A stretch of DNA of 64,000 bases, taken from positions 47,824 to 111,823 of the forward strand of contig JAJBTU010000024.1 of NCBI GenBank assembly GCA_020860715.1, written 5' to 3'. The position numbers were made by a program, and so were the translations under genes. The notes under the pieces are model-generated. The model ran no database searches. It worked only from the letters and a program-made list of their open reading frames with translations, and was not told where the DNA came from. This document shows positions 1 to 64,000 of the stretch, in pieces; position 1 is the stretch's first letter, and each line of letters begins with the position of its first letter. The DNA comes from Clostridiales bacterium. Its GTDB lineage: Bacteria > Bacillota > Clostridia > Lachnospirales > Lachnospiraceae.

Positions 1-1617
1 TTCTTTCAATACTTCAATCGCATCGCCTCCGAGTCCGGAGCAGGAATCCTCATCTTCACCATACATAAGGTAATAGTCAAAATCGATATTGTATCCTTCT
101 CTATAATCATCCGGAATCTCATTACTGACTGTGAATGTGATACTTCCATCATCATTGACTTTGTAAGTAACATAGCTGGAGACTTCATCCGGAATATACA
201 CATTCCACCCGATCGATGTGTCCTCCGGAAATTCAGAGCCGTTCTCCATCGACACGGTAATGGTCTGTTCATGCCCGTTAAAGACATAATAATAGGTCGG
301 ATCTTCTTTCACGCCATATGTTTTCGTGAGTTTCGTCGAGATGTCATAGGAGTCGACATACACACGGGTGTCGTTCAGATAGTCCTCGTTGTCATGCCAC
401 ACCTGTACCCAGAAATTCGTATCCCAGTTAGTCTTGCGCAATACTGCACTGCTTCCATCATCTTTGATTTCCAACGCGTTCGTATCGACAGAGTCTGTCT
501 CGATCCTCAGCCAGTAGTTTTCGCCATCGATCTCTACTGTATCAGAGTAGTTCTGTCCCTCTCCATCCGTATAGTACCTTGTCAGTGTAAAGTCACCATT
601 GTCCAGCGTATAGGTATCGCCAATATGAAAATCCTCCGTCGGGATCGTTTCATCATTATAGGTCAGGACATAGTATTCTTCTGCCACCTTGACATAAAAG
701 TATTCTGTCGTGAGTTCATATTCCTCTCCATCAATGGCAGAAATGATTACCGTATCCTCTCCGCCCTGTCTTTTTCCGGTAAAGGAGATATAATACCCTC
801 CGTCTTCCGCCTCTTCAATCGAAAGATCCGTGTATCTGCCGGTAGAAGAGTAGTCGAGTGTGAAATCCGTGATCTCATCATACTCATCCCATTCTTCTTC
901 GCCATCACTATAGACCACCCTCTGCTCAACGGAAGAAATATAAAGACGAATGGTCTTCCCATTCAGAGTTGTACTGGTGCCATCAATCCAGTCATAGTTA
1001 AACCAGTACTCTACCTCCTTCACCTCCACGTCGGATTCTTCATCCTCACTCGTCAGGCTGATGTCATCCTCTTCGTCATCATCTCCACCGTCCACACTGC
1101 TGCCGTCCAGATCCAGACCGGCCAGCGAGATGCCATCATTCGCGTCTTCAATGGTCTCGGTATCCGTCTCATCCTCCGACTCTTCTTCCACATCAGAAAC
1201 AGCCCCGGTCGTCGCTTCCGTACTGTCGTCGACTGTACCCTCCGCAGTGTCCCCGGTCGACTCCGTATCTGTCGTATCATCAGACACGTCTGTCGTATCT
1301 GCCGCGTCCGTTGTATCATTAGACGTATCCGTTGTACCAGCCGCATCCGTTGCGCCATCAGACGCATCCGCCGTGTCTGCCGCATCCGCTGTATTATCAT
1401 CAGATGCGGCCGTCGTATCGGTCGTGCTCTCCACGGGGTCCGATACAGCCCCTTCTGCTGCCGTCCCGTCCGTCTTGTCAGACGCCGCGGTTATCTCCTC
1501 CGCTTCCGTCGTCAGCTCGGTCTCCTCCGCCGTGACGGGGCTTCCAATCGTGCCCACCTGTGAGCAGACCAGAACGATCGCAAGCAAAAGCGCCATGAAT
1601 CTCTTTTTGCTCTTCAT
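1..1617 (-). CDS. secreted Thr/Asp-rich surface protein, C-terminus off window
   Basis: The frame is open from an ATG at 1617 to the window edge, so the ORF track misses it. An AAGGAGG site lies just upstream of the ATG. The protein begins MKSKKRFMALLLAIVLVCSQ, a signal peptide. It continues with about 140 residues of Thr/Ser/Asp/Ala/Glu-rich repeats of the DTTDAADTTD kind, then beta-rich sequence with many Tyr, Asp and Glu. At least 539 residues are encoded here. The repeat part looks like a cell-wall-spanning stalk and the distal part like an adhesin or binding domain, but I recognise no catalytic motif. It diverges from the HTH/kinase unit. Function unknown; secretion is well supported. 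Confidence 0.8.
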   Translation of the reverse strand, partial: MKSKKRFMALLLAIVLVCSQVGTIGSPVTAEETELTTEAEEITAASDKTDGTAAEGAVSDPVESTTDTTAASDDNTADAADTADASDGATDAAGTTDTSNDTTDAADTTDVSDDTTDTESTGDTAEGTVDDSTEATTGAVSDVEEESEDETDTETIEDANDGISLAGLDLDGSSVDGGDDDEEDDISLTSEDEESDVEVKEVEYWFNYDWIDGTSTTLNGKTIRLYISSVEQRVVYSDGEEEWDEYDEITDFTLDYSSTGRYTDLSIEEAEDGGYYISFTGKRQGGEDTVIISAIDGEEYELTTEYFYVKVAEEYYVLTYNDETIPTEDFHIGDTYTLDNGDFTLTRYYTDGEGQNYSDTVEIDGENYWLRIETDSVDTNALEIKDDGSSAVLRKTNWDTNFWVQVWHDNEDYLNDTRVYVDSYDISTKLTKTYGVKEDPTYYYVFNGHEQTITVSMENGSEFPEDTSIGWNVYIPDEVSSYVTYKVNDDGSITFTVSNEIPDDYREGYNIDFDYYLMYGEDEDSCSGLGGDAIEVLKE

Positions 1618-1704
1618 AGAAAAACCTCCTTATTCATGTCATGATTGAAAACAAACAAAGTTCTGACATCTACCGCGATTCTATCACCTTTCGATTTTCC
1701 AATG

Positions 1705-1795
1705 GTGTCCTGAAAAAAGACTTCGTAGATTATTTTCGAAGTCTCCCCAAAGAAGATTTATTGTGTCCTAAAAAAAGACTTTTTTTAAGAGTTTC
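1705..1795. repeat. two degenerate direct repeats in the divergent intergenic region
   Basis: GTGTCCTGAAAAAAGACTT (from 1705) and GTGTCCTAAAAAAAGACTT (from 1763) are near-identical and both lead into sequence ending near GTTTCC or GTCTCC. The first copy also forms an AGACTTCG/CGAAGTCT hairpin. They lie between the surface-protein start and the HTH-regulator start. Binding sites for the adjacent HTH protein are plausible but inferred. Confidence 0.6.
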
Positions 1796-1803
1796 CAAAA
1801 GGT

Positions 1804-1833
1804 TTGTCAGTTTTTAGCGAACTATGATATACT
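1804..1833 (+). promoter_or_regulatory. probable promoter of the HTH/kinase unit
   Basis: TTGTCA (1804-1809) and TATACT (1828-1833) are separated by 18 nt upstream of the HTH regulator. A second TATAAT at 1868-1873 lacks a good -35 box. Confidence 0.45.
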
Positions 1834-1895
1834 TATGGAAATCAGCGAAACGACTTACGTCTTCTACTATAATTTAAACATCAGGAGGGGTTGCC

Positions 1896-2384
1896 TTGTC
1901 GAAGCAGAATAAAAAAGACATCTCAACATCCCAGCTTCTCTCAATCATCAAAAAGTCAAATGAGTTTTCTGAAGTGACCGGGACATATCACGATCAGGAG
2001 GAAGAACCTCTCTTCTGCCATTTCCTGTATGCCACGATGCAGAAGCACGACAAGGCGCCGACGGATGTGATCATGGAGAGCGGCATCGAGCGGTCCTATT
2101 TTTATCATGTATTAAGCGGGCAGAAGACACCCGGCCGCAATATTGTGCTGCGTATCAGTCTGTGTCTTTCCGCAACGCTTACCGAGACGAACCAGCTGCT
2201 GAGGCTTTCCCGGCAGGGCATATTGTATCCGAAGGTTAAAAGGGATGCGGCGATCATTTTCGCGATTGAGAAGAAATACACCATGCAGCAGGCGAATGAC
2301 CTGCTGATCCAGGAGGGCGAGCTGCCCCTGTATAAAAGAGAATCGGGGGGGGGAATGAGAGGCCATGAATCAGCGGTCGGGTGA
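1896..2384 (+). CDS. HTH (XRE-like) DNA-binding regulator
   Basis: A 162-residue cytosolic protein. The start is TTG at 1896 with AGGAGGGG five bases upstream; no ATG fits. The middle contains a helix-turn-helix of XRE/lambda-repressor type (around SGIERSYFYHVLSGQKTPGR), followed by a helical tail. It precedes and overlaps the kinase gene by 20 nt, so the two are probably co-translated. A G9 tract near its 3' end sets where it terminates. Likely role: a transcriptional regulator or adaptor working with the downstream Ser/Thr kinase; targets are unknown. The HTH call is good, the partnership is inferred from context. Confidence 0.72.
   Translation: MSKQNKKDISTSQLLSIIKKSNEFSEVTGTYHDQEEEPLFCHFLYATMQKHDKAPTDVIMESGIERSYFYHVLSGQKTPGRNIVLRISLCLSATLTETNQLLRLSRQGILYPKVKRDAAIIFAIEKKYTMQQANDLLIQEGELPLYKRESGGGMRGHESAVG
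2345..2353 (+). repeat. G9 homopolymer at the HTH/kinase junction
   Basis: Nine consecutive G residues lie eleven bases before the kinase ATG, inside the regulator's last codons. By direct reading, nine G places the regulator stop 17 nt past the kinase ATG. Ten G would give an ATGA stop/start overlap. Eight G would stop the regulator at TGA 2356. The tract may also act as the kinase ribosome binding site. Confidence 0.85.
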
Positions 2385-4431
2385 CGTGCCGTTTTCGCTT
2401 CCTGACGATCTGGCAGCGGTCTATGAAGTAAAATCCTGTCTGAAATATTCTGTGCAGGCCGGTACCGGCACTTACCTGCTCCGCAAAAGAGAGACAGGCG
2501 GCCTCTACCTTTTAAAGACGGCTGCAGATCCTGAATATGCGGCACAGCTTATCAATGAACAGAAGGTCCTGAATGCCATCCATGCCTCGGAGGATTCCAG
2601 CTATCCGAAGCTTTTTCCGGCTGCTGTTTTTCTGGAAAAATACCCCCCCGACGGTGAGATTTTTTACATTCGTACTTATATAGAAGGGAAAACTCTGGAA
2701 GAGCTGTGCGAGACCAATTATGAAAAGCCGGGGATTCCTCTGATGCAGGCTCTCGACTATATGATCTCACTGACCGACCTTCTGCGTTTTCTGCACTCTA
2801 TGACTCCGCCTTTGATCCACCGGGACATCAAGCCGCAGAACATCATCGTGGACACAGACGGCAGATGTCACTATATTGATCTTGGCATTTCCCGTTTTTA
2901 TCAGCCGGATAAGCGCAGCGATACGCTTGTAATGGGAACACAGCTGACCGCGCCGCCGGAACAGTTTGGCTACAAGCAGAGCGATACGAGAAGCGACCTG
3001 TATTCGCTCGGACTCATGCTCCTCTATTGTCTGACCGGGGAATACTCGCCGACCGATGCTCTTCTCTCTGAACTTGATGAGCCGATTGCTGCCATCATCC
3101 GTCACGCGACAATGTTTGACCCCGATCAGCGCTACCAGAGTGCAGACGAGCTGCTTGCCGATCTGCTGGCTGTGCGCTTTCCGCAGCTCTACCCGGCCGG
3201 AGAGGTCTGTACGGCGGGGATCACCGAAACTTCAGATGCCCCGGGCCATTTTGCACCTTTGCGGATTTTGGCCGTCGTGTTTGCGGGCATCCTTATTCTT
3301 GCTACAGCCATCTGGATGAATCGGGGGACTTTCTACTCTCTTTTTAGCGAAAACGCTTCCGGCAATTCATCCGAGTCCGATGTCACATCCGAGTCCGGCA
3401 GCGATAACTCTGATTCTTCGAACGCAATTTACACGTTCACTGAGCCGCTGATCGAGGAAGCGGTGCGTTCCCAGCTTGGGATCAGTGAAGAGGAATCCAT
3501 CACAGAGAAGGATCTGGAACAGATTGTCTCTCTGCATATTTTCGGACTTCAGATTTATTCAGATGATGAGGAATTCTGGTTTCAGGGGAATTATCCATTT
3601 GTTTATGATAATGAAATGCAGGAATCAGGACTCTATGAACGGACAGGCACGATCTCGTCTCTGGAAGATATCACGCATATGCCAAACCTCCACACGCTCT
3701 GTCTTTACCGGCAGCAGATCAAAGATCTTTCCGTCCTTGCGGACTCTGATCTGACGATCACGGAGCTTGGGCTTGGCTACAATCCGCTGACGGATCTGTC
3801 GCCTCTTTCGGAAAACGCGGATATCGAGACCCTGAATCTGGCCGGACTGGGGATATCAGACGTTTCCGTAATCTCTACACTTGACAATCTGAAAAATCTC
3901 AACATCAGCTCGACCAATATCCGCTCGCTGGCCGGGCTGGAGAACTGCGCCATTGAGGAATTGAACATCTACGATCTGGATCTGGCTGATTATTCCCAAT
4001 TGTCCTCATTGGAACACCTGACCTCATTGGAGATCAACCATCTTTCAAATGCCATAATCTCCGCCGTGAGTGAGACCTCATTGACCTCACTCTTCATCCA
4101 TTCGGCAAATGGCATTCCAATCAGTCAGCTTTCTGAAATCTCTACGCTGGAAACCCTCGGTGTAATCGTGGGAAATATGGATGAGGTCTCTCTGGACGCG
4201 ATCAACCTGCCCTGCCTTTGGAATCTTGACATCAAGAATGCGACCATCTCGGATTTTTCCGGTCTGTCCTCTCTGGAGTCCCTGACCACGCTGACAATCT
4301 ACGCAAGCACCTGCTTAAGCTACGACGGGCTCTCCGACATTCCAAACCTGCACATCATCAACTGCACCGAAGAGCAGGCCGAGACCATTCGTGCGCAGTA
4401 TCCGGATGCGGATTACTATTATGCGTATTGA
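2365..4431 (+). CDS. membrane Ser/Thr protein kinase with extracellular leucine-rich repeats
   Basis: A 688-residue protein in three parts. Residues about 25-275 are a Hanks-type kinase with HRDIKPQN (HRD at about 152), DLG in place of DFG (about 172) and an APPEQ segment. A single transmembrane helix lies at about 300-319. The outside part has an acidic Ser linker and then LRR units of internalin/SDS22 type (L..L.L..N.L.DLS.L) to the C-terminus. It probably phosphorylates cytosolic targets in response to an extracellular ligand or surface contact. PASTA domains, usual in PknB kinases, are absent, so a different signal is expected. It overlaps the HTH gene and ends before a strong terminator. 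Confidence 0.88.
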   Translation: MNQRSGDVPFSLPDDLAAVYEVKSCLKYSVQAGTGTYLLRKRETGGLYLLKTAADPEYAAQLINEQKVLNAIHASEDSSYPKLFPAAVFLEKYPPDGEIFYIRTYIEGKTLEELCETNYEKPGIPLMQALDYMISLTDLLRFLHSMTPPLIHRDIKPQNIIVDTDGRCHYIDLGISRFYQPDKRSDTLVMGTQLTAPPEQFGYKQSDTRSDLYSLGLMLLYCLTGEYSPTDALLSELDEPIAAIIRHATMFDPDQRYQSADELLADLLAVRFPQLYPAGEVCTAGITETSDAPGHFAPLRILAVVFAGILILATAIWMNRGTFYSLFSENASGNSSESDVTSESGSDNSDSSNAIYTFTEPLIEEAVRSQLGISEEESITEKDLEQIVSLHIFGLQIYSDDEEFWFQGNYPFVYDNEMQESGLYERTGTISSLEDITHMPNLHTLCLYRQQIKDLSVLADSDLTITELGLGYNPLTDLSPLSENADIETLNLAGLGISDVSVISTLDNLKNLNISSTNIRSLAGLENCAIEELNIYDLDLADYSQLSSLEHLTSLEINHLSNAIISAVSETSLTSLFIHSANGIPISQLSEISTLETLGVIVGNMDEVSLDAINLPCLWNLDIKNATISDFSGLSSLESLTTLTIYASTCLSYDGLSDIPNLHIINCTEEQAETIRAQYPDADYYYAY

Positions 4432-4520
4432 TTTATGCCGTTTCTTCTTGGGATGAACGCTGTACAATCTGTAGTTCACAGCCAAGTGCATTAACGATGT
4501 TCAGCAAAAACTTTAACGTA

Positions 4521-4556
4521 CAGCCGGAGCATTTCGCGCTCCGGCTGTTTTTATTT
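4521..4556. terminator. bidirectional terminator between kinase and DUF362 genes
   Basis: A perfect 10-bp stem CAGCCGGAGC/GCTCCGGCTG with a 7-nt loop is followed by T-rich sequence, between two convergent genes. The plus-strand tail is strongest. Confidence 0.88.
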
Positions 4557-5683
4557 TACTTTATATTCACGATCTCGTACTCTGCGCTGCCCAGTCCGAT
4601 CTTTACCGCATGCTCAATGGAAGACTTCCAGTTGGTGTCCGGCGATACGCGGCCGAAATGGTCACGGTCCTCGTGCGTGTGCTGCTCCACGGAATCTCCG
4701 AGCATACTGTTGCGAAGCGGCGGCTGTGCGTTGACCGCGTCAACACAGGCCATGTCGAGCGCGACCGGATCGAAGGATGCGAACATGCCGACATCCGGCA
4801 CGATCGCGGCGTCGTTCTCCGCATGGCAGTCGCAGAATGGCGAAACATCAATGACCAGACTGATGTGGAAGCAGGGGCGGTCCTGACAGACTGCCATCGA
4901 GTATTCCGCAATCTTGCAGTTCAGGATATCGTTTGCCTCATCGCTTGCAGGCTGTACCGCGTCCTTCGGACAGACGCCGATGCAGCGGCCGCAGCCGACA
5001 CATTTTGCATGATCTATAGAGGCTTTTTTTATCTCTTCATTTACTGCCGCCGCGCCGTGCGCACAGATTCTTGTACACTTTCCGCAGCCAACACAGAGGT
5101 CCTGATCGACATGCGGCTTCCCGGCGCTGTGCATCTCCATCTTTCCGGCGCGGGAACCGCAGCCCATGCCGATGTTTTTCAGCGTGCCGCCAAAGCCGGT
5201 CGCCTCGTGGCCTTTAAAATGGGTCAGGGAAATAAAAACATCCGCATCCATGACCGCACGTCCGATCTTTGCTTCTTTTACGTATTCTCCGTTTTTCACC
5301 GGAACCAGTTCTTCATCGGTCCCTTTTAATCCGTCCGCGATCAGCACGTGGCAGCCGGTCGCATAGGGCACAAAACCGTTGCCGTAGGCGGAGTCAATGT
5401 GGTCAAGCGCATTTTTGCGGCCGCCGACATAAAGGGTGTTGCAGTCGGTCAGAAATGGTCTGCCGCCGAGTTCCTTTACTACGTCCGCCACCGCTTTCGC
5501 GTAATTCGGGCGAAGGAACGCGAGGTTGCCCGGTTCACCAAAATGCATTTTGATCGCAACATACTGATCCGTGAAATCAATCTTACCAATCCCGGCTTTC
5601 CGGATCAGACGCTGCAGTTTGCCCGGAAGCGTGTCGCCGTCATGGACACGCAGGTCTGTAAAATATACTTTCGATTTTTCCAT
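4556..5683 (-). CDS. DUF362 protein with two [4Fe-4S] ferredoxin motifs
   Basis: 375 residues. The N-terminal and C-terminal parts match the DUF362 family (MHFGEPGN, TDCNTLYVG, SLTHFKGH, GFGGTLKN). Between them are two ferredoxin clusters, CVGCGKCTRICAHGA and CVGCGRCIGVCPKDA, each with CxxCxxCxxxC spacing. The protein is cytosolic and probably an iron-sulfur electron-transfer protein; the substrate is unknown. It follows the M18 aminopeptidase by 19 nt, and GGGAGGAATAACAGGAT precedes its ATG, so the two are likely one transcript. Confidence 0.85.
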   Translation of the reverse strand: MEKSKVYFTDLRVHDGDTLPGKLQRLIRKAGIGKIDFTDQYVAIKMHFGEPGNLAFLRPNYAKAVADVVKELGGRPFLTDCNTLYVGGRKNALDHIDSAYGNGFVPYATGCHVLIADGLKGTDEELVPVKNGEYVKEAKIGRAVMDADVFISLTHFKGHEATGFGGTLKNIGMGCGSRAGKMEMHSAGKPHVDQDLCVGCGKCTRICAHGAAAVNEEIKKASIDHAKCVGCGRCIGVCPKDAVQPASDEANDILNCKIAEYSMAVCQDRPCFHISLVIDVSPFCDCHAENDAAIVPDVGMFASFDPVALDMACVDAVNAQPPLRNSMLGDSVEQHTHEDRDHFGRVSPDTNWKSSIEHAVKIGLGSAEYEIVNIK

Positions 5684-5702
5684 ATCCTGTTATTCCTCCC
5701 GA

Positions 5703-7112
5703 CTACGCTTCCATCAGGAACGCGCAGTATCCCTTCTTTGCCTCATAGACGTCAGCCTTACTGGTGACTTCCATCGGCGCGTGCATATTCAGCACCGCCA
5801 CACCGCTGTCTATTACTTCCATGCCATAAAGCGCGGATATGTAGGCGATCGTCCCGCCGCCGCCGATATCTACCTTGCCCAGCTCCGCGGTCTGATATGC
5901 CACCTTGTGCCGATCCAGCAGGGCGCGGATTGCCGCGATGTATTCCGCGTTCGCGTCGTTGCTGCCGCTCTTCCCGCGGGAACCAGTAAATTTGTTGAAC
6001 ACCAGTCCTTTTCCAAAGTAAGCGCTGTTCTTCTTTTCAAAAACACTTCCATACAGCGGATCGTAGGCCGCGCTCACATCAGAAGAAAGCATCCGGCTGT
6101 TCTTAAGCGCACGGCGCAGCGCGAGTTCGCTGTATTGTCCGGCGCAGTCCATCAGCTCCGCAACGGTATTTTCAAAGAAGCGGGACTGCATGCCGGTCGC
6201 TCCGACACTCCCGATCTCTTCCTTATCTACCAGCAGGCAGCAGCAGGTGTATTCCTGCGCCGGCACGCTAAGAAGTGCCTCCAGCGAGGTGTACGCGCAG
6301 ACACGGTCATCCTGTCCGTAGGCCATGATCATGCTGCGGTCCAGCCCGCAGTCCCTGGCTTTTTCTGCCGGTACAATCTCCAGTTCGGCGGAAAGGAAGT
6401 CTTCCTCTTCCATATTATATGTATTTTTGAGGATTGCGAGGATGTTCTGTTTTACCGTTTCTTTTTCCGCTTCGTCCTGTTCATCGGCGCTTCCCGCTTT
6501 CGGCTGCGGACGGCTCCCGATCAGAATATCCAGCTTTTCACCTTCTATCACAACGCGGGCTTTTTTCTCCATCTGCTCTCCCGACAAATGAACCAGCAGA
6601 TCCGATACAAAGACTACCGGGTCGTCTTCTTTCTCCCCGATGCACACCTGCACCTTCGTGCCGTCCTTCTTTGCCACTACGCCATGGATCGCGAGCGGAA
6701 CCGTCACCCACTGGTATTTTTTGATCCCGCCGTAATAATGCGTATCCAGATAAGCCAGCTCGGTATCCTCATACAGCGGATCCTGCTTCACATCGAGACG
6801 CGGTGAATCGATATGCGCGCCCAGAATCCGCATTCCTTTTTCCAGCGGCTGTTCTCCGATCACGAACAGCGCGATCGTTTTCTCCATGCCGACTGCGTAC
6901 ACTTTATCTCCTGCCTGCAGGCGACTGCCGGACGCACGTACCTCATCCAGGCTGCGGTAGCCCTGCGCGCGCACAATGCGCACCGTCTCCGTCACACACT
7001 CGCGCTCGGTTTTCCCGGCGTCCAGAAATGCCCTGTAGCGTTTTGCCAAAGCCTCCAGTTCTTCAAGCTGTTCTTCCGTGTAAGTATTCCATGCGTTGTC
7101 TTTCTGTATCAA
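5703..7112 (-). CDS. M18 family zinc aminopeptidase
   Basis: 469 residues, the usual size for M18 aminopeptidases. GAHIDSPRLD carries a metal-binding His/Asp, DKEEIGSVG the catalytic Glu pair, and the end HAPMEVTSKADVYE another metal-ligand His. It removes N-terminal residues (often acidic ones in this family) from peptides in the cytosol. The start is TTG at 7112, preceded by AAGAAGGAAG; no better start exists. It heads a short run with the DUF362 gene, and YqeY lies just upstream. Family assignment is firm, substrate preference is not. Confidence 0.92.
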   Translation of the reverse strand: MIQKDNAWNTYTEEQLEELEALAKRYRAFLDAGKTERECVTETVRIVRAQGYRSLDEVRASGSRLQAGDKVYAVGMEKTIALFVIGEQPLEKGMRILGAHIDSPRLDVKQDPLYEDTELAYLDTHYYGGIKKYQWVTVPLAIHGVVAKKDGTKVQVCIGEKEDDPVVFVSDLLVHLSGEQMEKKARVVIEGEKLDILIGSRPQPKAGSADEQDEAEKETVKQNILAILKNTYNMEEEDFLSAELEIVPAEKARDCGLDRSMIMAYGQDDRVCAYTSLEALLSVPAQEYTCCCLLVDKEEIGSVGATGMQSRFFENTVAELMDCAGQYSELALRRALKNSRMLSSDVSAAYDPLYGSVFEKKNSAYFGKGLVFNKFTGSRGKSGSNDANAEYIAAIRALLDRHKVAYQTAELGKVDIGGGGTIAYISALYGMEVIDSGVAVLNMHAPMEVTSKADVYEAKKGYCAFLMEA

Positions 7113-7145
7113 TGATTCTTCCTTCTTTCGTTTTTACTGTAATTT

Positions 7146-7583
7146 TTACTGGCACAGCTCGGCTACGACCTGATTGATCACCTTGCCGTCCGCTTTGCCC
7201 TTCAGCTCGGCCATTACCGCTTTCATGATCTGACCTTTGTTCTTCGTCGCCAGCACATCTGCGAATTTGTCCTGCAGGATCGCCTTTACTTCCTCCGCAG
7301 TCAGCAGCTTCGGCGCATACTCGGAGATCACATCATAGCGGAACTGATATTCCGCCTTCAGATCCGCGCGCGAATCCGGGCAGGTGTCGATCTGTTCTTT
7401 CACCGTCTTCATCTCCTTTAAGATGACGCGGTTCACCATCTCCTCTGGAATGTCGTCGCGGCAGCCCTCATCGATTGCCACCTTCTTTACCGCGGAAATC
7501 AGGGACGAGATGGCCTCCTTGCGCGGCTTGTCTTTCGCCTTCATAGCTGCTACCATGTCTTTTCTTAGTAATTCGATGTCCAT
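7146..7583 (-). CDS. GatB/YqeY domain protein
   Basis: 145 residues from ATG 7583 (MDIELLRKDMVAAMKAKDK), with GAGAGGAGC upstream. The longer ORF in the track starts inside galK and is rejected. YqeY proteins are all-helical and resemble the tail domain of the GatB amidotransferase subunit; a tRNA-linked role is suspected but unproven. Full family length. It sits between galactokinase and the M18 peptidase on the same strand, with a hairpin-rich spacer separating it from galK. Confidence 0.9.
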   Translation of the reverse strand: MDIELLRKDMVAAMKAKDKPRKEAISSLISAVKKVAIDEGCRDDIPEEMVNRVILKEMKTVKEQIDTCPDSRADLKAEYQFRYDVISEYAPKLLTAEEVKAILQDKFADVLATKNKGQIMKAVMAELKGKADGKVINQVVAELCQ

Positions 7584-7630
7584 AAATTTGCTCCTCTCTA
7601 CATAAAATAGGTGAGCCGCCGCATACAAAA

Positions 7631-7682
7631 TCGCCCTGCGGGCGATGCGGCAGCCTTCGTCACAGATTCGCTGCGCGAATCT
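7631..7682. repeat. two adjacent triloop hairpins at the galK 3' end
   Basis: TCGCCC-TGC-GGGCGA (7631-7645) and AGATTCGC-TGC-GCGAATCT (7664-7682) are perfect inverted repeats with the same TGC loop. The second overlaps the galK stop. No T tract follows on the minus strand, so they may be an RNA-stabilising or REP-like element rather than a terminator. Confidence 0.65.
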
Positions 7683-9051
7683 ATGACATGACATGCCCGG
7701 CCCCGAATGTCCGGATGTTCATCGGGTACACGTTTTCTTTGCCCACAAACTGTGCAATATAATTCACATAATCCGCGGTTTCTTCTTTCGGGAGTACGCA
7801 TGCGATTACGCCCGCAAATCCGCCGCCATGCACACGGCACACACCCCGGCCGGTGCGGTTCAGGAACAACCTCGTGAGCGCGAGAGTCAGCGTCACCTTC
7901 TGCTCCTTCGGACTGCGGATGCAGTAGCAGTTCTGCAGCCACTCCCAGGAGGAGCGCCCGGACTCGTCAATCGCCTTTAAAAGCGCCGCCTCGTCGCGGT
8001 CCAACGCCGCCTGATAGGCAGCGTCCACGCGCCTGTTTTCTTCAAAAAAGTGCAGGGCGCGTAAGACGGCGCGGTCATTATGAATCTTCGCATTGGAAGC
8101 AGAAGCCGCCCCTTCGTCTTTTGTATCAGCTGCCAGCTTTGCAAGCAGCGCCTCCTCGTCCGTCTCGCACAACAGCTTCACGCCGAGGGATTTTGCAGCG
8201 TCTTTCATCTCCAGAGGCACGCTGGAATATTCGTCGCTCAAGTCCGCGTGACCCTTGCCGGTATTGACGATCACGAGGTCGTAGCCCAGCTGCGAGAAAG
8301 AAAAATCTACCTGTTTGCAGATATCCTCGTCTGTGATGGCGTTCTGCGCCGAATCCGCTGCCCCGGTATTTTCATCTGATGCGCCCGGCTGCGGCGCTGT
8401 CGCAATCTTTGAAAAATCCAGCAGGATCGTGCCGCCGACCGCGCAGGCCATCTGATCCATCAGCCCCGACGCCTTGTCCCAGAAATGGTTCTCCGCGTAC
8501 TGGCCGATGCGCGCGTAATCAATATAGCGCATCTTTCCATCATTGAAAAAGTAGTTGATGATCGCGCACACGAGCATCTCAAACGATGCCGACGAACTCA
8601 CGCCCGCCGCCGAGATCACCTCGGTCGACACATAGGCGTTGAACCCGGACACCGTAAATCCCATCTTCCGCGCAGCCATCGCCATGCCCGCCACCAGAGA
8701 AAATGTGCCCTTATTCTTCGGCACCCGCTCCAGCCGGGTCAGATCCACGATGATCTTGTCGCGGTAGCCCTCGCTCACGATCGTGATCACATCCGTTCCG
8801 TTCGGATACGCCGCGCCGATCGTGTCCAGGCTGATGCTGCCCGCCAGGATCTTTCCGCCGTTGTGATCCGTATGGTTCCCGACAATCTCCGTCCGCCCCG
8901 GAGATGTGAAGAATGACATCTCACAATCAGAAGTTTCCTTATCGGGAGCAAAATATCTTTTGTAATTCTCCGCCAACGACTGATAGCGCGCCATACTGCG
9001 CTCCGTCTCGCCGTAAATGCGTTCCAGTGTCTGAAGCTCCGGTAATTTCAT
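7681..9051 (-). CDS. galK: galactokinase
   Basis: A 456-residue GHMP-family kinase that phosphorylates galactose to galactose-1-phosphate using ATP, the entry step of the Leloir pathway. The galactokinase signature GRTEIVGNHTDHNGG is near residues 52-66, the glycine/serine phosphate loop GVSSSASFE is in the middle, and a C-terminal GHMP motif (GGGFAG) is present. GAAGGAGGAACAGG precedes the ATG. It is longer than E. coli GalK (about 382), as is common in clostridia, and carries an Asn/Ala-rich insertion near residue 240. No galT or galE is visible in the window, so the pathway partners lie elsewhere. Confidence 0.93.
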   Translation of the reverse strand: MKLPELQTLERIYGETERSMARYQSLAENYKRYFAPDKETSDCEMSFFTSPGRTEIVGNHTDHNGGKILAGSISLDTIGAAYPNGTDVITIVSEGYRDKIIVDLTRLERVPKNKGTFSLVAGMAMAARKMGFTVSGFNAYVSTEVISAAGVSSSASFEMLVCAIINYFFNDGKMRYIDYARIGQYAENHFWDKASGLMDQMACAVGGTILLDFSKIATAPQPGASDENTGAADSAQNAITDEDICKQVDFSFSQLGYDLVIVNTGKGHADLSDEYSSVPLEMKDAAKSLGVKLLCETDEEALLAKLAADTKDEGAASASNAKIHNDRAVLRALHFFEENRRVDAAYQAALDRDEAALLKAIDESGRSSWEWLQNCYCIRSPKEQKVTLTLALTRLFLNRTGRGVCRVHGGGFAGVIACVLPKEETADYVNYIAQFVGKENVYPMNIRTFGAGHVMS

Positions 9052-9109
9052 CCTGTTCCTCCTTCTATATATAATGATACACAGATTGCCGGCATGACAA
9101 TTTGTGGTT

Positions 9110-9544
9110 TTACACCCTTTTATTGTTTACGCTAACCCATCGTCTAAAGCCAATGGGATTGCGGTCGACCTGTTTCAATTCCTCGTACATTTCTATTGCT
9201 TCCATTATCTCATCTCGCATTGCAACCGGGTCTTCCCCATATCTGCTATTGGCTTCCCAACCGGTAATGTCATTAGAAGCAAGGATCAATCGTTCCGGTA
9301 CAGTGAAGCCACAATTTTCCTGCACAAGATCAATCAATGTCGGAATACTATGTGTTCGGTAGGTTCTGGATGTTTCGTCCAAACCTCCAATAGAAAACAA
9401 TGCATATTTTAAAGCCTTTTCGATTCCCTGCTGCACATGATAAGCAGCAATATCATCAATAAGCTCATCGTTATCAGGGTTCCCTGTCGGACTGATCAAC
9501 AATCTGGCATTGTAGACATCCCTGTCCGCTCTATCGAGCAACAT
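9110..9544 (-). CDS. HEPN domain toxin of an MNT/HEPN pair
   Basis: About 144 residues, helical, with the HEPN motif RTYRTH (R-x4-H) near the middle. HEPN proteins in such pairs are ribonuclease-like toxins or substrates for AMP transfer by the MNT partner. I chose ATG 9544, with AGGGGGTTGAGG upstream, over the TTG at 9568 used in the ORF track. The chosen start leaves a 14-nt overlap with the MNT gene. The gene order MNT then HEPN is typical. Not obviously linked to galK beyond position. Confidence 0.83.
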   Translation of the reverse strand: MLLDRADRDVYNARLLISPTGNPDNDELIDDIAAYHVQQGIEKALKYALFSIGGLDETSRTYRTHSIPTLIDLVQENCGFTVPERLILASNDITGWEANSRYGEDPVAMRDEIMEAIEMYEELKQVDRNPIGFRRWVSVNNKRV

Positions 9545-9848
9545 AGACCTCAACCCCCTTTGTATCAATTTCCTTTTTCAGCTTTTCACCCAGCCTGTGA
9601 TAAAACAGGACATCACAATTATAATTGCATGCTTTATTAAAATCACATACCGGACGGAATAAGCGTTTATCACGTGTACTGCACGAAACATCCAGACAGA
9701 TGTCAACATCGCTCTCCTCGCAACAGTCATCTGTGACCGCACTGCCAAATATGATTAGCCGTCTGATTACATCGGACATCCGCGCAATCTGAATTGTTTT
9801 TTCTACTTCTGAACGTTTCACGGTGTTGATTCTGGCAAGATTATCCAT
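9531..9848 (-). CDS. MNT nucleotidyltransferase antitoxin
   Basis: A 105-residue minimal nucleotidyltransferase with the GSAVTDDCCEESDVDICLDV signature (GS-x10-SDxD), giving the metal-binding Asp pair. In MNT/HEPN modules this enzyme neutralises the HEPN toxin, by AMPylation in studied cases. GGAGGAGGGG lies seven bases before the ATG. A promoter with TATAAT lies about 80 nt upstream. The pair forms a compact two-gene module between galK and the ABC-exporter cluster, the usual accessory position for such systems. Confidence 0.87.
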   Translation of the reverse strand: MDNLARINTVKRSEVEKTIQIARMSDVIRRLIIFGSAVTDDCCEESDVDICLDVSCSTRDKRLFRPVCDFNKACNYNCDVLFYHRLGEKLKKEIDTKGVEVYVAR

Positions 9849-9925
9849 GCAGTCCCCTCCTCCCGAAATAATAAATGACTTATCGGTTCAGCATACGCAA
9901 GCGCACTTTTTTTCTGATAGGTCAC

Positions 9926-9955
9926 ATTATAGCATACAGCATGCTTCATTCGCAA
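9926..9955 (-). promoter_or_regulatory. promoter of the MNT/HEPN module
   Basis: Minus-strand TTGCGA (9955-9950) and TATAAT (9931-9926) are separated by 18 nt, about 80 nt before the MNT start. It also argues against the 62-residue ORF at 9818-10006 being a gene. Confidence 0.65.
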
Positions 9956-10058
9956 CCAGTGAATCCTTTTCTGGTCAGGCATTTTTGTAACACATTTTTG
10001 TAACAAGAATGGCTAAATTATTGGAAGCTGATCAGGCTGCCCGGGCCGCTTCCTTTTT

Positions 10059-11531
10059 TTATCCCAAAACAGACACTGCCATCAGCGCCGCACACCCCAG
10101 CACAAACACGATCATGCCGGCATTCCCATAGGCAGTCCGGAATTTTGCACCTTTCGGCAGCTCCAGCTCTGCCTGCGCGAAGGACACGCGCCGCCAGCTG
10201 CGGCAGAGCAACACCAGCCCCACGATTGCGGATACCACAAGAACGATTACATAGCCGCCATACAATGCCAGCTGCATCAGCAACGGTTCGATGGCTTCAA
10301 ACGAAAGCGTTTCCAGATTTTCAAGGTTTTCCAGTGCAGACAAATCCAGCATGTTAAGCAGCGCAGAAGGCACGATGCTTCCCAGAAAATTGATACCCAT
10401 GTGCAGTCCCGCCGAATAACGCAGCTTTCCAGTCTTCAGATAGATGTACCCAAACAGCAGCCCCAGCGCGAACGCATAGAAGAACTGCGTAAAGTTCCCG
10501 TGAAAAAGCCCGAACATCAGAGCCGAGGTGACGACTGCCAACTTTTCCCCGTAACAGCTCATCCGGTCGATCAGCTGCCTGCGGAACACATATTCCTCAA
10601 TCAGCGGCGCCAGAATCACCATAAAGAGAATTTTCAGCACCAACGAATCCGCCAGCGCGTAAGTCGTGATGGCCGCTTCCGCCGATGTGCTGGTCAGCGC
10701 GCTGAGCGCAGCGGCGACAAGGTTGCCAAGGATGTTGCCCGCGTACATCAGGAAAATGGCAATAAACGCGGCGCGCACAAGTTGACCTGGGTTCATGGTA
10801 TGTTTTTCCCTGTTGCTCCCGCCTGGTTTTTTATAGCTTTCTGTGTCGTTGCTTTCATCTGCAGCGACATTCTCATTTGCAAGGATGTTTTCATCGTTAA
10901 TATCATCAGAGCAGGCAGGCACGCGGCGGAAGATCAGCAGCCCCACCGGCACCGCGGCCACATACAGGGGTGCAAAGGTATAAACCCACAATCCCCACGA
11001 GGTTGAGACGCCTTCCGGAAAGAGCATCGCAGCGGCAATCTGCAGGACAGCCGCGATCACCAGTATCGCGAAGCAGCCGAAACCGAGGGTGGAAAATGTT
11101 TTGCGGGCACGGCAACGGATTTCTTCCGAAACAGCATCCGCGCGCGTCCCATCGCGGTCATTCCTCAACCGCGCGGGTTGATCCCGAGGATCTACAAACA
11201 GCGGCGTCAGCGCCAGAAAGACCGCGCCAAGTCCGATATTGACCACCGCCGCAGCCACCGCGGCTGTGACAACATGATCAAAGACAACTCCCACCGCAAT
11301 GATTGCCACATCCGGCAGCAGCCCGAAATAAATGAACATGACCTGAACAACCTGTTTTACCAGCTTCCCGGCGGATACCGGCACGGACAGGTTAATAAAC
11401 GCGCCCGTAGTCGTTCCGTAAAAATCAATCGAGAGAACAAACGGAATCCACGCCAGTATGTAAAGCGGATTGACCCGGAAAACCGCCTCCGTGAGGATCA
11501 GCGCCGGAATCAGATCAAGCAGGCAGTTCAC
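10059..11531 (-). CDS. C-terminal part of ABC exporter permease fused to CPBP membrane protease
   Basis: 490 residues, two parts. The first about 115 residues are membrane sequence that continues the exporter permease encoded just upstream in another frame. From about residue 140 a CPBP (Abi/CAAX) intramembrane protease follows: the EEYVFRRQLID motif (EExxxR), then FGLFHGN and HMGINF with the expected histidines, and about six helices. Both parts read in one frame without a stop. The start shown is an internal GTG overlapping the upstream ORF, an artefact of the frame break. CPBP proteins next to peptide exporters often act in peptide processing or self-immunity. Whether the fusion works as one protein is unknown. 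Confidence 0.75.
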   Translation of the reverse strand: MNCLLDLIPALILTEAVFRVNPLYILAWIPFVLSIDFYGTTTGAFINLSVPVSAGKLVKQVVQVMFIYFGLLPDVAIIAVGVVFDHVVTAAVAAAVVNIGLGAVFLALTPLFVDPRDQPARLRNDRDGTRADAVSEEIRCRARKTFSTLGFGCFAILVIAAVLQIAAAMLFPEGVSTSWGLWVYTFAPLYVAAVPVGLLIFRRVPACSDDINDENILANENVAADESNDTESYKKPGGSNREKHTMNPGQLVRAAFIAIFLMYAGNILGNLVAAALSALTSTSAEAAITTYALADSLVLKILFMVILAPLIEEYVFRRQLIDRMSCYGEKLAVVTSALMFGLFHGNFTQFFYAFALGLLFGYIYLKTGKLRYSAGLHMGINFLGSIVPSALLNMLDLSALENLENLETLSFEAIEPLLMQLALYGGYVIVLVVSAIVGLVLLCRSWRRVSFAQAELELPKGAKFRTAYGNAGMIVFVLGCAALMAVSVLG

Positions 11532-12915
11532 CGTTCCTCCCAGAACTGACCAGAGCAGCTTTTTTCTCCGTGCTCTCCGGTATCATCCGGAAGAAATCTT
11601 TGGAGGTGTCCTCCTCCAGCGGATTCCCCAGTGTGCGCCAGAACGCGAGCGCGGACAGCGTGAGAACGACCGGCAGAAACCGGAATCCATCCGTCTCCGT
11701 GCCGTCCTGCAGATACCTGCACAGCGCCGTCACGCCTGCCGCCGCAGCCAGGTAAAAGTCTGCGGTCTTTGTAAAAATCCCCAGATGCGCGAACCGGAAG
11801 CGGTTGTACAGGCTGCGGAAGAAAAAGACATTCGCCCCGCTTCCATAGCGCATGCCGTCCCGGCGAATCTTTTCGCTCCGGTCCTTTTTGCGCTTTACAA
11901 ATCCGGTGCTTTTCTCCGCCTGCCGCACTTCCAGCAGCTCGGCAGTCTCTTCGGATTTCGCCATCGCGTCCTCGTAAAAGTCCGCTTTGATACTCCATAT
12001 CGCGAAAATAAGCGCCGCACTTCCAATCAGGAGTGCAGCCAGACACAGCAGCGCGCCCTGCGTTTCCCCGGCAATCGCAAACATACAGAGTCCCTTCAGC
12101 CATCCCCAGAATGGAATCCAGCGTGTCCATTTATGATTAAAAAATGCCGCTGCCGCGGAAAAATGCTCAGAGCCATACGGTCTGCTGCTTAAGAAAAACG
12201 CGGCCGCCACCACGAGCACCAGAGCGCAGACCCCTTTCCGCAAATACGGCTTCCTGCCGGTATGCGTCGCCGCCAGCGTATAAAACAGTACCTGGATCAG
12301 TTTGCCGATCACCAGCGTAAAAATCCAGACCAGAAGGATCGCGGCCGCGCCCCGGATGCCAAGCCCGAGGTTCAGCATCAGATTTGGGAGCTGAAGCATC
12401 ACATAAATACTGGAAATCACAAGCGCGCCAATCTGTGTCATCAGCCGGAAGAGCAGCACGGACTGCGGCTTCATCGGCGACGCAAACAGCAGGTTCACGT
12501 CCGCGGGCAGAAAAATGCTGCTGCCGGTTTTATCCGCGCAGATCATCTCAAACAGGAATACCGCCAGAATGATGCCGCCAACGATCAGTTCAATCAGGTC
12601 AGAAGTCGCGTCTTTTCCGTTTACTTCAAAGACAAAAACCTCATCTTCATTTTCCACAGACATATCTCCCGTATCTGAGTCTGCAGAACCCGCGCCGATG
12701 CTATATTCATCGGATTCTGCCGTCATTTCCGCTGTAATCTCTGCTATTTCCTCTGTCTCATCTTCCGCAACCTCACTTAAAATGCCCGCGCCAAGCCCGA
12801 TCAGCCCGCCAAGCAGTGCGCAGACAAGGAGAAAAATCAGCACCCAGGTCTTAAGCAGCTTGCGGATCTGGTTCACAAAGGAGTGCAGCGCATAATAGCC
12901 ATAAAGTCTCATCAC
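11515..12915 (-). CDS. ABC exporter permease, N-terminal part, frameshifted at an A6 tract
   Basis: 466 residues, membrane protein with many helices, resembling the putative ABC exporter family found beside YtrB-type ATPases. An extracellular acidic loop lies after the first helix. The ATG overlaps the ATPase stop by 4 nt. The frame ends about 16 codons after a run of six A at 11560-11565. Deleting one A makes the frame run on as EKKLLWSVLGGTVNCLLDL into the downstream ORF, giving about 575 residues of permease before the CPBP part. Possible explanations are an assembly error, a true disabling mutation or a switchable tract. Confidence 0.8.
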   Translation of the reverse strand: MMRLYGYYALHSFVNQIRKLLKTWVLIFLLVCALLGGLIGLGAGILSEVAEDETEEIAEITAEMTAESDEYSIGAGSADSDTGDMSVENEDEVFVFEVNGKDATSDLIELIVGGIILAVFLFEMICADKTGSSIFLPADVNLLFASPMKPQSVLLFRLMTQIGALVISSIYVMLQLPNLMLNLGLGIRGAAAILLVWIFTLVIGKLIQVLFYTLAATHTGRKPYLRKGVCALVLVVAAAFFLSSRPYGSEHFSAAAAFFNHKWTRWIPFWGWLKGLCMFAIAGETQGALLCLAALLIGSAALIFAIWSIKADFYEDAMAKSEETAELLEVRQAEKSTGFVKRKKDRSEKIRRDGMRYGSGANVFFFRSLYNRFRFAHLGIFTKTADFYLAAAAGVTALCRYLQDGTETDGFRFLPVVLTLSALAFWRTLGNPLEEDTSKDFFRMIPESTEKKAALVSSGRNGELPA

Positions 12916-13631
12916 GCATTGTCCTCCGTCCTATCAAAAAACAGCTGCTCCAGACTTCTTCCGTCCGCTGCCAGTTCATCTCTTGTCAGATTCGCCTGAA
13001 TCCTTCCCTCCTTCATAATAATGGTCCGGTCCCAGAGCATGTCCACGCTGTCAATCATATGCGTGCTGACCAGGATCGTCTTCCCTTCCTGCCGCATCTC
13101 CTCAATCAAACTCTTTAATTCCTTGATCGCGTGCGGATCCAGTCCGATCATCGGCTCGTCCAGCAGCAGCACCTGCGGTTCCGGCAGAAGGCCCAGGCAG
13201 ATATTCAGTTTCTGCTGCATTCCCTTCGAGAGCTCGTCGCCAAACTTTTTTCGCTTGTCGGTCAGTTCAAACCGTTCAAACAGTTCTTCGATCCTCGACT
13301 GATAAGCGTCACGCCCCACGCTGCCGCCAAGTTTATACGCCCGCGCGATAAATTCCATATGTTCAGACACTGTCAGGTTCGGATACAGCGAGGGCATCTC
13401 CGGTATGTAGCCGAGCAGGCGGCGTGCATCCGGCGTTTTGTTGGAAAAATCCCTTACCGTTATCTCGCCCTCGTATTTCAGGAAACCGATCATGGCCTTG
13501 ATGATCGTACTTTTCCCGGCGCCGTTCGGCCCGAGCAAAACGGTCACCGTCCCCGGATCCAGATGAAAGTTCAGATCATCGCAGGCCAGCACCTTGCCGT
13601 ATTTCTTTGTCACATGTGATACGTTCAACAT
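12912..13631 (-). CDS. ABC transporter ATP-binding protein
   Basis: 239 residues with Walker A GPNGAGKST, signature LSKGMQQK, Walker B LLLDEPMIGLDP and the switch His in STHMID. It is the energising subunit for the exporter permease whose start overlaps its stop (ATGA). AAGGAG lies upstream of the ATG. Together with the second, broken ATPase gene and three membrane proteins it forms the GntR-controlled export cluster. The substrate is not evident; antimicrobial peptide or lipid efflux is typical for such YtrA-linked systems. Confidence 0.92.
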   Translation of the reverse strand: MLNVSHVTKKYGKVLACDDLNFHLDPGTVTVLLGPNGAGKSTIIKAMIGFLKYEGEITVRDFSNKTPDARRLLGYIPEMPSLYPNLTVSEHMEFIARAYKLGGSVGRDAYQSRIEELFERFELTDKRKKFGDELSKGMQQKLNICLGLLPEPQVLLLDEPMIGLDPHAIKELKSLIEEMRQEGKTILVSTHMIDSVDMLWDRTIIMKEGRIQANLTRDELAADGRSLEQLFFDRTEDNA

Positions 13632-13676
13632 TTTTCTCTTCTCCTTTATTTTTATCCCCGTCTGGCAATTTTCTTT

Positions 13677-14402
13677 TTAATTCACCTGCTGCGTCCGCAT
13701 CAATCTCCAGGCTCCTCCGAGCGCCAGAAGAAACGCCAGCACTCCCACGACCGGCCACATGCCGGAAGGAACCGCCATAATTCCTTTCGCGATTCCCTGA
13801 AATACCGCCTGCCCCTCCGTTTCCGACTCCAATATGGCATCTGTCACCCGTGGCAATCCAAGCCAGAACATCATCCAGAGGATGATAAATACAACCCTCA
13901 CTGTCTGCCCGAACCGGTTGCACAGCGCTCCAAAAAGTGCGGCCGCCGCAGGCAGACCCAGCACAGCCGCGATCCCGTACCGTAACAGAATCGGAAAGAT
14001 GGCAAATTCCGGTTCCTCCATCGGATACAGCCGGACATTCAGTGCGTCCTCCGCAGCGCCCAGCACCAGCAAAATCACCATTCCGAATGCACTCAAAACC
14101 AGATGCTTTAAAAGCACGGACACAAAAAATTCCTTTCTTGTACAGCCCATGGATATTTGCGTGTGAAACTGCGACGTATAATCCTCCCCGAAATTCGCAA
14201 ACAAAAATACCGCGCCAGCAAAAGCCGCAAGGATAGTCGCAAGCGGAAACGTCCCCTCTCCTTCATCAATTGCAAACCTCATCATAATAGCGAGAAGGAG
14301 CATCCCCGCCAGAAAGAAACCCAGTTCGAGCAGCAAAACTGCCAGGCATTTGTTTTCATTGATCTGAAACTGATTTTTGATTGCTCTTTTCATCGTAATC
14401 AT
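13677..14402 (-). CDS. ABC-2-like membrane protein of the GntR cluster
   Basis: 241 residues from ATG 14402 (MITMKRAIKNQFQ), with GGAGAGG upstream. The longer track start overlaps the preceding gene and is rejected. About six hydrophobic helices are visible and no catalytic motif. The N-terminal amphipathic start and the SMGCTRKEFF segment before a helix are typical of ABC-2 type permeases. It lies 45 nt before the ATPase gene and so is probably a transporter subunit. I cannot name the family. Confidence 0.72.
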   Translation of the reverse strand: MITMKRAIKNQFQINENKCLAVLLLELGFFLAGMLLLAIMMRFAIDEGEGTFPLATILAAFAGAVFLFANFGEDYTSQFHTQISMGCTRKEFFVSVLLKHLVLSAFGMVILLVLGAAEDALNVRLYPMEEPEFAIFPILLRYGIAAVLGLPAAAALFGALCNRFGQTVRVVFIILWMMFWLGLPRVTDAILESETEGQAVFQGIAKGIMAVPSGMWPVVGVLAFLLALGGAWRLMRTQQVN

Positions 14403-14422
14403 ATTGAAATCCTCTCCGTAAT

Positions 14423-14453
14423 CCCGCCCCGCGCGCAGCGCATCAAAATGGGC
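14423..14453 (-). repeat. palindromic element, half copy (A1)
   Basis: CCCGCCCCGCGCGCAGCGCATCAAAATGGGC matches the first half of the in-gene elements at 18859 and 19288, including the inner GCGC-GCA-GCGC hairpin. It fills the gap between two genes of the exporter cluster. Confidence 0.7.
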
Positions 14454-14455
14454 TT

Positions 14456-15208
14456 TTATCTGCGCACTTCTATTTTTCGCAGTCCTCTCAGGCTCACCGC
14501 TCCGGCAGCCGCGTACAGTACAAGCCCGATCACCGGCAGCACGGGAGAGTGTACCCATTTCAGAATGTCCCGATTAAAAATCGACGTTTCGCCCTCGAGT
14601 CCCGCCATCAGGCCGCAGAAAAAGGCAAAGCCCCCGGCAAACACGGCATTGAAAATCATTCCGAGCGTTCTGTTTCGTATGGATACCATGCCAAAAAAGA
14701 TTCCGATCAGAACCGCAAATGTCTCAGCGGCAAAGATCAGCGGCAGCCATTCCATCCAAAATGTTCCCATCCCAAACATGAAAAAAAGCCCGGCGATTCC
14801 AAACACAACCAGTATCACCGCACCCTCGCAGAGCCACATGCTCAAAGCAGTCTGCCGTCTCGTGGCGTTCATGGGAATCATCGTCGTAATGATATTGTTA
14901 AAAAGGACTGTCGGGCAAATCCATACGATTACGCCGCCCGCAAGCAGCAGGTAAGGCGGAAAATCTTCCAGCAGCGCTGCGGTCATCTTCCATGACAGCG
15001 GCCAGCCACCGCCCGTTTCTCCTCTCACAATCGGCACGAACAGATCCCAGATTACCGTGACGAGCAGCGCGTATCCAATCATCTGCAGGCAGAGTCCGCC
15101 AAAATAGCAGACTATGCGCAGTGTGCGGGACGCTCCCACTATTCCCTTTTTTGTCGTATCCTTCCTTCTGTTTCGTTGCTCCGCCCCCAAATAATTCTCT
15201 GCATTCAT
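14456..15208 (-). CDS. membrane protein of the GntR-ABC cluster
   Basis: 250 residues. A charged N-terminus of about 28 residues is followed by about six transmembrane helices. The MIPMNATRRQTALSMW segment between helices is typical of ABC-2 permeases, where bacteriocin and bacitracin exporters carry a similar cytosolic coupling loop. GAGAGAGC lies before the ATG. It is placed between the frameshifted ATPase and the smaller permease, so it is most likely a permease subunit for that ATPase. No specific family recognised. Confidence 0.72.
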   Translation of the reverse strand: MNAENYLGAEQRNRRKDTTKKGIVGASRTLRIVCYFGGLCLQMIGYALLVTVIWDLFVPIVRGETGGGWPLSWKMTAALLEDFPPYLLLAGGVIVWICPTVLFNNIITTMIPMNATRRQTALSMWLCEGAVILVVFGIAGLFFMFGMGTFWMEWLPLIFAAETFAVLIGIFFGMVSIRNRTLGMIFNAVFAGGFAFFCGLMAGLEGETSIFNRDILKWVHSPVLPVIGLVLYAAAGAVSLRGLRKIEVRR

Positions 15209-15245
15209 TTGCTCTCTCCCTCACTCACACACCTGTGTTCTCCGC

Positions 15246-15272
15246 TCGTAACTGTTCAGTACCTTCACAGTT
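15246..15272. repeat. 27-bp dispersed repeat, copy 1
   Basis: TCGTAACTGTTCAGTACCTTCACAGTT recurs at 17656-17682 with one mismatch. AACTGT/ACAGTT arms can pair around an 11-nt loop. Lies in the gap between the ATPase and membrane-protein genes. Confidence 0.75.
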
Positions 15273-15280
15273 GCCTCCGC

Positions 15281-15814
15281 TCAATGCTCCTCGCCGCACA
15301 GCGCCACGAACAGCTTCTGCAGGCTCACTTTCTGAACCGTCACATCAGCATTACCCAGCCGATCCGTCTGCTCATTTTCTCCCGCATCGTTCGGCTTCGG
15401 CTCTAAAATCGTCACGCTCTTGCTGCGGCCCAGCCGTTCTGCATGGTGCTGTGTATATCCCGCGGTCGCGCGGTCCACCTCATCCTCCCGTCCGCTCACA
15501 CACCAGGCCCGCTCCAGCAGTTCCTCCAGGTTCTCTTTTAAAAGGATTTTCCCTTCATCCAGCAGGATCACTTCCTCAAAAATGTCCGCCGCCTCCTCGA
15601 TAATATGAGTCGAGATCACAAACGTCCGGCCGCTCTCGGTAAATTCCTCCAGCAGAAGCTGATAAAACTTTTCCCTCGCGACCACATCCAGTCCCGCGAC
15701 CGGCTCATCCAGAAACGTGAACTCCGCCCCGCTCGCGAGCGCCACAACGATTGTCACCATCGAAAGCATACCTTTGGACAGCTTGCTGATCTTTTTTCTT
15801 CGTATCCAGCCCAA
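15281..15814 (-). CDS. ABC ATPase, C-terminal fragment (frameshifted)
   Basis: This frame holds the signature LSKGM, Walker B FTFLDEPVAGLDV, the switch ISTHIIEE and a C-terminal domain of about 90 residues. It continues the N-terminal fragment (15705-16280) if one A is removed from the A6 tract at 15792-15797, which gives DTKKKISKLSKGM. The ORF start at 15814 lies upstream of the break and is only formal. Alone, this part lacks the P-loop and could not be an active ATPase. Repaired, the protein is about 330 residues, a normal size for a YtrB-type ATPase. Confidence 0.8.
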   Translation of the reverse strand: MGWIRRKKISKLSKGMLSMVTIVVALASGAEFTFLDEPVAGLDVVAREKFYQLLLEEFTESGRTFVISTHIIEEAADIFEEVILLDEGKILLKENLEELLERAWCVSGREDEVDRATAGYTQHHAERLGRSKSVTILEPKPNDAGENEQTDRLGNADVTVQKVSLQKLFVALCGEEH

Positions 15815-16280
15815 ACTCCGCTACAAGACGGTCCGCCATCTTCTGATCCCAGTGCGGAAGAAACAGCGACGCGATCTTCAGGTATTCTTTCACTTTCATC
15901 GTATTCGCGCTGTTTCCGATCATCTGATTCAGCTCACGCGAAAAACACAGATGCGAGAGCGCCTTCGGATTCTCCCAGACCGACTCACGAACAACCGCCG
16001 AATGCGGTCTCATTTTTACGATATTCGATCCGTTCCCGGCACCGCTGCTCTTTCCCTGCCGCTCATCCGGCTTCGCATCGTCAGGAGAAATCTCCACCGT
16101 CACTGTCCCCTCCGACGCCGGATTCTGCGAGCTTAAAATAGACAAAAGCGTCGTCTTCCCGGCACCATTGCGCCCGATTAGACCATAGATCTTGCCCTGC
16201 TCCAGTTCCAGATCAATACCGTGAAGCACCTCTTTCTCCCCGTATCGCTTCACGATCCCGGATGCCACAATTTTGCTCAT
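15705..16280 (-). CDS. ABC ATPase, N-terminal fragment (frameshifted)
   Basis: Starts at ATG 16280 (MSKIVASGIVKRYGEKEV) with GGAGGAG eight bases upstream; the ATG at 16307 is less likely. It contains Walker A GRNGAGKTT and a Q-loop region, and after the A6 tract at 15792-15797 it reads 29 off-frame residues to a stop. An insert rich in Asp, Lys and Gly sits after the Walker A helix. It follows the GntR gene closely, as in ytrA-ytrB operons. The break is of the same kind as that in the exporter permease 4 kb away. Confidence 0.8.
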   Translation of the reverse strand: MSKIVASGIVKRYGEKEVLHGIDLELEQGKIYGLIGRNGAGKTTLLSILSSQNPASEGTVTVEISPDDAKPDERQGKSSGAGNGSNIVKMRPHSAVVRESVWENPKALSHLCFSRELNQMIGNSANTMKVKEYLKIASLFLPHWDQKMADRLVAEFGLDTKKKDQQAVQRYAFDGDNRCGARERGGVHVSG

Positions 16281-16309
16281 ATCATTTTCTCCTCCATATT
16301 CCCCCATAT

Positions 16310-16714
16310 TTATCCCGCTGCTTTATTTTCTTTCGCATAAGGATTTCCCTCGGCGCCGTCTTCCCGAATCATCGCGATCAGCTCTTCTCTGGTGATTCCG
16401 AGACTTTCCGCCTCCGCCATCAGACGTTTCACATAGTCATCATAGAAGTTTTTCTTCCGCTTCTCCACGATCTTCTTTTTCGCTCCCGACTGGACGAACA
16501 TCCCGATTCCCCTTTTTTTGTAAAGGATGCCTTCATCCACAAGCAGGTTCACACCTTTCGCCGCCGTCGCCGGATTGATGGCATACGCCTTCGCCAGTTC
16601 ATTCGTACTCGGCACCCGCTCCTCCTCCAGAAGAATGTCCCGCAGGATGTCGTTTTCTATCATTTCTTTAATCTGAATGTAAATGGATTTTTCCTGTGAA
16701 AGGATCTCATTCAT
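16310..16714 (-). CDS. GntR family (YtrA-like) transcriptional regulator
   Basis: 134 residues. The N-terminal winged helix (IYIQIKEMI ... VPSTNELAKAYAINPATAAKGVNLLVDEGIL) is classic GntR; the short helical C-terminus is of YtrA type with no effector domain. Such proteins repress linked ABC-transporter operons and respond to cell-wall antibiotics in the studied cases. The gene heads the exporter cluster, and a promoter overlapped by a perfect inverted repeat lies about 100 nt upstream, so autorepression is likely. Confidence 0.92.
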   Translation of the reverse strand: MNEILSQEKSIYIQIKEMIENDILRDILLEEERVPSTNELAKAYAINPATAAKGVNLLVDEGILYKKRGIGMFVQSGAKKKIVEKRKKNFYDDYVKRLMAEAESLGITREELIAMIREDGAEGNPYAKENKAAG

Positions 16715-16733
16715 TTACCCACTTCCTTTCATA

Positions 16734-16768
16734 GCCCCGCCCTGCGCGCAGCGCATTTGCATAAGCAG
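16734..16768 (-). repeat. palindromic element, half copy (A2)
   Basis: GCCCCGCCCTGCGCGCAGCGCATTTGCAT in the leader of the GntR gene matches the first half of the in-gene copies, with the TGCGC-GCA-GCGCA inner hairpin intact. The second outer-stem arm is lost. Confidence 0.7.
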
Positions 16769-16794
16769 AGCGTTTTCACACGCCACTGTTCGTT

Positions 16795-16844
16795 GGTTCA
16801 TTACTTGTGTAATGAACCATATCACCAAATATACTTTCTGTCAA
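16795..16844 (-). promoter_or_regulatory. GntR-cluster promoter with inverted-repeat operator
   Basis: Minus-strand TTGACA (16844-16839), a 17-nt spacer and TATGGT (16821-16816) form a promoter. The perfect inverted repeat GGTTCATTAC-N4-GTAATGAACC (16795-16818) overlaps the -10 box and the start point. It is well placed for autorepression by the GntR protein encoded just downstream. Confidence 0.83.
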
Positions 16845-16888
16845 GAAGTTTTTACTCGTTTTCTATTGCGGTCTTGCACACTGTAATC

Positions 16889-16998
16889 GAGCAGGAGGCA
16901 ACTTGTTGGCTTCTGCTCGCCGCGCGGTTGCTGCGTGCCAGTGGCACGCGTTTAGCAACGACCGGAGCGGTAGCGGAGACGCGTGCAGCTTTAGCTGC
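16889..16998. other. hairpin-rich intergenic segment
   Basis: Three hairpins follow each other: GAGCAG.../...CTGCTC (16889-16918), GTTGCT.GCGTGCC-AGT-GGCACGC....AGCAAC (16927-16959), and GCAGCT/AGCTGC (16985-16998). No ORF here is convincing. The segment lies between the GntR promoter and the terminator of the toxin-antitoxin unit. Could be a mobile palindromic element or a structured RNA. Confidence 0.55.
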
Positions 16999-17024
16999 TA
17001 AATTCCTTACGCGCCCCTGCGCAT

Positions 17025-17062
17025 AAAAAAACCGTCGGACCTCATTTACCATCCAACGGTTT
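17025..17062 (-). terminator. terminator of the antitoxin/toxin unit
   Basis: On the minus strand AAACCGTTGGA and TCCGACGGTTT pair (one G-T pair) around a 12-nt loop and are followed by a run of seven T. Placed 20 nt after the toxin remnant. Confidence 0.87.
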
Positions 17063-17083
17063 CGACAAATATAAGCAGTTCAT

Positions 17084-17261
17084 TTATCTTACAAAAATGC
17101 CATAATTCTGCTTTTCATCAATTATATATTCTATTTTGACGACCTGTTCCCTTTCAATAATCTGATATACGAACCACAAATGCGGCCAGAATCTCCATAC
17201 ACAGATCCACGTAAGTGCTGAGTATTTGTTTTGCATCTGGAGAAATATCAACTCTGTACAT
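17084..17261 (-). pseudogene. RelE/ParE-like toxin remnant
   Basis: Not in the ORF track. ATG 17261 overlaps the antitoxin stop by 14 nt. The frame gives MYRVDISPDAKQILSTYVD, a RelE/ParE-type start, and soon hits a stop. Another frame then reads WPHLWFVYQIIEREQVVKI followed by EYIIDEKQNYG and a TAA at 17084, the usual C-terminal part of this toxin family. The total length is about 59 codons instead of about 100, so an internal deletion with a frame change has removed the core. The toxin is almost surely inactive, leaving an orphan antitoxin. Confidence 0.78.
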
Positions 17262-17541
17262 AACTCCCCGCCAAAATCCTTTCCCGAAGTTCTCTGCCTG
17301 CTTCTCTAGCATCTGAATCTGCTACACCAATTCTTCTTTTTTCTTCTATGTCTATCAGTTTTTCTCTCAGTTGTAATTGCATTTCTCTTTGGTAAAAAGC
17401 GTTAATATCCATAACGACAAGATCTCCCTCACCATTTTTCGTGAGGAAAACAGGCTCCTGCGTTTCTCTGCAAAGTCGGGATACCTCATTATAATTCTTT
17501 CTGATGGCTGCGGATGGCTTAATAATTGTTTTCATATTCAT
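17248..17541 (-). CDS. Phd/YefM family antitoxin
   Basis: 97 residues. The start IIKPSAAIRKNYNEVSRLCR followed by FLTKNGEGDLVVMDINAFYQ is the Phd/YefM fold that binds its own operator and, with a disordered C-terminal tail, its toxin. Two ATGs (17541, 17535) are possible; GAGGTAA precedes the first. A promoter with an inverted repeat lies about 50 nt upstream. Its toxin gene downstream is truncated, so the antitoxin may persist as a regulator or as an immunity remnant. Confidence 0.87.
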   Translation of the reverse strand: MNMKTIIKPSAAIRKNYNEVSRLCRETQEPVFLTKNGEGDLVVMDINAFYQREMQLQLREKLIDIEEKRRIGVADSDAREAGRELRERILAGSYVQS

Positions 17542-17587
17542 TTACCTCATATTTTCATTTGTAGCATTATTTAACTCTTATTATGCA

Positions 17588-17619
17588 CTGATTATACTAC
17601 CTCTATATCCGATAATCAG
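17588..17619 (-). promoter_or_regulatory. antitoxin promoter with inverted-repeat operator
   Basis: TATAAT (minus, 17596-17591) lies inside the inverted repeat CTGATTAT-N16-ATAATCAG (17588-17619). The -35 box CTGATT is weak. Such an arrangement fits autoregulation by the Phd/YefM protein. Confidence 0.6.
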
Positions 17620-17655
17620 CCTAAACCAGAAATTAACCATATCCAAATGAATTCT

Positions 17656-17682
17656 TCGTAATTGTTCAGTACCTTCACAGTT
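17656..17682. repeat. 27-bp dispersed repeat, copy 2
   Basis: TCGTAATTGTTCAGTACCTTCACAGTT matches 15246-15272 at 26 of 27 positions, in the same orientation. The two copies bracket the GntR gene and the toxin-antitoxin unit. Confidence 0.75.
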
Positions 17683-17717
17683 ACAATTTCTTTTTTAACT
17701 GTTCCGTTCCCTCTTTG

Positions 17718-19703
17718 CTACAGCATCCGGTACCGAGCCAGACACGCCAGAATCTCCTGCCGTCTCACGGCTGCGGCAGCGCCCGCGCCGTAATTTTTCG
17801 GAGTGACAGAGAGGATCCCGTCTTTCTCGATTTTCTGTGCCGCTTCCTCCGCCAGGGCGGCGGCGGTCTTTTTGCCGTCTGCCATGCGGCCCAGGATATA
17901 CTGCATCAGATAAACCAGGGCAGCGGTCTGGCTCTCATCAACGACCTGTTCCAGATAACGCAGGTCGATCTCCGTCTTGTCCAGACTTAAGGTGTCCCAT
18001 CCGTGCGTGCGCGCCTTCTCGATCTGCTTTGCGCGAACCGGCTTTTTCAGCCAGGCGGTACGTTGTGCTGCTGCTTCCCGGCTCTTCGCTCTTATTTCCG
18101 GCAGAGTTTTCGTCGAATTTTCCTGTTCCTTCACGTTCGCTGTCCCCGGCATGGTTTCTTCGTCCGGCTGCCCGCCGCCATCCTGTGCCATTCCATGACG
18201 CGTACCTTCATATTGCTGCCCGCAGATTTCCTTTGCGCGCGCCGTGATGTCCTTTGCCACATAACAGTCCATCTGCAGCACGGTGTCCGCCGCCGCCAGA
18301 TAATCACCCGAACTGCCCACGACCAGAATCGTCGATACGCCAAGGTCTTCGTACAGACTGCGAATGCTGCGGATGAACGGCCTGATCGGCTCCTTTTCGT
18401 CAGAGACAAGCTGCGCCATGCGCTCATCACGCACCATAAAATTGGTTGCCGAGGTATCCTCATCGATCAACAACACGCGGCTGTCCGCGGCCAGCGCCTC
18501 AACCGTGTTCGCCGCCTGAGAGGTGCTGCCGCTTGCGTTTTCCGTAGAAAACCGGGTCGTGTCCGCATGCGTCGGAAGATTGCGAATAAACATGGAGATA
18601 TCTGTCTCATGGATGCAGCGTCCCTCTTCCGCGCGCAGCTTGAACGCGCTCTGATCCGTGATGACCAGTTCCCTGCCGTCCCCGGCAATGTGGTTGTAAA
18701 CGCCGCGTTCCAGCGCTTTCAAAAGAGTCGATTTTCCGTGAAATCCGCCGCCGGCGATCACCGTTACGCCCTTTTTGATTCCCATACCGCGCACGCATCC
18801 GCGGTGCGGCAGCTGAAGCGTCACCGCCAGACTCTCCGGACTTACAAACTTTACTGCAGCCCCGCCCTGCGCACTGCGCATTTTCATGGGCGGAGCGTCC
18901 TGCCGCCGAGCCTGGCGAGGGGGCGTTTCCATACTTTTCATCGGCCGCTGCGACACGCCGCTCTCCCGCGGCAGTACTGAGCCGTCCGCCACAAAAGCCA
19001 CCAGCCCCAGACCGTCCAGTGCATCCCGTATATACTGCTGGTCGTCCGCCAGCTCTGCAACTGCATCAAGTTCCCGTTTCATCTGCGGATTCAGATGAAA
19101 CGTTTTCTCCGCCGCCTCCGGCAGAAAGTCAAACAATATTTTTTCCAGCTCGCCCGCCGCGATCGTGCGCCCGAATGCCGGAAATCCGACTTCGATCCGC
19201 GCCTCTATTTCATTCTCAGAAATGCACATCGCAGTGCGTTCCAGAATTTCCTGTCCTGCGCGGCAGGCCGTCACGAGGCCGCTCTTACCCGAGCCCCGCC
19301 CCGCGCGCAGCGCATCTGCATGGGCGGGGCAACCTGCCGCCGAGCCTGGCGAGGGGGCGCTTCCCGAGCCCCGCCCCGCGCGACCTTTAAAGCTGTCCGC
19401 TTCCTGCCGAAATGCCGGACGTGACGACGATTCTGCACGAAGATTCCGGTGCAGACGCCGCAGCAGATAATCCTCCACGGCGATCCGGCGGTGACGGTTC
19501 TCAAAATACTGCGGCGCGATATTTCCACGGTTGTGATAAATGATCCGCACCCGCGAGGGCGTCGCGAACGGATCTCCCTGCACATGGTCAATTGCGAGGC
19601 GGTAGGCGCCGAAGTCGTATTCACCCTCCAGCACCTTGTATGCCTTATATCCTTTGTGGTCAATTTCTCTTAACTGTCTTCTCAGTTCTGCCTGTGATCG
19701 CAT
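17718..19703 (-). CDS. ABC-class P-loop ATPase with two inserted palindromic elements
   Basis: About 661 residues from ATG 19703, which overlaps the upstream stop as TAATG; the GTG at 19715 is less likely. It belongs to the ABC-ATPase family sometimes misnamed isopentenyl-diphosphate isomerase. The P-loop GGGFHGKSTLLKAL is near residue 320 and LLIDEDTSATNFM (Walker B) near 411. The family is usually nearer 570 residues. Two Arg/Gly/Pro-rich stretches, about residues 107-138 and 258-281, correspond to the palindromic elements and account for much of the excess. The role is unknown; the protein is soluble and probably co-expressed with the oxidoreductase. Confidence 0.85.
   Translation of the reverse strand: MRSQAELRRQLREIDHKGYKAYKVLEGEYDFGAYRLAIDHVQGDPFATPSRVRIIYHNRGNIAPQYFENRHRRIAVEDYLLRRLHRNLRAESSSRPAFRQEADSFKGRAGRGSGSAPSPGSAAGCPAHADALRAGRGSGKSGLVTACRAGQEILERTAMCISENEIEARIEVGFPAFGRTIAAGELEKILFDFLPEAAEKTFHLNPQMKRELDAVAELADDQQYIRDALDGLGLVAFVADGSVLPRESGVSQRPMKSMETPPRQARRQDAPPMKMRSAQGGAAVKFVSPESLAVTLQLPHRGCVRGMGIKKGVTVIAGGGFHGKSTLLKALERGVYNHIAGDGRELVITDQSAFKLRAEEGRCIHETDISMFIRNLPTHADTTRFSTENASGSTSQAANTVEALAADSRVLLIDEDTSATNFMVRDERMAQLVSDEKEPIRPFIRSIRSLYEDLGVSTILVVGSSGDYLAAADTVLQMDCYVAKDITARAKEICGQQYEGTRHGMAQDGGGQPDEETMPGTANVKEQENSTKTLPEIRAKSREAAAQRTAWLKKPVRAKQIEKARTHGWDTLSLDKTEIDLRYLEQVVDESQTAALVYLMQYILGRMADGKKTAAALAEEAAQKIEKDGILSVTPKNYGAGAAAAVRRQEILACLARYRML
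18859..18930 (-). repeat. palindromic element inside a CDS (A3)
   Basis: Outer stem GCCCCGCCC/GGGCGGAGC (one G-T pair) and inner hairpin TGCGC-ACT-GCGCA, then the tail GCCGCCGAGCCTGGCGAGGG. It is translated as ETPPRQARRQDAPPMKMRS within the ABC-class ATPase without a stop. Confidence 0.82.
19288..19382 (-). repeat. palindromic element inside a CDS with 20-bp direct repeats (A4)
   Basis: CCCGAGCCCCGCCCCGCGCG occurs at 19288-19307 and again at 19363-19382, exactly 75 nt (25 codons) apart. Inside lie the perfect outer stem GCCCCGCCC/GGGCGGGGC and inner GCGC-GCA-GCGC. It is translated as RAGRGSGSAPSPGSAAGCP and so on within the ATPase, a different frame from A3. Confidence 0.88.
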
Positions 19704-20914
19704 TATTTTTCCCACCTGCCGCGAATCTCATCCAGCATCTCCATCACGCGGATCGTATGCGCGTGCGGCATCTCCTCACACTCCAGCTTTCCCGCCTCGA
19801 TCGCGCGCTTGCAGGCAAGGACTTCGTATTCATAGCCCGTGATCTGTTTTGGCTGCGGAATCGTCTCCACCAGCTCATACTCATTGTTGTAAATGCGGAT
19901 TTCCTCAAAGTTGTTGGTGTTTTCCACCTCTATACGGCCTTCCGTTCCAAAAATGATCCCGCGGCGGTCTGAGACCGCTTCCATAGTATTGAACAGTCCC
20001 GCGATTGTTCCGTTCGGATATACCAGATTGACAAACTCGGACTTGTCCACGCCCGTCTCGTGAAGCACCATCGAAGTCGAAAGGCTCTGAATGTCGTCGC
20101 CCAGCACCCAGGTCGCGAAATTCAGGGTATAAACCCCCAGGTCCAGCAGCGCACCGCCGGCCAGATCCGGGCGCACCATGCGCTCCTTGTCCAGAAGAGA
20201 ATAGCCCAGATTCGCGGTCAGACCAACGATTTTGCCAATGCGGCCGCCGCCCGGACGGTTCTCTCCGGCCACAACGTTTTTGTCTTCCCCACAGCTTCCC
20301 ATCGTAGCAGCGCCTGCCGATGCAGCAAAATTCAAAACGGACTGACCCGGCACAGCTGGTTCCCAGCAGCCCTGGCCCACGCGAAGCGTTTCTAAATGGC
20401 CAGGGCAATCTGCCCTCGCCGGGTGGCATCCTCGCCCTTCGGGCGGGATATCCGCCGAGCCTTGGGAGGGGGCGCTTCCCGTAAAAGCATCCTCTCCAAA
20501 CAGCAGCTCTCTTATCTTTACCGACTGCGGTGTATAGCGTGTCCACATCGCCTCCGTGATAAAGACCTTCTTCTCATGCGCCAGCTCCAGCACCTCCCGT
20601 GCTTCCGCCGCATTCTGAGTGAACGCCTTTTCACACAGCACCGGCTTTCCATGATTGATACACAGCTTCGCATGCTCGCAGTGCAGCGAGTGCGGCGTAG
20701 CGATATAGACCAGCTCTACCTGATCATCGCACAGCATTTCCTCATAGCTTCCGTAAGACGTTTCCGCCCCGTATTTTTCGGCAAACGCCTTTGCCCGCTC
20801 TCCGTCGCGGGCCGCGATCGCGTACAGGTTCACCTCATCCATCCGGGCTACCGTTTCCGCCATCGTCGTTGCGATTCTTCCGGCTCCTAAAATTGCAAGA
20901 TTCAGTTTTTTCAT
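19703..20914 (-). CDS. Gfo/Idh/MocA family oxidoreductase with an inserted segment
   Basis: 403 residues against about 330 for the family. The N-terminal Rossmann motif GAGRIATTMAETV binds NAD(P); VYIATPHSLH and GKPVLCEKAF follow, the latter with the conserved EK pair. After residue about 145 comes a foreign Gly/Pro/Arg-rich stretch of about 70 residues containing element A5. The fold then resumes at IGKIVGLTANLGY. It probably oxidises a sugar or diol alcohol in the cytosol; substrate unknown. AAAAGGAGATGCATCT precedes the ATG, and its stop overlaps the next start. Confidence 0.9.
   Translation of the reverse strand: MKKLNLAILGAGRIATTMAETVARMDEVNLYAIAARDGERAKAFAEKYGAETSYGSYEEMLCDDQVELVYIATPHSLHCEHAKLCINHGKPVLCEKAFTQNAAEAREVLELAHEKKVFITEAMWTRYTPQSVKIRELLFGEDAFTGSAPSQGSADIPPEGRGCHPARADCPGHLETLRVGQGCWEPAVPGQSVLNFAASAGAATMGSCGEDKNVVAGENRPGGGRIGKIVGLTANLGYSLLDKERMVRPDLAGGALLDLGVYTLNFATWVLGDDIQSLSTSMVLHETGVDKSEFVNLVYPNGTIAGLFNTMEAVSDRRGIIFGTEGRIEVENTNNFEEIRIYNNEYELVETIPQPKQITGYEYEVLACKRAIEAGKLECEEMPHAHTIRVMEMLDEIRGRWEK
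20369..20480 (-). repeat. palindromic element inside a CDS, long form (A5)
   Basis: Outer stem GCCCTGGCC/GGCCAGGGC differs from A3/A4 at paired positions yet stays perfect. The inner hairpin is ACGC-GAA-GCGT. The tail carries an extra hairpin CGCCC-TTC-GGGCG shared with A6, then CCGCCGAGCC and GAGGGGGCGCTT. It is translated as GSAPSQGSADIPPEGRGCHP in the oxidoreductase. Confidence 0.85.
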
Positions 20915-21002
20915 AGATGCATCTCCTTTTCCCTGTATAGATCTATCTGGTGCCGTCCCGTCGCGGCACTGTCATTTTCGGCAGGATGCCGCATATTCTC
21001 CG

Positions 21003-21995
21003 TCACGCAAACACAGCCGCCGCCCACAGCACAATGCGCAAAAACAGGTTTGACTCATACAGCCAGGTAAGCAGGCTGCTCTCTTCCACCATCGAAAGGA
21101 TCTGGGCTCCGACACTGGTCGTCTGCAGAACGGTCAGGATCAGGAAAAACAGCCACAGCAGAAACAGCGCTTCTACAATGCCAAGCACCGCGCCCGCCAG
21201 ACGGTTTACGAGCCCGATCACCGGGAAATGCGCGATCATATCCAGTACCATGATCAGCAGCCGCAGTATAATATGCACAAGAAGTACGGCCACAACAAAA
21301 GAAATAACATTCAGGATCATCGTTGCAATATAAGCGATGATATACCCCTGAAAGTTCGAGACGTCAAGAGCCTCATATCCGTCGTCATTGTTGTTATTGA
21401 CCAGCATATCTTTGATCACTTCCGGCAGCGGAAGACTGTCTATGATCTCATTCTGTGTACTTTTGCTGATCGACAGTGAGCCGCTCTCACTCCCGTCGTC
21501 GTCCGAACCGCTGTCTGTATCTGAACTGCTGTCTGAGAACAGCTGAGAGATATACTCGCCAAGATACTGCTCTTTGTATTCCTCCAGTTCCTCATCCGTA
21601 AGGGAATCGATCATGGAAGCATACTCTCCGTATCCATACTGCTCCAGAAGCTGTTTGGTCTCTTCCCGGGTCAAGTTTGCCAGATAATCACTCACACTTG
21701 CAGTCCCGGACGATTCGGATGTCCCGGAAGAGCCCGTCGTCCCGGAAGAACCGGTGGACGAAGCGAGGATCTGACTGACCATCACATTTTCACACTGCTC
21801 AACGATATAATCATAAACAGATGTATTGTCTTTTATAAATTCCGTCACATGGGGCAGCAGCAGCGACACAAGCGCAACCGAGAGCACCAGCGAAAGCATC
21901 GTGGCCAGCTTTTTGACAAAGCCACGGCAAAAGCCGGAAATAATAAATGCTGCCGTCACAACAATGATAACAATTTCCAGTATATTGATTTTCAT
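21003..21995 (-). CDS. CvpA family membrane protein with acidic insertion
   Basis: 330 residues from ATG 21995 (MKINILEIVIIVVTAAF), with AAAGGAGAAAG upstream. Four or more helices match CvpA/colicin V production proteins: two at the N-terminus (GFCRGFVKKLATMLS) and two or three at the C-terminus (HIILRLLIMVLDMIAHFPVIG). Between them is a Ser/Thr/Asp/Gly-rich extracytoplasmic region of about 150 residues, larger than in typical CvpA. The family affects cell-envelope processes. It follows a DUF5711 gene on the same strand. Confidence 0.85.
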   Translation of the reverse strand: MKINILEIVIIVVTAAFIISGFCRGFVKKLATMLSLVLSVALVSLLLPHVTEFIKDNTSVYDYIVEQCENVMVSQILASSTGSSGTTGSSGTSESSGTASVSDYLANLTREETKQLLEQYGYGEYASMIDSLTDEELEEYKEQYLGEYISQLFSDSSSDTDSGSDDDGSESGSLSISKSTQNEIIDSLPLPEVIKDMLVNNNNDDGYEALDVSNFQGYIIAYIATMILNVISFVVAVLLVHIILRLLIMVLDMIAHFPVIGLVNRLAGAVLGIVEALFLLWLFFLILTVLQTTSVGAQILSMVEESSLLTWLYESNLFLRIVLWAAAVFA

Positions 21996-22074
21996 AACTT
22001 TCTCCTTTATTTGTTCTGTGCAGACTCTGCCCCGGACGATATCCCGATCGTCCTTCTCCGATGGCCGACCGGGT

Positions 22075-23382
22075 TCAGCAGATCCGGATCCGGTCAAAAC
22101 TGTTCTTCGTGATCACCAGATACCGGCGAAATTCCCCGAAGTAAAAAACATCCTCAATCTCCTTTTCATACGCGGAAGAAAACCGCAGGATGCCGCTTTT
22201 TGTATAAGTGCTGACCGATGTGGAAGTGATCAGCAGAATCTGTCCGTTCTGTATCCTGATTTCATCAAAATCTGCGTTCACTCCCGCAGAGGTCTTCTGT
22301 TTTCCGCGGTAATTATACAGCTCCATCCGGTATTTGTACTCGCCTGATATATCTGAAAACAGAAAACCAATCGTATCATCATCGTAAAAACAGCTCACAA
22401 TCTCTTCATCGAAATCCTGCGCCGCGGTCTTTGCCATCGAGCTGCCTCCAAATACGGCAAAGCCATCATCCGCAATAGCAGCCGCGGTAGAGTTGTCCAT
22501 AAAGTACACCTGCGGCACAGCGCTGCCGGAAAAGGTTTCGCTGCTGATCTCATGGTCAGAATCGGTATCTCCGCCGGATCCGAAGTCATAAAAGACCACG
22601 GTTGACGTCATGACGCCCTCATCAATCCCCAGATAAGAAACGACCATCTTTTCCCCGTTCGGAGACAGGTCGACATCCAGCGGATAGCCGGAATCCGAGA
22701 TTGTCGTTTTGTCGTTGGCAATGTTGTTGCCCTCCGCATCGTAAAGGCGGATCCATGTCACATCATCATCCTGCAGCACGACCGCCACCACACCCTGATT
22801 GGAAACACGAACTTTCAGGATCGGCAGCAGGCAGGTAAAGTTTCCGAGCAGGCCGTCCTCATTTACCACATATACCTGTGTGCCCTGCTGCTCCGCTATC
22901 ACCATCGTTGTGCCGCAGACGTCCACGATCGGCGCCTGCATGCTATAGGTAATGCTCCATTTTACCTCGTTTTTGCGCGTCACACAGGAGACTCCGTCTG
23001 AATTATAGCGGTACAGATATTTGCCGACCGCCTCATACTGTGTGCCCGATGTTATCGAATTTTCAATGGATTTTGAGATCACATAGTCGCCAAACGTATG
23101 GGTCCGGTTGTAAAGATAAAATCCCAGCGCCACACACAGAATCAGAGCGGCAAGCACTCCCTGCAGAATCCGGCGCCGCCTGCGGTTTTGCGCCAGCCGC
23201 TCCTCCAGCGTCAGTTCCTGTTCCATTCCGCTGCCGGAAAGATCTCCCGGTTCACCGGATGCTTCCGCACCGGTATCATAACTGTCATAAAGAGCATCCA
23301 GATCCACATCATCAGAGGCGCCCGAAGCCATCAGCCACCCCTTTATTTTTTGAAATCGTTCTTTCCACTTATTTTTATCCAT
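22075..23382 (-). CDS. DUF5711 family single-pass membrane protein
   Basis: 435 residues. An N-terminal cytosolic acidic segment, a basic NRRRRR stretch, one transmembrane helix near residues 75-95 (LQGVLAALILCVALGFYLY), then an extracytoplasmic part of about 330 residues. That part has repeating beta-propeller-like strands (VDVCGTTMVIAEQ, VRVSNQGVVAVVLQDD, VDLSPNGEKMVVS). This matches the clostridial DUF5711 family, whose function is unknown. A PQQ- or WD-like propeller sensing or scaffolding at the envelope is plausible. Adjacent to cvpA. Confidence 0.85.
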   Translation of the reverse strand: MDKNKWKERFQKIKGWLMASGASDDVDLDALYDSYDTGAEASGEPGDLSGSGMEQELTLEERLAQNRRRRRILQGVLAALILCVALGFYLYNRTHTFGDYVISKSIENSITSGTQYEAVGKYLYRYNSDGVSCVTRKNEVKWSITYSMQAPIVDVCGTTMVIAEQQGTQVYVVNEDGLLGNFTCLLPILKVRVSNQGVVAVVLQDDDVTWIRLYDAEGNNIANDKTTISDSGYPLDVDLSPNGEKMVVSYLGIDEGVMTSTVVFYDFGSGGDTDSDHEISSETFSGSAVPQVYFMDNSTAAAIADDGFAVFGGSSMAKTAAQDFDEEIVSCFYDDDTIGFLFSDISGEYKYRMELYNYRGKQKTSAGVNADFDEIRIQNGQILLITSTSVSTYTKSGILRFSSAYEKEIEDVFYFGEFRRYLVITKNSFDRIRIC

Positions 23383-23495
23383 ATTTTTATTTATACAATC
23401 CTTTGTCCTGTCGGCGTCCTGACATGATACTTTTTTATGGACGATACCATGATTCTACCATGCAGGGTCTGAAATAACAAGATTGTTTCTGATTT

Positions 23496-24890
23496 TTACG
23501 GAAGCACGATTTTCTGTCCGGGCAGGATCAGATCCGCGTCATCGATTCCATTTGCCTCGCAGAGTTCCTCCAGACGATCCAGACTTCCGTAATATTTCGC
23601 ACAGATTTCCGCCAGCGTATCTCCCGTGCGGATGACATAGGAAGCCTGCACCTGCCGGCTCGCCGCCGTTACGACAGTTTCCGTATCAGAAGTCCCGCCT
23701 GTATCAGATGCCGATTCTGTGTCACTTCCCGCATTCGTATCAGACGCCGGCTCCGTGTCACTTCCCGCATTCGTATCAGACGCCGGCTCCGTGTCACTTC
23801 CCGCATTCGTATCAGACGCCGGCTCTGTGTCACTTCCCACATTCGTATCAGACGCCGGCTCTGCATCACTGGTTTCGCTCGTATCATCAATCGTTTCAGA
23901 GGCCGTCATTTCAGCAGTTTCATCGTCTGCCCAGAACGCATCCGACCCTGCCAGAATATCCGCGGAAGCAGCCTCCTCTGTGTTCGCACTGTCCGCCGCC
24001 TCCGATATTGTTTCTGACACAGTTCCTGCTGCAGTTTCATCTGAGGATGTTTCCTCGAAATCCGACCGGGAATCCTGCGCTTCCTCCAGAGAAGCGTTCG
24101 ACGTTCCGGCCACATCTGCCGCCTGGCGCAGATCTGACACACGATTTACCGCAATCACACCGACAAGCAGCGCTCCCACCACAAAGAAAGAGCTCGCCAG
24201 CTTCAGAAAACTCCTGCTTTTCTCTTCCGCTTTGCTCTTTACTTTCTCGCGGAAGCTGATAATTGCCTTATCCGGAGCACTCTCCTTCTCCACGCTCGAC
24301 TCGCCAAACAATTCCGAGAGATACTCCTGCATCTGCCGGTTCTGCTCGTAAAACACAAAATAGCCTCCAATGCCCTCATACCGCTCTCCATCCAGCCAGT
24401 ACAGCCGTTCCTCCTGATCCTGCAGATGATAGAGCATCTGCTTTGTTTCCGGGATCTGCTGCGCCAGCTCTTCCATCCGCGCCGTTTCACAGGTCCCAAT
24501 CACACAGGAACCCACGGCCTGATTTCCCGGAAAATACGTTTCCCGTTCTCTGTGAAGCCGTTCCCACCGGCCCTCCGGAACCTCAGGCTCATCTTTCGGC
24601 TTCTTTTTGACAGCCTCCTTTTCTTTCTCCTGTTTTATACCGGTATCTTCTCCTCCGCTTTGAACGGCTTCCGCTTCGTCAGGGATCTCCATAATCCCCC
24701 GTACGAACACATACTCCGTATCCTCCGTGTATTTGCGTTCTCCCAGCAAAATCCCAAGGAAGTTCCCGCTCCTTCTCTTTTCCATCTTCTGTATGTAAGT
24801 CACCACATAATCTTCCAGGTATATTTTTTGTCTGCCCTGTATCTCTCCGATCTGTCGTATGTTTTTAGGCAGTAAATTTTCATTCCCCAT
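23496..24890 (-). CDS. LysM protein with tandem-repeat linker
   Basis: 464 residues from ATG 24890 (MGNENLLPKNIRQIG). GGAG lies ten bases upstream; the GTG at 24899 is too close to it. An N-terminal domain of about 190 residues resembles an MPN/JAB-like fold (FLGILLGERKY, NQAVGSCVIGT) but lacks the JAMM zinc residues. One transmembrane helix near 240 follows, then an Asp/Ser/Thr/Glu linker with five 12-residue repeats (AGSDTEPASDTN), and a C-terminal LysM domain (YVIRTGDTLAEICAKYYGSL). The LysM should bind peptidoglycan outside the membrane. Specific role unknown. Confidence 0.83.
   Translation of the reverse strand: MGNENLLPKNIRQIGEIQGRQKIYLEDYVVTYIQKMEKRRSGNFLGILLGERKYTEDTEYVFVRGIMEIPDEAEAVQSGGEDTGIKQEKEKEAVKKKPKDEPEVPEGRWERLHRERETYFPGNQAVGSCVIGTCETARMEELAQQIPETKQMLYHLQDQEERLYWLDGERYEGIGGYFVFYEQNRQMQEYLSELFGESSVEKESAPDKAIISFREKVKSKAEEKSRSFLKLASSFFVVGALLVGVIAVNRVSDLRQAADVAGTSNASLEEAQDSRSDFEETSSDETAAGTVSETISEAADSANTEEAASADILAGSDAFWADDETAEMTASETIDDTSETSDAEPASDTNVGSDTEPASDTNAGSDTEPASDTNAGSDTEPASDTNAGSDTESASDTGGTSDTETVVTAASRQVQASYVIRTGDTLAEICAKYYGSLDRLEELCEANGIDDADLILPGQKIVLP
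23701..23880 (-). repeat. five 36-bp tandem repeats in the LysM gene
   Basis: Units start at 23701, 23737, 23773, 23809 and 23845, each beginning GTATCAGA. The middle three are almost identical and the outer two diverged. They encode the AGSDTEPASDTN linker, so copy number should vary without frame loss. Confidence 0.9.
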
Positions 24891-25166
24891 AATCCGCACA
24901 CTCCTTTTCCCGGGCTTCCTCCCGCCGCGCCCGCCGGCTCCCGGTGGGGCAGGGGCGCTTACGCCAAAGTCTCCGCAGAGAATTACCTTACTATATACTT
25001 TATGCAGAATTTAGCATTTTATGGTTAAAAGAAAAAAATTTGTTTTCCATTTGCTGTGCTGAATATTTTTTCTCCGGCCGGATAGACTGATACTAACAGT
25101 AATTTCAGCGGTGACGTCCGCCGCCACAGACAGACGCCTCATGACGCATCGCGGAAAGGAATCAAC

Positions 25167-25871
25167 ATGTCAGTCCCGGGGTTTATCCTGACCGGCCCGC
25201 ACAGCCGGCGGACATCGGATGCCTACGGCTCCCATCCGCTCAGTTCCGGTCAGCTTGCGCAGCTGCTGTCAGCCGCCGAGGCCTTCCGCGCAAATCCGGT
25301 CATTCTCTGCATCGGCACGGACCGCATTGTCGGAGACAGCCTGGGTCCGCTCACCGGCACCCTTCTGCAGAAACGCGCTGGAAACTCTCTTGCCGTCTAT
25401 GGCACTCTGGACTCTCCCGTGCATGCCTGCAATCTGGCAGAAACACTCGCGCAGATAAAAAAAGAGCATCCGGACAGCGCCATAATCGCTGTGGATGCTT
25501 CTCTTGGATCTCATTATAAAGTTGGCTCTGTGCTGGTTCGCCCCGGCAGTATCCGTCCCGGTCTGGGCGTCAGAAAAGACCTGCCGGCCGCGGGGGACAT
25601 CTCCATCATCGGTATTGCCGGTGTTCAGAGCCGCCGGCCATACCTTGTACTGCAGACGGTGCGTCTGTCCGTGATCATGTCGATGGCGGAACAGATCTGT
25701 GACTGTATTCTTGGCACGATTCCCGGCGGACCCGGCACCTGCTGTCAGGCTGCGCCAAAACACCGTCTCTGCTCTACAGTTCCACCCGTCCCTCCAGCGC
25801 ACGAAGAAGCGTCATCTCGTCTGTGTACTCCAGATCACCGCCGACAGGCACACCGCTCGCAATGCGGGTGA
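25167..25871 (+). CDS. yyaC: YyaC family spore protease-like protein
   Basis: 234 residues. The core [20 protein letters not shown] and [19 protein letters not shown] matches YyaC, a germination-protease-like (GPR/HybD fold) protein of endospore formers. GGAAAGGAATCAAC precedes the ATG. The family ends near residue 190; here about 40 extra Pro/Cys/Arg-rich residues run 98 nt into the convergent recR gene. The extension looks like loss of an ancestral stop. The gene is a taxonomic clue that the organism belongs to a sporulating lineage. Confidence 0.85.
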
Positions 25872-26370
25872 CTTTGATGCCGGTCGGCTTGATCAGCTTG
25901 CTGATATACATGGCGGTCGTCTCTCCCTCCAGGCTGGAATTTGTCGCGATGATGACCTCATTCACATCACCTTCGAGGCGCTTGATCAGCTCCTTCAGGC
26001 GAATATCGCCCGGCCCGATTCCGAGCATCGGGGAGATTGCGCCGTGCAGCACATGGTACACGCCCTCATATTTTCCGGTCTTCTCATACGCAGCCAGGTC
26101 TCTGGTCGTCTCGACCACCATGATCGTCTTTTTGTCACGCGCCGGATTGCTGCAGATCGGGCAGATTTCCTGGTCCGTCAGCGTGCAGCATTCTTTGCAG
26201 TAGCGAACATTTTCCCGTGCGTCCGTGATCGCGTCTGTCAGCTGCTTTACACGGTCTTCCGGCATATGGATCAGGTGAAAAGCCAGCCGCTGCGCGGATT
26301 TGTTCCCGATCCCCGGCAGCGCGGAGAGCTGCTCGATCAGCTTCGACATTCGTTTTCCGTAGTAATCCAT
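25774..26370 (-). CDS. recR: recombination mediator RecR
   Basis: 198 residues, normal length. N-terminal helix-hairpin-helix ([16 protein letters not shown]), C4 zinc finger [18 protein letters not shown], Toprim domain ([17 protein letters not shown]), and the C-terminal [11 protein letters not shown]. RecR acts with RecO/RecF to load RecA at gapped DNA. The start ATG shares one base with the YbaB stop, the usual ybaB-recR arrangement; dnaX is not in the window. Its last 98 nt are antisense to yyaC. Confidence 0.97.
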
Positions 26371-26720
26371 CAGAATCCGAATCCTCCAAGTCCTCCCATG
26401 CCGCCTGTATACTTAGACATCATGGCAGCCGCCTCTTCCTCTACTTTGCGCAGTGCCTCATTGGTCGCCGCCACGATCAGATCCTGCAGCATCTCAATGT
26501 CGTCAGGATCCACGACTTCCTCCGCGAGCGTCACTTTCTTTACCTCTCTTTTACCGGAAATGGTCACCTCGACCGCGCCTCCTCCGGCCGTCGCTGTAAA
26601 TTCTTTCTCCTCAAGCGCCTGCTGATTCTCTTCCATCTGTCTCTGCATCTTCTGCGCCTGCTTCATCAGGTTGTTCATATTTCCGGGCATTCCGCCCTGA
26701 AAACCGCCTCGCTTTGCCAT
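26370..26720 (-). CDS. YbaB/EbfC nucleoid-associated protein
   Basis: 116 residues: N-terminal Gly/Met-rich arm ([20 protein letters not shown]), a Gln-rich helix, a [15 protein letters not shown] strand pair, and a Gly-rich tail. It forms dimers that bind DNA across the nucleoid. AAAGGAGAGCATT precedes the ATG. Overlap by one base with recR indicates translational coupling, a pairing found across bacteria. Confidence 0.95.
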
Positions 26721-26880
26721 AATGCTCTCCTTTATCTGTTTAAAATTCAGTGCCGGAATATAAGTCCGGCCATAAAAGCCTGCCCGATTGTTACGCCCAT
26801 TCTACTACAAAAATCCATCTATTGCCACCGAAATTATCATTTTTATGCAGGGGATCCGGCCATGGCACTGCCTGTATTGT

Positions 26881-27663
26881 TCACTCCATATCCGCCGCAT
26901 ACAGCGCCGCGCCCAGCGCTCCGCAGAGCTGCGCTTTTTCACTGATGATCAGCTTCGTGCCGAGACGCTCCTCGAGTGTCTTTACCAGACCCCGGTTCTG
27001 CGCCACGCCGCCTGTCATCATATAGGCTTCCTCGCCTCCGACGCGCTTCACGAGCGACGCCGTCTTTGCCGCGACCGCCTTATTCAGGCCATGAACGATA
27101 TCGTCCGGCTTTTTGTTCTGCGCGATCAGCGAGACGACCTCCGACTCTGCGAACACCGTGCACATGCTGGAAATCGTGATGTCCTCATCGTAGGATAATC
27201 CGGCCTTTCCGATCTCGTCCAGCGACATTTCCATCGTCCGCGCCATCATCTCCAGAAAACGCCCGGTACCCGCCGCACACTTATCGTTCATGACAAAATT
27301 CTTCACGGAGCCGTCCGAATCCAGCCGGATGACCTTGCTGTCCTGCCCGCCGATGTCGACGACTGTCCGCACCGAAGGATCCAGAAAATGCGCGCCTCTC
27401 GCGTGACAGGTGATCTCCGTAATGCTCTTATCCCCGACCTGAATTGCCGTGCGCCCGTACCCTGTGGTAACTACCGCGTCGATATCCTCCCGGTCCAGAT
27501 GCGCCTGTTCCAGTGCCTGCTCCAGTGCCCGTTCTGCGCCGATTGCAGCGCCTGCCCCGGTCGGCAGGATGATGCCGGCCACGATTTCTTTTTCCTTATT
27601 TAAAATCACCACGTCCGTACTCGTCGATCCGCTGTCGATTCCCGCAAAATATCCTTTTCCCAT
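26881..27663 (-). CDS. 2-hydroxyacyl-CoA dehydratase activase (HgdC/BadF type)
   Basis: 260 residues of the ASKHA ATPase fold: GIDSGSTSTDVVIL phosphate loop, TTGYGR, VDIGGQDSKVI, and NDKCAAGTGRFLE, whose Cys with that of SSMCTVFAESEV ligates the bridging [4Fe-4S] cluster of the dimer. It uses ATP to push one electron into a dehydratase, enabling radical removal of water from a 2-hydroxyacyl-CoA. The two dehydratase-like subunits lie directly upstream in the same orientation. Confidence 0.94.
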   Translation of the reverse strand: MGKGYFAGIDSGSTSTDVVILNKEKEIVAGIILPTGAGAAIGAERALEQALEQAHLDREDIDAVVTTGYGRTAIQVGDKSITEITCHARGAHFLDPSVRTVVDIGGQDSKVIRLDSDGSVKNFVMNDKCAAGTGRFLEMMARTMEMSLDEIGKAGLSYDEDITISSMCTVFAESEVVSLIAQNKKPDDIVHGLNKAVAAKTASLVKRVGGEEAYMMTGGVAQNRGLVKTLEERLGTKLIISEKAQLCGALGAALYAADME

Positions 27664-27718
27664 ATGCGCTTCCTTTCCCTGCCGTTCCGGCGTGATGCCG
27701 CCCTCACCTGCTTTTTCA

Positions 27719-28702
27719 TCATTCCCGGATCCGCCGGAATTGCCTGATATCGTACCCCCCGGAATTCAGTTCCAGACTTTCCGCGAACGCTTCCAGCCTC
27801 GTCAGCAGCTGCCCGCTGCTCTGCACGGTATAATCCGACTCGATTTTCAGAATCGGCACATCCGTGTGTGATTTGATGTCCGCGTATTCAAAGCTGTAAA
27901 AATCACAGAATTTTACAGTATGATAAATGATGCCTTTTAACGACGGATCCTGATACAGCTGTTTGCGTCCGGCCGTATCCAGCATCCGCATGCAGGGAAG
28001 CTGCCCTAAGAGTTCGCCCGCGTACCAGTCCATAAGTGCGTCGAAATCAAAATCCGTTTCGCTGTCATGTGTCTGTACCTTCTGAGAACCGGTACCCTGC
28101 CTCTCTGCTTCCGGATACGTCCATGTCACAGACCGGTTATTCACGCAGGTCTCATTTACGACCGGAAGCGGCATACTCTTTTGGGTCATCTCATACAGCT
28201 CGTCTCCCATACGCGCGCCAAGCACCGCCAGATGCGTCACCTGCGTGCGCTCTTTCGGGCAAAACGCGCTGCGAAAGGCGCTGTAATCAAACTTGCGCCC
28301 TTTGTATTCGCCGTATTTCTGCGCCAGATCCTTCAGCTGAGCCGCGACCCGCCCGCGGCTGCAGACAGAATCAGACAGGGATGCGTCCGCATTTCTTTCA
28401 GGAAATGCGGACCTTGTATGCAGCATATCCAGCATATACAGGAAATCCAGCTGTCCGCTGTCCTCCAACAGATCATATACGCTGCGGATCGTATCGCAGC
28501 AGTTCACCAGCACCAGTTCCTTTACCTGCCCGGCAAGCACTGCTTCCAGCACGGATTTGCCGAAGCCGCAGATATTCGGATGCGCGATCTGGTCCGCGTA
28601 ATCAAAGCCTTCCGGCATCATATTCAGATTTTCACATTCGCCGCCAAAAGCTGTCAAAAGCTCCAGCGGTGTATATTTACAGACATAATACGTTTTTTCC
28701 AA
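27719..28702 (-). CDS. 2-hydroxyacyl-CoA dehydratase-family subunit (short)
   Basis: 327 residues from TTG 28702 (LEKTYYVCKYTPLELLTAFG), with GGAAGGGA upstream. The track's GTG at 28864 adds 54 unlike residues but makes a GTGA overlap with the previous stop, so it is not excluded. Cysteines in VCKYTP, NICGFGK, VNCCDTIR and ETCVNN are suited to [4Fe-4S] binding as in HgdB/FldC-like proteins. It should pair with the 443-residue subunit and be activated by the activase. The substrate cannot be told; hydroxyglutaryl-, lactoyl- or phenyllactoyl-CoA enzymes share this fold, as do double-cubane reductases. Confidence 0.85.
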   Translation of the reverse strand: MEKTYYVCKYTPLELLTAFGGECENLNMMPEGFDYADQIAHPNICGFGKSVLEAVLAGQVKELVLVNCCDTIRSVYDLLEDSGQLDFLYMLDMLHTRSAFPERNADASLSDSVCSRGRVAAQLKDLAQKYGEYKGRKFDYSAFRSAFCPKERTQVTHLAVLGARMGDELYEMTQKSMPLPVVNETCVNNRSVTWTYPEAERQGTGSQKVQTHDSETDFDFDALMDWYAGELLGQLPCMRMLDTAGRKQLYQDPSLKGIIYHTVKFCDFYSFEYADIKSHTDVPILKIESDYTVQSSGQLLTRLEAFAESLELNSGGYDIRQFRRIRE

Positions 28703-28860
28703 GTTCGATTCCCTTCCTGCCTTCGTTTCTCTCATTCTATGAATCGTTCTGTCTGCGGCATATTCCGCGTGCAGATCCCTGATTTTGCTCCCGGCGTTTC
28801 CGGGGTCCGAAGCAGATTCACGGCTCTGCGCTGCCTGCCTTCTTCCGGATCCGCGGAGTT

Positions 28861-30192
28861 TCACATCTCTGCGTCACCTGCATTCAGCATTTCCAGAAAG
28901 GCGCCCAGCCGCGTGGATGTCTGTCCCTCGCCGCCATGGCTCCGGTCGCAGCCATCGCCGTCCAGGATCAGGGTCGGGATCCCGGCCTCCTCAAATCGCT
29001 TCTTCGCCAGCTGTGAGCCGCCGAGCGTGTGCTTGCAGCCCCAGTGGTTGAACCAGATGACGCCGTCCGCCTTTGTCTCTTTCGCATGGCGGATGCCCGC
29101 GTCAATCCGCCGGCTGATGCTTCCGTTCAGCGAATTAAAAAGCAGCCGCATCGCCATGTCCTCATACGGGTCATCGGAATGCGCTTCCAGATTCGCGACC
29201 TGCGCCAGCTCACAGCCGACAATCTGTGCATTTTCATTCAGCCGGAACACATCCTTCACGGCATTTGACCAGAACGGAATGATATGCATCCAGTAAATAC
29301 GCTTTCCGCGCGCCGGGCCTGCCTTTTCCAGACTGGCCAGCAGCTTCTCCGTATAGGCCTCTTCCTCTTTCGTCCCCAGCAGAATGTTATTGGTCATGCC
29401 GTTGTACAGCGGCGTAACCAGATCAGCCGGAATGTATTTATCCACGCGTTCTTTCTGAAAACGGTCATAATTCGCAAGCGTCCTCCTGCTCCTCGCCAGG
29501 CGCTCCCGCAGGCTGTCCTCACGGATCTTTTTCCCGGTATGCTCCTCCAGAAAAGCGGCCAGCTCACGCAGCTGCCCCGCCACGTATGCCACGTTGGCAT
29601 CTTCCGGCGAAACCTGCTCCCCCGCTTCTCCCGAAGCCGGAGCCGCGGGTATCTGCCTGGTCCGGCAGGCGGGAATATCGATCGCAAAGCACGGCACTCC
29701 GTACAGTTCCGCCAGTTCCCGGAACGTCAGCAGGTTCGCGTCGCACGCAAGCGTTGTGTATACAATACAGCGCGGCGCGGGCAAAAGTCCCTTTTTAGCT
29801 GCTCCGATAAAGGTCTTATGGTAGCTGCAGAGTGTCTCCGAAATCCCGCAGTCTTCTGCCGTCTGCAAAAACGCCCGCTCCGCTTTCGACGCGGAAAGAT
29901 AACAGGAAAAACTCTCCACGTTGTATGGAGAAAGCCCCACCTCCTGCATCAGTTCACACGGGGTAAACACACTGACCAGAACACTCTGGTCCGGGTTTTT
30001 CAGCGGCCGCAGCATCGTATCCATCATCAGCCGTGCCAGATACTGATCTGCCGGAAGAAGTTCCTTATCCGGCGCAGCCCGGAACTTCAGATTCTGAGCC
30101 TGCCAGCCTGTCCTTAAAAGGACCCGTGCTTTCGCCGGGTCTGTATCACTTAATTTTTCCACATAATGACCAAATGTCTCTATAACCTGCAA
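28861..30192 (-). CDS. 2-hydroxyacyl-CoA dehydratase-family subunit (long)
   Basis: 443 residues, cytosolic. Segments TPCELMQEVGLSPY, YTTLACDANLLTF, GVPCFAIDIP and WFNHWGCKHTLGG carry the cysteines typical of HgdB/HgdA family iron-sulfur proteins. The start is TTG 30192 with GGAAGGAAG seven bases upstream. It is the first of the three-gene dehydratase unit and follows the Rrf2 gene by 68 nt. It may be the partner of the shorter subunit or, in an alternative view, a double-cubane cluster reductase. No CoA-transferase gene is adjacent, so acyl-CoA supply is not explained. Confidence 0.86.
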   Translation of the reverse strand: MQVIETFGHYVEKLSDTDPAKARVLLRTGWQAQNLKFRAAPDKELLPADQYLARLMMDTMLRPLKNPDQSVLVSVFTPCELMQEVGLSPYNVESFSCYLSASKAERAFLQTAEDCGISETLCSYHKTFIGAAKKGLLPAPRCIVYTTLACDANLLTFRELAELYGVPCFAIDIPACRTRQIPAAPASGEAGEQVSPEDANVAYVAGQLRELAAFLEEHTGKKIREDSLRERLARSRRTLANYDRFQKERVDKYIPADLVTPLYNGMTNNILLGTKEEEAYTEKLLASLEKAGPARGKRIYWMHIIPFWSNAVKDVFRLNENAQIVGCELAQVANLEAHSDDPYEDMAMRLLFNSLNGSISRRIDAGIRHAKETKADGVIWFNHWGCKHTLGGSQLAKKRFEEAGIPTLILDGDGCDRSHGGEGQTSTRLGAFLEMLNAGDAEM

Positions 30193-30260
30193 ATTTTTCT
30201 TCCTTCCGTCACAATCTCAGAATGTCCCTCCGCTATACAGGAGCTCCGGAACAACCCCTG

Positions 30261-30686
30261 TCAAATCACATATGAATCCGCTTTTGCCATCTGCCATTCC
30301 AGCAGATCTTCCAGGGTCACATTGTCTACAACATTGTTGATCGCACTGTTCAGGCGATCCCAGAGGATAGAAGTCGCACTGTCTGCCTCGCCGTCAGAGC
30401 CGTCCTCGGCGTACTCCACCGGGGACAGACTGCCCTCCGTGAGCCGCAGAATCATGCCGGCGGTATATTCGGATGGACGGTTCGCCAGCACATAACCGCC
30501 CTGCGGGCCGCGGATGCTGCGGACATAGCCGGCCTTGTTCAGAATGGCTATGATCTGCTCCAGATATTTTTCCGAAATGTTCTGCCTGCGGGCCGCATCT
30601 TTTAAACGAATCGGTTCGCCCGAATCGTTGATTGCCAGATCCAGCATCAGGCGAAGCGCATACCTTCCTTTTGTTGAAATCCTCAT
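30261..30686 (-). CDS. Rrf2 family regulator, CymR-like
   Basis: 141 residues from ATG 30686 (MRISTKGRYALRLMLDLA), with AAGAAGGGG upstream. Winged-helix Rrf2 fold with ISEKYLEQIIAILNKAGYVRSI and GPQGGY. It has no cysteines, so it should not bind an Fe-S cluster as IscR does. It follows cysK in the same orientation, which points to a CymR-type repressor of cysteine synthesis, known in Bacillus to sense O-acetylserine through CysK. The palindrome at the cysK promoter is its probable operator. Confidence 0.87.
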   Translation of the reverse strand: MRISTKGRYALRLMLDLAINDSGEPIRLKDAARRQNISEKYLEQIIAILNKAGYVRSIRGPQGGYVLANRPSEYTAGMILRLTEGSLSPVEYAEDGSDGEADSATSILWDRLNSAINNVVDNVTLEDLLEWQMAKADSYVI

Positions 30687-30737
30687 GTTTCCCCTTCTTT
30701 TCTCTGCCGTCATCCTGCCATCACAATCGCCGGCGCC

Positions 30738-31676
30738 TTATTTCCCGGCATACAGCGGTGTCGAGTAATAGCGGTCCCCGCTGTCCGGCAAAAATACTAC
30801 GATGGTCCTGCCCTGATTTTCCGGACGTTTTGCCAGCAGTACCGCCGCCTGCAGCGCTGCCCCGGAGGAAATGCCGGTCAGGATCCCTTCTGATTTTCCG
30901 AGTGCCTTTGCCATCTCAAACGCGTCTTCGTTGTCAATCGGGATTATCTCGTCATAAATATCCGTATTCAAAGTCCCGGGAACAAATCCCGCTCCAATCC
31001 CCTGAATCTTGTGCGCGCCGGGCCTTCCGCCGGAAAGCACAGCGGAAGTCGCGGGCTCCACCGCCACAATCTTTACTTCCGGCTTCCGGGATTTCAGATA
31101 TTCTCCGACACCGGTGATCGTACCTCCGGTACCGACGCCTGCCACAAAAATATCCACCTGGCCGTCCGTGTCCTGCCAGATCTCCGGGCCGGTCGAACGC
31201 AGATGCTCCGCCGGGTTCGCCGGATTTTCAAACTGTCCCGGTATAAAGCTGCCCTCAATCTCCTGTGCAAGCTGCGCCGCCTTCTCAATCGCGCCCTTCA
31301 TACCTTTCAGGCCATCCGTCAGCACCACCTCAGCTCCGTATGCTTTTAAGATGTTCCGGCGCTCCACACTCATGGTCTCCGGCATGGTAAGGATCACCCG
31401 ATAGCCTTTCGACGCCGCGATCGCAGCAAGACCGATCCCGGTGTTCCCGGACGTCGGTTCGATAATCGTACTTCCCTCCCGAAGCAGGCCCTTCTGCTCC
31501 GCATCTTCAATCATGGATTTCGCAATCCGGTCTTTTGCGCTGCCCGCCGGATTCAAATACTCCAGCTTCGCCAGCAATGTGACGTCCAGCTCATTTTCTT
31601 TTGTAAAACGCTTCAGGTTCAAAAGCGGCGTACCGCCGATCAAATCCGTAATACTGTCATAAATTTTACTCATCAT
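30738..31676 (-). CDS. cysK: cysteine synthase A
   Basis: 312 residues, full length. O-acetylserine sulfhydrylase: [11 protein letters not shown] holds the PLP lysine, [10 protein letters not shown] the substrate loop, [10 protein letters not shown] the phosphate-binding loop and SGISSGAAL a C-terminal loop. It makes cysteine from O-acetylserine and sulfide. ATG 31676 has GTGGGGAATGAA upstream; the GTG at 31688 is less likely. Expected to be controlled by the adjacent Rrf2/CymR-like protein and possibly to form a regulatory complex with it. Confidence 0.96.
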
Positions 31677-31706
31677 TTCATTCCCCACTTATTCACTAGG
31701 ATAACC

Positions 31707-31746
31707 AGTCTATTGATAGACTACATCGCAGACCCGTATTTGTCAA
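31707..31746 (-). promoter_or_regulatory. cysK promoter with palindromic operator
   Basis: Minus-strand TTGACA (31746-31741), a 17-nt spacer and TAGTCT (31723-31718). The perfect palindrome AGTCTAT-TG-ATAGACT (31707-31722) covers the -10 box and start point. The likely ligand is the Rrf2 protein of the same operon. Confidence 0.72.
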
Positions 31747-31764
31747 CCACTTTTTGCGCAAAGC

Positions 31765-31789
31765 AAAAACCCGGGCCAAAGTCCCGGGC
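31765..31789 (-). terminator. terminator of the MacB-like export operon
   Basis: Minus-strand CCCGGG/CCCGGG stem with a 7-nt loop, followed by TTTTTG. Lies after the ATPase stop and before the cysK promoter. Confidence 0.7.
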
Positions 31790-31813
31790 TGCCTGTTTTA
31801 AGGCATATTTTTA

Positions 31814-31854
31814 GCCATAAGGTATCCTCCGACGGCGGCGGCAATCCTTATGGC
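31814..31854. repeat. 9-bp inverted repeat downstream of the ATPase gene
   Basis: GCCATAAGG and CCTTATGGC are perfect arms 23 nt apart, each beside a GCATATTT-like stretch. On the minus strand it is followed by TAAAAATA, so it may be an additional weak terminator. Confidence 0.55.
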
Positions 31855-31864
31855 ATATTTAGCA

Positions 31865-32536
31865 TTACTCATGCAGTTCGCCGTCAATAATCCGCACAAT
31901 GCGCTTTGCGTTCTCCGCGACGCCTAAGTCATGCGTGATCATCACAATAGTGTTGCCCATCTCGTTCAGGCGGCGGAACAGCTTCAGCACTTCTTTTCCG
32001 CTGGCCTGGTCAAGAGCGCCGGTCGGCTCATCAGCCAGCAGAATGGCCGGTTCCCCGACCAGTGCGCGCGCAATCGCCACACGCTGCTGCTGTCCGCCGG
32101 AAAGTTCGCGCGGTTTGTGGTGCACACGATCCTGCAGGCCCAGCATGTTAATAATATCCTCGCTCTCTTCCTCCGCCTCGTCCAGCGTCATGCCGCGCAT
32201 CAAAAGAGGCATGACGATATTCTGTACTACGTTGTAGGTCGGGATCAGATGGTATTTCTGAAAAATAAATCCGATCTTTTCATTCCGGATCTGCGTCAGC
32301 TGTTTTTCCTTCGCATTGTGTACCTCAATCCCATCAAGAATGTATGTGCCGCCGTCCGCGCGGTCCATGCAGCCGATGATGTTCATCAATGTACTTTTCC
32401 CGGAGCCGGACGGTCCCAGGATCGCCAGAAATTCTCCCGCCTCCACATTCAGGGAAATCCCTTTCAACGCCTGCAGCTGGGAACTGCCAATCTGATAAAA
32501 TTTATCAATATCCCGCATTTCTATAATATGATCCAT
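31865..32536 (-). CDS. MacB/LolD-type ABC ATPase
   Basis: 223 residues with Walker [10 protein letters not shown], signature LSGGQQQR, Walker B AILLADEPTGALD and ITHDLGV. It matches the LolD/MacB/FtsE group that drives FtsX-fold permeases by mechanotransmission rather than channel transport. It is the last gene of a five-gene unit with the permease, a lipoprotein and two adaptors. The cytosolic subunit is well conserved while its partners are highly repetitive. Confidence 0.93.
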   Translation of the reverse strand: MDHIIEMRDIDKFYQIGSSQLQALKGISLNVEAGEFLAILGPSGSGKSTLMNIIGCMDRADGGTYILDGIEVHNAKEKQLTQIRNEKIGFIFQKYHLIPTYNVVQNIVMPLLMRGMTLDEAEEESEDIINMLGLQDRVHHKPRELSGGQQQRVAIARALVGEPAILLADEPTGALDQASGKEVLKLFRRLNEMGNTIVMITHDLGVAENAKRIVRIIDGELHE

Positions 32537-32673
32537 GGTTCTGCCTCGCAGTCTCCCTGTTTTACGATTTCTTTCTTCTTCGTTCCGCCGGCGGCGTCAT
32601 CCGGCTGTTCTGCCCCCTGCGGATGCCAAATACGCCAAACCCCCGCGTTCCTGCTAAATTCAGATGATTATGA

Positions 32674-33843
32674 TTACTCCGTGCTTACGATCCAGATCGT
32701 TGTGATCACTTCATTTCCGTCCGCATCCGTCTCAAACAGCACTTCCAGCTCATCCCCCGCCTCAAGAATGGAGAACGTTTTCTCCTTTCCGGTGGAAGTA
32801 TAGACCGTCACCCCTACCGGAAGATACACGGTCGTCGTCTCCTGCGTGGTTTCCCCGACAAGTTCGGAAAGATCTGTATCGCCGCTCACAACATCCGCAA
32901 TGTCGCTCATGTCCACATCGCCGTCTGCAAACGCCTCCGCCACACTGCTCATATCCACATCGCCGCTGCCAAATGCTTCCGCAATGCTGTCCACGTCTAT
33001 GTCGCTGTCTGCAAACGCTTCCGCCACATCGCTCATATCAAAGTCGCCCATATCCATGCCGCCCATCCGGCCGCCGCCCGACATCCCGCCGCGCCCGGAA
33101 GACGCTTCCGCAGAAGACGCCGTATTGTCTGCTGATTCCGTGGAATTTTCCGTTTCCGATTCTTCTTCATTTTCCGCACTGTCGGATGCCGTCTCAGAGT
33201 CGCCCATATCCGGCATGTTTCCGGAATCAAAATCTCCCATGTCCGGCATATTTTCAGAATCAAGATCACCCATGTCCGGCATATTTTCAGAATCAGAGTC
33301 TCCCATGTCCGGCATATTTCCGGAGCCAAAATTGCCGTCCGGCTGCGCATCCGGCTCAGACGAGGGTTCCGTCTCACTCTCCATCCCCGCATCCGGCTCA
33401 GACGAAGGCTCCATCTCGCTCTCCGCACCGGCTTCCGCTTCTGTACCGGTCTCCTCCTCCGTTTCTTCTCCGGATTCCGGTTCCGACTCCGTTTCCGCTT
33501 CCGTCACAGCCTCTTCTGACACAGCAGAACCGCTCTCCGGCTCTGCATCCGGCTCAGACGAGAATTCGGATTCCGGCTCTTCTTCTGCTTCCTCCTCAGT
33601 CTCCTCAATATAGGTCAGTTCATTGCCCGTGATTGAAACGACCTGGATCGTCGCCTTCCGCTGTCCCTCGGCCAGCTCCGTCTCGGTCTCCTCACTCGTA
33701 AACCCCAGCTTTTCACTCACAGTTCCCACCGCGCTGCCGACCGCCTCCTGTGCGGATCCGGCTACCTCGCTCACGCTTTCGCAGCCTGTCAGTGAAAGGG
33801 TTAATGCCGCTGTCAGCAAAAGATACATCGATTTTCTTTTCAT
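32674..33843 (-). CDS. repeat-rich acidic lipoprotein of the export operon
   Basis: 389 residues from ATG 33843; GAAAAGAGG upstream. Signal with lipobox LSLTGC. The middle is a very acidic Glu/Ser/Pro linker, then four NMPDMGDxDSE repeats (33 nt each), a Gly/Met patch, and four 14-residue AEAFADxDxDMSxx repeats (42 nt each). A short C-terminal beta domain (VYLPVGVTVYTSTGKEK) follows. The 14-residue unit also occurs in the permease extracellular loop. Located between permease and ATPase genes, so likely a surface-exposed partner. Possible Ca2+ binding or self-association; unproven. Confidence 0.8.
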   Translation of the reverse strand: MKRKSMYLLLTAALTLSLTGCESVSEVAGSAQEAVGSAVGTVSEKLGFTSEETETELAEGQRKATIQVVSITGNELTYIEETEEEAEEEPESEFSSEPDAEPESGSAVSEEAVTEAETESEPESGEETEEETGTEAEAGAESEMEPSSEPDAGMESETEPSSEPDAQPDGNFGSGNMPDMGDSDSENMPDMGDLDSENMPDMGDFDSGNMPDMGDSETASDSAENEEESETENSTESADNTASSAEASSGRGGMSGGGRMGGMDMGDFDMSDVAEAFADSDIDVDSIAEAFGSGDVDMSSVAEAFADGDVDMSDIADVVSGDTDLSELVGETTQETTTVYLPVGVTVYTSTGKEKTFSILEAGDELEVLFETDADGNEVITTIWIVSTE

Positions 33844-33863
33844 AGTTTTCCTCTTTTCCCCGC

Positions 33864-35657
33864 TTAATCCGCGTTCAACGCCTCCACAGGTACCAGCTTG
33901 GAAGCCTTCCATGCCGGATAAAATCCGAAAATCGTACCGGTCAGAACGGAAAATGCCAGTGCCGACGCCCATGCGGTAATATTCGCCTCCACGCGGATTC
34001 CGTTGTATTCCACGAGCGGCGTTATCAGGAAACTGACACCAACTCCGAGGATTCCGCCAATCAGGCTGATCGCGGCCGATTCAAACAAAAACTCAAACAA
34101 TATATTGCTCCTTGACGCGCCAAGCGATTTCAGAATGCCGATCTCGCCGGTCCGCTCTTTGACCGAGACAAACAGAACATTCATGATGCCGATTCCGCCA
34201 ACGATAAAAACGATCACTGCCATCGCTGAAAGCAGAAGGGTCAGAATTTCATTCGAAGATTCCGCCGCTTCCAGCTTGCTGCTCGCATCCGAAAAGGTAA
34301 ATTCCGCCGTACTGTAGTTTTCCTCCAGAACCGTCTCCACATTCGCCTTTACCGTGTCGACCAGGTCAACGTCATTGCAGATCACGGTGATCACCGGACT
34401 GATATCCTCTCCCGTGATGTATTTGATGCCGGTCTCATACGGAACAAAAATCGCCTCATCCGGCGTAATATTGCCTGATACCGTGGACGAAGAAGAAAGC
34501 ACGCCGACAATTTCATATGCGCGGTCGTCCAGATAAAGCGTCTCTCCATAGGCTTCCGCCGCACTGCCGAACAGTTCCTTTGCCACACTGCTTCCAAGTA
34601 CGCAGACCCGGGAGCAGCTGTCGCTCTCATCATCCGTAAGGAACTCGCCTTCCGCCATGGACAGATTGCTGACCGTATAATAGCTGTAATACACCCCGGC
34701 CACCGTATAAGTCTCCGCTTCCGTCAAATCTCCGCCCTCGACCGAGGATCGGGTCGTATAGGAAATCGTCGCATCGTCCACACCGCTCACAAAGGTCTCA
34801 ATGTCTTCCACATCATCCATCGTAAGAATAATATTTTCCTGATTCAGACGATCGTCTGTCAGGTCCGTCTCTGACTCCGCCTCCTCATCCTCCGCGGCGG
34901 CTGTTCCGGCCGCCTCTGTCTCTTCTTCCGCAGAACCGCTTTCCCCCTCATCGGAGGCGCCTTCCGTTCCGCCGTCCAAAGCGGCCTCGCCGGAATCATC
35001 TCCCCCGGCCTCCATGCCGTCATCGGAAGCGTCCTCGCCGTCCTCGCCGCCCGCTTCTCCGGAAAACATCTCCTCCAGATCGCTCATATCCATCTCGCCG
35101 TTTGCGAACGCTTCGGCCATATCGCTCATGTCGCTGTCTGAAAAATCAGAAAAGCCTCCCCTCGCGCCCCTGCCGGATTCCTCTCCCGACGCATCGCCAT
35201 CCGCAGAATCACCGGAGGAAAAATCTCCTCCCATCATACCGCCGCCCATGGCCATATCCTGACCGCCTCCTGCGAAGCCGCCGGACGATGCATCACCAGA
35301 GGAAGCATCGCCGGAAGAATTCATCGTTCCCCGGCCGCCGCCGTTTCCTCCATCTGTTCCTCCGCCAAAAAAACTACTGATATTGTTCATGATTGAGCTG
35401 CTGAAATCAGAAAACGAAAAGCTGCTGTCTCCTCCCGCTGACGTCTCCTCACCCGCATAATCATAGGTAATATCAATCGATCCTGCATTCAGGCTGGCAA
35501 ACTGCTCCGCAACATCCATTTGTCCTCCACGGCCGATGGCGATCACCATCACGATTGTGGCCGCTCCTACAATAATTCCGATAGATGTCATCACAGTTTT
35601 AAACCGATTCTGATTGATATTCAGCCAGACAAGCCTTAAAAGCTCTGAGATCCTCAT
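33864..35657 (-). CDS. MacB-like FtsX-fold ABC permease with long acidic insertion
   Basis: 597 residues. One N-terminal helix (IGIIVGAATIVMVIAIGRG) and three C-terminal helices (LSAMAVIVFIVGGIGIMN; LISLIGG region; final helix) bracket a large extracytoplasmic domain, as in MacB. The MacB core is recognisable (VCVLGSSVAKELFG, VKERTGEIGILKSLGAS). About residues 85-260 are a Gly/Ser/Asp/Glu insertion not found in standard MacB, including DMSDMAEAFANGEMDMSDL. Its start overlaps the adaptor stop by 4 nt. It probably exports a peptide or protein substrate with the adaptors. Confidence 0.9.
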   Translation of the reverse strand: MRISELLRLVWLNINQNRFKTVMTSIGIIVGAATIVMVIAIGRGGQMDVAEQFASLNAGSIDITYDYAGEETSAGGDSSFSFSDFSSSIMNNISSFFGGGTDGGNGGGRGTMNSSGDASSGDASSGGFAGGGQDMAMGGGMMGGDFSSGDSADGDASGEESGRGARGGFSDFSDSDMSDMAEAFANGEMDMSDLEEMFSGEAGGEDGEDASDDGMEAGGDDSGEAALDGGTEGASDEGESGSAEEETEAAGTAAAEDEEAESETDLTDDRLNQENIILTMDDVEDIETFVSGVDDATISYTTRSSVEGGDLTEAETYTVAGVYYSYYTVSNLSMAEGEFLTDDESDSCSRVCVLGSSVAKELFGSAAEAYGETLYLDDRAYEIVGVLSSSSTVSGNITPDEAIFVPYETGIKYITGEDISPVITVICNDVDLVDTVKANVETVLEENYSTAEFTFSDASSKLEAAESSNEILTLLLSAMAVIVFIVGGIGIMNVLFVSVKERTGEIGILKSLGASRSNILFEFLFESAAISLIGGILGVGVSFLITPLVEYNGIRVEANITAWASALAFSVLTGTIFGFYPAWKASKLVPVEALNAD

Positions 35658-37180
35658 TCCGTCACCTGGCTTTCTATCAGAACCGTCTGTCCCTCCTCAA
35701 GTCCGGAGGTCACCGCGACTGTCGTGCCGTTGGAATAGCCGGTCGTGATCGTCACTTCCTCAATTGTCCCGTCGTCGTTCCGTACCTTCACATAGGAGGT
35801 CGCTCCGTCCGAATACACCGCACGGTTAGAGACATAGAGCGTATCCGCCTCCTCCTTTGTGATAAAGGTCACCTCGCCGGTCATATCGGCGTACACCTTG
35901 CTGATATCGCCGGTAAACGTCACCGTCACTTCATAGTTTACCGTCGAAGAGCCGGTCGTCGCAGAAGTGGAAATCGACGTCACCTCGCCTTCAAAAGTTT
36001 CATCATCATAAGCAGTCAGGGTAATTGACACGGTATCTCCCGTGGAAATGTCCGAGATATCGCTCTGGGAAACCGCCACGGTCATCGTCACCGCATCTGC
36101 ATCTGAAAACGTCACCACCGTTGAATCACTGGAAAGCGTATCCCCCGCGCTGTAGGAAATGGACATCACCGTTCCGGAATATTCCGAATAAATCACTCCG
36201 TCACCAATCTGCTCTTCAAACTCCGCCAGAGCCTCTTCCGCTTCCTCCAGCGTTTCCTGCGCATCCTCCAGATCGTCCGTCAGGCCGTCCGTATCAATCT
36301 CATAAAGCTGATCTGCATATTCATAATTGGTCATGGCATTTTCATACGTCTGCTTTGCCTCGATGGACTGTGTCGTCAGATTGTTCTTCGCAATCTCCAG
36401 ATTCGCCTCAATCGTATCATAATTCAGCTGGGCATCCTCCAGATCATCCTCCACATCCTCACCATCGTCGTACTCGGACTGCAGTTCCTCCAGTTCTTCC
36501 GCGGCCTCCTCCAGATCTTCCTCGAGCTCCGTCACCTCATTTTCCAGACTCGTGATCGTCGCGTTGTAGGTCGCTTCGGCGGTCTCGCCCTCCGCTATGT
36601 AAGTGGCATATGTGTAATCCGCCTCCGCCTGTTTCGTCTCGACGTTAATCTCTTCCTGTTTTACTGTCAGTTCCGCGCTTGTCACCGCCGCCTCCAGTTC
36701 TTCCCGGTAGGCTTCAATACTCTCGTCCGTGATCTTCATCAGCGCGTCGCCCTCGGAAACCACCTGGCCTACCGCCACATAGACTTCCTCAATCTCCAGA
36801 GAAGTCGAAGACGAAGAAGAAGACGTGCTGGCGGTCGTGGCCGCGGAAGCCATACTTGTCACGCTGCTCATATCCATGTCAGAGCTGCCAGATGAACTGC
36901 CGGAGATGGATGTACTGGAACTTGAAGACGAAACCACCTCCGCCACTTCAAACTCCTGATCCGCTGTCCCATAGGTCACCGACCCGCTCTCCGTGATCCC
37001 GGTAATGACAGATCCGTATTTTACCGTCTCCTCCTTATAGGATACCGTCGCTTCCGTCTGGGTCGTCTGCTGATTCTGATATACCGTAAAAGCGCCGACT
37101 CCCACTGCCACAACCGCGATTATAAGAAAAAGATTTCTAAAATAATGATGCTTTTTTTTACGCTTTTTACTGCTGCTCAT
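35654..37180 (-). CDS. efflux adaptor (membrane fusion protein) 1
   Basis: 508 residues. Basic N-terminus, one transmembrane anchor near 14-34 (NLFLIIAVVAVGVGAFTVY), a lipoyl/barrel-sandwich half (EEVYVAVGQVVSEGDALMKI), and a Glu-rich coiled-coil hairpin (about residues 155-325). Then come the second lipoyl half, a beta-barrel (AVSQSDISDISTGDTVSITL) and a membrane-proximal domain. A Ser-rich low-complexity run interrupts the first lipoyl part. It should connect the MacB-like permease to the outside. It stops 4 nt inside the permease start. Confidence 0.88.
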   Translation of the reverse strand: MSSSKKRKKKHHYFRNLFLIIAVVAVGVGAFTVYQNQQTTQTEATVSYKEETVKYGSVITGITESGSVTYGTADQEFEVAEVVSSSSSSTSISGSSSGSSDMDMSSVTSMASAATTASTSSSSSSTSLEIEEVYVAVGQVVSEGDALMKITDESIEAYREELEAAVTSAELTVKQEEINVETKQAEADYTYATYIAEGETAEATYNATITSLENEVTELEEDLEEAAEELEELQSEYDDGEDVEDDLEDAQLNYDTIEANLEIAKNNLTTQSIEAKQTYENAMTNYEYADQLYEIDTDGLTDDLEDAQETLEEAEEALAEFEEQIGDGVIYSEYSGTVMSISYSAGDTLSSDSTVVTFSDADAVTMTVAVSQSDISDISTGDTVSITLTAYDDETFEGEVTSISTSATTGSSTVNYEVTVTFTGDISKVYADMTGEVTFITKEEADTLYVSNRAVYSDGATSYVKVRNDDGTIEEVTITTGYSNGTTVAVTSGLEEGQTVLIESQVTE

Positions 37181-37195
37181 GGCCGCTCGCCCCCC

Positions 37196-40048
37196 TTATT
37201 CTGTCATTCCATTCTCTGCTGTCGCCGCAGTGTCTTCTGCCTCAGACGTGGTACCCGTCTCTGCAGCATCTTCTGTCTCAGACGCAGCATCCGCAGCATC
37301 GTCCGGCGTCACTGTAACCGTCGCCCCAATGCCCGCACTCAGCCAGCCGCGGCTGTTGTCAATCGAGACGACCACCTGATAATTTACCGTCGTCCGGGAT
37401 GTGCCGTCCTCCGCACTCGTACTCTTTTCCGTAATGGTCCCGTCGTAAGTGCCGTACCCGGAGAGCACCACACTCACGGTATCTCCCACCGCCATCTTCG
37501 CGATCTCATACTGGGAAACTTCAATCGTGACTGTCACTACATCCGTATCATAAATGCTGTAAAGTGCCGTTGCGGAATCCAGCGTGTCATCCGCTTCATA
37601 ATTGACCGCCGAAAGACTGCCGGCGGCCTCCGCCGTCACCGTACCGTCCTCCAGGCTTTCCAGTTCCTCCAGCGCCTCCTCCAGCTCAGTCACCGCGTCC
37701 TCATAGGACTGCAGTTCCTCCTCCAGAGACTCTACCGTCTGCTGATACGTGATTTCCGCCAGTTCAGCAGCGAGAATCGTCGTGTCATAGGTATATTGAA
37801 TATCCAGTTCTGTCGTCGTCTTTATCCGCATCAGCTCCTCATACTGAAGCTGAACATCCTCCTGTACCTCATAAAGCTGCTCCAGCACCTCTTCCGCCTC
37901 ATCGGAATCCGTCGCCGTCAGTTCCAGCGCCGCCTCCGCCGACGACAAATCATACGTGTTTCCAAACAGGCTGTCGCTGCTGCCGCTTCCGGAGGAACCT
38001 CCTGCCGCGGACGCCAGCGCAGATGAAACATCCGTCCCGGTCGAGGCCGCTGCCGAAGAAGTATCCGTCCCTGTACTTGCCGATGCCAGAGCAGAAGCCA
38101 CATCCGAAGAAGACGTCAAAGAAGAATCTGTACTGCCGGATGATGCCAGAGAAGAAGCCCCTGAACTGCCCGAAGCCTGCGCCATTGCCGACGCGAGAGC
38201 AGAGGACCAGTCAGACGTACCCGAAGAAGATCTCCCGGCAGAGGAATCCGTTGTGCCTGCCGTGCCCGTGGTGCCGGCCGTATCGGTTGTATCGGTCGTG
38301 CCCGTTGTGCCGGTCGTGCCCGTGGTACCGGCCGTATCAGTTGTGCCGGTCGTGCCCGTGGTACCGGCCGTATCAGTTGTATCGGTCGTGCCCGTGGTAC
38401 CGGCCGTGTCCGTGGTATCCGTTGTATCCGTGGTATCGGCTGTGTCCGCAGAACCGCCGGAATCTGCGGTGCCTGCAGAATCCGCAGCGGATGACAAGGC
38501 AGCGGATGTACTGCTGTCCGTGCCTGATACAGCGCCCAAAGAAGCAGCCGAAGACGTACCTGACGCCGTCCCGCTGCTCAGTGCGGACAGCTGCTGCTCA
38601 ACTGCGGCGATCTGCTCCGCGACATCCTCCTCCGAATGAATCACATCATAATATTTCAGGTAAAGCTGCTGCCTGACCGATTCCAATGCGTACAACTCGG
38701 CAAGCAGCGACTCAAGGGTGTCCGCCTCTGTCTCCGATTCCTCTGCTGCCTCAGAATCCGTTTCCGTATCGGTCTCCTCCGGAGTCGCCGTGGCAGTGTC
38801 CTCTGAACCGGTTACATCTTCTACACCTTCAATCGTAATTATAACATCCGCTTCTGTATCCGTCTCTGCGGAATCCGCCGTGCTCTCTGTCGCGGCTTCC
38901 GTCTCTGCGGCTTCCGTTGTCGCTTCTGCCGCCTCCGCCGCCGTGCTTTCCGTCGCTCCCTCTTCCGATGCCTGGGATGTTTCCGTGTCCTCCGATACTG
39001 CCGAAACCTGAGCCTCGCTGTCCGCCAGAGTTTCCTGCGGCAGATCCTCGGAGGAACCGGTCATCGGAAATGACAGCCCCTCCAGGCTTGCGGTTGCGGT
39101 CGTCTCTTCTTCCTCCGTATCCAACACTAGATGTCCCGCTCCGGCCAATACCGATGTGTCATATTCTTCCAGCGCGTACATCTTCTCCAGTATTTCGTTG
39201 TACTCCTCATTTTTTTCTTTTAACTCTGATTCGAGTTCTGACTCGGATTCCGCGAGAAGTTCCGATTCCGCCTGCAGTGCCAGAAGTTCCAGCTGCAGGC
39301 TTGCTGCCGCGTCCTCGGTCTCAGACTCCGTCTCTGCTTCCGTCTGCACCGAGGAAGACGCCTGCGTCTCGCTCTCCGACTCCGATTCTTCCGACACACT
39401 TGATGAGGACGCGGAAGAACCCGATGAACTGCTGCCTGAAGAGGAGTCATCGTCATCATATTCCCCGTTTTCCAGATCCTCAATCCGCTCCTCCAGTTCC
39501 GTGAGCATTTCCTCATGCTCCTCGATGGTATCCTCCAGCTCCGCTTCCGACTGGCTGCGGACAAATTCCGCCTGCTCCGCCTCCGCCTGCGCCAGCTCCA
39601 GCGTGTACTCCGCCGACTGCATTCCCTGTTCATACGAAAGCTGTGCGTTCGTCAGATTGTTCTCCGCATTGATGATCGCGGCATTATAATAAGAAATCGC
39701 GCTCTGGTAGCTGTCGTCCGTAATTTTCAGAATACTGGCGCCTTCCTGCACATAAGACCCGGAGGAAACATAGACCTCCTCAACAATCAGTTCCGCCGCC
39801 GTTGTATCAAACCCGGCGTAATAATCCGTCGAGGCAATCTGCGTCGTTCCCTCATACTCCAGAGTGTTCGATTCCGCAAAAGCCGTCATGCATCCGGCCG
39901 TCTGTGTAAATAAAACAGCCAGCGATAAAAAGCCGCTCAACGCCGCTTTTTTCCCTGACCTCCAATGTCTGTCGCCCATCCGCTTCGGATACGGCGTTCT
40001 CTGATCGTATTTTTTATTCCCTGTAAATCTCATCCGGTAATTGCCCAT
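37196..40048 (-). CDS. efflux adaptor 2, giant and low-complexity
   Basis: 950 residues from ATG 40048, GGGAGG upstream. A signal or anchor segment (FLSLAVLFTQTAGC), possibly a lipobox. A lipoyl half (EEVYVSSGSYVQEGASILKI) and coiled coil follow, interrupted by about 500 residues of Ser/Thr/Ala/Glu/Asp repeats such as TTDTAGTTGTTGTTDTAG. Then a second coiled coil (ELEEALEELESLE) and beta-barrel parts as in adaptor 1. The repeats lie at the tip of the coiled-coil hairpin, where the adaptor would face the wall. First gene of the export unit; paralogous to adaptor 1. Confidence 0.85.
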   Translation of the reverse strand: MGNYRMRFTGNKKYDQRTPYPKRMGDRHWRSGKKAALSGFLSLAVLFTQTAGCMTAFAESNTLEYEGTTQIASTDYYAGFDTTAAELIVEEVYVSSGSYVQEGASILKITDDSYQSAISYYNAAIINAENNLTNAQLSYEQGMQSAEYTLELAQAEAEQAEFVRSQSEAELEDTIEEHEEMLTELEERIEDLENGEYDDDDSSSGSSSSGSSASSSSVSEESESESETQASSSVQTEAETESETEDAAASLQLELLALQAESELLAESESELESELKEKNEEYNEILEKMYALEEYDTSVLAGAGHLVLDTEEEETTATASLEGLSFPMTGSSEDLPQETLADSEAQVSAVSEDTETSQASEEGATESTAAEAAEATTEAAETEAATESTADSAETDTEADVIITIEGVEDVTGSEDTATATPEETDTETDSEAAEESETEADTLESLLAELYALESVRQQLYLKYYDVIHSEEDVAEQIAAVEQQLSALSSGTASGTSSAASLGAVSGTDSSTSAALSSAADSAGTADSGGSADTADTTDTTDTTDTAGTTGTTDTTDTAGTTGTTGTTDTAGTTGTTGTTGTTDTTDTAGTTGTAGTTDSSAGRSSSGTSDWSSALASAMAQASGSSGASSLASSGSTDSSLTSSSDVASALASASTGTDTSSAAASTGTDVSSALASAAGGSSGSGSSDSLFGNTYDLSSAEAALELTATDSDEAEEVLEQLYEVQEDVQLQYEELMRIKTTTELDIQYTYDTTILAAELAEITYQQTVESLEEELQSYEDAVTELEEALEELESLEDGTVTAEAAGSLSAVNYEADDTLDSATALYSIYDTDVVTVTIEVSQYEIAKMAVGDTVSVVLSGYGTYDGTITEKSTSAEDGTSRTTVNYQVVVSIDNSRGWLSAGIGATVTVTPDDAADAASETEDAAETGTTSEAEDTAATAENGMTE

Positions 40049-40184
40049 ACGCTGCCTCCCACTCTGATCAATCCGTGAATCTTCTTTCTGTGCGCTCCCG
40101 CACAGCCGGTGCAGCTGTCCTGACTCCCGCAGCTGCATAGGAAAGGATCAATTTCTCATGAGAATACAGGCATTGTGTGTTTAT

Positions 40185-40892
40185 TTATAGGGAAAAGTTT
40201 GAAAAAAGTGTGAACGTTTCCAGCCGTTCTTCAAACTGCGCATAAAAATCGCGCCCCAAGTCGTACGGCTGCAGAAAGAATTGCTTTAATATGTAAAGAT
40301 TGATCGTTTTGAGCTCTTCGTCACTGGTATTGCCGCCTGCAAACGCCTGCGCGCGTTCCAGAAAATTGTGCCACTGCAGAATATATTCCTCATATCGGGC
40401 AATATCCGGCTGTTCCAGCCATTTCTCCACGCGCACTTTTGTCTTATTCGGCGCAGGGCACTCATGCACCTGCAAAAAATAAGAAAACGAAGCCGCGCCG
40501 CCCGGCTGCTGAAGCGTCTCCTGAGATGTCTCCCTATAATATCTTCCCAGCGGAAACAGACGGCAAACGCCCGGCCGATACGGATGAACACTGCAGCGCC
40601 CTTCGGCATCCAGAAAACCGCACGCCTCTTCTTCTCCGCCCATACGCAGATTCGGAAGAATGATGCCGTCCACTACATTCAGCTCCAGCTTATCAGCCAG
40701 CAGCAGTTCCGCAGACAGCCCGGTCCCCTGTGAAAGACGGCACACATCCAGCGGATCCAGGATCGCGGATACACCCATTCCATGGCAGCAGGCGGAACAC
40801 CCGCGGCAGCCGCCGCAGCCGGCCCGCACCATGTCATGACGGCTGTAAAGCCGTCCATCCGATATTTCGTCAAGACTGCCCTGTCGTTTCAT
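40185..40892 (-). CDS. YkgJ family cysteine-cluster protein
   Basis: 235 residues from ATG 40892 (MKRQGSLDEISDGRLYSRHD), with GAGGAATTC upstream. Cysteines CGGCRGCSACCHGM, then CGFLDAEGRCSVHPYRPGVCRLFP, form the CxxC...C pattern of the YkgJ/UPF0153 family, a presumed Fe-S or zinc cluster. Role unknown; often near flagellar or metal genes. Here it is followed by two COG0523 GTPases, which hints at metal handling. Confidence 0.87.
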   Translation of the reverse strand: MKRQGSLDEISDGRLYSRHDMVRAGCGGCRGCSACCHGMGVSAILDPLDVCRLSQGTGLSAELLLADKLELNVVDGIILPNLRMGGEEEACGFLDAEGRCSVHPYRPGVCRLFPLGRYYRETSQETLQQPGGAASFSYFLQVHECPAPNKTKVRVEKWLEQPDIARYEEYILQWHNFLERAQAFAGGNTSDEELKTINLYILKQFFLQPYDLGRDFYAQFEERLETFTLFSNFSL

Positions 40893-41008
40893 GAATTCCT
40901 CATTTCTGCATTTTCCTGTCACAGATTGCCGGCATCGTCACGCTTCCGCATTGCTTCTGGTGATCAAATTTCTGCAGCCGCCTGTACATTGCCGCAGTAT
41001 TTTTCATA

Positions 41009-41953
41009 TCAGTTGAAATACACTGTATCCTCTTCCGGCTCGCCGGTCAGTTCATAACTCGTCGCGTACAGCACCGGCCCTTCCTCACGGTATTCTTTCT
41101 GATATTCATAGCGAATCTCAGCCGTCAGCCAGACCCACTGCCGCGGCTTTAAAAGGTCGGCAAAATCCGCCTTGCACAGATACCCGACAAAGCGGATATC
41201 CTCGGCGCAGCAGGTCATGACGTTGCGCCCCGGAATAAACATATTCGACGGCAGCCGCCGGGACTTCATAATCTTTGCGCGGAAACGGACCTTTTTGCCG
41301 TTGTAACGATCCTTCGACTCATATGCGTCAAGATACCAGAGCCCATAATCCATATCGCTCACCTGTATCACGTCCGCGTTAAAATCAAACGGCGGCACAT
41401 CTCTGCCGGGATCGATGGGATTGCCGTCCGCATCCTCAAAATAGACCATCGCGCGCGGGTTCAGTCCCCGCACCGTGCGGCGGAATGACAGCAGATCCAT
41501 GTCCGTGGTACAGCGGTTGAAAATCGCCATCTCGGTAAACTGGAACAGATTGCTCAAAATGCTCCGCATGTTGTTCAGATAAACGGGAAATGTGCTTCCG
41601 TCCACGATCGTAATGACCTGCGCGATCGCCATATCAACCGGAAGCTGGTTTCCGTACAGCCATTTGCAGTCCCACATCCCGTTCATCTCGATGAAGATCC
41701 GCTTCGGGCGGTAATGCTTCACGCAGTCACGCAGGAAACTCACATTGAAATCCTCCTGCTCCTCCACTGTGATCACGGAAATATTCATTCCGGCGAGCGC
41801 CTTTTCATCGTACTCGGTCTCGCCTTCCTCACAGAGGATCAAAAGCCCTCTCTGGCCGTCCGCAAAGTCGCCGCCGTCCAGCACCTCCTGCAAAAACGAG
41901 GTCTTTCCTGCTTCCAAAAATCCTGTTATCATATAAATCGGTATCTGCCGCAT
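41009..41953 (-). CDS. COG0523/CobW-like GTPase
   Basis: 314 residues. P-loop GFLEAGKTSFLQ, a Walker B-like FIEMNGMW, and a C-terminal domain with GRNVMTCCAEDIRF. It belongs to the CobW/P47K group but lacks the CxCC metal motif of the sister gene and carries an extra C-terminal beta domain. It is probably a GTP-driven metal or cofactor chaperone. It lies 107 nt downstream of the His-rich CobW protein and reads in the same direction. The target is unknown. Confidence 0.85.
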   Translation of the reverse strand: MRQIPIYMITGFLEAGKTSFLQEVLDGGDFADGQRGLLILCEEGETEYDEKALAGMNISVITVEEQEDFNVSFLRDCVKHYRPKRIFIEMNGMWDCKWLYGNQLPVDMAIAQVITIVDGSTFPVYLNNMRSILSNLFQFTEMAIFNRCTTDMDLLSFRRTVRGLNPRAMVYFEDADGNPIDPGRDVPPFDFNADVIQVSDMDYGLWYLDAYESKDRYNGKKVRFRAKIMKSRRLPSNMFIPGRNVMTCCAEDIRFVGYLCKADFADLLKPRQWVWLTAEIRYEYQKEYREEGPVLYATSYELTGEPEEDTVYFN

Positions 41954-42060
41954 ATCCTGTCACTCTTTTCTTCTTAACTCATATCCGTTCCCACAGCTGT
42001 CCCCGTCATTCACAACAGCTGCTTCCTGTTGCCCGGCACAGGATCGGATTCTCTGATCCA

Positions 42061-43218
42061 TCACGCAAGGCGGAACAGTTCCTCCAGCTTCGCCTCGTTC
42101 AGCTTCGCCCCGATCACACAGAAACGGCCGGTGTAATCTGCGGCGCCTGTGCGGATCTCATACTCCTCCGGTACAAAGTCGAAATGAATCCAGGTGCCGT
42201 CCGCCGCCGGAAGCATTCCCTTCGCCCGAAGCACAGTTCCGTAAGTCTCCTCATCGCTGAGCGCCCTGAGGATCTCCTCCACCTCTTCTTTTGTATACTT
42301 GCGCGGCGTCTCCTTCCCCCAGGAAGTAAAGACATCATCCGCGTGATGATGGTGATGATGATGACCGTCATGGTGATCGTGGTCATGGCAGCAGCATTCG
42401 TCCTCATCGCCGTGATGATGATGCTCATGCCCCTCGTGATCATGGTCATGATGATGCTCTTCATGGTCGTGATCATGATGATGTTCTTCTTCATGATCGT
42501 GGTCATGATGATGATGTTCTTCATGGTCGTGGTCATGGTCATGGCAGCAGCACTCATCCTCATCGTCGTGATGATGGTGCTCATGCTCTTTCGTCTCCTC
42601 AAGCAGCATCTGCGCGAGCACATCCGTCTCTTCCATCGCGCCGAGGATCTGTGCTCCGGTCAGCTCGTCCCACGGAGTTGTGATGATCGTGGCATTCGGA
42701 TTCTTCTCACGGATCATCGCGGCCGCCGCAAGCTGTTTTTCCTCTGTCAGCTTCTGCGTACGGCTCAGTATCACCGTCGCCGCGCTCTCGATCTGGTTGT
42801 TGTAAAACTCGCCGAAGTTCTTCATATACATTTTGATCTTAGTGGCATCCGCTACCGTTGTCAGCGCGTTCAGCTGAAGGCCCGCTTCCTCCGCGCAATC
42901 CTCCACCGCCTTGCGAACATCTGACAGCTTGCCGACACCTGACGGCTCGATGATGATGCGGTCCGGGGAAAACTTCTCCGCAACCTCTTTCAGAGCCTTG
43001 CCGAAATCCCCTACCAGCGAACAGCAGATGCAGCCGGAATTCATCTCTGTGATATTGATTCCTGCATCCTTCAAAAATCCTCCGTCAATGCCGATCTCGC
43101 CGAACTCATTCTCGATCAGCACGATCTTCTTGCCCGCAAACACCTCCGCAATCAGCTTCTTGATCAGCGTCGTCTTGCCCGCGCCGAGAAACCCGGAAAT
43201 AATGTCTACTTTAATCAT
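42061..43218 (-). CDS. CobW/ZNG1-type metallochaperone with His/Asp/Cys-rich insert
   Basis: 385 residues from ATG 43218 (MIKVDIISGFLGAGKTTLIK), preferred to 43224 by spacing to GAAGG. P-loop GAGKTT, CxCC motif GCICCSL, and the C-terminal CobW domain. Residues about 210-295 form a His-rich arm with several HDHDHEEHHH blocks and two DEDECCCHDHD clusters, able to bind many Zn, Ni or Co ions. COG0523 proteins of this kind deliver zinc or cobalt to client enzymes under GTP hydrolysis. A 12-bp triple repeat lies directly upstream. Confidence 0.9.
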   Translation of the reverse strand: MIKVDIISGFLGAGKTTLIKKLIAEVFAGKKIVLIENEFGEIGIDGGFLKDAGINITEMNSGCICCSLVGDFGKALKEVAEKFSPDRIIIEPSGVGKLSDVRKAVEDCAEEAGLQLNALTTVADATKIKMYMKNFGEFYNNQIESAATVILSRTQKLTEEKQLAAAAMIREKNPNATIITTPWDELTGAQILGAMEETDVLAQMLLEETKEHEHHHHDDEDECCCHDHDHDHEEHHHHDHDHEEEHHHDHDHEEHHHDHDHEGHEHHHHGDEDECCCHDHDHHDGHHHHHHHADDVFTSWGKETPRKYTKEEVEEILRALSDEETYGTVLRAKGMLPAADGTWIHFDFVPEEYEIRTGAADYTGRFCVIGAKLNEAKLEELFRLA

Positions 43219-43226
43219 ATCCATCC

Positions 43227-43262
43227 TTCTTTCTTAACTTCTTTCTTAACTTCTTTCTTAAC
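43227..43262 (-). repeat. three 12-bp tandem repeats in the CobW leader
   Basis: TTCTTTCTTAAC is repeated three times without change, ending next to the ribosome binding site. On the coding strand each unit reads GTTAAGAAAGAA. Copy-number change would move promoter elements relative to the start. Confidence 0.9.
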
Positions 43263-43366
43263 TGATTTCTTCATTGAACTGCCATAACCGTTCCGGACTG
43301 ACCCGCACGGGATACGAAGGCTCCGGACAGCTGCGATACGCCTGCTTACACGGTTTTTCCTATGAC

Positions 43367-43392
43367 AAAAGGCAGCGGCTGTTCGCGCTGCC
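43367..43392 (-). terminator. terminator of the amino-acid importer operon
   Basis: Minus-strand GGCAGCG/CGCTGCC stem with an 8-nt loop followed by TTTTG, 57 nt after the ATPase stop. Confidence 0.7.
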
Positions 43393-43448
43393 CAGTTATA
43401 CTACACCAAAATAAAATGCTTTGCAAGCCCCCGTCCGCGGTTTTTCCG

Positions 43449-44207
43449 CTAGCGCCCAAACTTTCCAAGAAATTCACGGATGCGGGTATGGTCGGCATCA
43501 AACACTTCGTCCGGCTTTCCCTCGAGGGCCACAACCCCTTTATCCATGAAGATCACACGATCGGAAATTTCGCGGGCAAAAGACATTTCATGCGTGACGA
43601 TCACCATCGTCATTTTCAGATCGGCCAGCGACCGGATGACTTTCAGCACTTCACCGGTCAGCTCCGGATCAAGAGCGGAGGTCGGCTCATCGAAAAAGAG
43701 AATCTTCGGGTTCAGCGCAAGGGCGCGGGCAATCGCAACGCGCTGGCACTGCCCTCCGGAGAGCTGACAGGGATAGGCATCTGCCTTATCCGAGAGCCCC
43801 ATCTTCTGCAAAAGGTCTTCCGCCTGTTTATACACCTCGTCCTTCGGACGCTTCTGGATGGTGATCGGTGCGTCCGTAATATTCTTCATCACGGAAAAAT
43901 GCGGAAAAAGGTTGAAATTCTGAAATACCAGCCCAAAATAGGAATGGATCTGTTTCAGTCTGGCGCCTTTCGGGAAATTCTGTCTGCCGTCCGCTTCCAC
44001 CCAGGCCGCCTTTTCTCCCATATAGAGAATCTCGCCCCCGTCAATCTGCTCCAGCATGGTCGCACAGCGCAGGAGGGTGGATTTGCCTGATCCGGAAGGT
44101 CCTATGATGGATAAAATCTCCCCCTCATTCACAGAAAGAGAAATATCATGGATAACCTCCAGACCGTCAAACTGTTTTTTGATATGGTTCATTTCCAGCA
44201 GCTTCAT
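43449..44207 (-). CDS. polar amino-acid ABC importer ATPase
   Basis: 252 residues, GlnQ/HisP type. Walker [10 protein letters not shown], signature LSGGQCQR, Walker [14 protein letters not shown], and the [10 protein letters not shown] switch that is typical of the polar amino-acid uptake group. It is the last gene of a three-gene operon (binding protein, permease, ATPase) with an 10-nt gap to the permease, and is followed by a terminator. The insert [19 protein letters not shown] near the Q-loop is normal for the family. Confidence 0.94.
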
Positions 44208-44217
44208 GTCCGCTCCT

Positions 44218-44868
44218 TTACTGATAATAATTCAGGCACTTTTCGATCCGTTCCATCACAACCGCCACAACCAGGTTGAATACATAATAGAAAACGGCCG
44301 CCACAACAAACGGCATGAACGTCGTCTGCGACGCCGCGATCTGTTTGGCAATGGTAAACATCTCCGCATAGGCCAGCGAAAAACTCAGCGAAGTATCCTT
44401 GACAAGTGTAATCACCTCATTCGTCACGGACGGCAGAATCCGTTTTACCACCTGCGGAAAAATAATCCGGAAGAAGCACTGCACCCTGCCATACCCCAGC
44501 ACCTGCGCCGCCTCATATTGGCCTGCCGGCATGGATTCAATGCCGGAGCGGTATATCTCGGCAAAATACGCCGCATAGTTCAGCGCAAATCCGATGATGA
44601 TCGCCGTAAAGCGGTATCCTCCGCCGATCTTCATGCCAAACAGATAGTAAGGCCCGAAATAAACCACCAGAAGCTGCAGCATCAGCGGCGTCCCGCGCAT
44701 TACGGAGATATAGACTTTTGTGATCGTGCGGAGAATGGTGTTTTTAGACATTCTTCCAAACGCGATCAGCAGGCCGAGCGGCAAAGAAAAGATCAGGGTG
44801 AGCGCAAAAATCCCCATGGATTTCAGCATACCGCTGCTCAGTTGTTCTAACATGACTGAAAATTTCAT
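44218..44868 (-). CDS. polar amino-acid ABC importer permease
   Basis: 216 residues from ATG 44868 ([18 protein letters not shown]). Five helices and the HisM/GlnP signature [12 protein letters not shown], plus the EAA-like segment [17 protein letters not shown]-type (here [19 protein letters not shown]) that docks the ATPase. The 27 residues before the ATG in the track are unlike the family and are left out. A stem-loop separates it from the binding-protein gene, which would lower its expression relative to that gene. Confidence 0.92.
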
Positions 44869-44930
44869 AATGATGTACCTGCGCGTACCGCGGCGCAGTT
44901 CCTTTCTGTGCTTTCCTGTTGAACGGGAAA

Positions 44931-44956
44931 GGGCATCCCGTCTTCGCAAGATGCCC
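44931..44956 (-). terminator. intercistronic stem-loop between binding protein and permease
   Basis: GGGCATC/GATGCCC stem with a 12-nt loop and a short T run (minus strand). Such hairpins after solute-binding-protein genes commonly attenuate downstream transcription or protect the 3' end. Confidence 0.55.
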
Positions 44957-45007
44957 TCATCTTCTGGTGTTCTGTGTTCGGATTACAGAGAACCCGCCGC
45001 AGAGATA

Positions 45008-45859
45008 TTACTCCGCCGCCGCTTCCGTAACAGCCTCGGTCTCCGCCTCAGTCTCAGCCTCATCCAGAATGCCGTCGCCTAAGCATACCATATCGCCAAG
45101 GTCATACTTTTCCGCCAGCTCAGCCACGGTACCGTCCTCGACCAGCGCCAGCAGCGCCTCGTTTACGGTGTCGCGAAGTTCTTCGTCGTCCATCCGGAAG
45201 CCAATGCCGTACTGCTCAGAATTCAGTTCTTCATCCAGAATGATATAGCCTTCTTTTTCTTTGATCTGATACTGTGCCACTCCAATGTCCATCGCAACCG
45301 CATCAATGCTGCCGGCCTGCAGTTCTACAAATGCCGTGTTGTAATCCGCGAACTCCTGCAGAGTACCAAAGGTCGCCGCAAGATCTTCCTGATCTCCGCC
45401 TTCGCTCAGCAGCTCCAGTGCAGCGGATGCAGCCTGTACGCCTACGATCTTGCCCTCAAGATCCGCAAGGCCCGTGATACCGGACTCTTCCGATACTACA
45501 ATCACCTGGCTGTTGTCCACATACGGATAGGACCACAGATAATCATCCTCACGGCCGTTGATTGTAAAACCGCTCCAGATACAGTCGATAGAGCCGGACT
45601 CAAGTTCCAGGTCCTTGGAATCCCAGTCGATCGGGGTCTTGACAAGTTCCCAGCCTTCCAGGTCGCAGACAGCCTGTGCCAGTTCCAGGTCAAATCCGGT
45701 ATACTCTCCGTCGTCATCCATGTAACCATACGGCGGATACTCCGCATCAAATCCGACGATAAAGGTTGTCCTTTCTTCCTCCGCCATGCCAATCGTTCCC
45801 ATTGCCATGGAAAGAGCAAGAGCCGCGGCCATTCCGGATGCCATCAGTTTTCTTTTCAT
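45008..45859 (-). CDS. amino-acid binding protein (periplasmic-type, SBP family 3)
   Basis: 283 residues. Signal peptide MKRKLMASGMAAALALSMAM; no lipobox cysteine follows, unusual for a Gram-positive binding protein. The fold markers FIVGFDAEYPPYGYMDDDGEYTGFD and SGSIDCIWSGFTINGRED are typical of family 3 binding proteins for polar or cystine-like amino acids. The C-terminus ends in a Glu/Ala/Thr tail (EAETEAETEAVTEAAAE). First gene of the operon. Cysteines present (CDLEGW, DCIW) could form a disulfide. Confidence 0.93.
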   Translation of the reverse strand: MKRKLMASGMAAALALSMAMGTIGMAEEERTTFIVGFDAEYPPYGYMDDDGEYTGFDLELAQAVCDLEGWELVKTPIDWDSKDLELESGSIDCIWSGFTINGREDDYLWSYPYVDNSQVIVVSEESGITGLADLEGKIVGVQAASAALELLSEGGDQEDLAATFGTLQEFADYNTAFVELQAGSIDAVAMDIGVAQYQIKEKEGYIILDEELNSEQYGIGFRMDDEELRDTVNEALLALVEDGTVAELAEKYDLGDMVCLGDGILDEAETEAETEAVTEAAAE

Positions 45860-45956
45860 AATCGTTCTCCTCCATTTGTTTATACCCGCGCCATGCGAAG
45901 ATGGACGCGGTGCCGTTTCCCGCTGAAAACGGAAAACAATTATTAAGTTACCTTCT

Positions 45957-47684
45957 TTATTTGTTGTACTCTCTGAGCGTACTTCTGTATTTCAGAATCC
46001 AGACGCCAAAGAGGATCATCCAGCCAAGCTGGCCGATTCCGGTGAGGATTCCGGTAATTTCAAGATTCACAATACCGGAAAGGATGCTGACAATGGCGGT
46101 CAGGGCAATCACCATCTTCACCGCCGCAACATAAACCGATGCGTTTCCGTACCGTTCCCCGTTCACCGCGTTTTTCTGAATCGTCTTTATCGTCGCCAGC
46201 CAGCAGAAGAAATACATGATAACCGCCAGCGTCAGAATGATTGCCACTGCCAGCGTCACGACCGCAATCGTGATCAGGCTCGTGGTCCCGGCATTCCAGG
46301 CCGCAATCACAAAAATCACGCACACTACCAGAACCAGCAAAAGAACCAGACAGGAAGCCACCATGTTCAGAATAGCCGTTATCTTCATAAACAGAAAACC
46401 GGTCCCCGGCATTTTTTCATCCGCATTGCGTGCGGTAATCCAAAGAGTCCACAGCGAAACACACAGCAAAAGATCCGGTACGCGAATCACAAGATTCAGA
46501 ACAGGCGCGCCGCTGTCAAGCTGCGCCATCGCTGCCTGGAACATCGTAACATACCCGCTGATCTGTGACGGAAACGGCAGCAGCGTCAGAAGTTTCGCGA
46601 ACTGCTCGTAGTTCAGCTGCCGCATGAAAACCGCCGCAGCTGCGCTCACAAAATATACGGTCTGCAGAAGGGCAATCACAAGCAAAAGCGGAGAGGAAAG
46701 CGCATCCTGCGCGGCCAGCATGATACGGTGTGCCGTACCGGAATGTTTGCTTCCCTGGTGTCCGGAACCCGAATATCCCTGCGGGGACTGCTGATACGGC
46801 GGCACATTCATCCGCTGCACCTGCGGTGCCGGTCTTGATCCATTCCCCTGCATGCTCTGCGCATTCGCCGGGACATCCTGTGCCGCTGCCGGAATGTCTG
46901 ACGGTACCTCTGCAGAGGTATCCTGCACGGTGATATCGCTTTCTGCAGGAACCGATGCCGGACGCCTTGGCGGCCGGGACGCCGACCTGCCGGACTCTCC
47001 TCCGATCTGCTCTTTGTCTGTCACATGTCCGCCCTGCACATCTCTGCGGATGACCCCCTGCGCGCCGCTGTACTGCGCCATGGAATCCTGTCCATATATC
47101 TGCGGGCCGCTCTTTGTCCTGCGCGTACGGGAACGTGCTGCCCGCTGTGCACTCTGCTGTGTACTCTGTTCCGCCTCCTGCGGGTTTTCCTCCCCGGATA
47201 TCTGTCCCTTTGCCTCATCCGCTTTCTGCGGTTCCGGCTCCGGTGATTTGTCTTCCCTCAAATCCGGCTTTGCAGGATTCTCAGAAGGAGCAGATGCCCC
47301 GGCTGCCGCTGTCTGAGCCGGTTCCCCGGCATGGTCATCCCCTTCTGCGGTCTTTTCTTCTGCAGTCTTCTCCGCTGCCGCTTTCATCAGGGTTTCCACT
47401 TCCACCGGTTTATGTGATTCTGCTTCCGTCTCTTCTTCCTGCGCCGCAGTATCTTCTGAGATCACTGTCAGTTCAGGTTCCGCAGCCTGTTTCCGCGAAG
47501 AGGACACTTCCTCCTCCCGCACCTTTGCCCACATCTCTTTGAGCTGCTCTTCCATCTTTTCAACAGAATCTTCCTGTGTGCCGCTTTCCGGGCCATCGTC
47601 CATTTCTACATACAGATTCCCACACTCACTGCAGATTGTACTGTCATCGCTCCCTATATTGCCACATACAATACAGCGTTTCAT
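45957..47684 (-). CDS. zinc-ribbon membrane protein with disordered linker
   Basis: 575 residues from ATG 47684 (MKRCIVCGNIGSDDSTICSECGN). An N-terminal CxxC-x10-CxxC zinc ribbon, then about 330 residues of Glu/Ala/Gln/Ser-rich disordered sequence. About five or six C-terminal helices end the protein (LLLVIALLQTVYFVSAAA; FLFMKITAILNMVASCLVL; VIAAWN and so on). The zinc ribbon plus membrane layout is frequent in Firmicutes proteins of unknown role. A good promoter (TTGCTA/TATAAT) precedes the gene. Function unknown. Confidence 0.8.
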   Translation of the reverse strand: MKRCIVCGNIGSDDSTICSECGNLYVEMDDGPESGTQEDSVEKMEEQLKEMWAKVREEEVSSSRKQAAEPELTVISEDTAAQEEETEAESHKPVEVETLMKAAAEKTAEEKTAEGDDHAGEPAQTAAAGASAPSENPAKPDLREDKSPEPEPQKADEAKGQISGEENPQEAEQSTQQSAQRAARSRTRRTKSGPQIYGQDSMAQYSGAQGVIRRDVQGGHVTDKEQIGGESGRSASRPPRRPASVPAESDITVQDTSAEVPSDIPAAAQDVPANAQSMQGNGSRPAPQVQRMNVPPYQQSPQGYSGSGHQGSKHSGTAHRIMLAAQDALSSPLLLVIALLQTVYFVSAAAAVFMRQLNYEQFAKLLTLLPFPSQISGYVTMFQAAMAQLDSGAPVLNLVIRVPDLLLCVSLWTLWITARNADEKMPGTGFLFMKITAILNMVASCLVLLLVLVVCVIFVIAAWNAGTTSLITIAVVTLAVAIILTLAVIMYFFCWLATIKTIQKNAVNGERYGNASVYVAAVKMVIALTAIVSILSGIVNLEITGILTGIGQLGWMILFGVWILKYRSTLREYNK

Positions 47685-47827
47685 CCCTGTTCCGTTCCTC
47701 CTGTTCTGACTGTCCCCGAACCCCCGCAGCTTCCGGGGTCCCTCCTGGCTTTCCGTTCGCAGGCCATTCATCCGGGTTCAGCCGGCTTTCTCACGTCCCC
47801 GGCATACCAGGGCACAACTCATTTGTG

Positions 47828-47856
47828 ATTATAACCTATTCTTGCGGTCATAGCAA
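47828..47856 (-). promoter_or_regulatory. promoter of the zinc-ribbon gene
   Basis: TTGCTA (47856-47851) and TATAAT (47833-47828), spacer 17 nt, minus strand, about 145 nt before the start codon. Confidence 0.65.
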
Positions 47857-47941
47857 GAAAAAAATGGTAACGGTCAATAATCCGGAGCGTTCTGTGGGAT
47901 TCTGCGTCTTCCCCTGCAGGAGAGTGCTGATCCGGGAGAGA

Positions 47942-49231
47942 TCACGCTTTCTCCGCCAGCATTTTATCCAGGCTGACCAGCTTCACACTGAGCACGAAAA
48001 TCTCTGTTGCCAGCGCCAGCTCTTCTTCCGTCGGGAAGGAAGGCGCAATGCGGATATTGCAGTCCTTTGGATCTTTTCCGTACGGAAACGTTGCCCCGGC
48101 GCCGGTCATTGTCACTCCCGCCTCCTTCGCCTTCGCCACGATCTTTTTTGCGCAGCCATCCAGCGAATCAAACGAGATAAAATAACCTCCCTTCGGCTTC
48201 GTCCAGGTGCCGATCTCCAGACCGCCGAGTTCACGCTCAAGGCCCTGTTCTACCGCCTCAAACTTTGGCCGCAGGATCGCCGCATGTTTTCTCATATGTT
48301 CATGAACGCCATCCATATCTTTAAAAAAGCGCACATGACGCAGCTGATTCAGCTTGTCATGACCGATCGTCTGATAAAACAGCGCGCGCCGCGCATCCGC
48401 AAGGTTCGCCTCTGATGCGGCGAACGCCGCAATTCCGGAACCCGGAAAAGATACCTTTGAGGTCGAAATGAATTTATAAACAAGGTCTTCATTGCCGGCT
48501 TTCGTTGCTTCTGTCAGAAGTTCCAGAATCACATCCCGATCGTCATCATAAAGATGATGAATGGAATAGGCATTGTCCCAGAAAATACGGAAATCTTTTG
48601 CCGCCGGTTTCAGGTTCGCGAAGCGGAGCACGGTCTCATCCGAATACGATATGCCGGTCGGATTCGAATACTTCGGCACACACCAGATCCCCTTGATCAG
48701 CGGATCGTTCGCTGCCAGCCGCTCCACCAGATCCATATCCGGTCCGGTCGGCAGCAGCGGAACATTGATCATCTCAATTCCAAAAAACTCCGTAATACCA
48801 AAATGCCGATCATACCCGGGTACCGGACAGAGGAACTTCACTTTTTCCAGCTGTCCCCACGGCGTATGCCCGCAGACGCCCATGGACATCGCCCGGGCTA
48901 CTGTATCAAACATCACATTCAGACTGGAATTCCCGTAGATCAGAATATTCTTTTCCGGCACTTCAGACATGTCCGCCAGCAGCTTTCTCGCCTCCGGTAT
49001 TCCATCCATCACACCGTAATTTCTGCAGTCCACACCGGAAGAACAGGTCAGATCCGCTGAACTGCTCAAAACATCCATCATGCCATTGGAAAGATCCAGC
49101 TGCGCTTTCGAAGGCTTTCCTCTCGACATATCCAGCTTCAGATCCTTCGCTTTCATCTCATTGTATCTTGTCTCCACAACTGCACGCTCTGCCAGAAGCT
49201 GCTCACGGTTCATACTCTTATACGGTTTCAT
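47942..49231 (-). CDS. PLP-dependent aminotransferase (aspartate aminotransferase, class I-like)
   Basis: 429 residues from ATG 49231 (MKPYKSMNREQLLAERAVVE), GGAGGAG upstream. The segment SRGKPSKAQLDLSNGM, the PLP lysine in FISTSKVSFPGSGIAAF, and RIAPSFPT at the C-terminus match the aspartate-type aminotransferase group of PF12897. It likely moves amino groups between aspartate or a related amino acid and 2-oxoglutarate. A clean promoter and a 7-bp inverted repeat lie upstream. Confidence 0.88.
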   Translation of the reverse strand: MKPYKSMNREQLLAERAVVETRYNEMKAKDLKLDMSRGKPSKAQLDLSNGMMDVLSSSADLTCSSGVDCRNYGVMDGIPEARKLLADMSEVPEKNILIYGNSSLNVMFDTVARAMSMGVCGHTPWGQLEKVKFLCPVPGYDRHFGITEFFGIEMINVPLLPTGPDMDLVERLAANDPLIKGIWCVPKYSNPTGISYSDETVLRFANLKPAAKDFRIFWDNAYSIHHLYDDDRDVILELLTEATKAGNEDLVYKFISTSKVSFPGSGIAAFAASEANLADARRALFYQTIGHDKLNQLRHVRFFKDMDGVHEHMRKHAAILRPKFEAVEQGLERELGGLEIGTWTKPKGGYFISFDSLDGCAKKIVAKAKEAGVTMTGAGATFPYGKDPKDCNIRIAPSFPTEEELALATEIFVLSVKLVSLDKMLAEKA

Positions 49232-49260
49232 AATGTCTCCTCCAGTTTGTTCTTGGTGTC

Positions 49261-49331
49261 TTTGTGCAGCGCACAAATGTCCGTCCAAATTTTGCCTTAC
49301 CTATTCTATCCCCATCAGAACCATCCGTCAA
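49261..49331 (-). promoter_or_regulatory. aminotransferase promoter and adjacent inverted repeat
   Basis: TTGACG (49331-49326) and TAGAAT (49308-49303), spacer 17 nt, minus strand. TTTGTGC-AGC-GCACAAA (49261-49277) follows about 26 nt downstream of the -10 box, before the ribosome binding site; it could be an operator or a leader hairpin. Confidence 0.65.
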
Positions 49332-49454
49332 GTAGTTATCGAAACAACCCCAAACCACCCGACGGGCACAGAAAATCCCCGTGCCGGTACGCGGAATGCA
49401 AAATGCCCGCTCCTTTACGAGGATTTCTCCGTTCATCTTCTATGCTTATTTCTG

Positions 49455-51575
49455 TTATGAATTCTGCACGCCATCGCCCGGCTGCGCTTCCGCGGTTTCC
49501 TGCGTTTCCGCCTGCGGCTGCCCGTCTGCGGTCTCTTCCGCCTTCGCCTGCGGCTGCGCTTCCACTGTTTCCTGTGTTTCCGCCTGCGGCTGCGTTTCTG
49601 CGATCTCTTCCGCCTTCGCCTGCGGCTGCGCTTCCTCCGTTCGTTCGGTGATTCGGGAGGTGATCTTCTTCTCCTTCTTCTCCCCCTCGCACTGACGGAA
49701 AATCTCCATAAACTCCTTGCCCGTAATAGTCTCTTTCTCGATCAGGAATTCCGCGATCTTATCCATCGTCCTGCGGTGCTCAGTGAGCAGACGTTTCGCC
49801 TCGTCGTAGGAGTCTTTTAAGATCTGCATGACTTCCTTATCGACCTCAGCCGCGGTCGCGTCGGAGCAGTTCATCACCGGACGGTTGTCCAGATACTGGG
49901 ACGCCGTCACTTCCAGGCCGATCAGGCCGAACTTCTTCGACATACCGTACTGGGTCACCATCGCGCGCGCGACCCGCGTCGCCTGCTCGATATCATTCGC
50001 CGCGCCGGTCGTGACCGTATCGAAGACGATCTCCTCCGCCGCACGTCCCGCCACGTACTCTACCAGCCTCGCACGGATCTCCTTTTCGGTATTAAGGTAT
50101 TTCTCCTCCTCCGGCACATTCATGACATAACCGAGAGCGCCCATCGTACGCGGCACAATCGTGATCTTCTGGACCGGCTCGGAATCCTTCTGCAATGCGC
50201 TCACCAGCGCATGACCTACCTCATGATAAGAGACAATGCGGCGTTCTTCCTTGCTGAGAACGCGGTTCTTTTTCTCCTGGCCGACCAGTACGACTTCCAC
50301 CGCCTCAAACAGATCCTGCTGTGAAACCGCCTTGCGGCCCTTTTTCACCGCGAGGATCGCGGCTTCATTGATCATATTCGCCAGATCGGAGCCCACCGCT
50401 CCGGACGTCGCCAGCGCGATGGCATCCAGATCGACGGTCTCATCCATGCTGACATCTTTCGAGTGTACCTTCAGCGTCTCAACACGGCCCTTCAGGTCCG
50501 GCTTGTCCACTATGACACGGCGGTCAAAACGTCCCGGCCGCAGCAGCGCCTGATCCAGCACCTCCGGACGGTTCGTCGCCGCCAGTACAATCAGGCCCTT
50601 GGACGGCTCAAAACCATCCATCTCGGCAAGCAGCTGGTTCAGTGTCTGCTCACGCTCATCATTCCCGCCGCCATAACGGGTATCACGGCTCTTCGCCACC
50701 GCGTCAATCTCATCGATAAATATAATGCACGGCGCGTTCTTCTTTGCTTCCTCGAACAGATCCCGCACGCGGGACGCGCCGACGCCAACAAACATCTCGA
50801 CAAAATCAGATCCCGAAAGGGAGAAGAACGGGCACTTCGCCTCGCCGGCAATCGCCCTCGCCAGCAGCGTCTTGCCGGTACCCGGAGGGCCGACCAAAAG
50901 AGCGCCCTTCGGCAGCTTCGCGCCAATCTCTGTATATTTCTGCGGATTTTCCAGAAAATCCACTACCTCCTGCAAAGACTCTTTTGCCTCATCCTGCCCG
51001 GCCACATCCTTGAATGTCACGCCAGTCTCTTTCTGAATATAGACCTTCGCCTTGCTTTTGCCGACACCCATGACGCCGCCGCTGCCGTTGGTCATTCTGC
51101 GCATCGCAAAGGCAAAAATCACCCATATAATGATCAGCGGAGCAAAACTCAGAATCAGACTCCAGATATAACTGGAAGTCGTATCCGGTATATTCTGTGT
51201 AAACGTCACTCCCGCCTGATCCAGACGGGCTACCAGATTCGGGTCATCCGGATTTCCTGTATAATAAGTCACCGATCCCGACACAGAGCTGAGATATTCG
51301 GAAGACGTATCGCTTTTCAGCGTAATCTCTATCTCATCCGAATAAACTGTGACAGAATCTACCCGCCCTTCTTCAAGCAGTTCGAGAAACTCATCATACG
51401 TAATTTCCACGGAGGACGAGCCGCTTCCAAAGCTGCTGTTCACCAGCGCCATGATAAGCAGTGTGACCAGTGTTACCGCCAGAAAGATAATAAATGTATT
51501 ATTATTCCTGCCGGGACGGTTATTCGGCCCCTGATCCCGGTCATTTCGGCGATTATCATTTTGATTATTGTCCAT
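49455..51575 (-). CDS. ftsH: ATP-dependent zinc metalloprotease FtsH
   Basis: 706 residues. Two helices (about 26-46 and 143-163) with an outside domain between, AAA+ module with Walker A GPPGTGKT and Walker B IIFIDEID, second region GVGASRVRD, arginine finger RPGRFDR, and the zinc site HEVGH (HExxH). It degrades damaged and short-lived membrane and cytosolic proteins. The C-terminus has a Gln/Ala/Glu/Pro repeat tail of about 55 residues ([16 protein letters not shown]) beyond the usual end. GCAGGAGGCAACCG precedes the ATG. A promoter at 51862 and a long hairpin leader lie upstream. Confidence 0.97.
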
Positions 51576-51624
51576 TCGGTTGCCTCCTGCTCTCTCTGTA
51601 ACCTGGAAACCGACTGCTGTTCAA

Positions 51625-51824
51625 AAACCTGCACCGTCTGTCTTTTCATTTCGATGCTGTTCTATTGTTCAAAACAGCAGGCCACAGACCGTCTGCTTCG
51701 CAGACATATGCCGCTTACGCGTCATATGTCTGAGGCTGATGGGCGTTCCGCCCATCCCGAAATGAAAATACAGCCTTTAGCAGGTAAACCTGCACCGTCT
51801 GTCTTTTCATTTCGATGCTGTTCT
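51625..51824 (-). repeat. 39-bp direct repeats and hairpins in the ftsH leader
   Basis: AAACCTGCACCGTCTGTCTT... (39 bp) occurs at 51625-51663 and 51786-51824, identical. Between lie GTCTGC-TTC-GCAGAC, CAGACATATG/CATATGTCTG and GATGGGCG-TTC-CGCCCATC hairpins. The whole stretch is inside the predicted ftsH 5' leader and holds no gene. The rest of the 51576-51983 gap contains only the promoter. Confidence 0.85.
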
Positions 51825-51861
51825 GAATTGTTGTTACAAAATGCAATTTCCAGTTCCCCTC

Positions 51862-51890
51862 ATTATAGTTTGCTCCCGAATAGAAATCAA
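51862..51890 (-). promoter_or_regulatory. ftsH promoter
   Basis: TTGATT (51890-51885), 17-nt spacer, TATAAT (51867-51862), minus strand. It implies a leader of about 280 nt before the ftsH ATG. Confidence 0.72.
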
Positions 51891-51983
51891 TACCGGAATT
51901 CTAAACGTTTTGTGAAAAAATATCCGGTGTGCCGCCCGGACAGCCCGCGTTTCTGAAAAAACACGGGTACCGTCACGGCCGTT

Positions 51984-52748
51984 TTATCTGTACCGCGCCG
52001 CGATCTCCGTAATCACCTGCGCGTCATAAGGCCCGAATGCTTTCAGTTTTTTGCTGCCCGCCGCAACCGCCACCTGTGCCGCGATATCCAGCGCGTCCAA
52101 AACAGAAAAATCCGGGAAACAATCCACCCCAAGCACAGAAAGCTCCGTGCAGGCCAGTAAAAAGACTGGCTGCGGCGCCTTTTCAGCCGCTGCCGTCCGC
52201 TCCATCACGCCCGCAAGCCGCGCAGCGAAATCATCGCTGCTGTCATGAATCCCCGTTTTGATGTCGTAAATAAGCGCGTGAACCTCCTCACAGCACGCTT
52301 CATCCGGATAGCAGATCTCCAGCGGAAAATGATTGTACCGTTCATACACTCTCGTCTGCACGGTTCCCAGCGTGCCCAGAATACAGACCCGCGCTCCCGG
52401 CCGGATCCTGTAAATATATTCCAGCGAAGATTCCAGCATATTGATCACCGGAAAATCAGATACCGCCTGAATATCCTCATAAAATGCATGCGCGGTATTA
52501 CACGGCAGAGCGATCCTGCCGACCGGAAGCAGATTCAGCTCCCGGATCCCCTCCTGCAGAGCAGGAAGCGGGTTTTCTTCACTTTTCCCAAGCAGGTACG
52601 CGCTTCGATCCGGGATACCGGACTTATTTAAAATGACGATCTCCGGAAAATCCTGGTCCTTCTGTGTCTCCGTGCAGCTTAAAATCCTGTGGAACAGGGT
52701 CTCCGTCGCTTCACTTCCCATACCACCTAAAATGCCCAGATCATACAT
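51984..52748 (-). CDS. aspartate/glutamate racemase family protein
   Basis: 254 residues. GILGGMGSEATETLF at the N-terminus, catalytic cysteines in ALPCNTAHAF and LLACTELSVLG, and the C-terminal racemase half. The pair of Cys, one per domain, is the two-base mechanism of PLP-independent racemases. It makes D-aspartate or D-glutamate, possible wall precursors, but could act on other amino acids or as a hydantoin-like racemase. Lies upstream of the ftsH promoter in the same orientation. Confidence 0.88.
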   Translation of the reverse strand: MYDLGILGGMGSEATETLFHRILSCTETQKDQDFPEIVILNKSGIPDRSAYLLGKSEENPLPALQEGIRELNLLPVGRIALPCNTAHAFYEDIQAVSDFPVINMLESSLEYIYRIRPGARVCILGTLGTVQTRVYERYNHFPLEICYPDEACCEEVHALIYDIKTGIHDSSDDFAARLAGVMERTAAAEKAPQPVFLLACTELSVLGVDCFPDFSVLDALDIAAQVAVAAGSKKLKAFGPYDAQVITEIAARYR

Positions 52749-52864
52749 AATTATCCGCCTCCTTATCCATACTGTCTCCTGTTGCTGTTACATCGCGCGC
52801 ATCCCCGCGTCAGACACGGCCGCTTCAGCGACATCATTCTCCGCGAAATCCGTTTATCGGACTG

Positions 52865-53461
52865 TCACTCCGTCTCTGCCGCGATCGTCACCGTCGAGAC
52901 GGAATCTCCGGAAATGCCGAATGTAATCGAAGTGTCTCCCTTTTCATAAATCAGGGAAGCCGTCTTTTCCTCGTCCGGATCGCCGTAGGCTTCCAGCACC
53001 TCCTCCTTCGAACTGCCGATCGTGATGCCCTCATCCGTCTCGATCGTATCGTCACGGAAAACAATGGACAAAACATAATCCACATCGTCAACCGGATAGG
53101 TGTTCAGCTTAAAATGAGCATACGTATAGACCTTGTCAAGCCCGTCAAACGCGCAGCTCTCCGACTCAAAATAATCATAATCGCCGCCCAGCGCTTCCAC
53201 GATCGGGGCTGCCTCCGCTCCCATCTCAACCACAGTGCCATCACAGGTAAAAGTAAACCCGTCCGCAGCCGCGGAAGAGGTGCCGGATGCAGCCGTGCTT
53301 CCCGACGAAGCAGAATCCTCATTCACTGAACCGGCCGATGCGTCAGACGAGGACGAACCATTCCCCGAGCCGCAGGCTGTAAGCGTCCATGCCATCACGG
53401 CAGTCATTCCCAGCACCGCACAGCTGCGCACCGTTCTGTTCATCATCTTTCTTAAGTGCAT
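52865..53461 (-). CDS. small secreted lipoprotein
   Basis: 198 residues from ATG 53461; the in-frame ATG at 53467 lies inside the AGGAGGG site. Lipobox LTACGSG, a Ser/Ala/Gly linker of about 45 residues, then a beta domain of about 115 residues (FTFTCDGTVVEMGAEAAPIVEALG ... ITIGSSKEEVLEAYGDPD). The GSSKEEVLEAYG segment resembles BamE/SmpA or YjgB-like repeats. Probably membrane-tethered outside the cell; role unknown. Confidence 0.83.
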   Translation of the reverse strand: MHLRKMMNRTVRSCAVLGMTAVMAWTLTACGSGNGSSSSDASAGSVNEDSASSGSTAASGTSSAAADGFTFTCDGTVVEMGAEAAPIVEALGGDYDYFESESCAFDGLDKVYTYAHFKLNTYPVDDVDYVLSIVFRDDTIETDEGITIGSSKEEVLEAYGDPDEEKTASLIYEKGDTSITFGISGDSVSTVTIAAETE

Positions 53462-53549
53462 TTGCATTCCCTCCTTATTTTGTGTTTCCCTTATCTGGTA
53501 TCTTATTCCTTATGATCTCTTCCGTGCTTCCACAGTCACAATCATAGCT

Positions 53550-54623
53550 TTAATAACTTACGATCTCCCCATATTCCTCCAGTTCCTGATACTGCGCGGC
53601 TTCCATTTCCTCATAAAACGCGATCTTTTCCGCATACACCGCGCTGTACTCCTCATCCTCTCGGTAATCCGTCAAATCGAACGTTTCCGACAGCCAGGCC
53701 CCGAAATAATCCGACAGCTTTTCCGCTCCCGAAAGATTCAGGTGCAGCCCGGCGTCATAAGTGTCCGCAGAGTAATCGATGCCGACTTCATCCGCCAGGT
53801 CTATGTAATTAAAATAGTACAGCCCATGTTCCTCCGCGTATTCCACGATCTGCTCATCCCACTCATCATACCAGTACGGATACAGGCTCGGAGATTTGAC
53901 CAGCACCAGTTCGATGTCATTTTCTTCACAAAGGACGCGCATCCGGTCCAGATAACTCATCGCGTTGCTGCCCAGCGTATAGTCCGCCAGCACATCCGGC
54001 TCCGGAAAGCTGTCCACAGGCCGGACGTCCACCCGCATATAATAACCGTTGTGCGACACTTTATCCCGGGAAAAGAGGTATTTTATATCTTCGCCGCTTA
54101 CGTCCGACCAGCGGGAATGATACCGCAGGATCGGAAACAGATAATCAAGAAAACTCTCATCCTCCGTCATGGAAGCGCGAATCGCGCCGATCTTCGCCGG
54201 CGACCACTTCATCCCGTCGAGCGTCATCCGGTTATACGCCTCACTCTGCGGTTCATCGTATTTGAGCGCCAGCACGTTAAATACGACCACTTCCGGCGTC
54301 TCATACCGCAGCGTGTCCTCCAGAAGGTAATACGACTGCCATGCCAGCTGCTGCGCGGATCCGCGGATATAGCTTGTGATCCCGTAATTCTCATAGAGCG
54401 TGATCGGTGAAAAATTCTCATAAACCTCACAGTCCCCGACAAAGATCACCTCATGATCCGTCGTCTCCCCGTAATATTCCGCAACCATCGCGCCTTCCGG
54501 AATGTCCGACATATATTTTGGCAAAAATAAAAGCTGCAGGAAAAAAAGGATGGCCAGCACAGCCGCCGCCGTCAGGAACGCGGGAAGCAGCCAGCGGGGA
54601 AATTTTTTTGTGTTCTTATTCAT
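53550..54623 (-). CDS. DltD-like SGNH-fold envelope protein
   Basis: 357 residues from ATG 54623 (MNKNTKKFPRWLLPAF); GGAG lies upstream. The track's longer start runs into a hairpin spacer. One N-terminal anchor helix, then an outside domain. VIFVGDCEVYENFSP stands where SGNH hydrolases have GDS, so the nucleophile would be Cys, and DAGLHLNLSGA provides the Asp/His pair near the C-terminus. Placed after dltB, it takes the position of DltD, which helps transfer D-alanine to teichoic acids with the MBOAT protein. Confidence 0.83.
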   Translation of the reverse strand: MNKNTKKFPRWLLPAFLTAAAVLAILFFLQLLFLPKYMSDIPEGAMVAEYYGETTDHEVIFVGDCEVYENFSPITLYENYGITSYIRGSAQQLAWQSYYLLEDTLRYETPEVVVFNVLALKYDEPQSEAYNRMTLDGMKWSPAKIGAIRASMTEDESFLDYLFPILRYHSRWSDVSGEDIKYLFSRDKVSHNGYYMRVDVRPVDSFPEPDVLADYTLGSNAMSYLDRMRVLCEENDIELVLVKSPSLYPYWYDEWDEQIVEYAEEHGLYYFNYIDLADEVGIDYSADTYDAGLHLNLSGAEKLSDYFGAWLSETFDLTDYREDEEYSAVYAEKIAFYEEMEAAQYQELEEYGEIVSY

Positions 54624-54658
54624 ACAGAAATCTCCAATCGTTCCGGACTGCAGGCCAC

Positions 54659-54687
54659 AGACCTTTGCGGATAAATCCGCTCGGTCT
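54659..54687 (-). other. hairpin in the dltB/dltD-like spacer
   Basis: AGACC...GGTCT encloses GCGGAT-AA-ATCCGC. The 14-nt CAGGCCACAGACC-type flank (GCAGGCCACAGACC) also occurs in the ftsH leader near 51681. Could attenuate the last gene of the operon. Confidence 0.5.
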
Positions 54688-54721
54688 TTGCTATCATTTT
54701 GCTGCTGTTCGGAACTGGTGT

Positions 54722-56545
54722 TCAAAACTGATTATATATGAACTGCGTCTGGTCGTACCCGATGCCGTACGCGCCGAATACCACCACCACAATCACCAGA
54801 GCAGCAAACAGGATATATTTCCAGGCTGCAGCGCCTGCGAAACGCGAAGCGTTTTCAGCATCGCAGGCGCGAGCTGCCCTCGCCGGGTGGCATCCTCGCC
54901 CTTCGGGCTGGATATCCGCCGAAGCGCAGCGAGGGGGCGTTTCCACAGCGCCTGCGAAGATCCGGTCGCGGACGCCCCGCACAACACCTTTTTCAGCCGC
55001 GGGCATTTTTTCCTGCACAGCGCTGTTTTTTTCGGTCTCCGCCGCATTTACGGCAGTATTCCCGGACGCGGCGGATTTTGCCGCCGCTTCGATCCTCTCC
55101 TGCGCAATGCTCACGGAAAGCACGATAAGCAGGCTCACAAAGAGCAGCGCGTAATCCGCCGCACTAAGACCCAGCCCCAGAAAAGCCTCCGCAGTCAGAT
55201 CGCTGAGCCTGAACTGTGTGAACATGTTCGCAAACATCCGGAACGTCAGCGGCACATCCCGATAACAGTCAAACAGGCGGATGCAGCTCATCAGCAGGAT
55301 CGTGCGGATGATTTCAAATACACCGTACCCGCGCTTTTCATTCAGATGGAAGCGCGCGTGAAAGCGGCTGTACAGAGGCTGCAGTTCCTGTGAAACCATG
55401 ATCACAACATAGTTCGTCAATCCCCAGGCGATGAAGTTCCAGCTTGCGCCGTGCCAGACGCCGGTGGCAAGCCAGACCGCGAACGCCGACAGATAAACCG
55501 GCACCCGTTTGCCAATCGCATCCCCAAAGTGTTTCCGGGAGAATGTAGACAGCTTCAGCATCGGCTTGCACACGGAGATCGGGTAAAAGATATAGTCCGT
55601 GAACCAGGTGCCCATCGAAATATGCCAGCGGTTCCAGTATTCCTTGATATTTTTTGAAAAATACGGCCGGATAAAATTCTCTTTTACGGTAATCCCCATC
55701 GTCTGCGCAATGCCGATCGTGATATCGATGCCGCCGGTAAAATCCGCATACAGCTCAAAAGCGTAAAACAGCATCCCCACCAGAACAAAAGCCCCCTGAT
55801 AGACTTCCGGATTCTGAATGATCGTATTCACCGCGGCCAGGATCCGGTCCGCGATCACCAGCTTTTTGAAATATCCCCAGAGGATCCGGTAAAGTCCGTA
55901 CGATACCGTCCTCGCATCAAACCGGTGCGGCGTATAAAGCGAAGCGGCCAGATCCGAATAACGGCTGATCGGTCCCTGCACCAGCTGCGGAAAAAACGAC
56001 ACGAACAGCGCCAGACGAAACAGATTTTTCTCCGCATGACAGGTTCCCCGGTATACGTCGATCAGGTAGCCCAGCGCCTGAAACGTATAAAAAGAAATCC
56101 CCATCGGCAGCACCAGATTTACAAACGAAAGCTGCTTCGTGCTTCCGATCATGGAGAGAAAGCCGTTGAAATTGGCAATCGCAAAATTCGTATATTTCAG
56201 CACAGCCAGAATGCCGAGGTTGACAAGCAGACCCAGAAGCAGCCACTTCCACTTCTGCTTTTTTATCTGCGACTTAAAGGCTTTCTTTTCCTCACGGCTG
56301 ATCTGTCCCTTTTTTTCCTTTAAAAAGGTTTCCTGCCGGACGCGCAGCGTTTCCATCTTCCGGCCCAGCAGCCAGACTGTGACCGTCGTCGTTCCGATAA
56401 AAAGCAGGTAGGACGGGCTTGCCAGAAAATAAAACACATAGCTGGCAGCCAGCAGAAAACACCACTGGTATTTTTTCGGAAACAGATAATAAATGATAAA
56501 GACGGCAGTGATAAAGCCGATAAAACTATAGGATGTAAAGAGCAT
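54722..56545 (-). CDS. dltB: MBOAT acyltransferase DltB with inserted palindromic element
   Basis: 607 residues, about ten to twelve helices. The MBOAT motifs NRWHISMGTWFTDYI and GVWHGASWNFIAWG (the invariant His) are present. It passes activated alanine across the membrane from the carrier DltC to an outside acceptor. Normal DltB has about 400-500 residues; here residues about 500-572 are extra. They include a charged linker and 39 residues from the palindromic element A6, just before the last helix (YILFAALVIVVVVFGAYGIG). Overlaps nothing; 18 nt from dltC. Confidence 0.92.
   Translation of the reverse strand: MLFTSYSFIGFITAVFIIYYLFPKKYQWCFLLAASYVFYFLASPSYLLFIGTTTVTVWLLGRKMETLRVRQETFLKEKKGQISREEKKAFKSQIKKQKWKWLLLGLLVNLGILAVLKYTNFAIANFNGFLSMIGSTKQLSFVNLVLPMGISFYTFQALGYLIDVYRGTCHAEKNLFRLALFVSFFPQLVQGPISRYSDLAASLYTPHRFDARTVSYGLYRILWGYFKKLVIADRILAAVNTIIQNPEVYQGAFVLVGMLFYAFELYADFTGGIDITIGIAQTMGITVKENFIRPYFSKNIKEYWNRWHISMGTWFTDYIFYPISVCKPMLKLSTFSRKHFGDAIGKRVPVYLSAFAVWLATGVWHGASWNFIAWGLTNYVVIMVSQELQPLYSRFHARFHLNEKRGYGVFEIIRTILLMSCIRLFDCYRDVPLTFRMFANMFTQFRLSDLTAEAFLGLGLSAADYALLFVSLLIVLSVSIAQERIEAAAKSAASGNTAVNAAETEKNSAVQEKMPAAEKGVVRGVRDRIFAGAVETPPRCASADIQPEGRGCHPARAARACDAENASRFAGAAAWKYILFAALVIVVVVFGAYGIGYDQTQFIYNQF
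54829..54958 (-). repeat. palindromic element inside dltB with 13-bp direct repeats (A6)
   Basis: CAGCGCCTGCGAA at 54829-54841 and 54946-54958 are 117 nt (39 codons) apart. Outer stem GCGCCTGCGA/TCGCAGGCGC is perfect and unlike those of A4/A5; inner hairpin AACGC-GAA-GCGTT. The tail shares CTGCCCTCGCCGGGTGGCAT with A5. Translated as ETPPRCASADIQPEGRGCHP. Confidence 0.88.
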
Positions 56546-56563
56546 CGCGAAGCTGTCCTCTCA

Positions 56564-56794
56564 TTAATCTTCATCTTCCAGCCGCAGGATCAGGTCATAC
56601 AGCGCCTTTGCGGAATTGAAGTTTTCCGGGACGATCTCCTCCGCCGGGATCACCACGTCATATTCCTCGTTGATCTCCGCAATGATCGTCACAATGTCAA
56701 ACGAGTCGATGATCTTCTCATCCACCAGTGTCGTGCAGGTCTCAAAATCCACCTCCGGATGCAGATCCTCCAGAATCTCAAGCAATGCTTCCAT
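56564..56794 (-). CDS. dltC: D-alanyl carrier protein DltC-like
   Basis: A 76-residue acidic helical carrier. The phosphopantetheine serine is in KIIDSFDIVTII. It is loaded with D-alanine by the adjacent DltA and read by DltB. AGGAGGAAATGACAT precedes the ATG. Between dltA (17 nt) and dltB (18 nt), a gene order A-C-B-D rather than the standard A-B-C-D. The acidic sequence and size distinguish it from fatty-acid ACPs only weakly, but the context decides. Confidence 0.92.
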   Translation of the reverse strand: MEALLEILEDLHPEVDFETCTTLVDEKIIDSFDIVTIIAEINEEYDVVIPAEEIVPENFNSAKALYDLILRLEDED

Positions 56795-56811
56795 ATGTCA
56801 TTTCCTCCTTT

Positions 56812-58380
56812 TCACAGTTTTGTTTCTGCCGTCCGCTGTTCCTGTCTGCGTCCCCGGCGCTGCGCAGCCAGCTCCGCCGCCATCTGTTTTAAACGCTGCC
56901 GGTCCGTCTTTCCGTTTGCCGTCAGCGGCAGTGCATCCAGCGCATGCACCTGATTCGGAACCATATACCGCGGAAGTGTGCCGCGCAGCCGCACTACAAG
57001 GTCTTTCCCCTCACAGCTTCCGACATAGAAAAGAATGATTTTTCCCTTTTCCTGATCGTAAACGCAGCAGGCGCTCCGTATGCCTTCTATGCGGTTTACC
57101 TGCGCCTCAATCTCACCGAGTTCAATGCGATGCCCCATGTGCTTGATCTGGTTGTCCTTCCGCGAGAGGAAGATCAGATCGCCGTCCGCATTGTATTTTC
57201 CGATGTCCCCGGTACGGTAGATCAAATCACGGTAATGCGGATTCTGCGGATTCTGCACAAAGACTTCCGCCGTCTTTTCTGCATTATCATAATATCCGAG
57301 CGTCAGCGGCGTCCCGCGGATACAGATCTCACCCGGTTCGCCGGGATCAGGCTTCTGATTCTGCTCATTCAGAAGCAGGATCCCCGTATTCGGAAACGGC
57401 TTCCCGATCGGAATGACCTCATCCTCCGCAAATTCATGATCCGCCTCATAATAGCAGCTCATGCCGGTCGCCTCGGTCGGCCCGTACAGATTCAGAAACC
57501 GGGCATCCGGAAGCGTGCGTCTCCAGAGGTTGAACTGCCGGATGGGAAACACCTCGCTGCCAAAGGCAACCGTATGCAGATATTCCGGAACAATCTTATC
57601 AAATGTCCCCGTCGAGGAGATCATGGTCAGCGCCGAGACAACCCAGCAGACCGTATTGATCTGATACGTATTCAGAAATTCCACCAGCCGGATGGGGAAC
57701 AGAAACAGCTCCTTCGGCACCAGATACGTGGTCGCGCCGCATTTTAAGCTGCCGAACAGTTCCTTTAGACAGGCGTCAAAATACAGCGGCGTCTGGTTGC
57801 CAAAGACCGTATTTTCCGTCACATGAAGGACCTCTGTCAGCTGGTCCGCATAATCGATCACCGCGCGATGACAGCCGACGACCCCTTTCGGCACGCCCGT
57901 CGAACCGGACGTAAACACAATATAGACCGGATCCGTGTCGATCGCGCCGCGGCGGATCTCTTCCAGAAGACTCCTCTCCACGGGCGTCCGGCAGACCGCA
58001 TCGTACAGCAGGATCTCCCCGCCAAAACCTTCCAGAGCACGCGCCTGTTCACAGGTGTTTTCATCACAGATCACTGCACGCGGCTTCAGGTTTTCAAAGA
58101 TCAGCTTTACACGAAACAGCGGCATTTCTTCATCCATCGGCACGTAATAGCAGCCGCCATAGACGACGCCCCAGAACGCCGCGATCATATGCGGATGCCG
58201 ATGCATCCAGACGACCACCGGCTCCTTCGCATAGCCGTTTCCCGCCAGATAAGAGCCAATACTCTGCGAGACTGCCTGCACCTCTTCAAAGCTGATCTCC
58301 ATGGTTTCATTGGCAAACGCAGTCTTTTTCGGAAAACGCTGTGCTGTCTGTTCCAGATATTCCAGTATATTTCGCTGCAT
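56812..58380 (-). CDS. dltA: D-alanine--carrier protein ligase DltA-like
   Basis: 522 residues from ATG 58380 (MQRNILEYLEQTAQRFPKKT), with TAAGGAGT upstream; the 33 Arg-rich residues before it in the track are rejected. Adenylation-domain motifs: IVFTSGSTGVPKGV (P-loop), NLYGPTEATGMSCYY, YRTGDIGKYNADGDL and NGKTDRQRL with the catalytic Lys. It activates D-alanine as an adenylate and loads it onto DltC. Specificity for D-Ala rests on context. Confidence 0.93.
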   Translation of the reverse strand: MQRNILEYLEQTAQRFPKKTAFANETMEISFEEVQAVSQSIGSYLAGNGYAKEPVVVWMHRHPHMIAAFWGVVYGGCYYVPMDEEMPLFRVKLIFENLKPRAVICDENTCEQARALEGFGGEILLYDAVCRTPVERSLLEEIRRGAIDTDPVYIVFTSGSTGVPKGVVGCHRAVIDYADQLTEVLHVTENTVFGNQTPLYFDACLKELFGSLKCGATTYLVPKELFLFPIRLVEFLNTYQINTVCWVVSALTMISSTGTFDKIVPEYLHTVAFGSEVFPIRQFNLWRRTLPDARFLNLYGPTEATGMSCYYEADHEFAEDEVIPIGKPFPNTGILLLNEQNQKPDPGEPGEICIRGTPLTLGYYDNAEKTAEVFVQNPQNPHYRDLIYRTGDIGKYNADGDLIFLSRKDNQIKHMGHRIELGEIEAQVNRIEGIRSACCVYDQEKGKIILFYVGSCEGKDLVVRLRGTLPRYMVPNQVHALDALPLTANGKTDRQRLKQMAAELAAQRRGRRQEQRTAETKL

Positions 58381-58390
58381 ATAAAACTCC

Positions 58391-59505
58391 TTACTCAATC
58401 GTCGACGACGTCGTCGGCGTGGACGGATACAGGCTCGTATCAAACGCATTGTAGGTGCCGTATTTTTCAAAATAGGCAATCATTTCCGCGTCCGTAAGAA
58501 GGAAAAAAGTCGCGCCGCTCTGTCTCGGCGTCGTGTCCAGATGATACCAGCCGTCGCCCACGTTGACCAGGCTCCAGTAGTGATGCGAACGGGTCGTATT
58601 CGATTTTTCCACATCAATATTCGGAATCCCGGCCTGCGTCAGCAGCGCCTTCGTTGTGGCAAAATAAATGTAGCAGTCGCCCATGCCGGTCGTGAAACCG
58701 ATATGCGCACCGTTTGTCCAGCTTTCCTTATAAGAAGATTCCGCATAAGAAAGATTTGCCCTTACCCAGTTATAGATCGCTTTCGCTTTCTGCTTCAGCG
58801 TCATATCGTCCGTCACGATCTCATCGAGCACCTCCTGCGCTTCCTCCAGCACCACAGATTCCTCGATATAGTCGTCCGGTTTTTCAGAAAAGGTGATCGT
58901 CGTAGACGCGGATGTCGTATGTCCCGCCCAGTCCGTTGCCGTGTAAGTGATATCGTACGTCCCCGGCTCATCCGGATTCACATTATCCGTATCCACGGTG
59001 AGTTCCGCATCCGGATCGCAGTCGTCCGTCACAAGAATATTAGATTTATAAGAAACAGGTACGTCAATATAGGCTTCCAGAGCCACCACACCGTCAATGA
59101 CCGGCGCTTCCTCGTCCTCCAGAACCTCCACCTCACCGATGATCTCTGTCGTGTTGCCGCCCTCGTCAGTCACAACCACCACCGGATGAACCGTACCTTC
59201 ACTCGAATAATCCGGCTCCTCTTTGTACGCGCAGGTCACATCCGTCGCGTCGCTGATATCACCAACCAGTTCCTCTGCTTCCAGCGTGCCGCCTACATTC
59301 AGGGACGTACTCACCGCTGCGGCTGTCGGCGTCTCCGTATCCTGAATCTCCAGCGTTGACTTCCACTGCCTGCCCTTCGCCTCAAGAACAACCTCATATG
59401 TACCAATATGATGAAAAGAAATGTCCGCTATGTCCGTCACAAAGTCCACGTCCATACCGGCTGCGTTCTCCGTCAGAAAATCCTCCGCCGAAACTACCCC
59501 CCTGC
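58391..59505 (-). CDS. Ig-like/transglutaminase extracellular part (frameshifted)
   Basis: About 370 residues in the frame after a G6 tract at 59497-59502. Two or three Ig-like/cadherin-like domains (PGTYDITYTATDWAGHTTSAS), then a transglutaminase-like core. In the core, GMGDCYIYFATTKALL holds the catalytic Cys, SHHYWSLVNVGDGWYHLDTTP the His and Asp. It is probably a surface cysteine protease or crosslinking enzyme. One extra G joins it to the upstream anchor fragment as EAGGVVSAEDFL. It directly precedes dltA by 10 nt. Confidence 0.82.
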
Positions 59506-60102
59506 TTCCACCAGCATATTCTTCACAACAGGAGAACGAAAATACACAATAAGTCCGCAGACGGCACCCAGCAGGACACAGCCGCCGCAGACGCTTCCGA
59601 TCGAGATCCATATATGCTTCTTTCTTCTGCGTGCTTCCTCCTGCTTCCAGCGCTCATGCCTCTGCTTTTGTTCCCTTAAAAATTCCTGGCCGTCGAGCTG
59701 CTCCTCGCTCTCCACACGCTCCATCTCCGCCAGATAATCCGGACGCTTCTCCGCTTTTGGTTCCTCTGCCTTCGGTTCGACCGCTTCCGGTTCGGCCGCT
59801 TTCGGTTCAGCCGCTTCCGGTTCGGTTGCTTCTGGTTCGGCCGCTTTCACTTCGGCCGCTTCCGGTTCGGCCGCCTTCGGTTCGGCCGCCTTCGGTTCGG
59901 CCGCTTCCAGTTCGGCCGCCTTCGGTTCGGCCGCTTTCGGTTCGACCGCTTCCAGTTCCTTCGCTTCCGGTTCGGCCGCCTTCGGTTCGGCCGCTTTCGG
60001 TTCAGCCGCTTTCGGTTCAGCCGCCTTCGGTTCGGCTGCTTCTGCCCCGGCTTCGCCCATATTCCCCTCTCCGATTGTCTCTTCCGTACCTTTTTCTCCC
60101 AT
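59494..60102 (-). CDS. membrane anchor part of the transglutaminase-like protein (frameshifted)
   Basis: 202 residues from ATG 60102 (MGEKGTEETIGEG), with AAGGAAAATAAA upstream. A cytosolic region of about 100 residues is made of AEPKA/AEPEA pentapeptide repeats; a basic coiled segment (KQRHERWKQEEARRRKK) and one helix (IWISIGSVCGGCVLLGAVCGLIVYF) follow. The frame then ends at TAG 59494 straight after the G6 tract. With seven G, anchor and transglutaminase part form one protein of about 570 residues. First gene of the dlt-like operon. Confidence 0.8.
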   Translation of the reverse strand: MGEKGTEETIGEGNMGEAGAEAAEPKAAEPKAAEPKAAEPKAAEPEAKELEAVEPKAAEPKAAELEAAEPKAAEPKAAEPEAAEVKAAEPEATEPEAAEPKAAEPEAVEPKAEEPKAEKRPDYLAEMERVESEEQLDGQEFLREQKQRHERWKQEEARRRKKHIWISIGSVCGGCVLLGAVCGLIVYFRSPVVKNMLVEAGG

Positions 60103-60186
60103 TTTATTTTCCTTCGTATCTAATAATAAGCCACATCGGTCATGTATTTTACACAACGGCCCTGTGGCTTTCTTTCATAATTTGTA

Positions 60187-60215
60187 ATTATAAGCGATAT
60201 AATTGATGTTATCAA
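60187..60215 (-). promoter_or_regulatory. promoter of the transglutaminase/dlt operon
   Basis: TTGATA (60215-60210), 17-nt spacer, TATAAT (60192-60187), minus strand. A GCCACA/TGTGGC inverted repeat lies in the leader at about 60130-60168. Confidence 0.75.
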
Positions 60216-60297
60216 GACAAAAATTTTGTTGCTTTTTCCATGATAAATTTCTTTTTTGATTTTTGAAAAAAGAATAGCTTTTCACTTGTACTGGTTG

Positions 60298-60303
60298 TAT
60301 AAT
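60298..60303 (+). promoter_or_regulatory. -10 box of pyrG
   Basis: TATAAT 53 bases before the pyrG start codon. The -35 region (TAGCTT at 17-nt spacing) is weak. Confidence 0.5.
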
Positions 60304-60355
60304 GTGGTATGTTATTTTGAATTGTTTCTCAAAGTTTTATACCCAGGAGGAGATC

Positions 60356-61996
60356 ATGGCAGTAAAATATGTTTTCGTCACCGGCGGCGTTGTTTCCGGG
60401 CTCGGAAAGGGCATTACCGCAGCGTCACTCGGTCGGCTTTTGAAGGCCAGAGGCTACAAAGTCACCATGCAGAAGTTAGATCCCTACATCAATATCGACC
60501 CCGGCACGATGAACCCGATCCAGCACGGCGAAGTATTTGTCACAGACGACGGAGCAGAGACGGATCTCGATCTGGGACATTATGAGCGTTTTATCGATGA
60601 AAACCTGAACAAAAATTCCAACGTCACCACCGGCAAGATCTACTGGACGGTTCTTCAGAAAGAACGCCGCGGAGATTACGGCGGCGGCACGGTTCAGGTC
60701 ATCCCGCATATTACAAATGAGATCAAAAGCCGCTTTTTCCGTGACTACACGACCGATGAGACGCAGATCGCCATTATCGAGGTCGGCGGCACAGTCGGAG
60801 ATATCGAGAGCCAGCCGTTCCTGGAAGCGATCCGCCAGTTTCAGCATGAGGTAGGACATGAGAATGCCATCCTGATTCATGTGACACTGGTTCCGTATTT
60901 ACGTGCTTCAGGCGAGATGAAGACCAAGCCGACCCAGGCCAGCGTCAAGCAGCTGCAGGGCATGGGCATCTGGCCGGACATCATCGTCTGCCGTTCCGAA
61001 CATCCCATGAGCAAGCAGATCAAGGATAAGATCGCCCTCTTCTGCAACGTACCGAGTTCGCATGTCCTCCAGAATCTGGATGTGGAATACCTGTATGAAG
61101 CGCCGCTCGCGATGGAAGAGGAACAGCTGGCGCAGGTGGCCTGTGAATGTCTGCATCTGAACTGCTCCGAGCCGGACCTCACTGACTGGAAAGAGATGGT
61201 AAACGCCCTGCGCACACCCACACATGAGGTGGAGATCGCGCTGGTCGGCAAATACATTCAGCTTCACGACGCGTACATCAGCGTAGTCGAAGCGCTCAAG
61301 CACGGCGGCATCGCCACACACGCCACGGTCAATATCCGCTGGATCAACTCCGAGGACGTCACCCGTGAAAACGCAGGCGAACTGCTTGCCGGTGTGGACG
61401 GTATCCTCGTACCGGGCGGATTCGGAGACCGCGGCATCGAGGGTAAGATCGAAGCCATCCGCTATGCCCGCATCAACAGGATCCCGTACCTTGGGCTGTG
61501 CCTCGGCCTGCAGCTGGCGATCGTCGAATATGCACGCAACGTCATCGGTCTTGACGGCGCGCACAGCATTGAGCTCGATCCGCAGACCAAGTATCCGGTC
61601 ATCGCACTGATGCCGGATCAGAACGGCGTGGAAGACATCGGCGGCACACTCCGCCTCGGCTCCTATCCCTGCGTACTGGACAAAACGACTAAAGCCTACG
61701 AGCTCTATGGCGCCGAAGAGATCCATGAGCGCCACCGCCACCGCTACGAGGTGAACAACGACTTCCGTCAGATCCTCGAGCAAAACGGCATGACCCTCTC
61801 CGGACTTTCACCGGACCGCCGCATCGTCGAGATGATCGAGCTGAAAGATCACCCGTTCTTCCTCGCGACCCAGGCGCATCCGGAGCTCAAATCCCGGCCG
61901 AACCGCCCGCATCCGCTGTTCCGCGGATTCATTGAGGCGGCAGGTGAGCAGCATAAAAAAACAAAAATAACGAATAATGCGCAGATTTACTATTAA
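60356..61996 (+). CDS. pyrG: CTP synthase
   Basis: 546 residues from ATG 60356 ([20 protein letters not shown]), AGGAGGAGATC upstream. N-terminal synthase domain with the [11 protein letters not shown]-loop and [16 protein letters not shown]. The C-terminal glutaminase has [21 protein letters not shown] (nucleophile Cys) and a His/Glu pair near [11 protein letters not shown]. It converts UTP to CTP with glutamine as amine donor. It stands alone on the plus strand, diverging from the dlt operon. The 18 residues before the chosen start in the track are not part of the family. Confidence 0.98.
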
Positions 61997-62012
61997 AATG
62001 ATTTGCCCATGA

Positions 62013-62047
62013 AAATCCCCCACGCCCTGACCGGCAGTGGGGGATTT
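62013..62047. terminator. terminator between pyrG and the convergent gene
   Basis: AAATCCCCCAC/GTGGGGGATTT, 11-bp perfect stem, 13-nt loop, between convergent genes. No clear T run on the plus strand, so function is inferred. Confidence 0.7.
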
Positions 62048-62060
62048 CGAGTTTCCGGAA

Positions 62061-62717
62061 TCAATAGCTGCCCTCTCCATCGCATATACTACAGATGCCG
62101 GTACCGCCGCAATTCGGACACGTGCTTGTAATTCCGTAAAAGGTAACTGTGCCAATCCCGCTGCAGCCGTCACAGATACCGCTTCCATGACAGCCGATAC
62201 ATATCATCTCTCCATTTGCAACCCCGGAAGGTCCGCTACCCAGCGTAAATTCCATTCCCGTCGGAACCGCCAGAATTAAAGTCCAGGTCGTATCCGCGCC
62301 TGCCGCGATCTCCTCAGTACTCTCCGTGCCGCCTAAATAAACCTGAAGTTCCACATGATAATCGCCCTTTTCGAATGCCTGACATTTTACCATGCCGGTC
62401 GGCCGCTCCAGAGCAATCACTTCATAATCGAGGTCTTTTAGCGCTTCCCCATATATCACGATCCCCTTCGACATATCTTCAATGGAACCCACAAATTCAT
62501 AAATATACAAATCATATTCTACCTCATCCGTACCGGTCACCGTGTCATAATATTCCCCCTCCGTATCGAACGCGGAGCAGATATCCGGAAGCCATTCGCT
62601 GCTTTCCTTTGTCGCCGCCGAAGCCGTGATCGCTGCTCCCGCAAAATCCACTGTATTCCATACCATAGCCGTCATGCACACTGCCATCATCGCTGCCATC
62701 GCTTTGTTCTTCTTCAT
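62061..62717 (-). CDS. secreted protein with CxxCxGxG-type zinc-finger tail
   Basis: 218 residues. Signal peptide (MKKNKAMAAMMAVCMTAMVW), a beta-rich domain of about 110 residues (YDLYIYEFVGSIEDMSKGIVIYG), then a C-terminal CIGCHGSGICDGCSGIG and CPNCGGTGICSICDGEG, the DnaJ-type repeat normally seen in cytosolic chaperones. TCAGGAGGATTTGACTT precedes the ATG. A secreted protein with a DnaJ-like zinc hook is unusual; such tails would bind two zinc ions and may mediate protein contacts. Function unknown. Confidence 0.83.
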   Translation of the reverse strand: MKKNKAMAAMMAVCMTAMVWNTVDFAGAAITASAATKESSEWLPDICSAFDTEGEYYDTVTGTDEVEYDLYIYEFVGSIEDMSKGIVIYGEALKDLDYEVIALERPTGMVKCQAFEKGDYHVELQVYLGGTESTEEIAAGADTTWTLILAVPTGMEFTLGSGPSGVANGEMICIGCHGSGICDGCSGIGTVTFYGITSTCPNCGGTGICSICDGEGSY

Positions 62718-62890
62718 AAGTCAAATCCTCCTGATCTTCATTTTTATTTTGGGGAGCTCTTTTTCTCCCTCCTGATGATGACAGTATACCGCAAAAAACA
62801 CCGCCGCCGTCTACTCGCGGTGTACAAGTAAACGTTCCGTTTTAAATTTCCATATTCATGTTGTCTCGAACAAAATAACGTGCACATAAC

Positions 62891-62930
62891 AGAAACGGGA
62901 TGACGCATTCACATACGCCATCCCGTTTCT
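62891..62930. terminator. inverted repeat downstream of the Cna-B gene
   Basis: AGAAACGGGATG...CATCCCGTTTCT, 12-bp arms separated by 16 nt, between the secreted-protein start and the Cna-B gene stop. T tails are short. A second hairpin GCGGATGTG-TTTC-CACATCCGC is at about 62972-62993. The rest of this gap shows nothing else. Confidence 0.65.
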
Positions 62931-63008
62931 CGTCTTCCATTATAACTGCAGGCTGCTTTCGCGCCTGGCAGCGGATGTGTTTCCACATCCGCTTACTGAT
63001 TTGTTTCT

Positions 63009-64000
63009 TTATCGGTTGATCCGTTTCTTCCTGTAGATGCCCTCGGCCAGCATCACGGCTGCCGCCATCAGCATCAGGCTGAAGTAGAATGCCAGCGGCG
63101 ATTCATCGCCCGTCTTCACTGCTTCCGATTCCGTCTCGGTTTCGGTCTCTTCCTCTTCCGAGCTTTCCTCTTCCTCCGAAGTCTCACTGATCTCCTGGTT
63201 CGTGATCGTCACGCTTGCGGTGAGGTTCTCCCCGCTTAACGTCACTTCCGTCGTATCCTGGCTCCACGTATACTGGAAGCCTTCCACATTCGCTACCGGA
63301 ACCGGATTGCCGTTCTCATCCAGCTGAACCTCGGTCACATACAGGGTCACCGTTTCGCCGTCCTCAAGGGACACACTCACTTCCGCGCTCACTTCCGAGC
63401 CGCCGGCCAGTGCCAGAGTCACAATATTCTGGTCAACGTTCGTCGCCAGCGTCGTGTACGACGCATCCGCGTAAATTCCCGCATAGAATACCGCGTCACT
63501 GCTCGTCAGGGCCGCGCCATCCGCGCCAAGCAGCTTCTTCGTGATGGTCAGGACGGCCTCCTTATAGAATCCATCCGGTACCGAATAGAATACGTTCGTA
63601 AACGTCACCGTCTTCTGGCTTTCGTCTTCCGCCGTCACCGACGCCGTCATCGACCCGTCGCTGAAATTCGGCATATACTTTGTGCCGTCCGCCAGCAATG
63701 CGTAGCCCGATGTCAGAGCCACTCCGTCCTCGTCGCACTCTGCAATGTAATAGGTCCTTCCAACCTCCAGTCCTGTAAAGTTCACGGTCGAAGACGATAC
63801 GCCCTTAAATGCAATCGCCTCCATGTCAAACAGGTTCGTGCACGCCGCATCCACATACAGGCCAACATAGAAGGTCTGATCCTTCGCAATCAGCGAGTCG
63901 CCGTTGTCAAGCTGGAGTTTCTTCGTCACCGAAATCTCCGCCGTCTCACTGGTGATCATCTGATCCTCCACCAGCAGCACACCCTCATCACTGATCGTGG
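63009..64000 (-). CDS. Cna-B (SpaA) domain surface protein, N-terminus off window
   Basis: The frame stays open to the window edge (TISDEGVLLVEDQ), so the GTG at 63980 is not the true start. At least two Cna-B domains: strands ISVTKKLQL and LTITKKLLG (Lys), YIAECD and YVTEVQ (Glu), VTFTNV and VTITNQ (Asn), the triad that forms internal isopeptide bonds. The end is an acidic linker, VKTGD, a hydrophobic helix and KKRINR, a sorting signal in which LPxTG is replaced by EAVKTG. A pilin-like or adhesin stalk. Confidence 0.85.
   Translation of the reverse strand, partial: TISDEGVLLVEDQMITSETAEISVTKKLQLDNGDSLIAKDQTFYVGLYVDAACTNLFDMEAIAFKGVSSSTVNFTGLEVGRTYYIAECDEDGVALTSGYALLADGTKYMPNFSDGSMTASVTAEDESQKTVTFTNVFYSVPDGFYKEAVLTITKKLLGADGAALTSSDAVFYAGIYADASYTTLATNVDQNIVTLALAGGSEVSAEVSVSLEDGETVTLYVTEVQLDENGNPVPVANVEGFQYTWSQDTTEVTLSGENLTASVTITNQEISETSEEEESSEEEETETETESEAVKTGDESPLAFYFSLMLMAAAVMLAEGIYRKKRINR

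Follow-up and report, generated by a model that had tools for sequence, protein, structure and literature searches.

Is an exporter permease that breaks off at a run of six adenines, with a CPBP-type intramembrane protease in the frame behind it, a gene beside another gene or part of one interrupted protein, and what would that protein do if intact? The question arises from the 64,000-nucleotide stretch of DNA analysed here (the window), where the genes concerned lie on the minus strand (Table 1). The permease frame may start at GTG 12915 or ATG 12912 and has its stop at 11515-11517, while the CPBP frame, with its stop at 10059-10061, is open up to position 11582 (minus strand); the two overlap around the A6 tract. 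Removal of one A joins both frames into 951 stop-free codons, in agreement with the initial annotation, which had predicted a fused product of about 950 residues. Since the split falls within a single Pfam domain, PF16962, this is one broken gene and not two tidy ones.

Table 1. Features of the exporter-protease locus and its cluster in the window
Feature	Coordinates	Strand	Remarks
First frame: exporter permease, PF16962 positions 1-404 (3e-74)	11515..12915	-	Pfam scan
A6 tract, reading-frame change	11560..11565	-	T6 on + strand; relatives A5
Second open frame: PF16962 positions 415-524, linker, CPBP protease	10059..11582	-	Pfam scan
CPBP (PF02517 Rce1-like) domain, 3.6e-20	10383..10643	-	Pfam scan
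CPBP motif EExxxR = EEYVFR	10581..10598	-	
CPBP motif FxxxH = FGLFHGN	10494..10514	-	
CPBP motif HxxxN = HMGIN	10389..10403	-	
ATPase2, cognate ABC ATPase	12912..13631	-	Stop overlaps exporter start
PermB, membrane protein of second transporter	13677..14402	-	Conserved in close relatives
PermA, membrane protein of second transporter	14456..15208	-	Same cluster
ATPase1, second ABC ATPase	15281..16307	-	Frame also shifts, at A6 15792-15797; a single ORF in relatives
GntR-like regulator at cluster head	16310..16714	-	Named from sequence and conserved position

Among the 47 genomes of the genus that were compared, six close relatives have a counterpart of the 361-base stretch surrounding the tract, matching it at 86-91%, with 360 bases in four, 356 for 357 in one and 363 in one. 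The difference in length from the window is one base modulo three in all six, the 363-base match amounting to one base fewer than the window's 361 plus a codon. In a DNA alignment of eight fused relatives the six close ones have A5 at the tract, read in frame as GAG AAA AAG CTG, and the other two have GCC AAG at this position, also in frame. The permease is thus broken where the initial annotation had placed the break, by a base that its same-genus relatives lack. The extra A is found in the window's genome alone, and the break is therefore not part of the system.

Full-length fused homologues, for which the initial annotation had proposed a search, do exist, and its proposal that permease and protease form one protein holds. 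An uninterrupted ORF of 884-1062 codons carrying PF16962 and then CPBP was found in 11 other genomes: the close relatives L002-L007, L009 and L010 (both titled Oscillospiraceae), and L094, L096 and L097. These homologues show 41-97% identity, and 41% to 90% identity to L002 over the whole protein. Both domains were matched in all 11, and in the window itself PF16962 scores 250.9 bits in the first frame (Pfam curated cut-off 29.7) and PF02517 72.5 bits (curated cut-off 22.4). All three CPBP motifs, EExxxR, FxxxH and HxxxN, are present in the window; across 11 sequences both glutamates, both histidines and the asparagine never vary, and the motif arginine is found in 10 of the 11. Comparison of the relatives' loci found no close relative with two genes and a stop codon between them.

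Of 299 genomes from the same family, 46 have a PF16962 match above the cut-off; almost all of these are stand-alone, and the long form occurs, besides the window's genome, only in G117 and G063. A tree built from 61 permease domains places the fused forms in one subclade and requires three changes, most simply one gain and two losses; outside that subclade the PF16962 permease is a stand-alone gene. The losses would be those of L098 and L099, which lie within the fused subclade and seem to have lost the protease, arguing that the exporter can function without it. Other loci carry the protease half by itself, as a complete protein of about 330-460 codons, with no PF16962 gene near it in the flanks that were read. 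L008 retains the protease without the exporter: at L008:5875-7242 the exporter domain is absent and the start of the ATPase runs in frame into the protease half, giving a 456-codon ORF that is either a deletion or a chimeric assembly. Given the conservation of the fused ORFs and this simplest history, it is almost certain that the fused form exists as a real, conserved protein, and the same sequence comparisons indicate that it is old.

The cause of the break in the window's genome is a separate matter. Against L002, dN/dS is 0.085 in the permease before the tract and 0.011 in the protease core, values that are low on either side of the tract and similar to those between intact relatives. Because dN/dS does not rise past the tract, any inactivation is very recent, and we reject a long-standing pseudogene. 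We regard it as highly improbable that the split is a functional arrangement in this species, with frameshifting, or reinitiation at GTG 11531, yielding a short exporter and a protease. The tract is A-rich and a GGAGG stands four bases ahead of this GTG, but the GTG itself is found in only two of the eight aligned relatives, all of which read in frame without the extra A, and the split cuts the permease domain itself. A programmed frameshift is judged unlikely in particular because the A6 is not conserved and the shift required would be +1, whereas A-rich slippery sites usually give -1.

Either the change is very recent or the assembly is wrong at this point, and the two stand at nearly even odds. 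A second A6 tract, at 15792-15797 (minus-strand sequence GAAAAAAG), splits ATPase1, which is a single ORF in close relatives; in the ~36 kb of comparable coding sequence on the window's contig there are two homopolymer breaks, both of them in the exporter cluster. Two breaks within one cluster fit a recent real inactivation, and a base-calling or assembly error would also account for a single base gained twice in motifs of one kind. The completeness rating of the window's genome, 100%, speaks weakly against many sequence errors. A further frame change, at 27759-27764, lies in a divergent linker and involves no homopolymer; the two ORFs that it separates (26884-28711) correspond to one 630-codon ORF in G013, with a 2-hydroxyacyl-CoA dehydratase-like part and an activase-like part, both named from sequence. 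In another genus (G272), a stand-alone ABC_export gene at L064:1259-2832 also consists of two overlapping frames.

A close homologue of ATPase2 lies directly upstream of the exporter, whether fused or stand-alone, in every locus for which the flank was read. With the catalytic motifs kept, purifying selection evident and the ATPase gene adjacent, both halves of the protein look functional. No substrate gene was found in the cluster, and an Rfam scan of positions 9000-17000 gave no match. Just downstream of the cluster, at 9110-9848, a HEPN protein overlaps a small nucleotidyltransferase (Polbeta); the pair is toxin-antitoxin-like, of the HEPN-MNT type, and the nucleotidyltransferase has a weak match to the PADLOC PDC-S09 models.

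A model of the permease domain built from 58 sequences (pLDDT 79) gave as its top match among solved structures a mycobacterial ABC efflux pump of the one-chain type (probability 0.98, E 0.07), with the CcmB-type fold ranking lower. This is weak evidence for a type V exporter whose two membrane halves lie in the same chain, an arrangement described for EcsB. For the full-length protein the model was of low quality (pLDDT 61.5) and had no significant match, and searching the sequences of solved structures with a profile of the fused form found nothing.

The intact product would be one large membrane protein, in which a CPBP intramembrane protease follows an ABC exporter permease that probably holds its two membrane halves in a single chain, and which would draw its energy from the ATPase encoded just upstream. 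The protease domain would cut a hydrophobic peptide inserted in the membrane, such as a pheromone precursor, a bacteriocin precursor or a leader or signal-peptide remnant, after which the permease would use ATP to expel the cut product. We give a little less than an even chance to such a processing exporter, whose substrate is cut in the membrane and then expelled. We infer cleavage, substrate and the coupling of the two steps as most likely by analogy with three systems: in S. aureus the intramembrane protease Eep and the ABC exporter EcsAB act on the same peptides (PMC7157817), MroQ cuts the membrane-bound peptide precursor AgrD (PMC10482373), and SunT is an exporter with a fused peptidase (PMC11466899). 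Evidence on the other side is that the search of the cluster turned up no substrate gene, that L098 and L099 seem to have an exporter that lost its protease, and that L008 has a protease lacking the exporter. A more far-reaching and rather doubtful version is a hard-wired cut-and-export machine, in which membrane-cut peptides would pass straight to an ATP-driven exit within one chain and provide an undescribed peptide signalling or bacteriocin route in gut-type Clostridia.

The transporter might instead control the protease, substrate binding or ATP turnover opening and closing the CPBP site, which would cut other membrane proteins such as regulators, so that the export step serves as sensor or gate. 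We think this fairly unlikely, yet it is a serious rival because EcsAB of B. subtilis has an effect on the intramembrane protease RasP, and the respective mutants share phenotypes (PMC7478892). RasP, however, belongs to a different protease family, and no anti-sigma factor or comparable target was noticed in the cluster. The protease half occurs elsewhere as a full protein in its own right, and therefore could retain targets of its own. The combination of a GntR-like regulator with an ABC transporter is common in peptide-stress operons, and here too a second ABC transporter shares the cluster with a GntR-like regulator, in keeping with a peptide-resistance or immunity pump in which the exporter would remove membrane-active peptides and the CPBP domain would degrade or bind them. 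CPBP proteins do serve as bacteriocin immunity proteins, and SkkI requires its proteolytic activity to do so (PMC10482373), but the nearby genes included none recognised as encoding a bacteriocin or a modification enzyme, and the majority of the PF16962 exporter family has no protease; we consider such a pump unlikely. Other CPBP proteins, AbxI and SpdC, act without proteolysis and without catalytic residues (PMC10482373), which counts against a processing exporter and would allow the CPBP domain to serve the exporter as a scaffold or structural element and not as a working protease. Against this, the whole fused set keeps the catalytic residues, and the protease core is the most constrained stretch measured; a purely structural role appears very unlikely.

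The processing exporter, our preferred reading, bears on how membrane-cut peptides leave the cell, an open question in some systems, among them AgrD and MroQ, for which the export route is not known (PMC10482373). If a natural protein carries protease and exporter in a single chain, with its active site conserved and its ATPase partner known, the question could be tested in that one protein; it would also offer a starting point for working out what the PF16962 exporters do, which are found in many Lachnospiraceae-type genomes.

Several known systems resemble the fused protein in part. Stand-alone ABC_export proteins of PF16962 (mostly 520-640 codons) have the same permease family and the same adjacent upstream ATPase but no protease domain; within the same bacterial family, most members are of this stand-alone type. 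In NCBIfam NF041647 (ABC transporter permease subunit/CPBP) an ABC permease is likewise followed by CPBP in one chain; the fused protein scores 48 bits against that model's cut-off of 435, through its CPBP part only, which places it outside the family and its permease part therefore in another. MroQ (NF046050) shares CPBP homology, at about 38 bits against a cut-off of 270, but is a stand-alone protein. Eep is a site-2 type metalloprotease, not a CPBP protein. In Eep and EcsAB of S. aureus, as in the PptAB systems of streptococci and enterococci, protease and exporter share peptides but are encoded by separate genes (PMC7157817). EcsB has likewise been described with both membrane domains in one chain (PMC11466899). 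Any likeness to EcsB lies in these two membrane halves and goes no further; the permease part has no EcsB family match, Pfam scans giving only PF16962. Transporters of the SunT type carry an N-terminal cytoplasmic C39 peptidase on a type IV exporter, whereas the fused PF16962 protein has a membrane protease at its C-terminus. Neither a C39 peptidase nor an in-chain ATPase was found in the fused members, which contain only PF16962 and PF02517 and have their ATPase as a separate gene. The SunT-type peptidase-containing ABC transporters nevertheless join a peptidase to an exporter, as here (PMC11466899). A limited search found no literature on PF16962 or on a CPBP-ABC fusion, which says little. 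Protease-exporter fusions are already known, as peptidase-containing ABC transporters and as NF041647, and the PF16962-CPBP form is a new variation on these.
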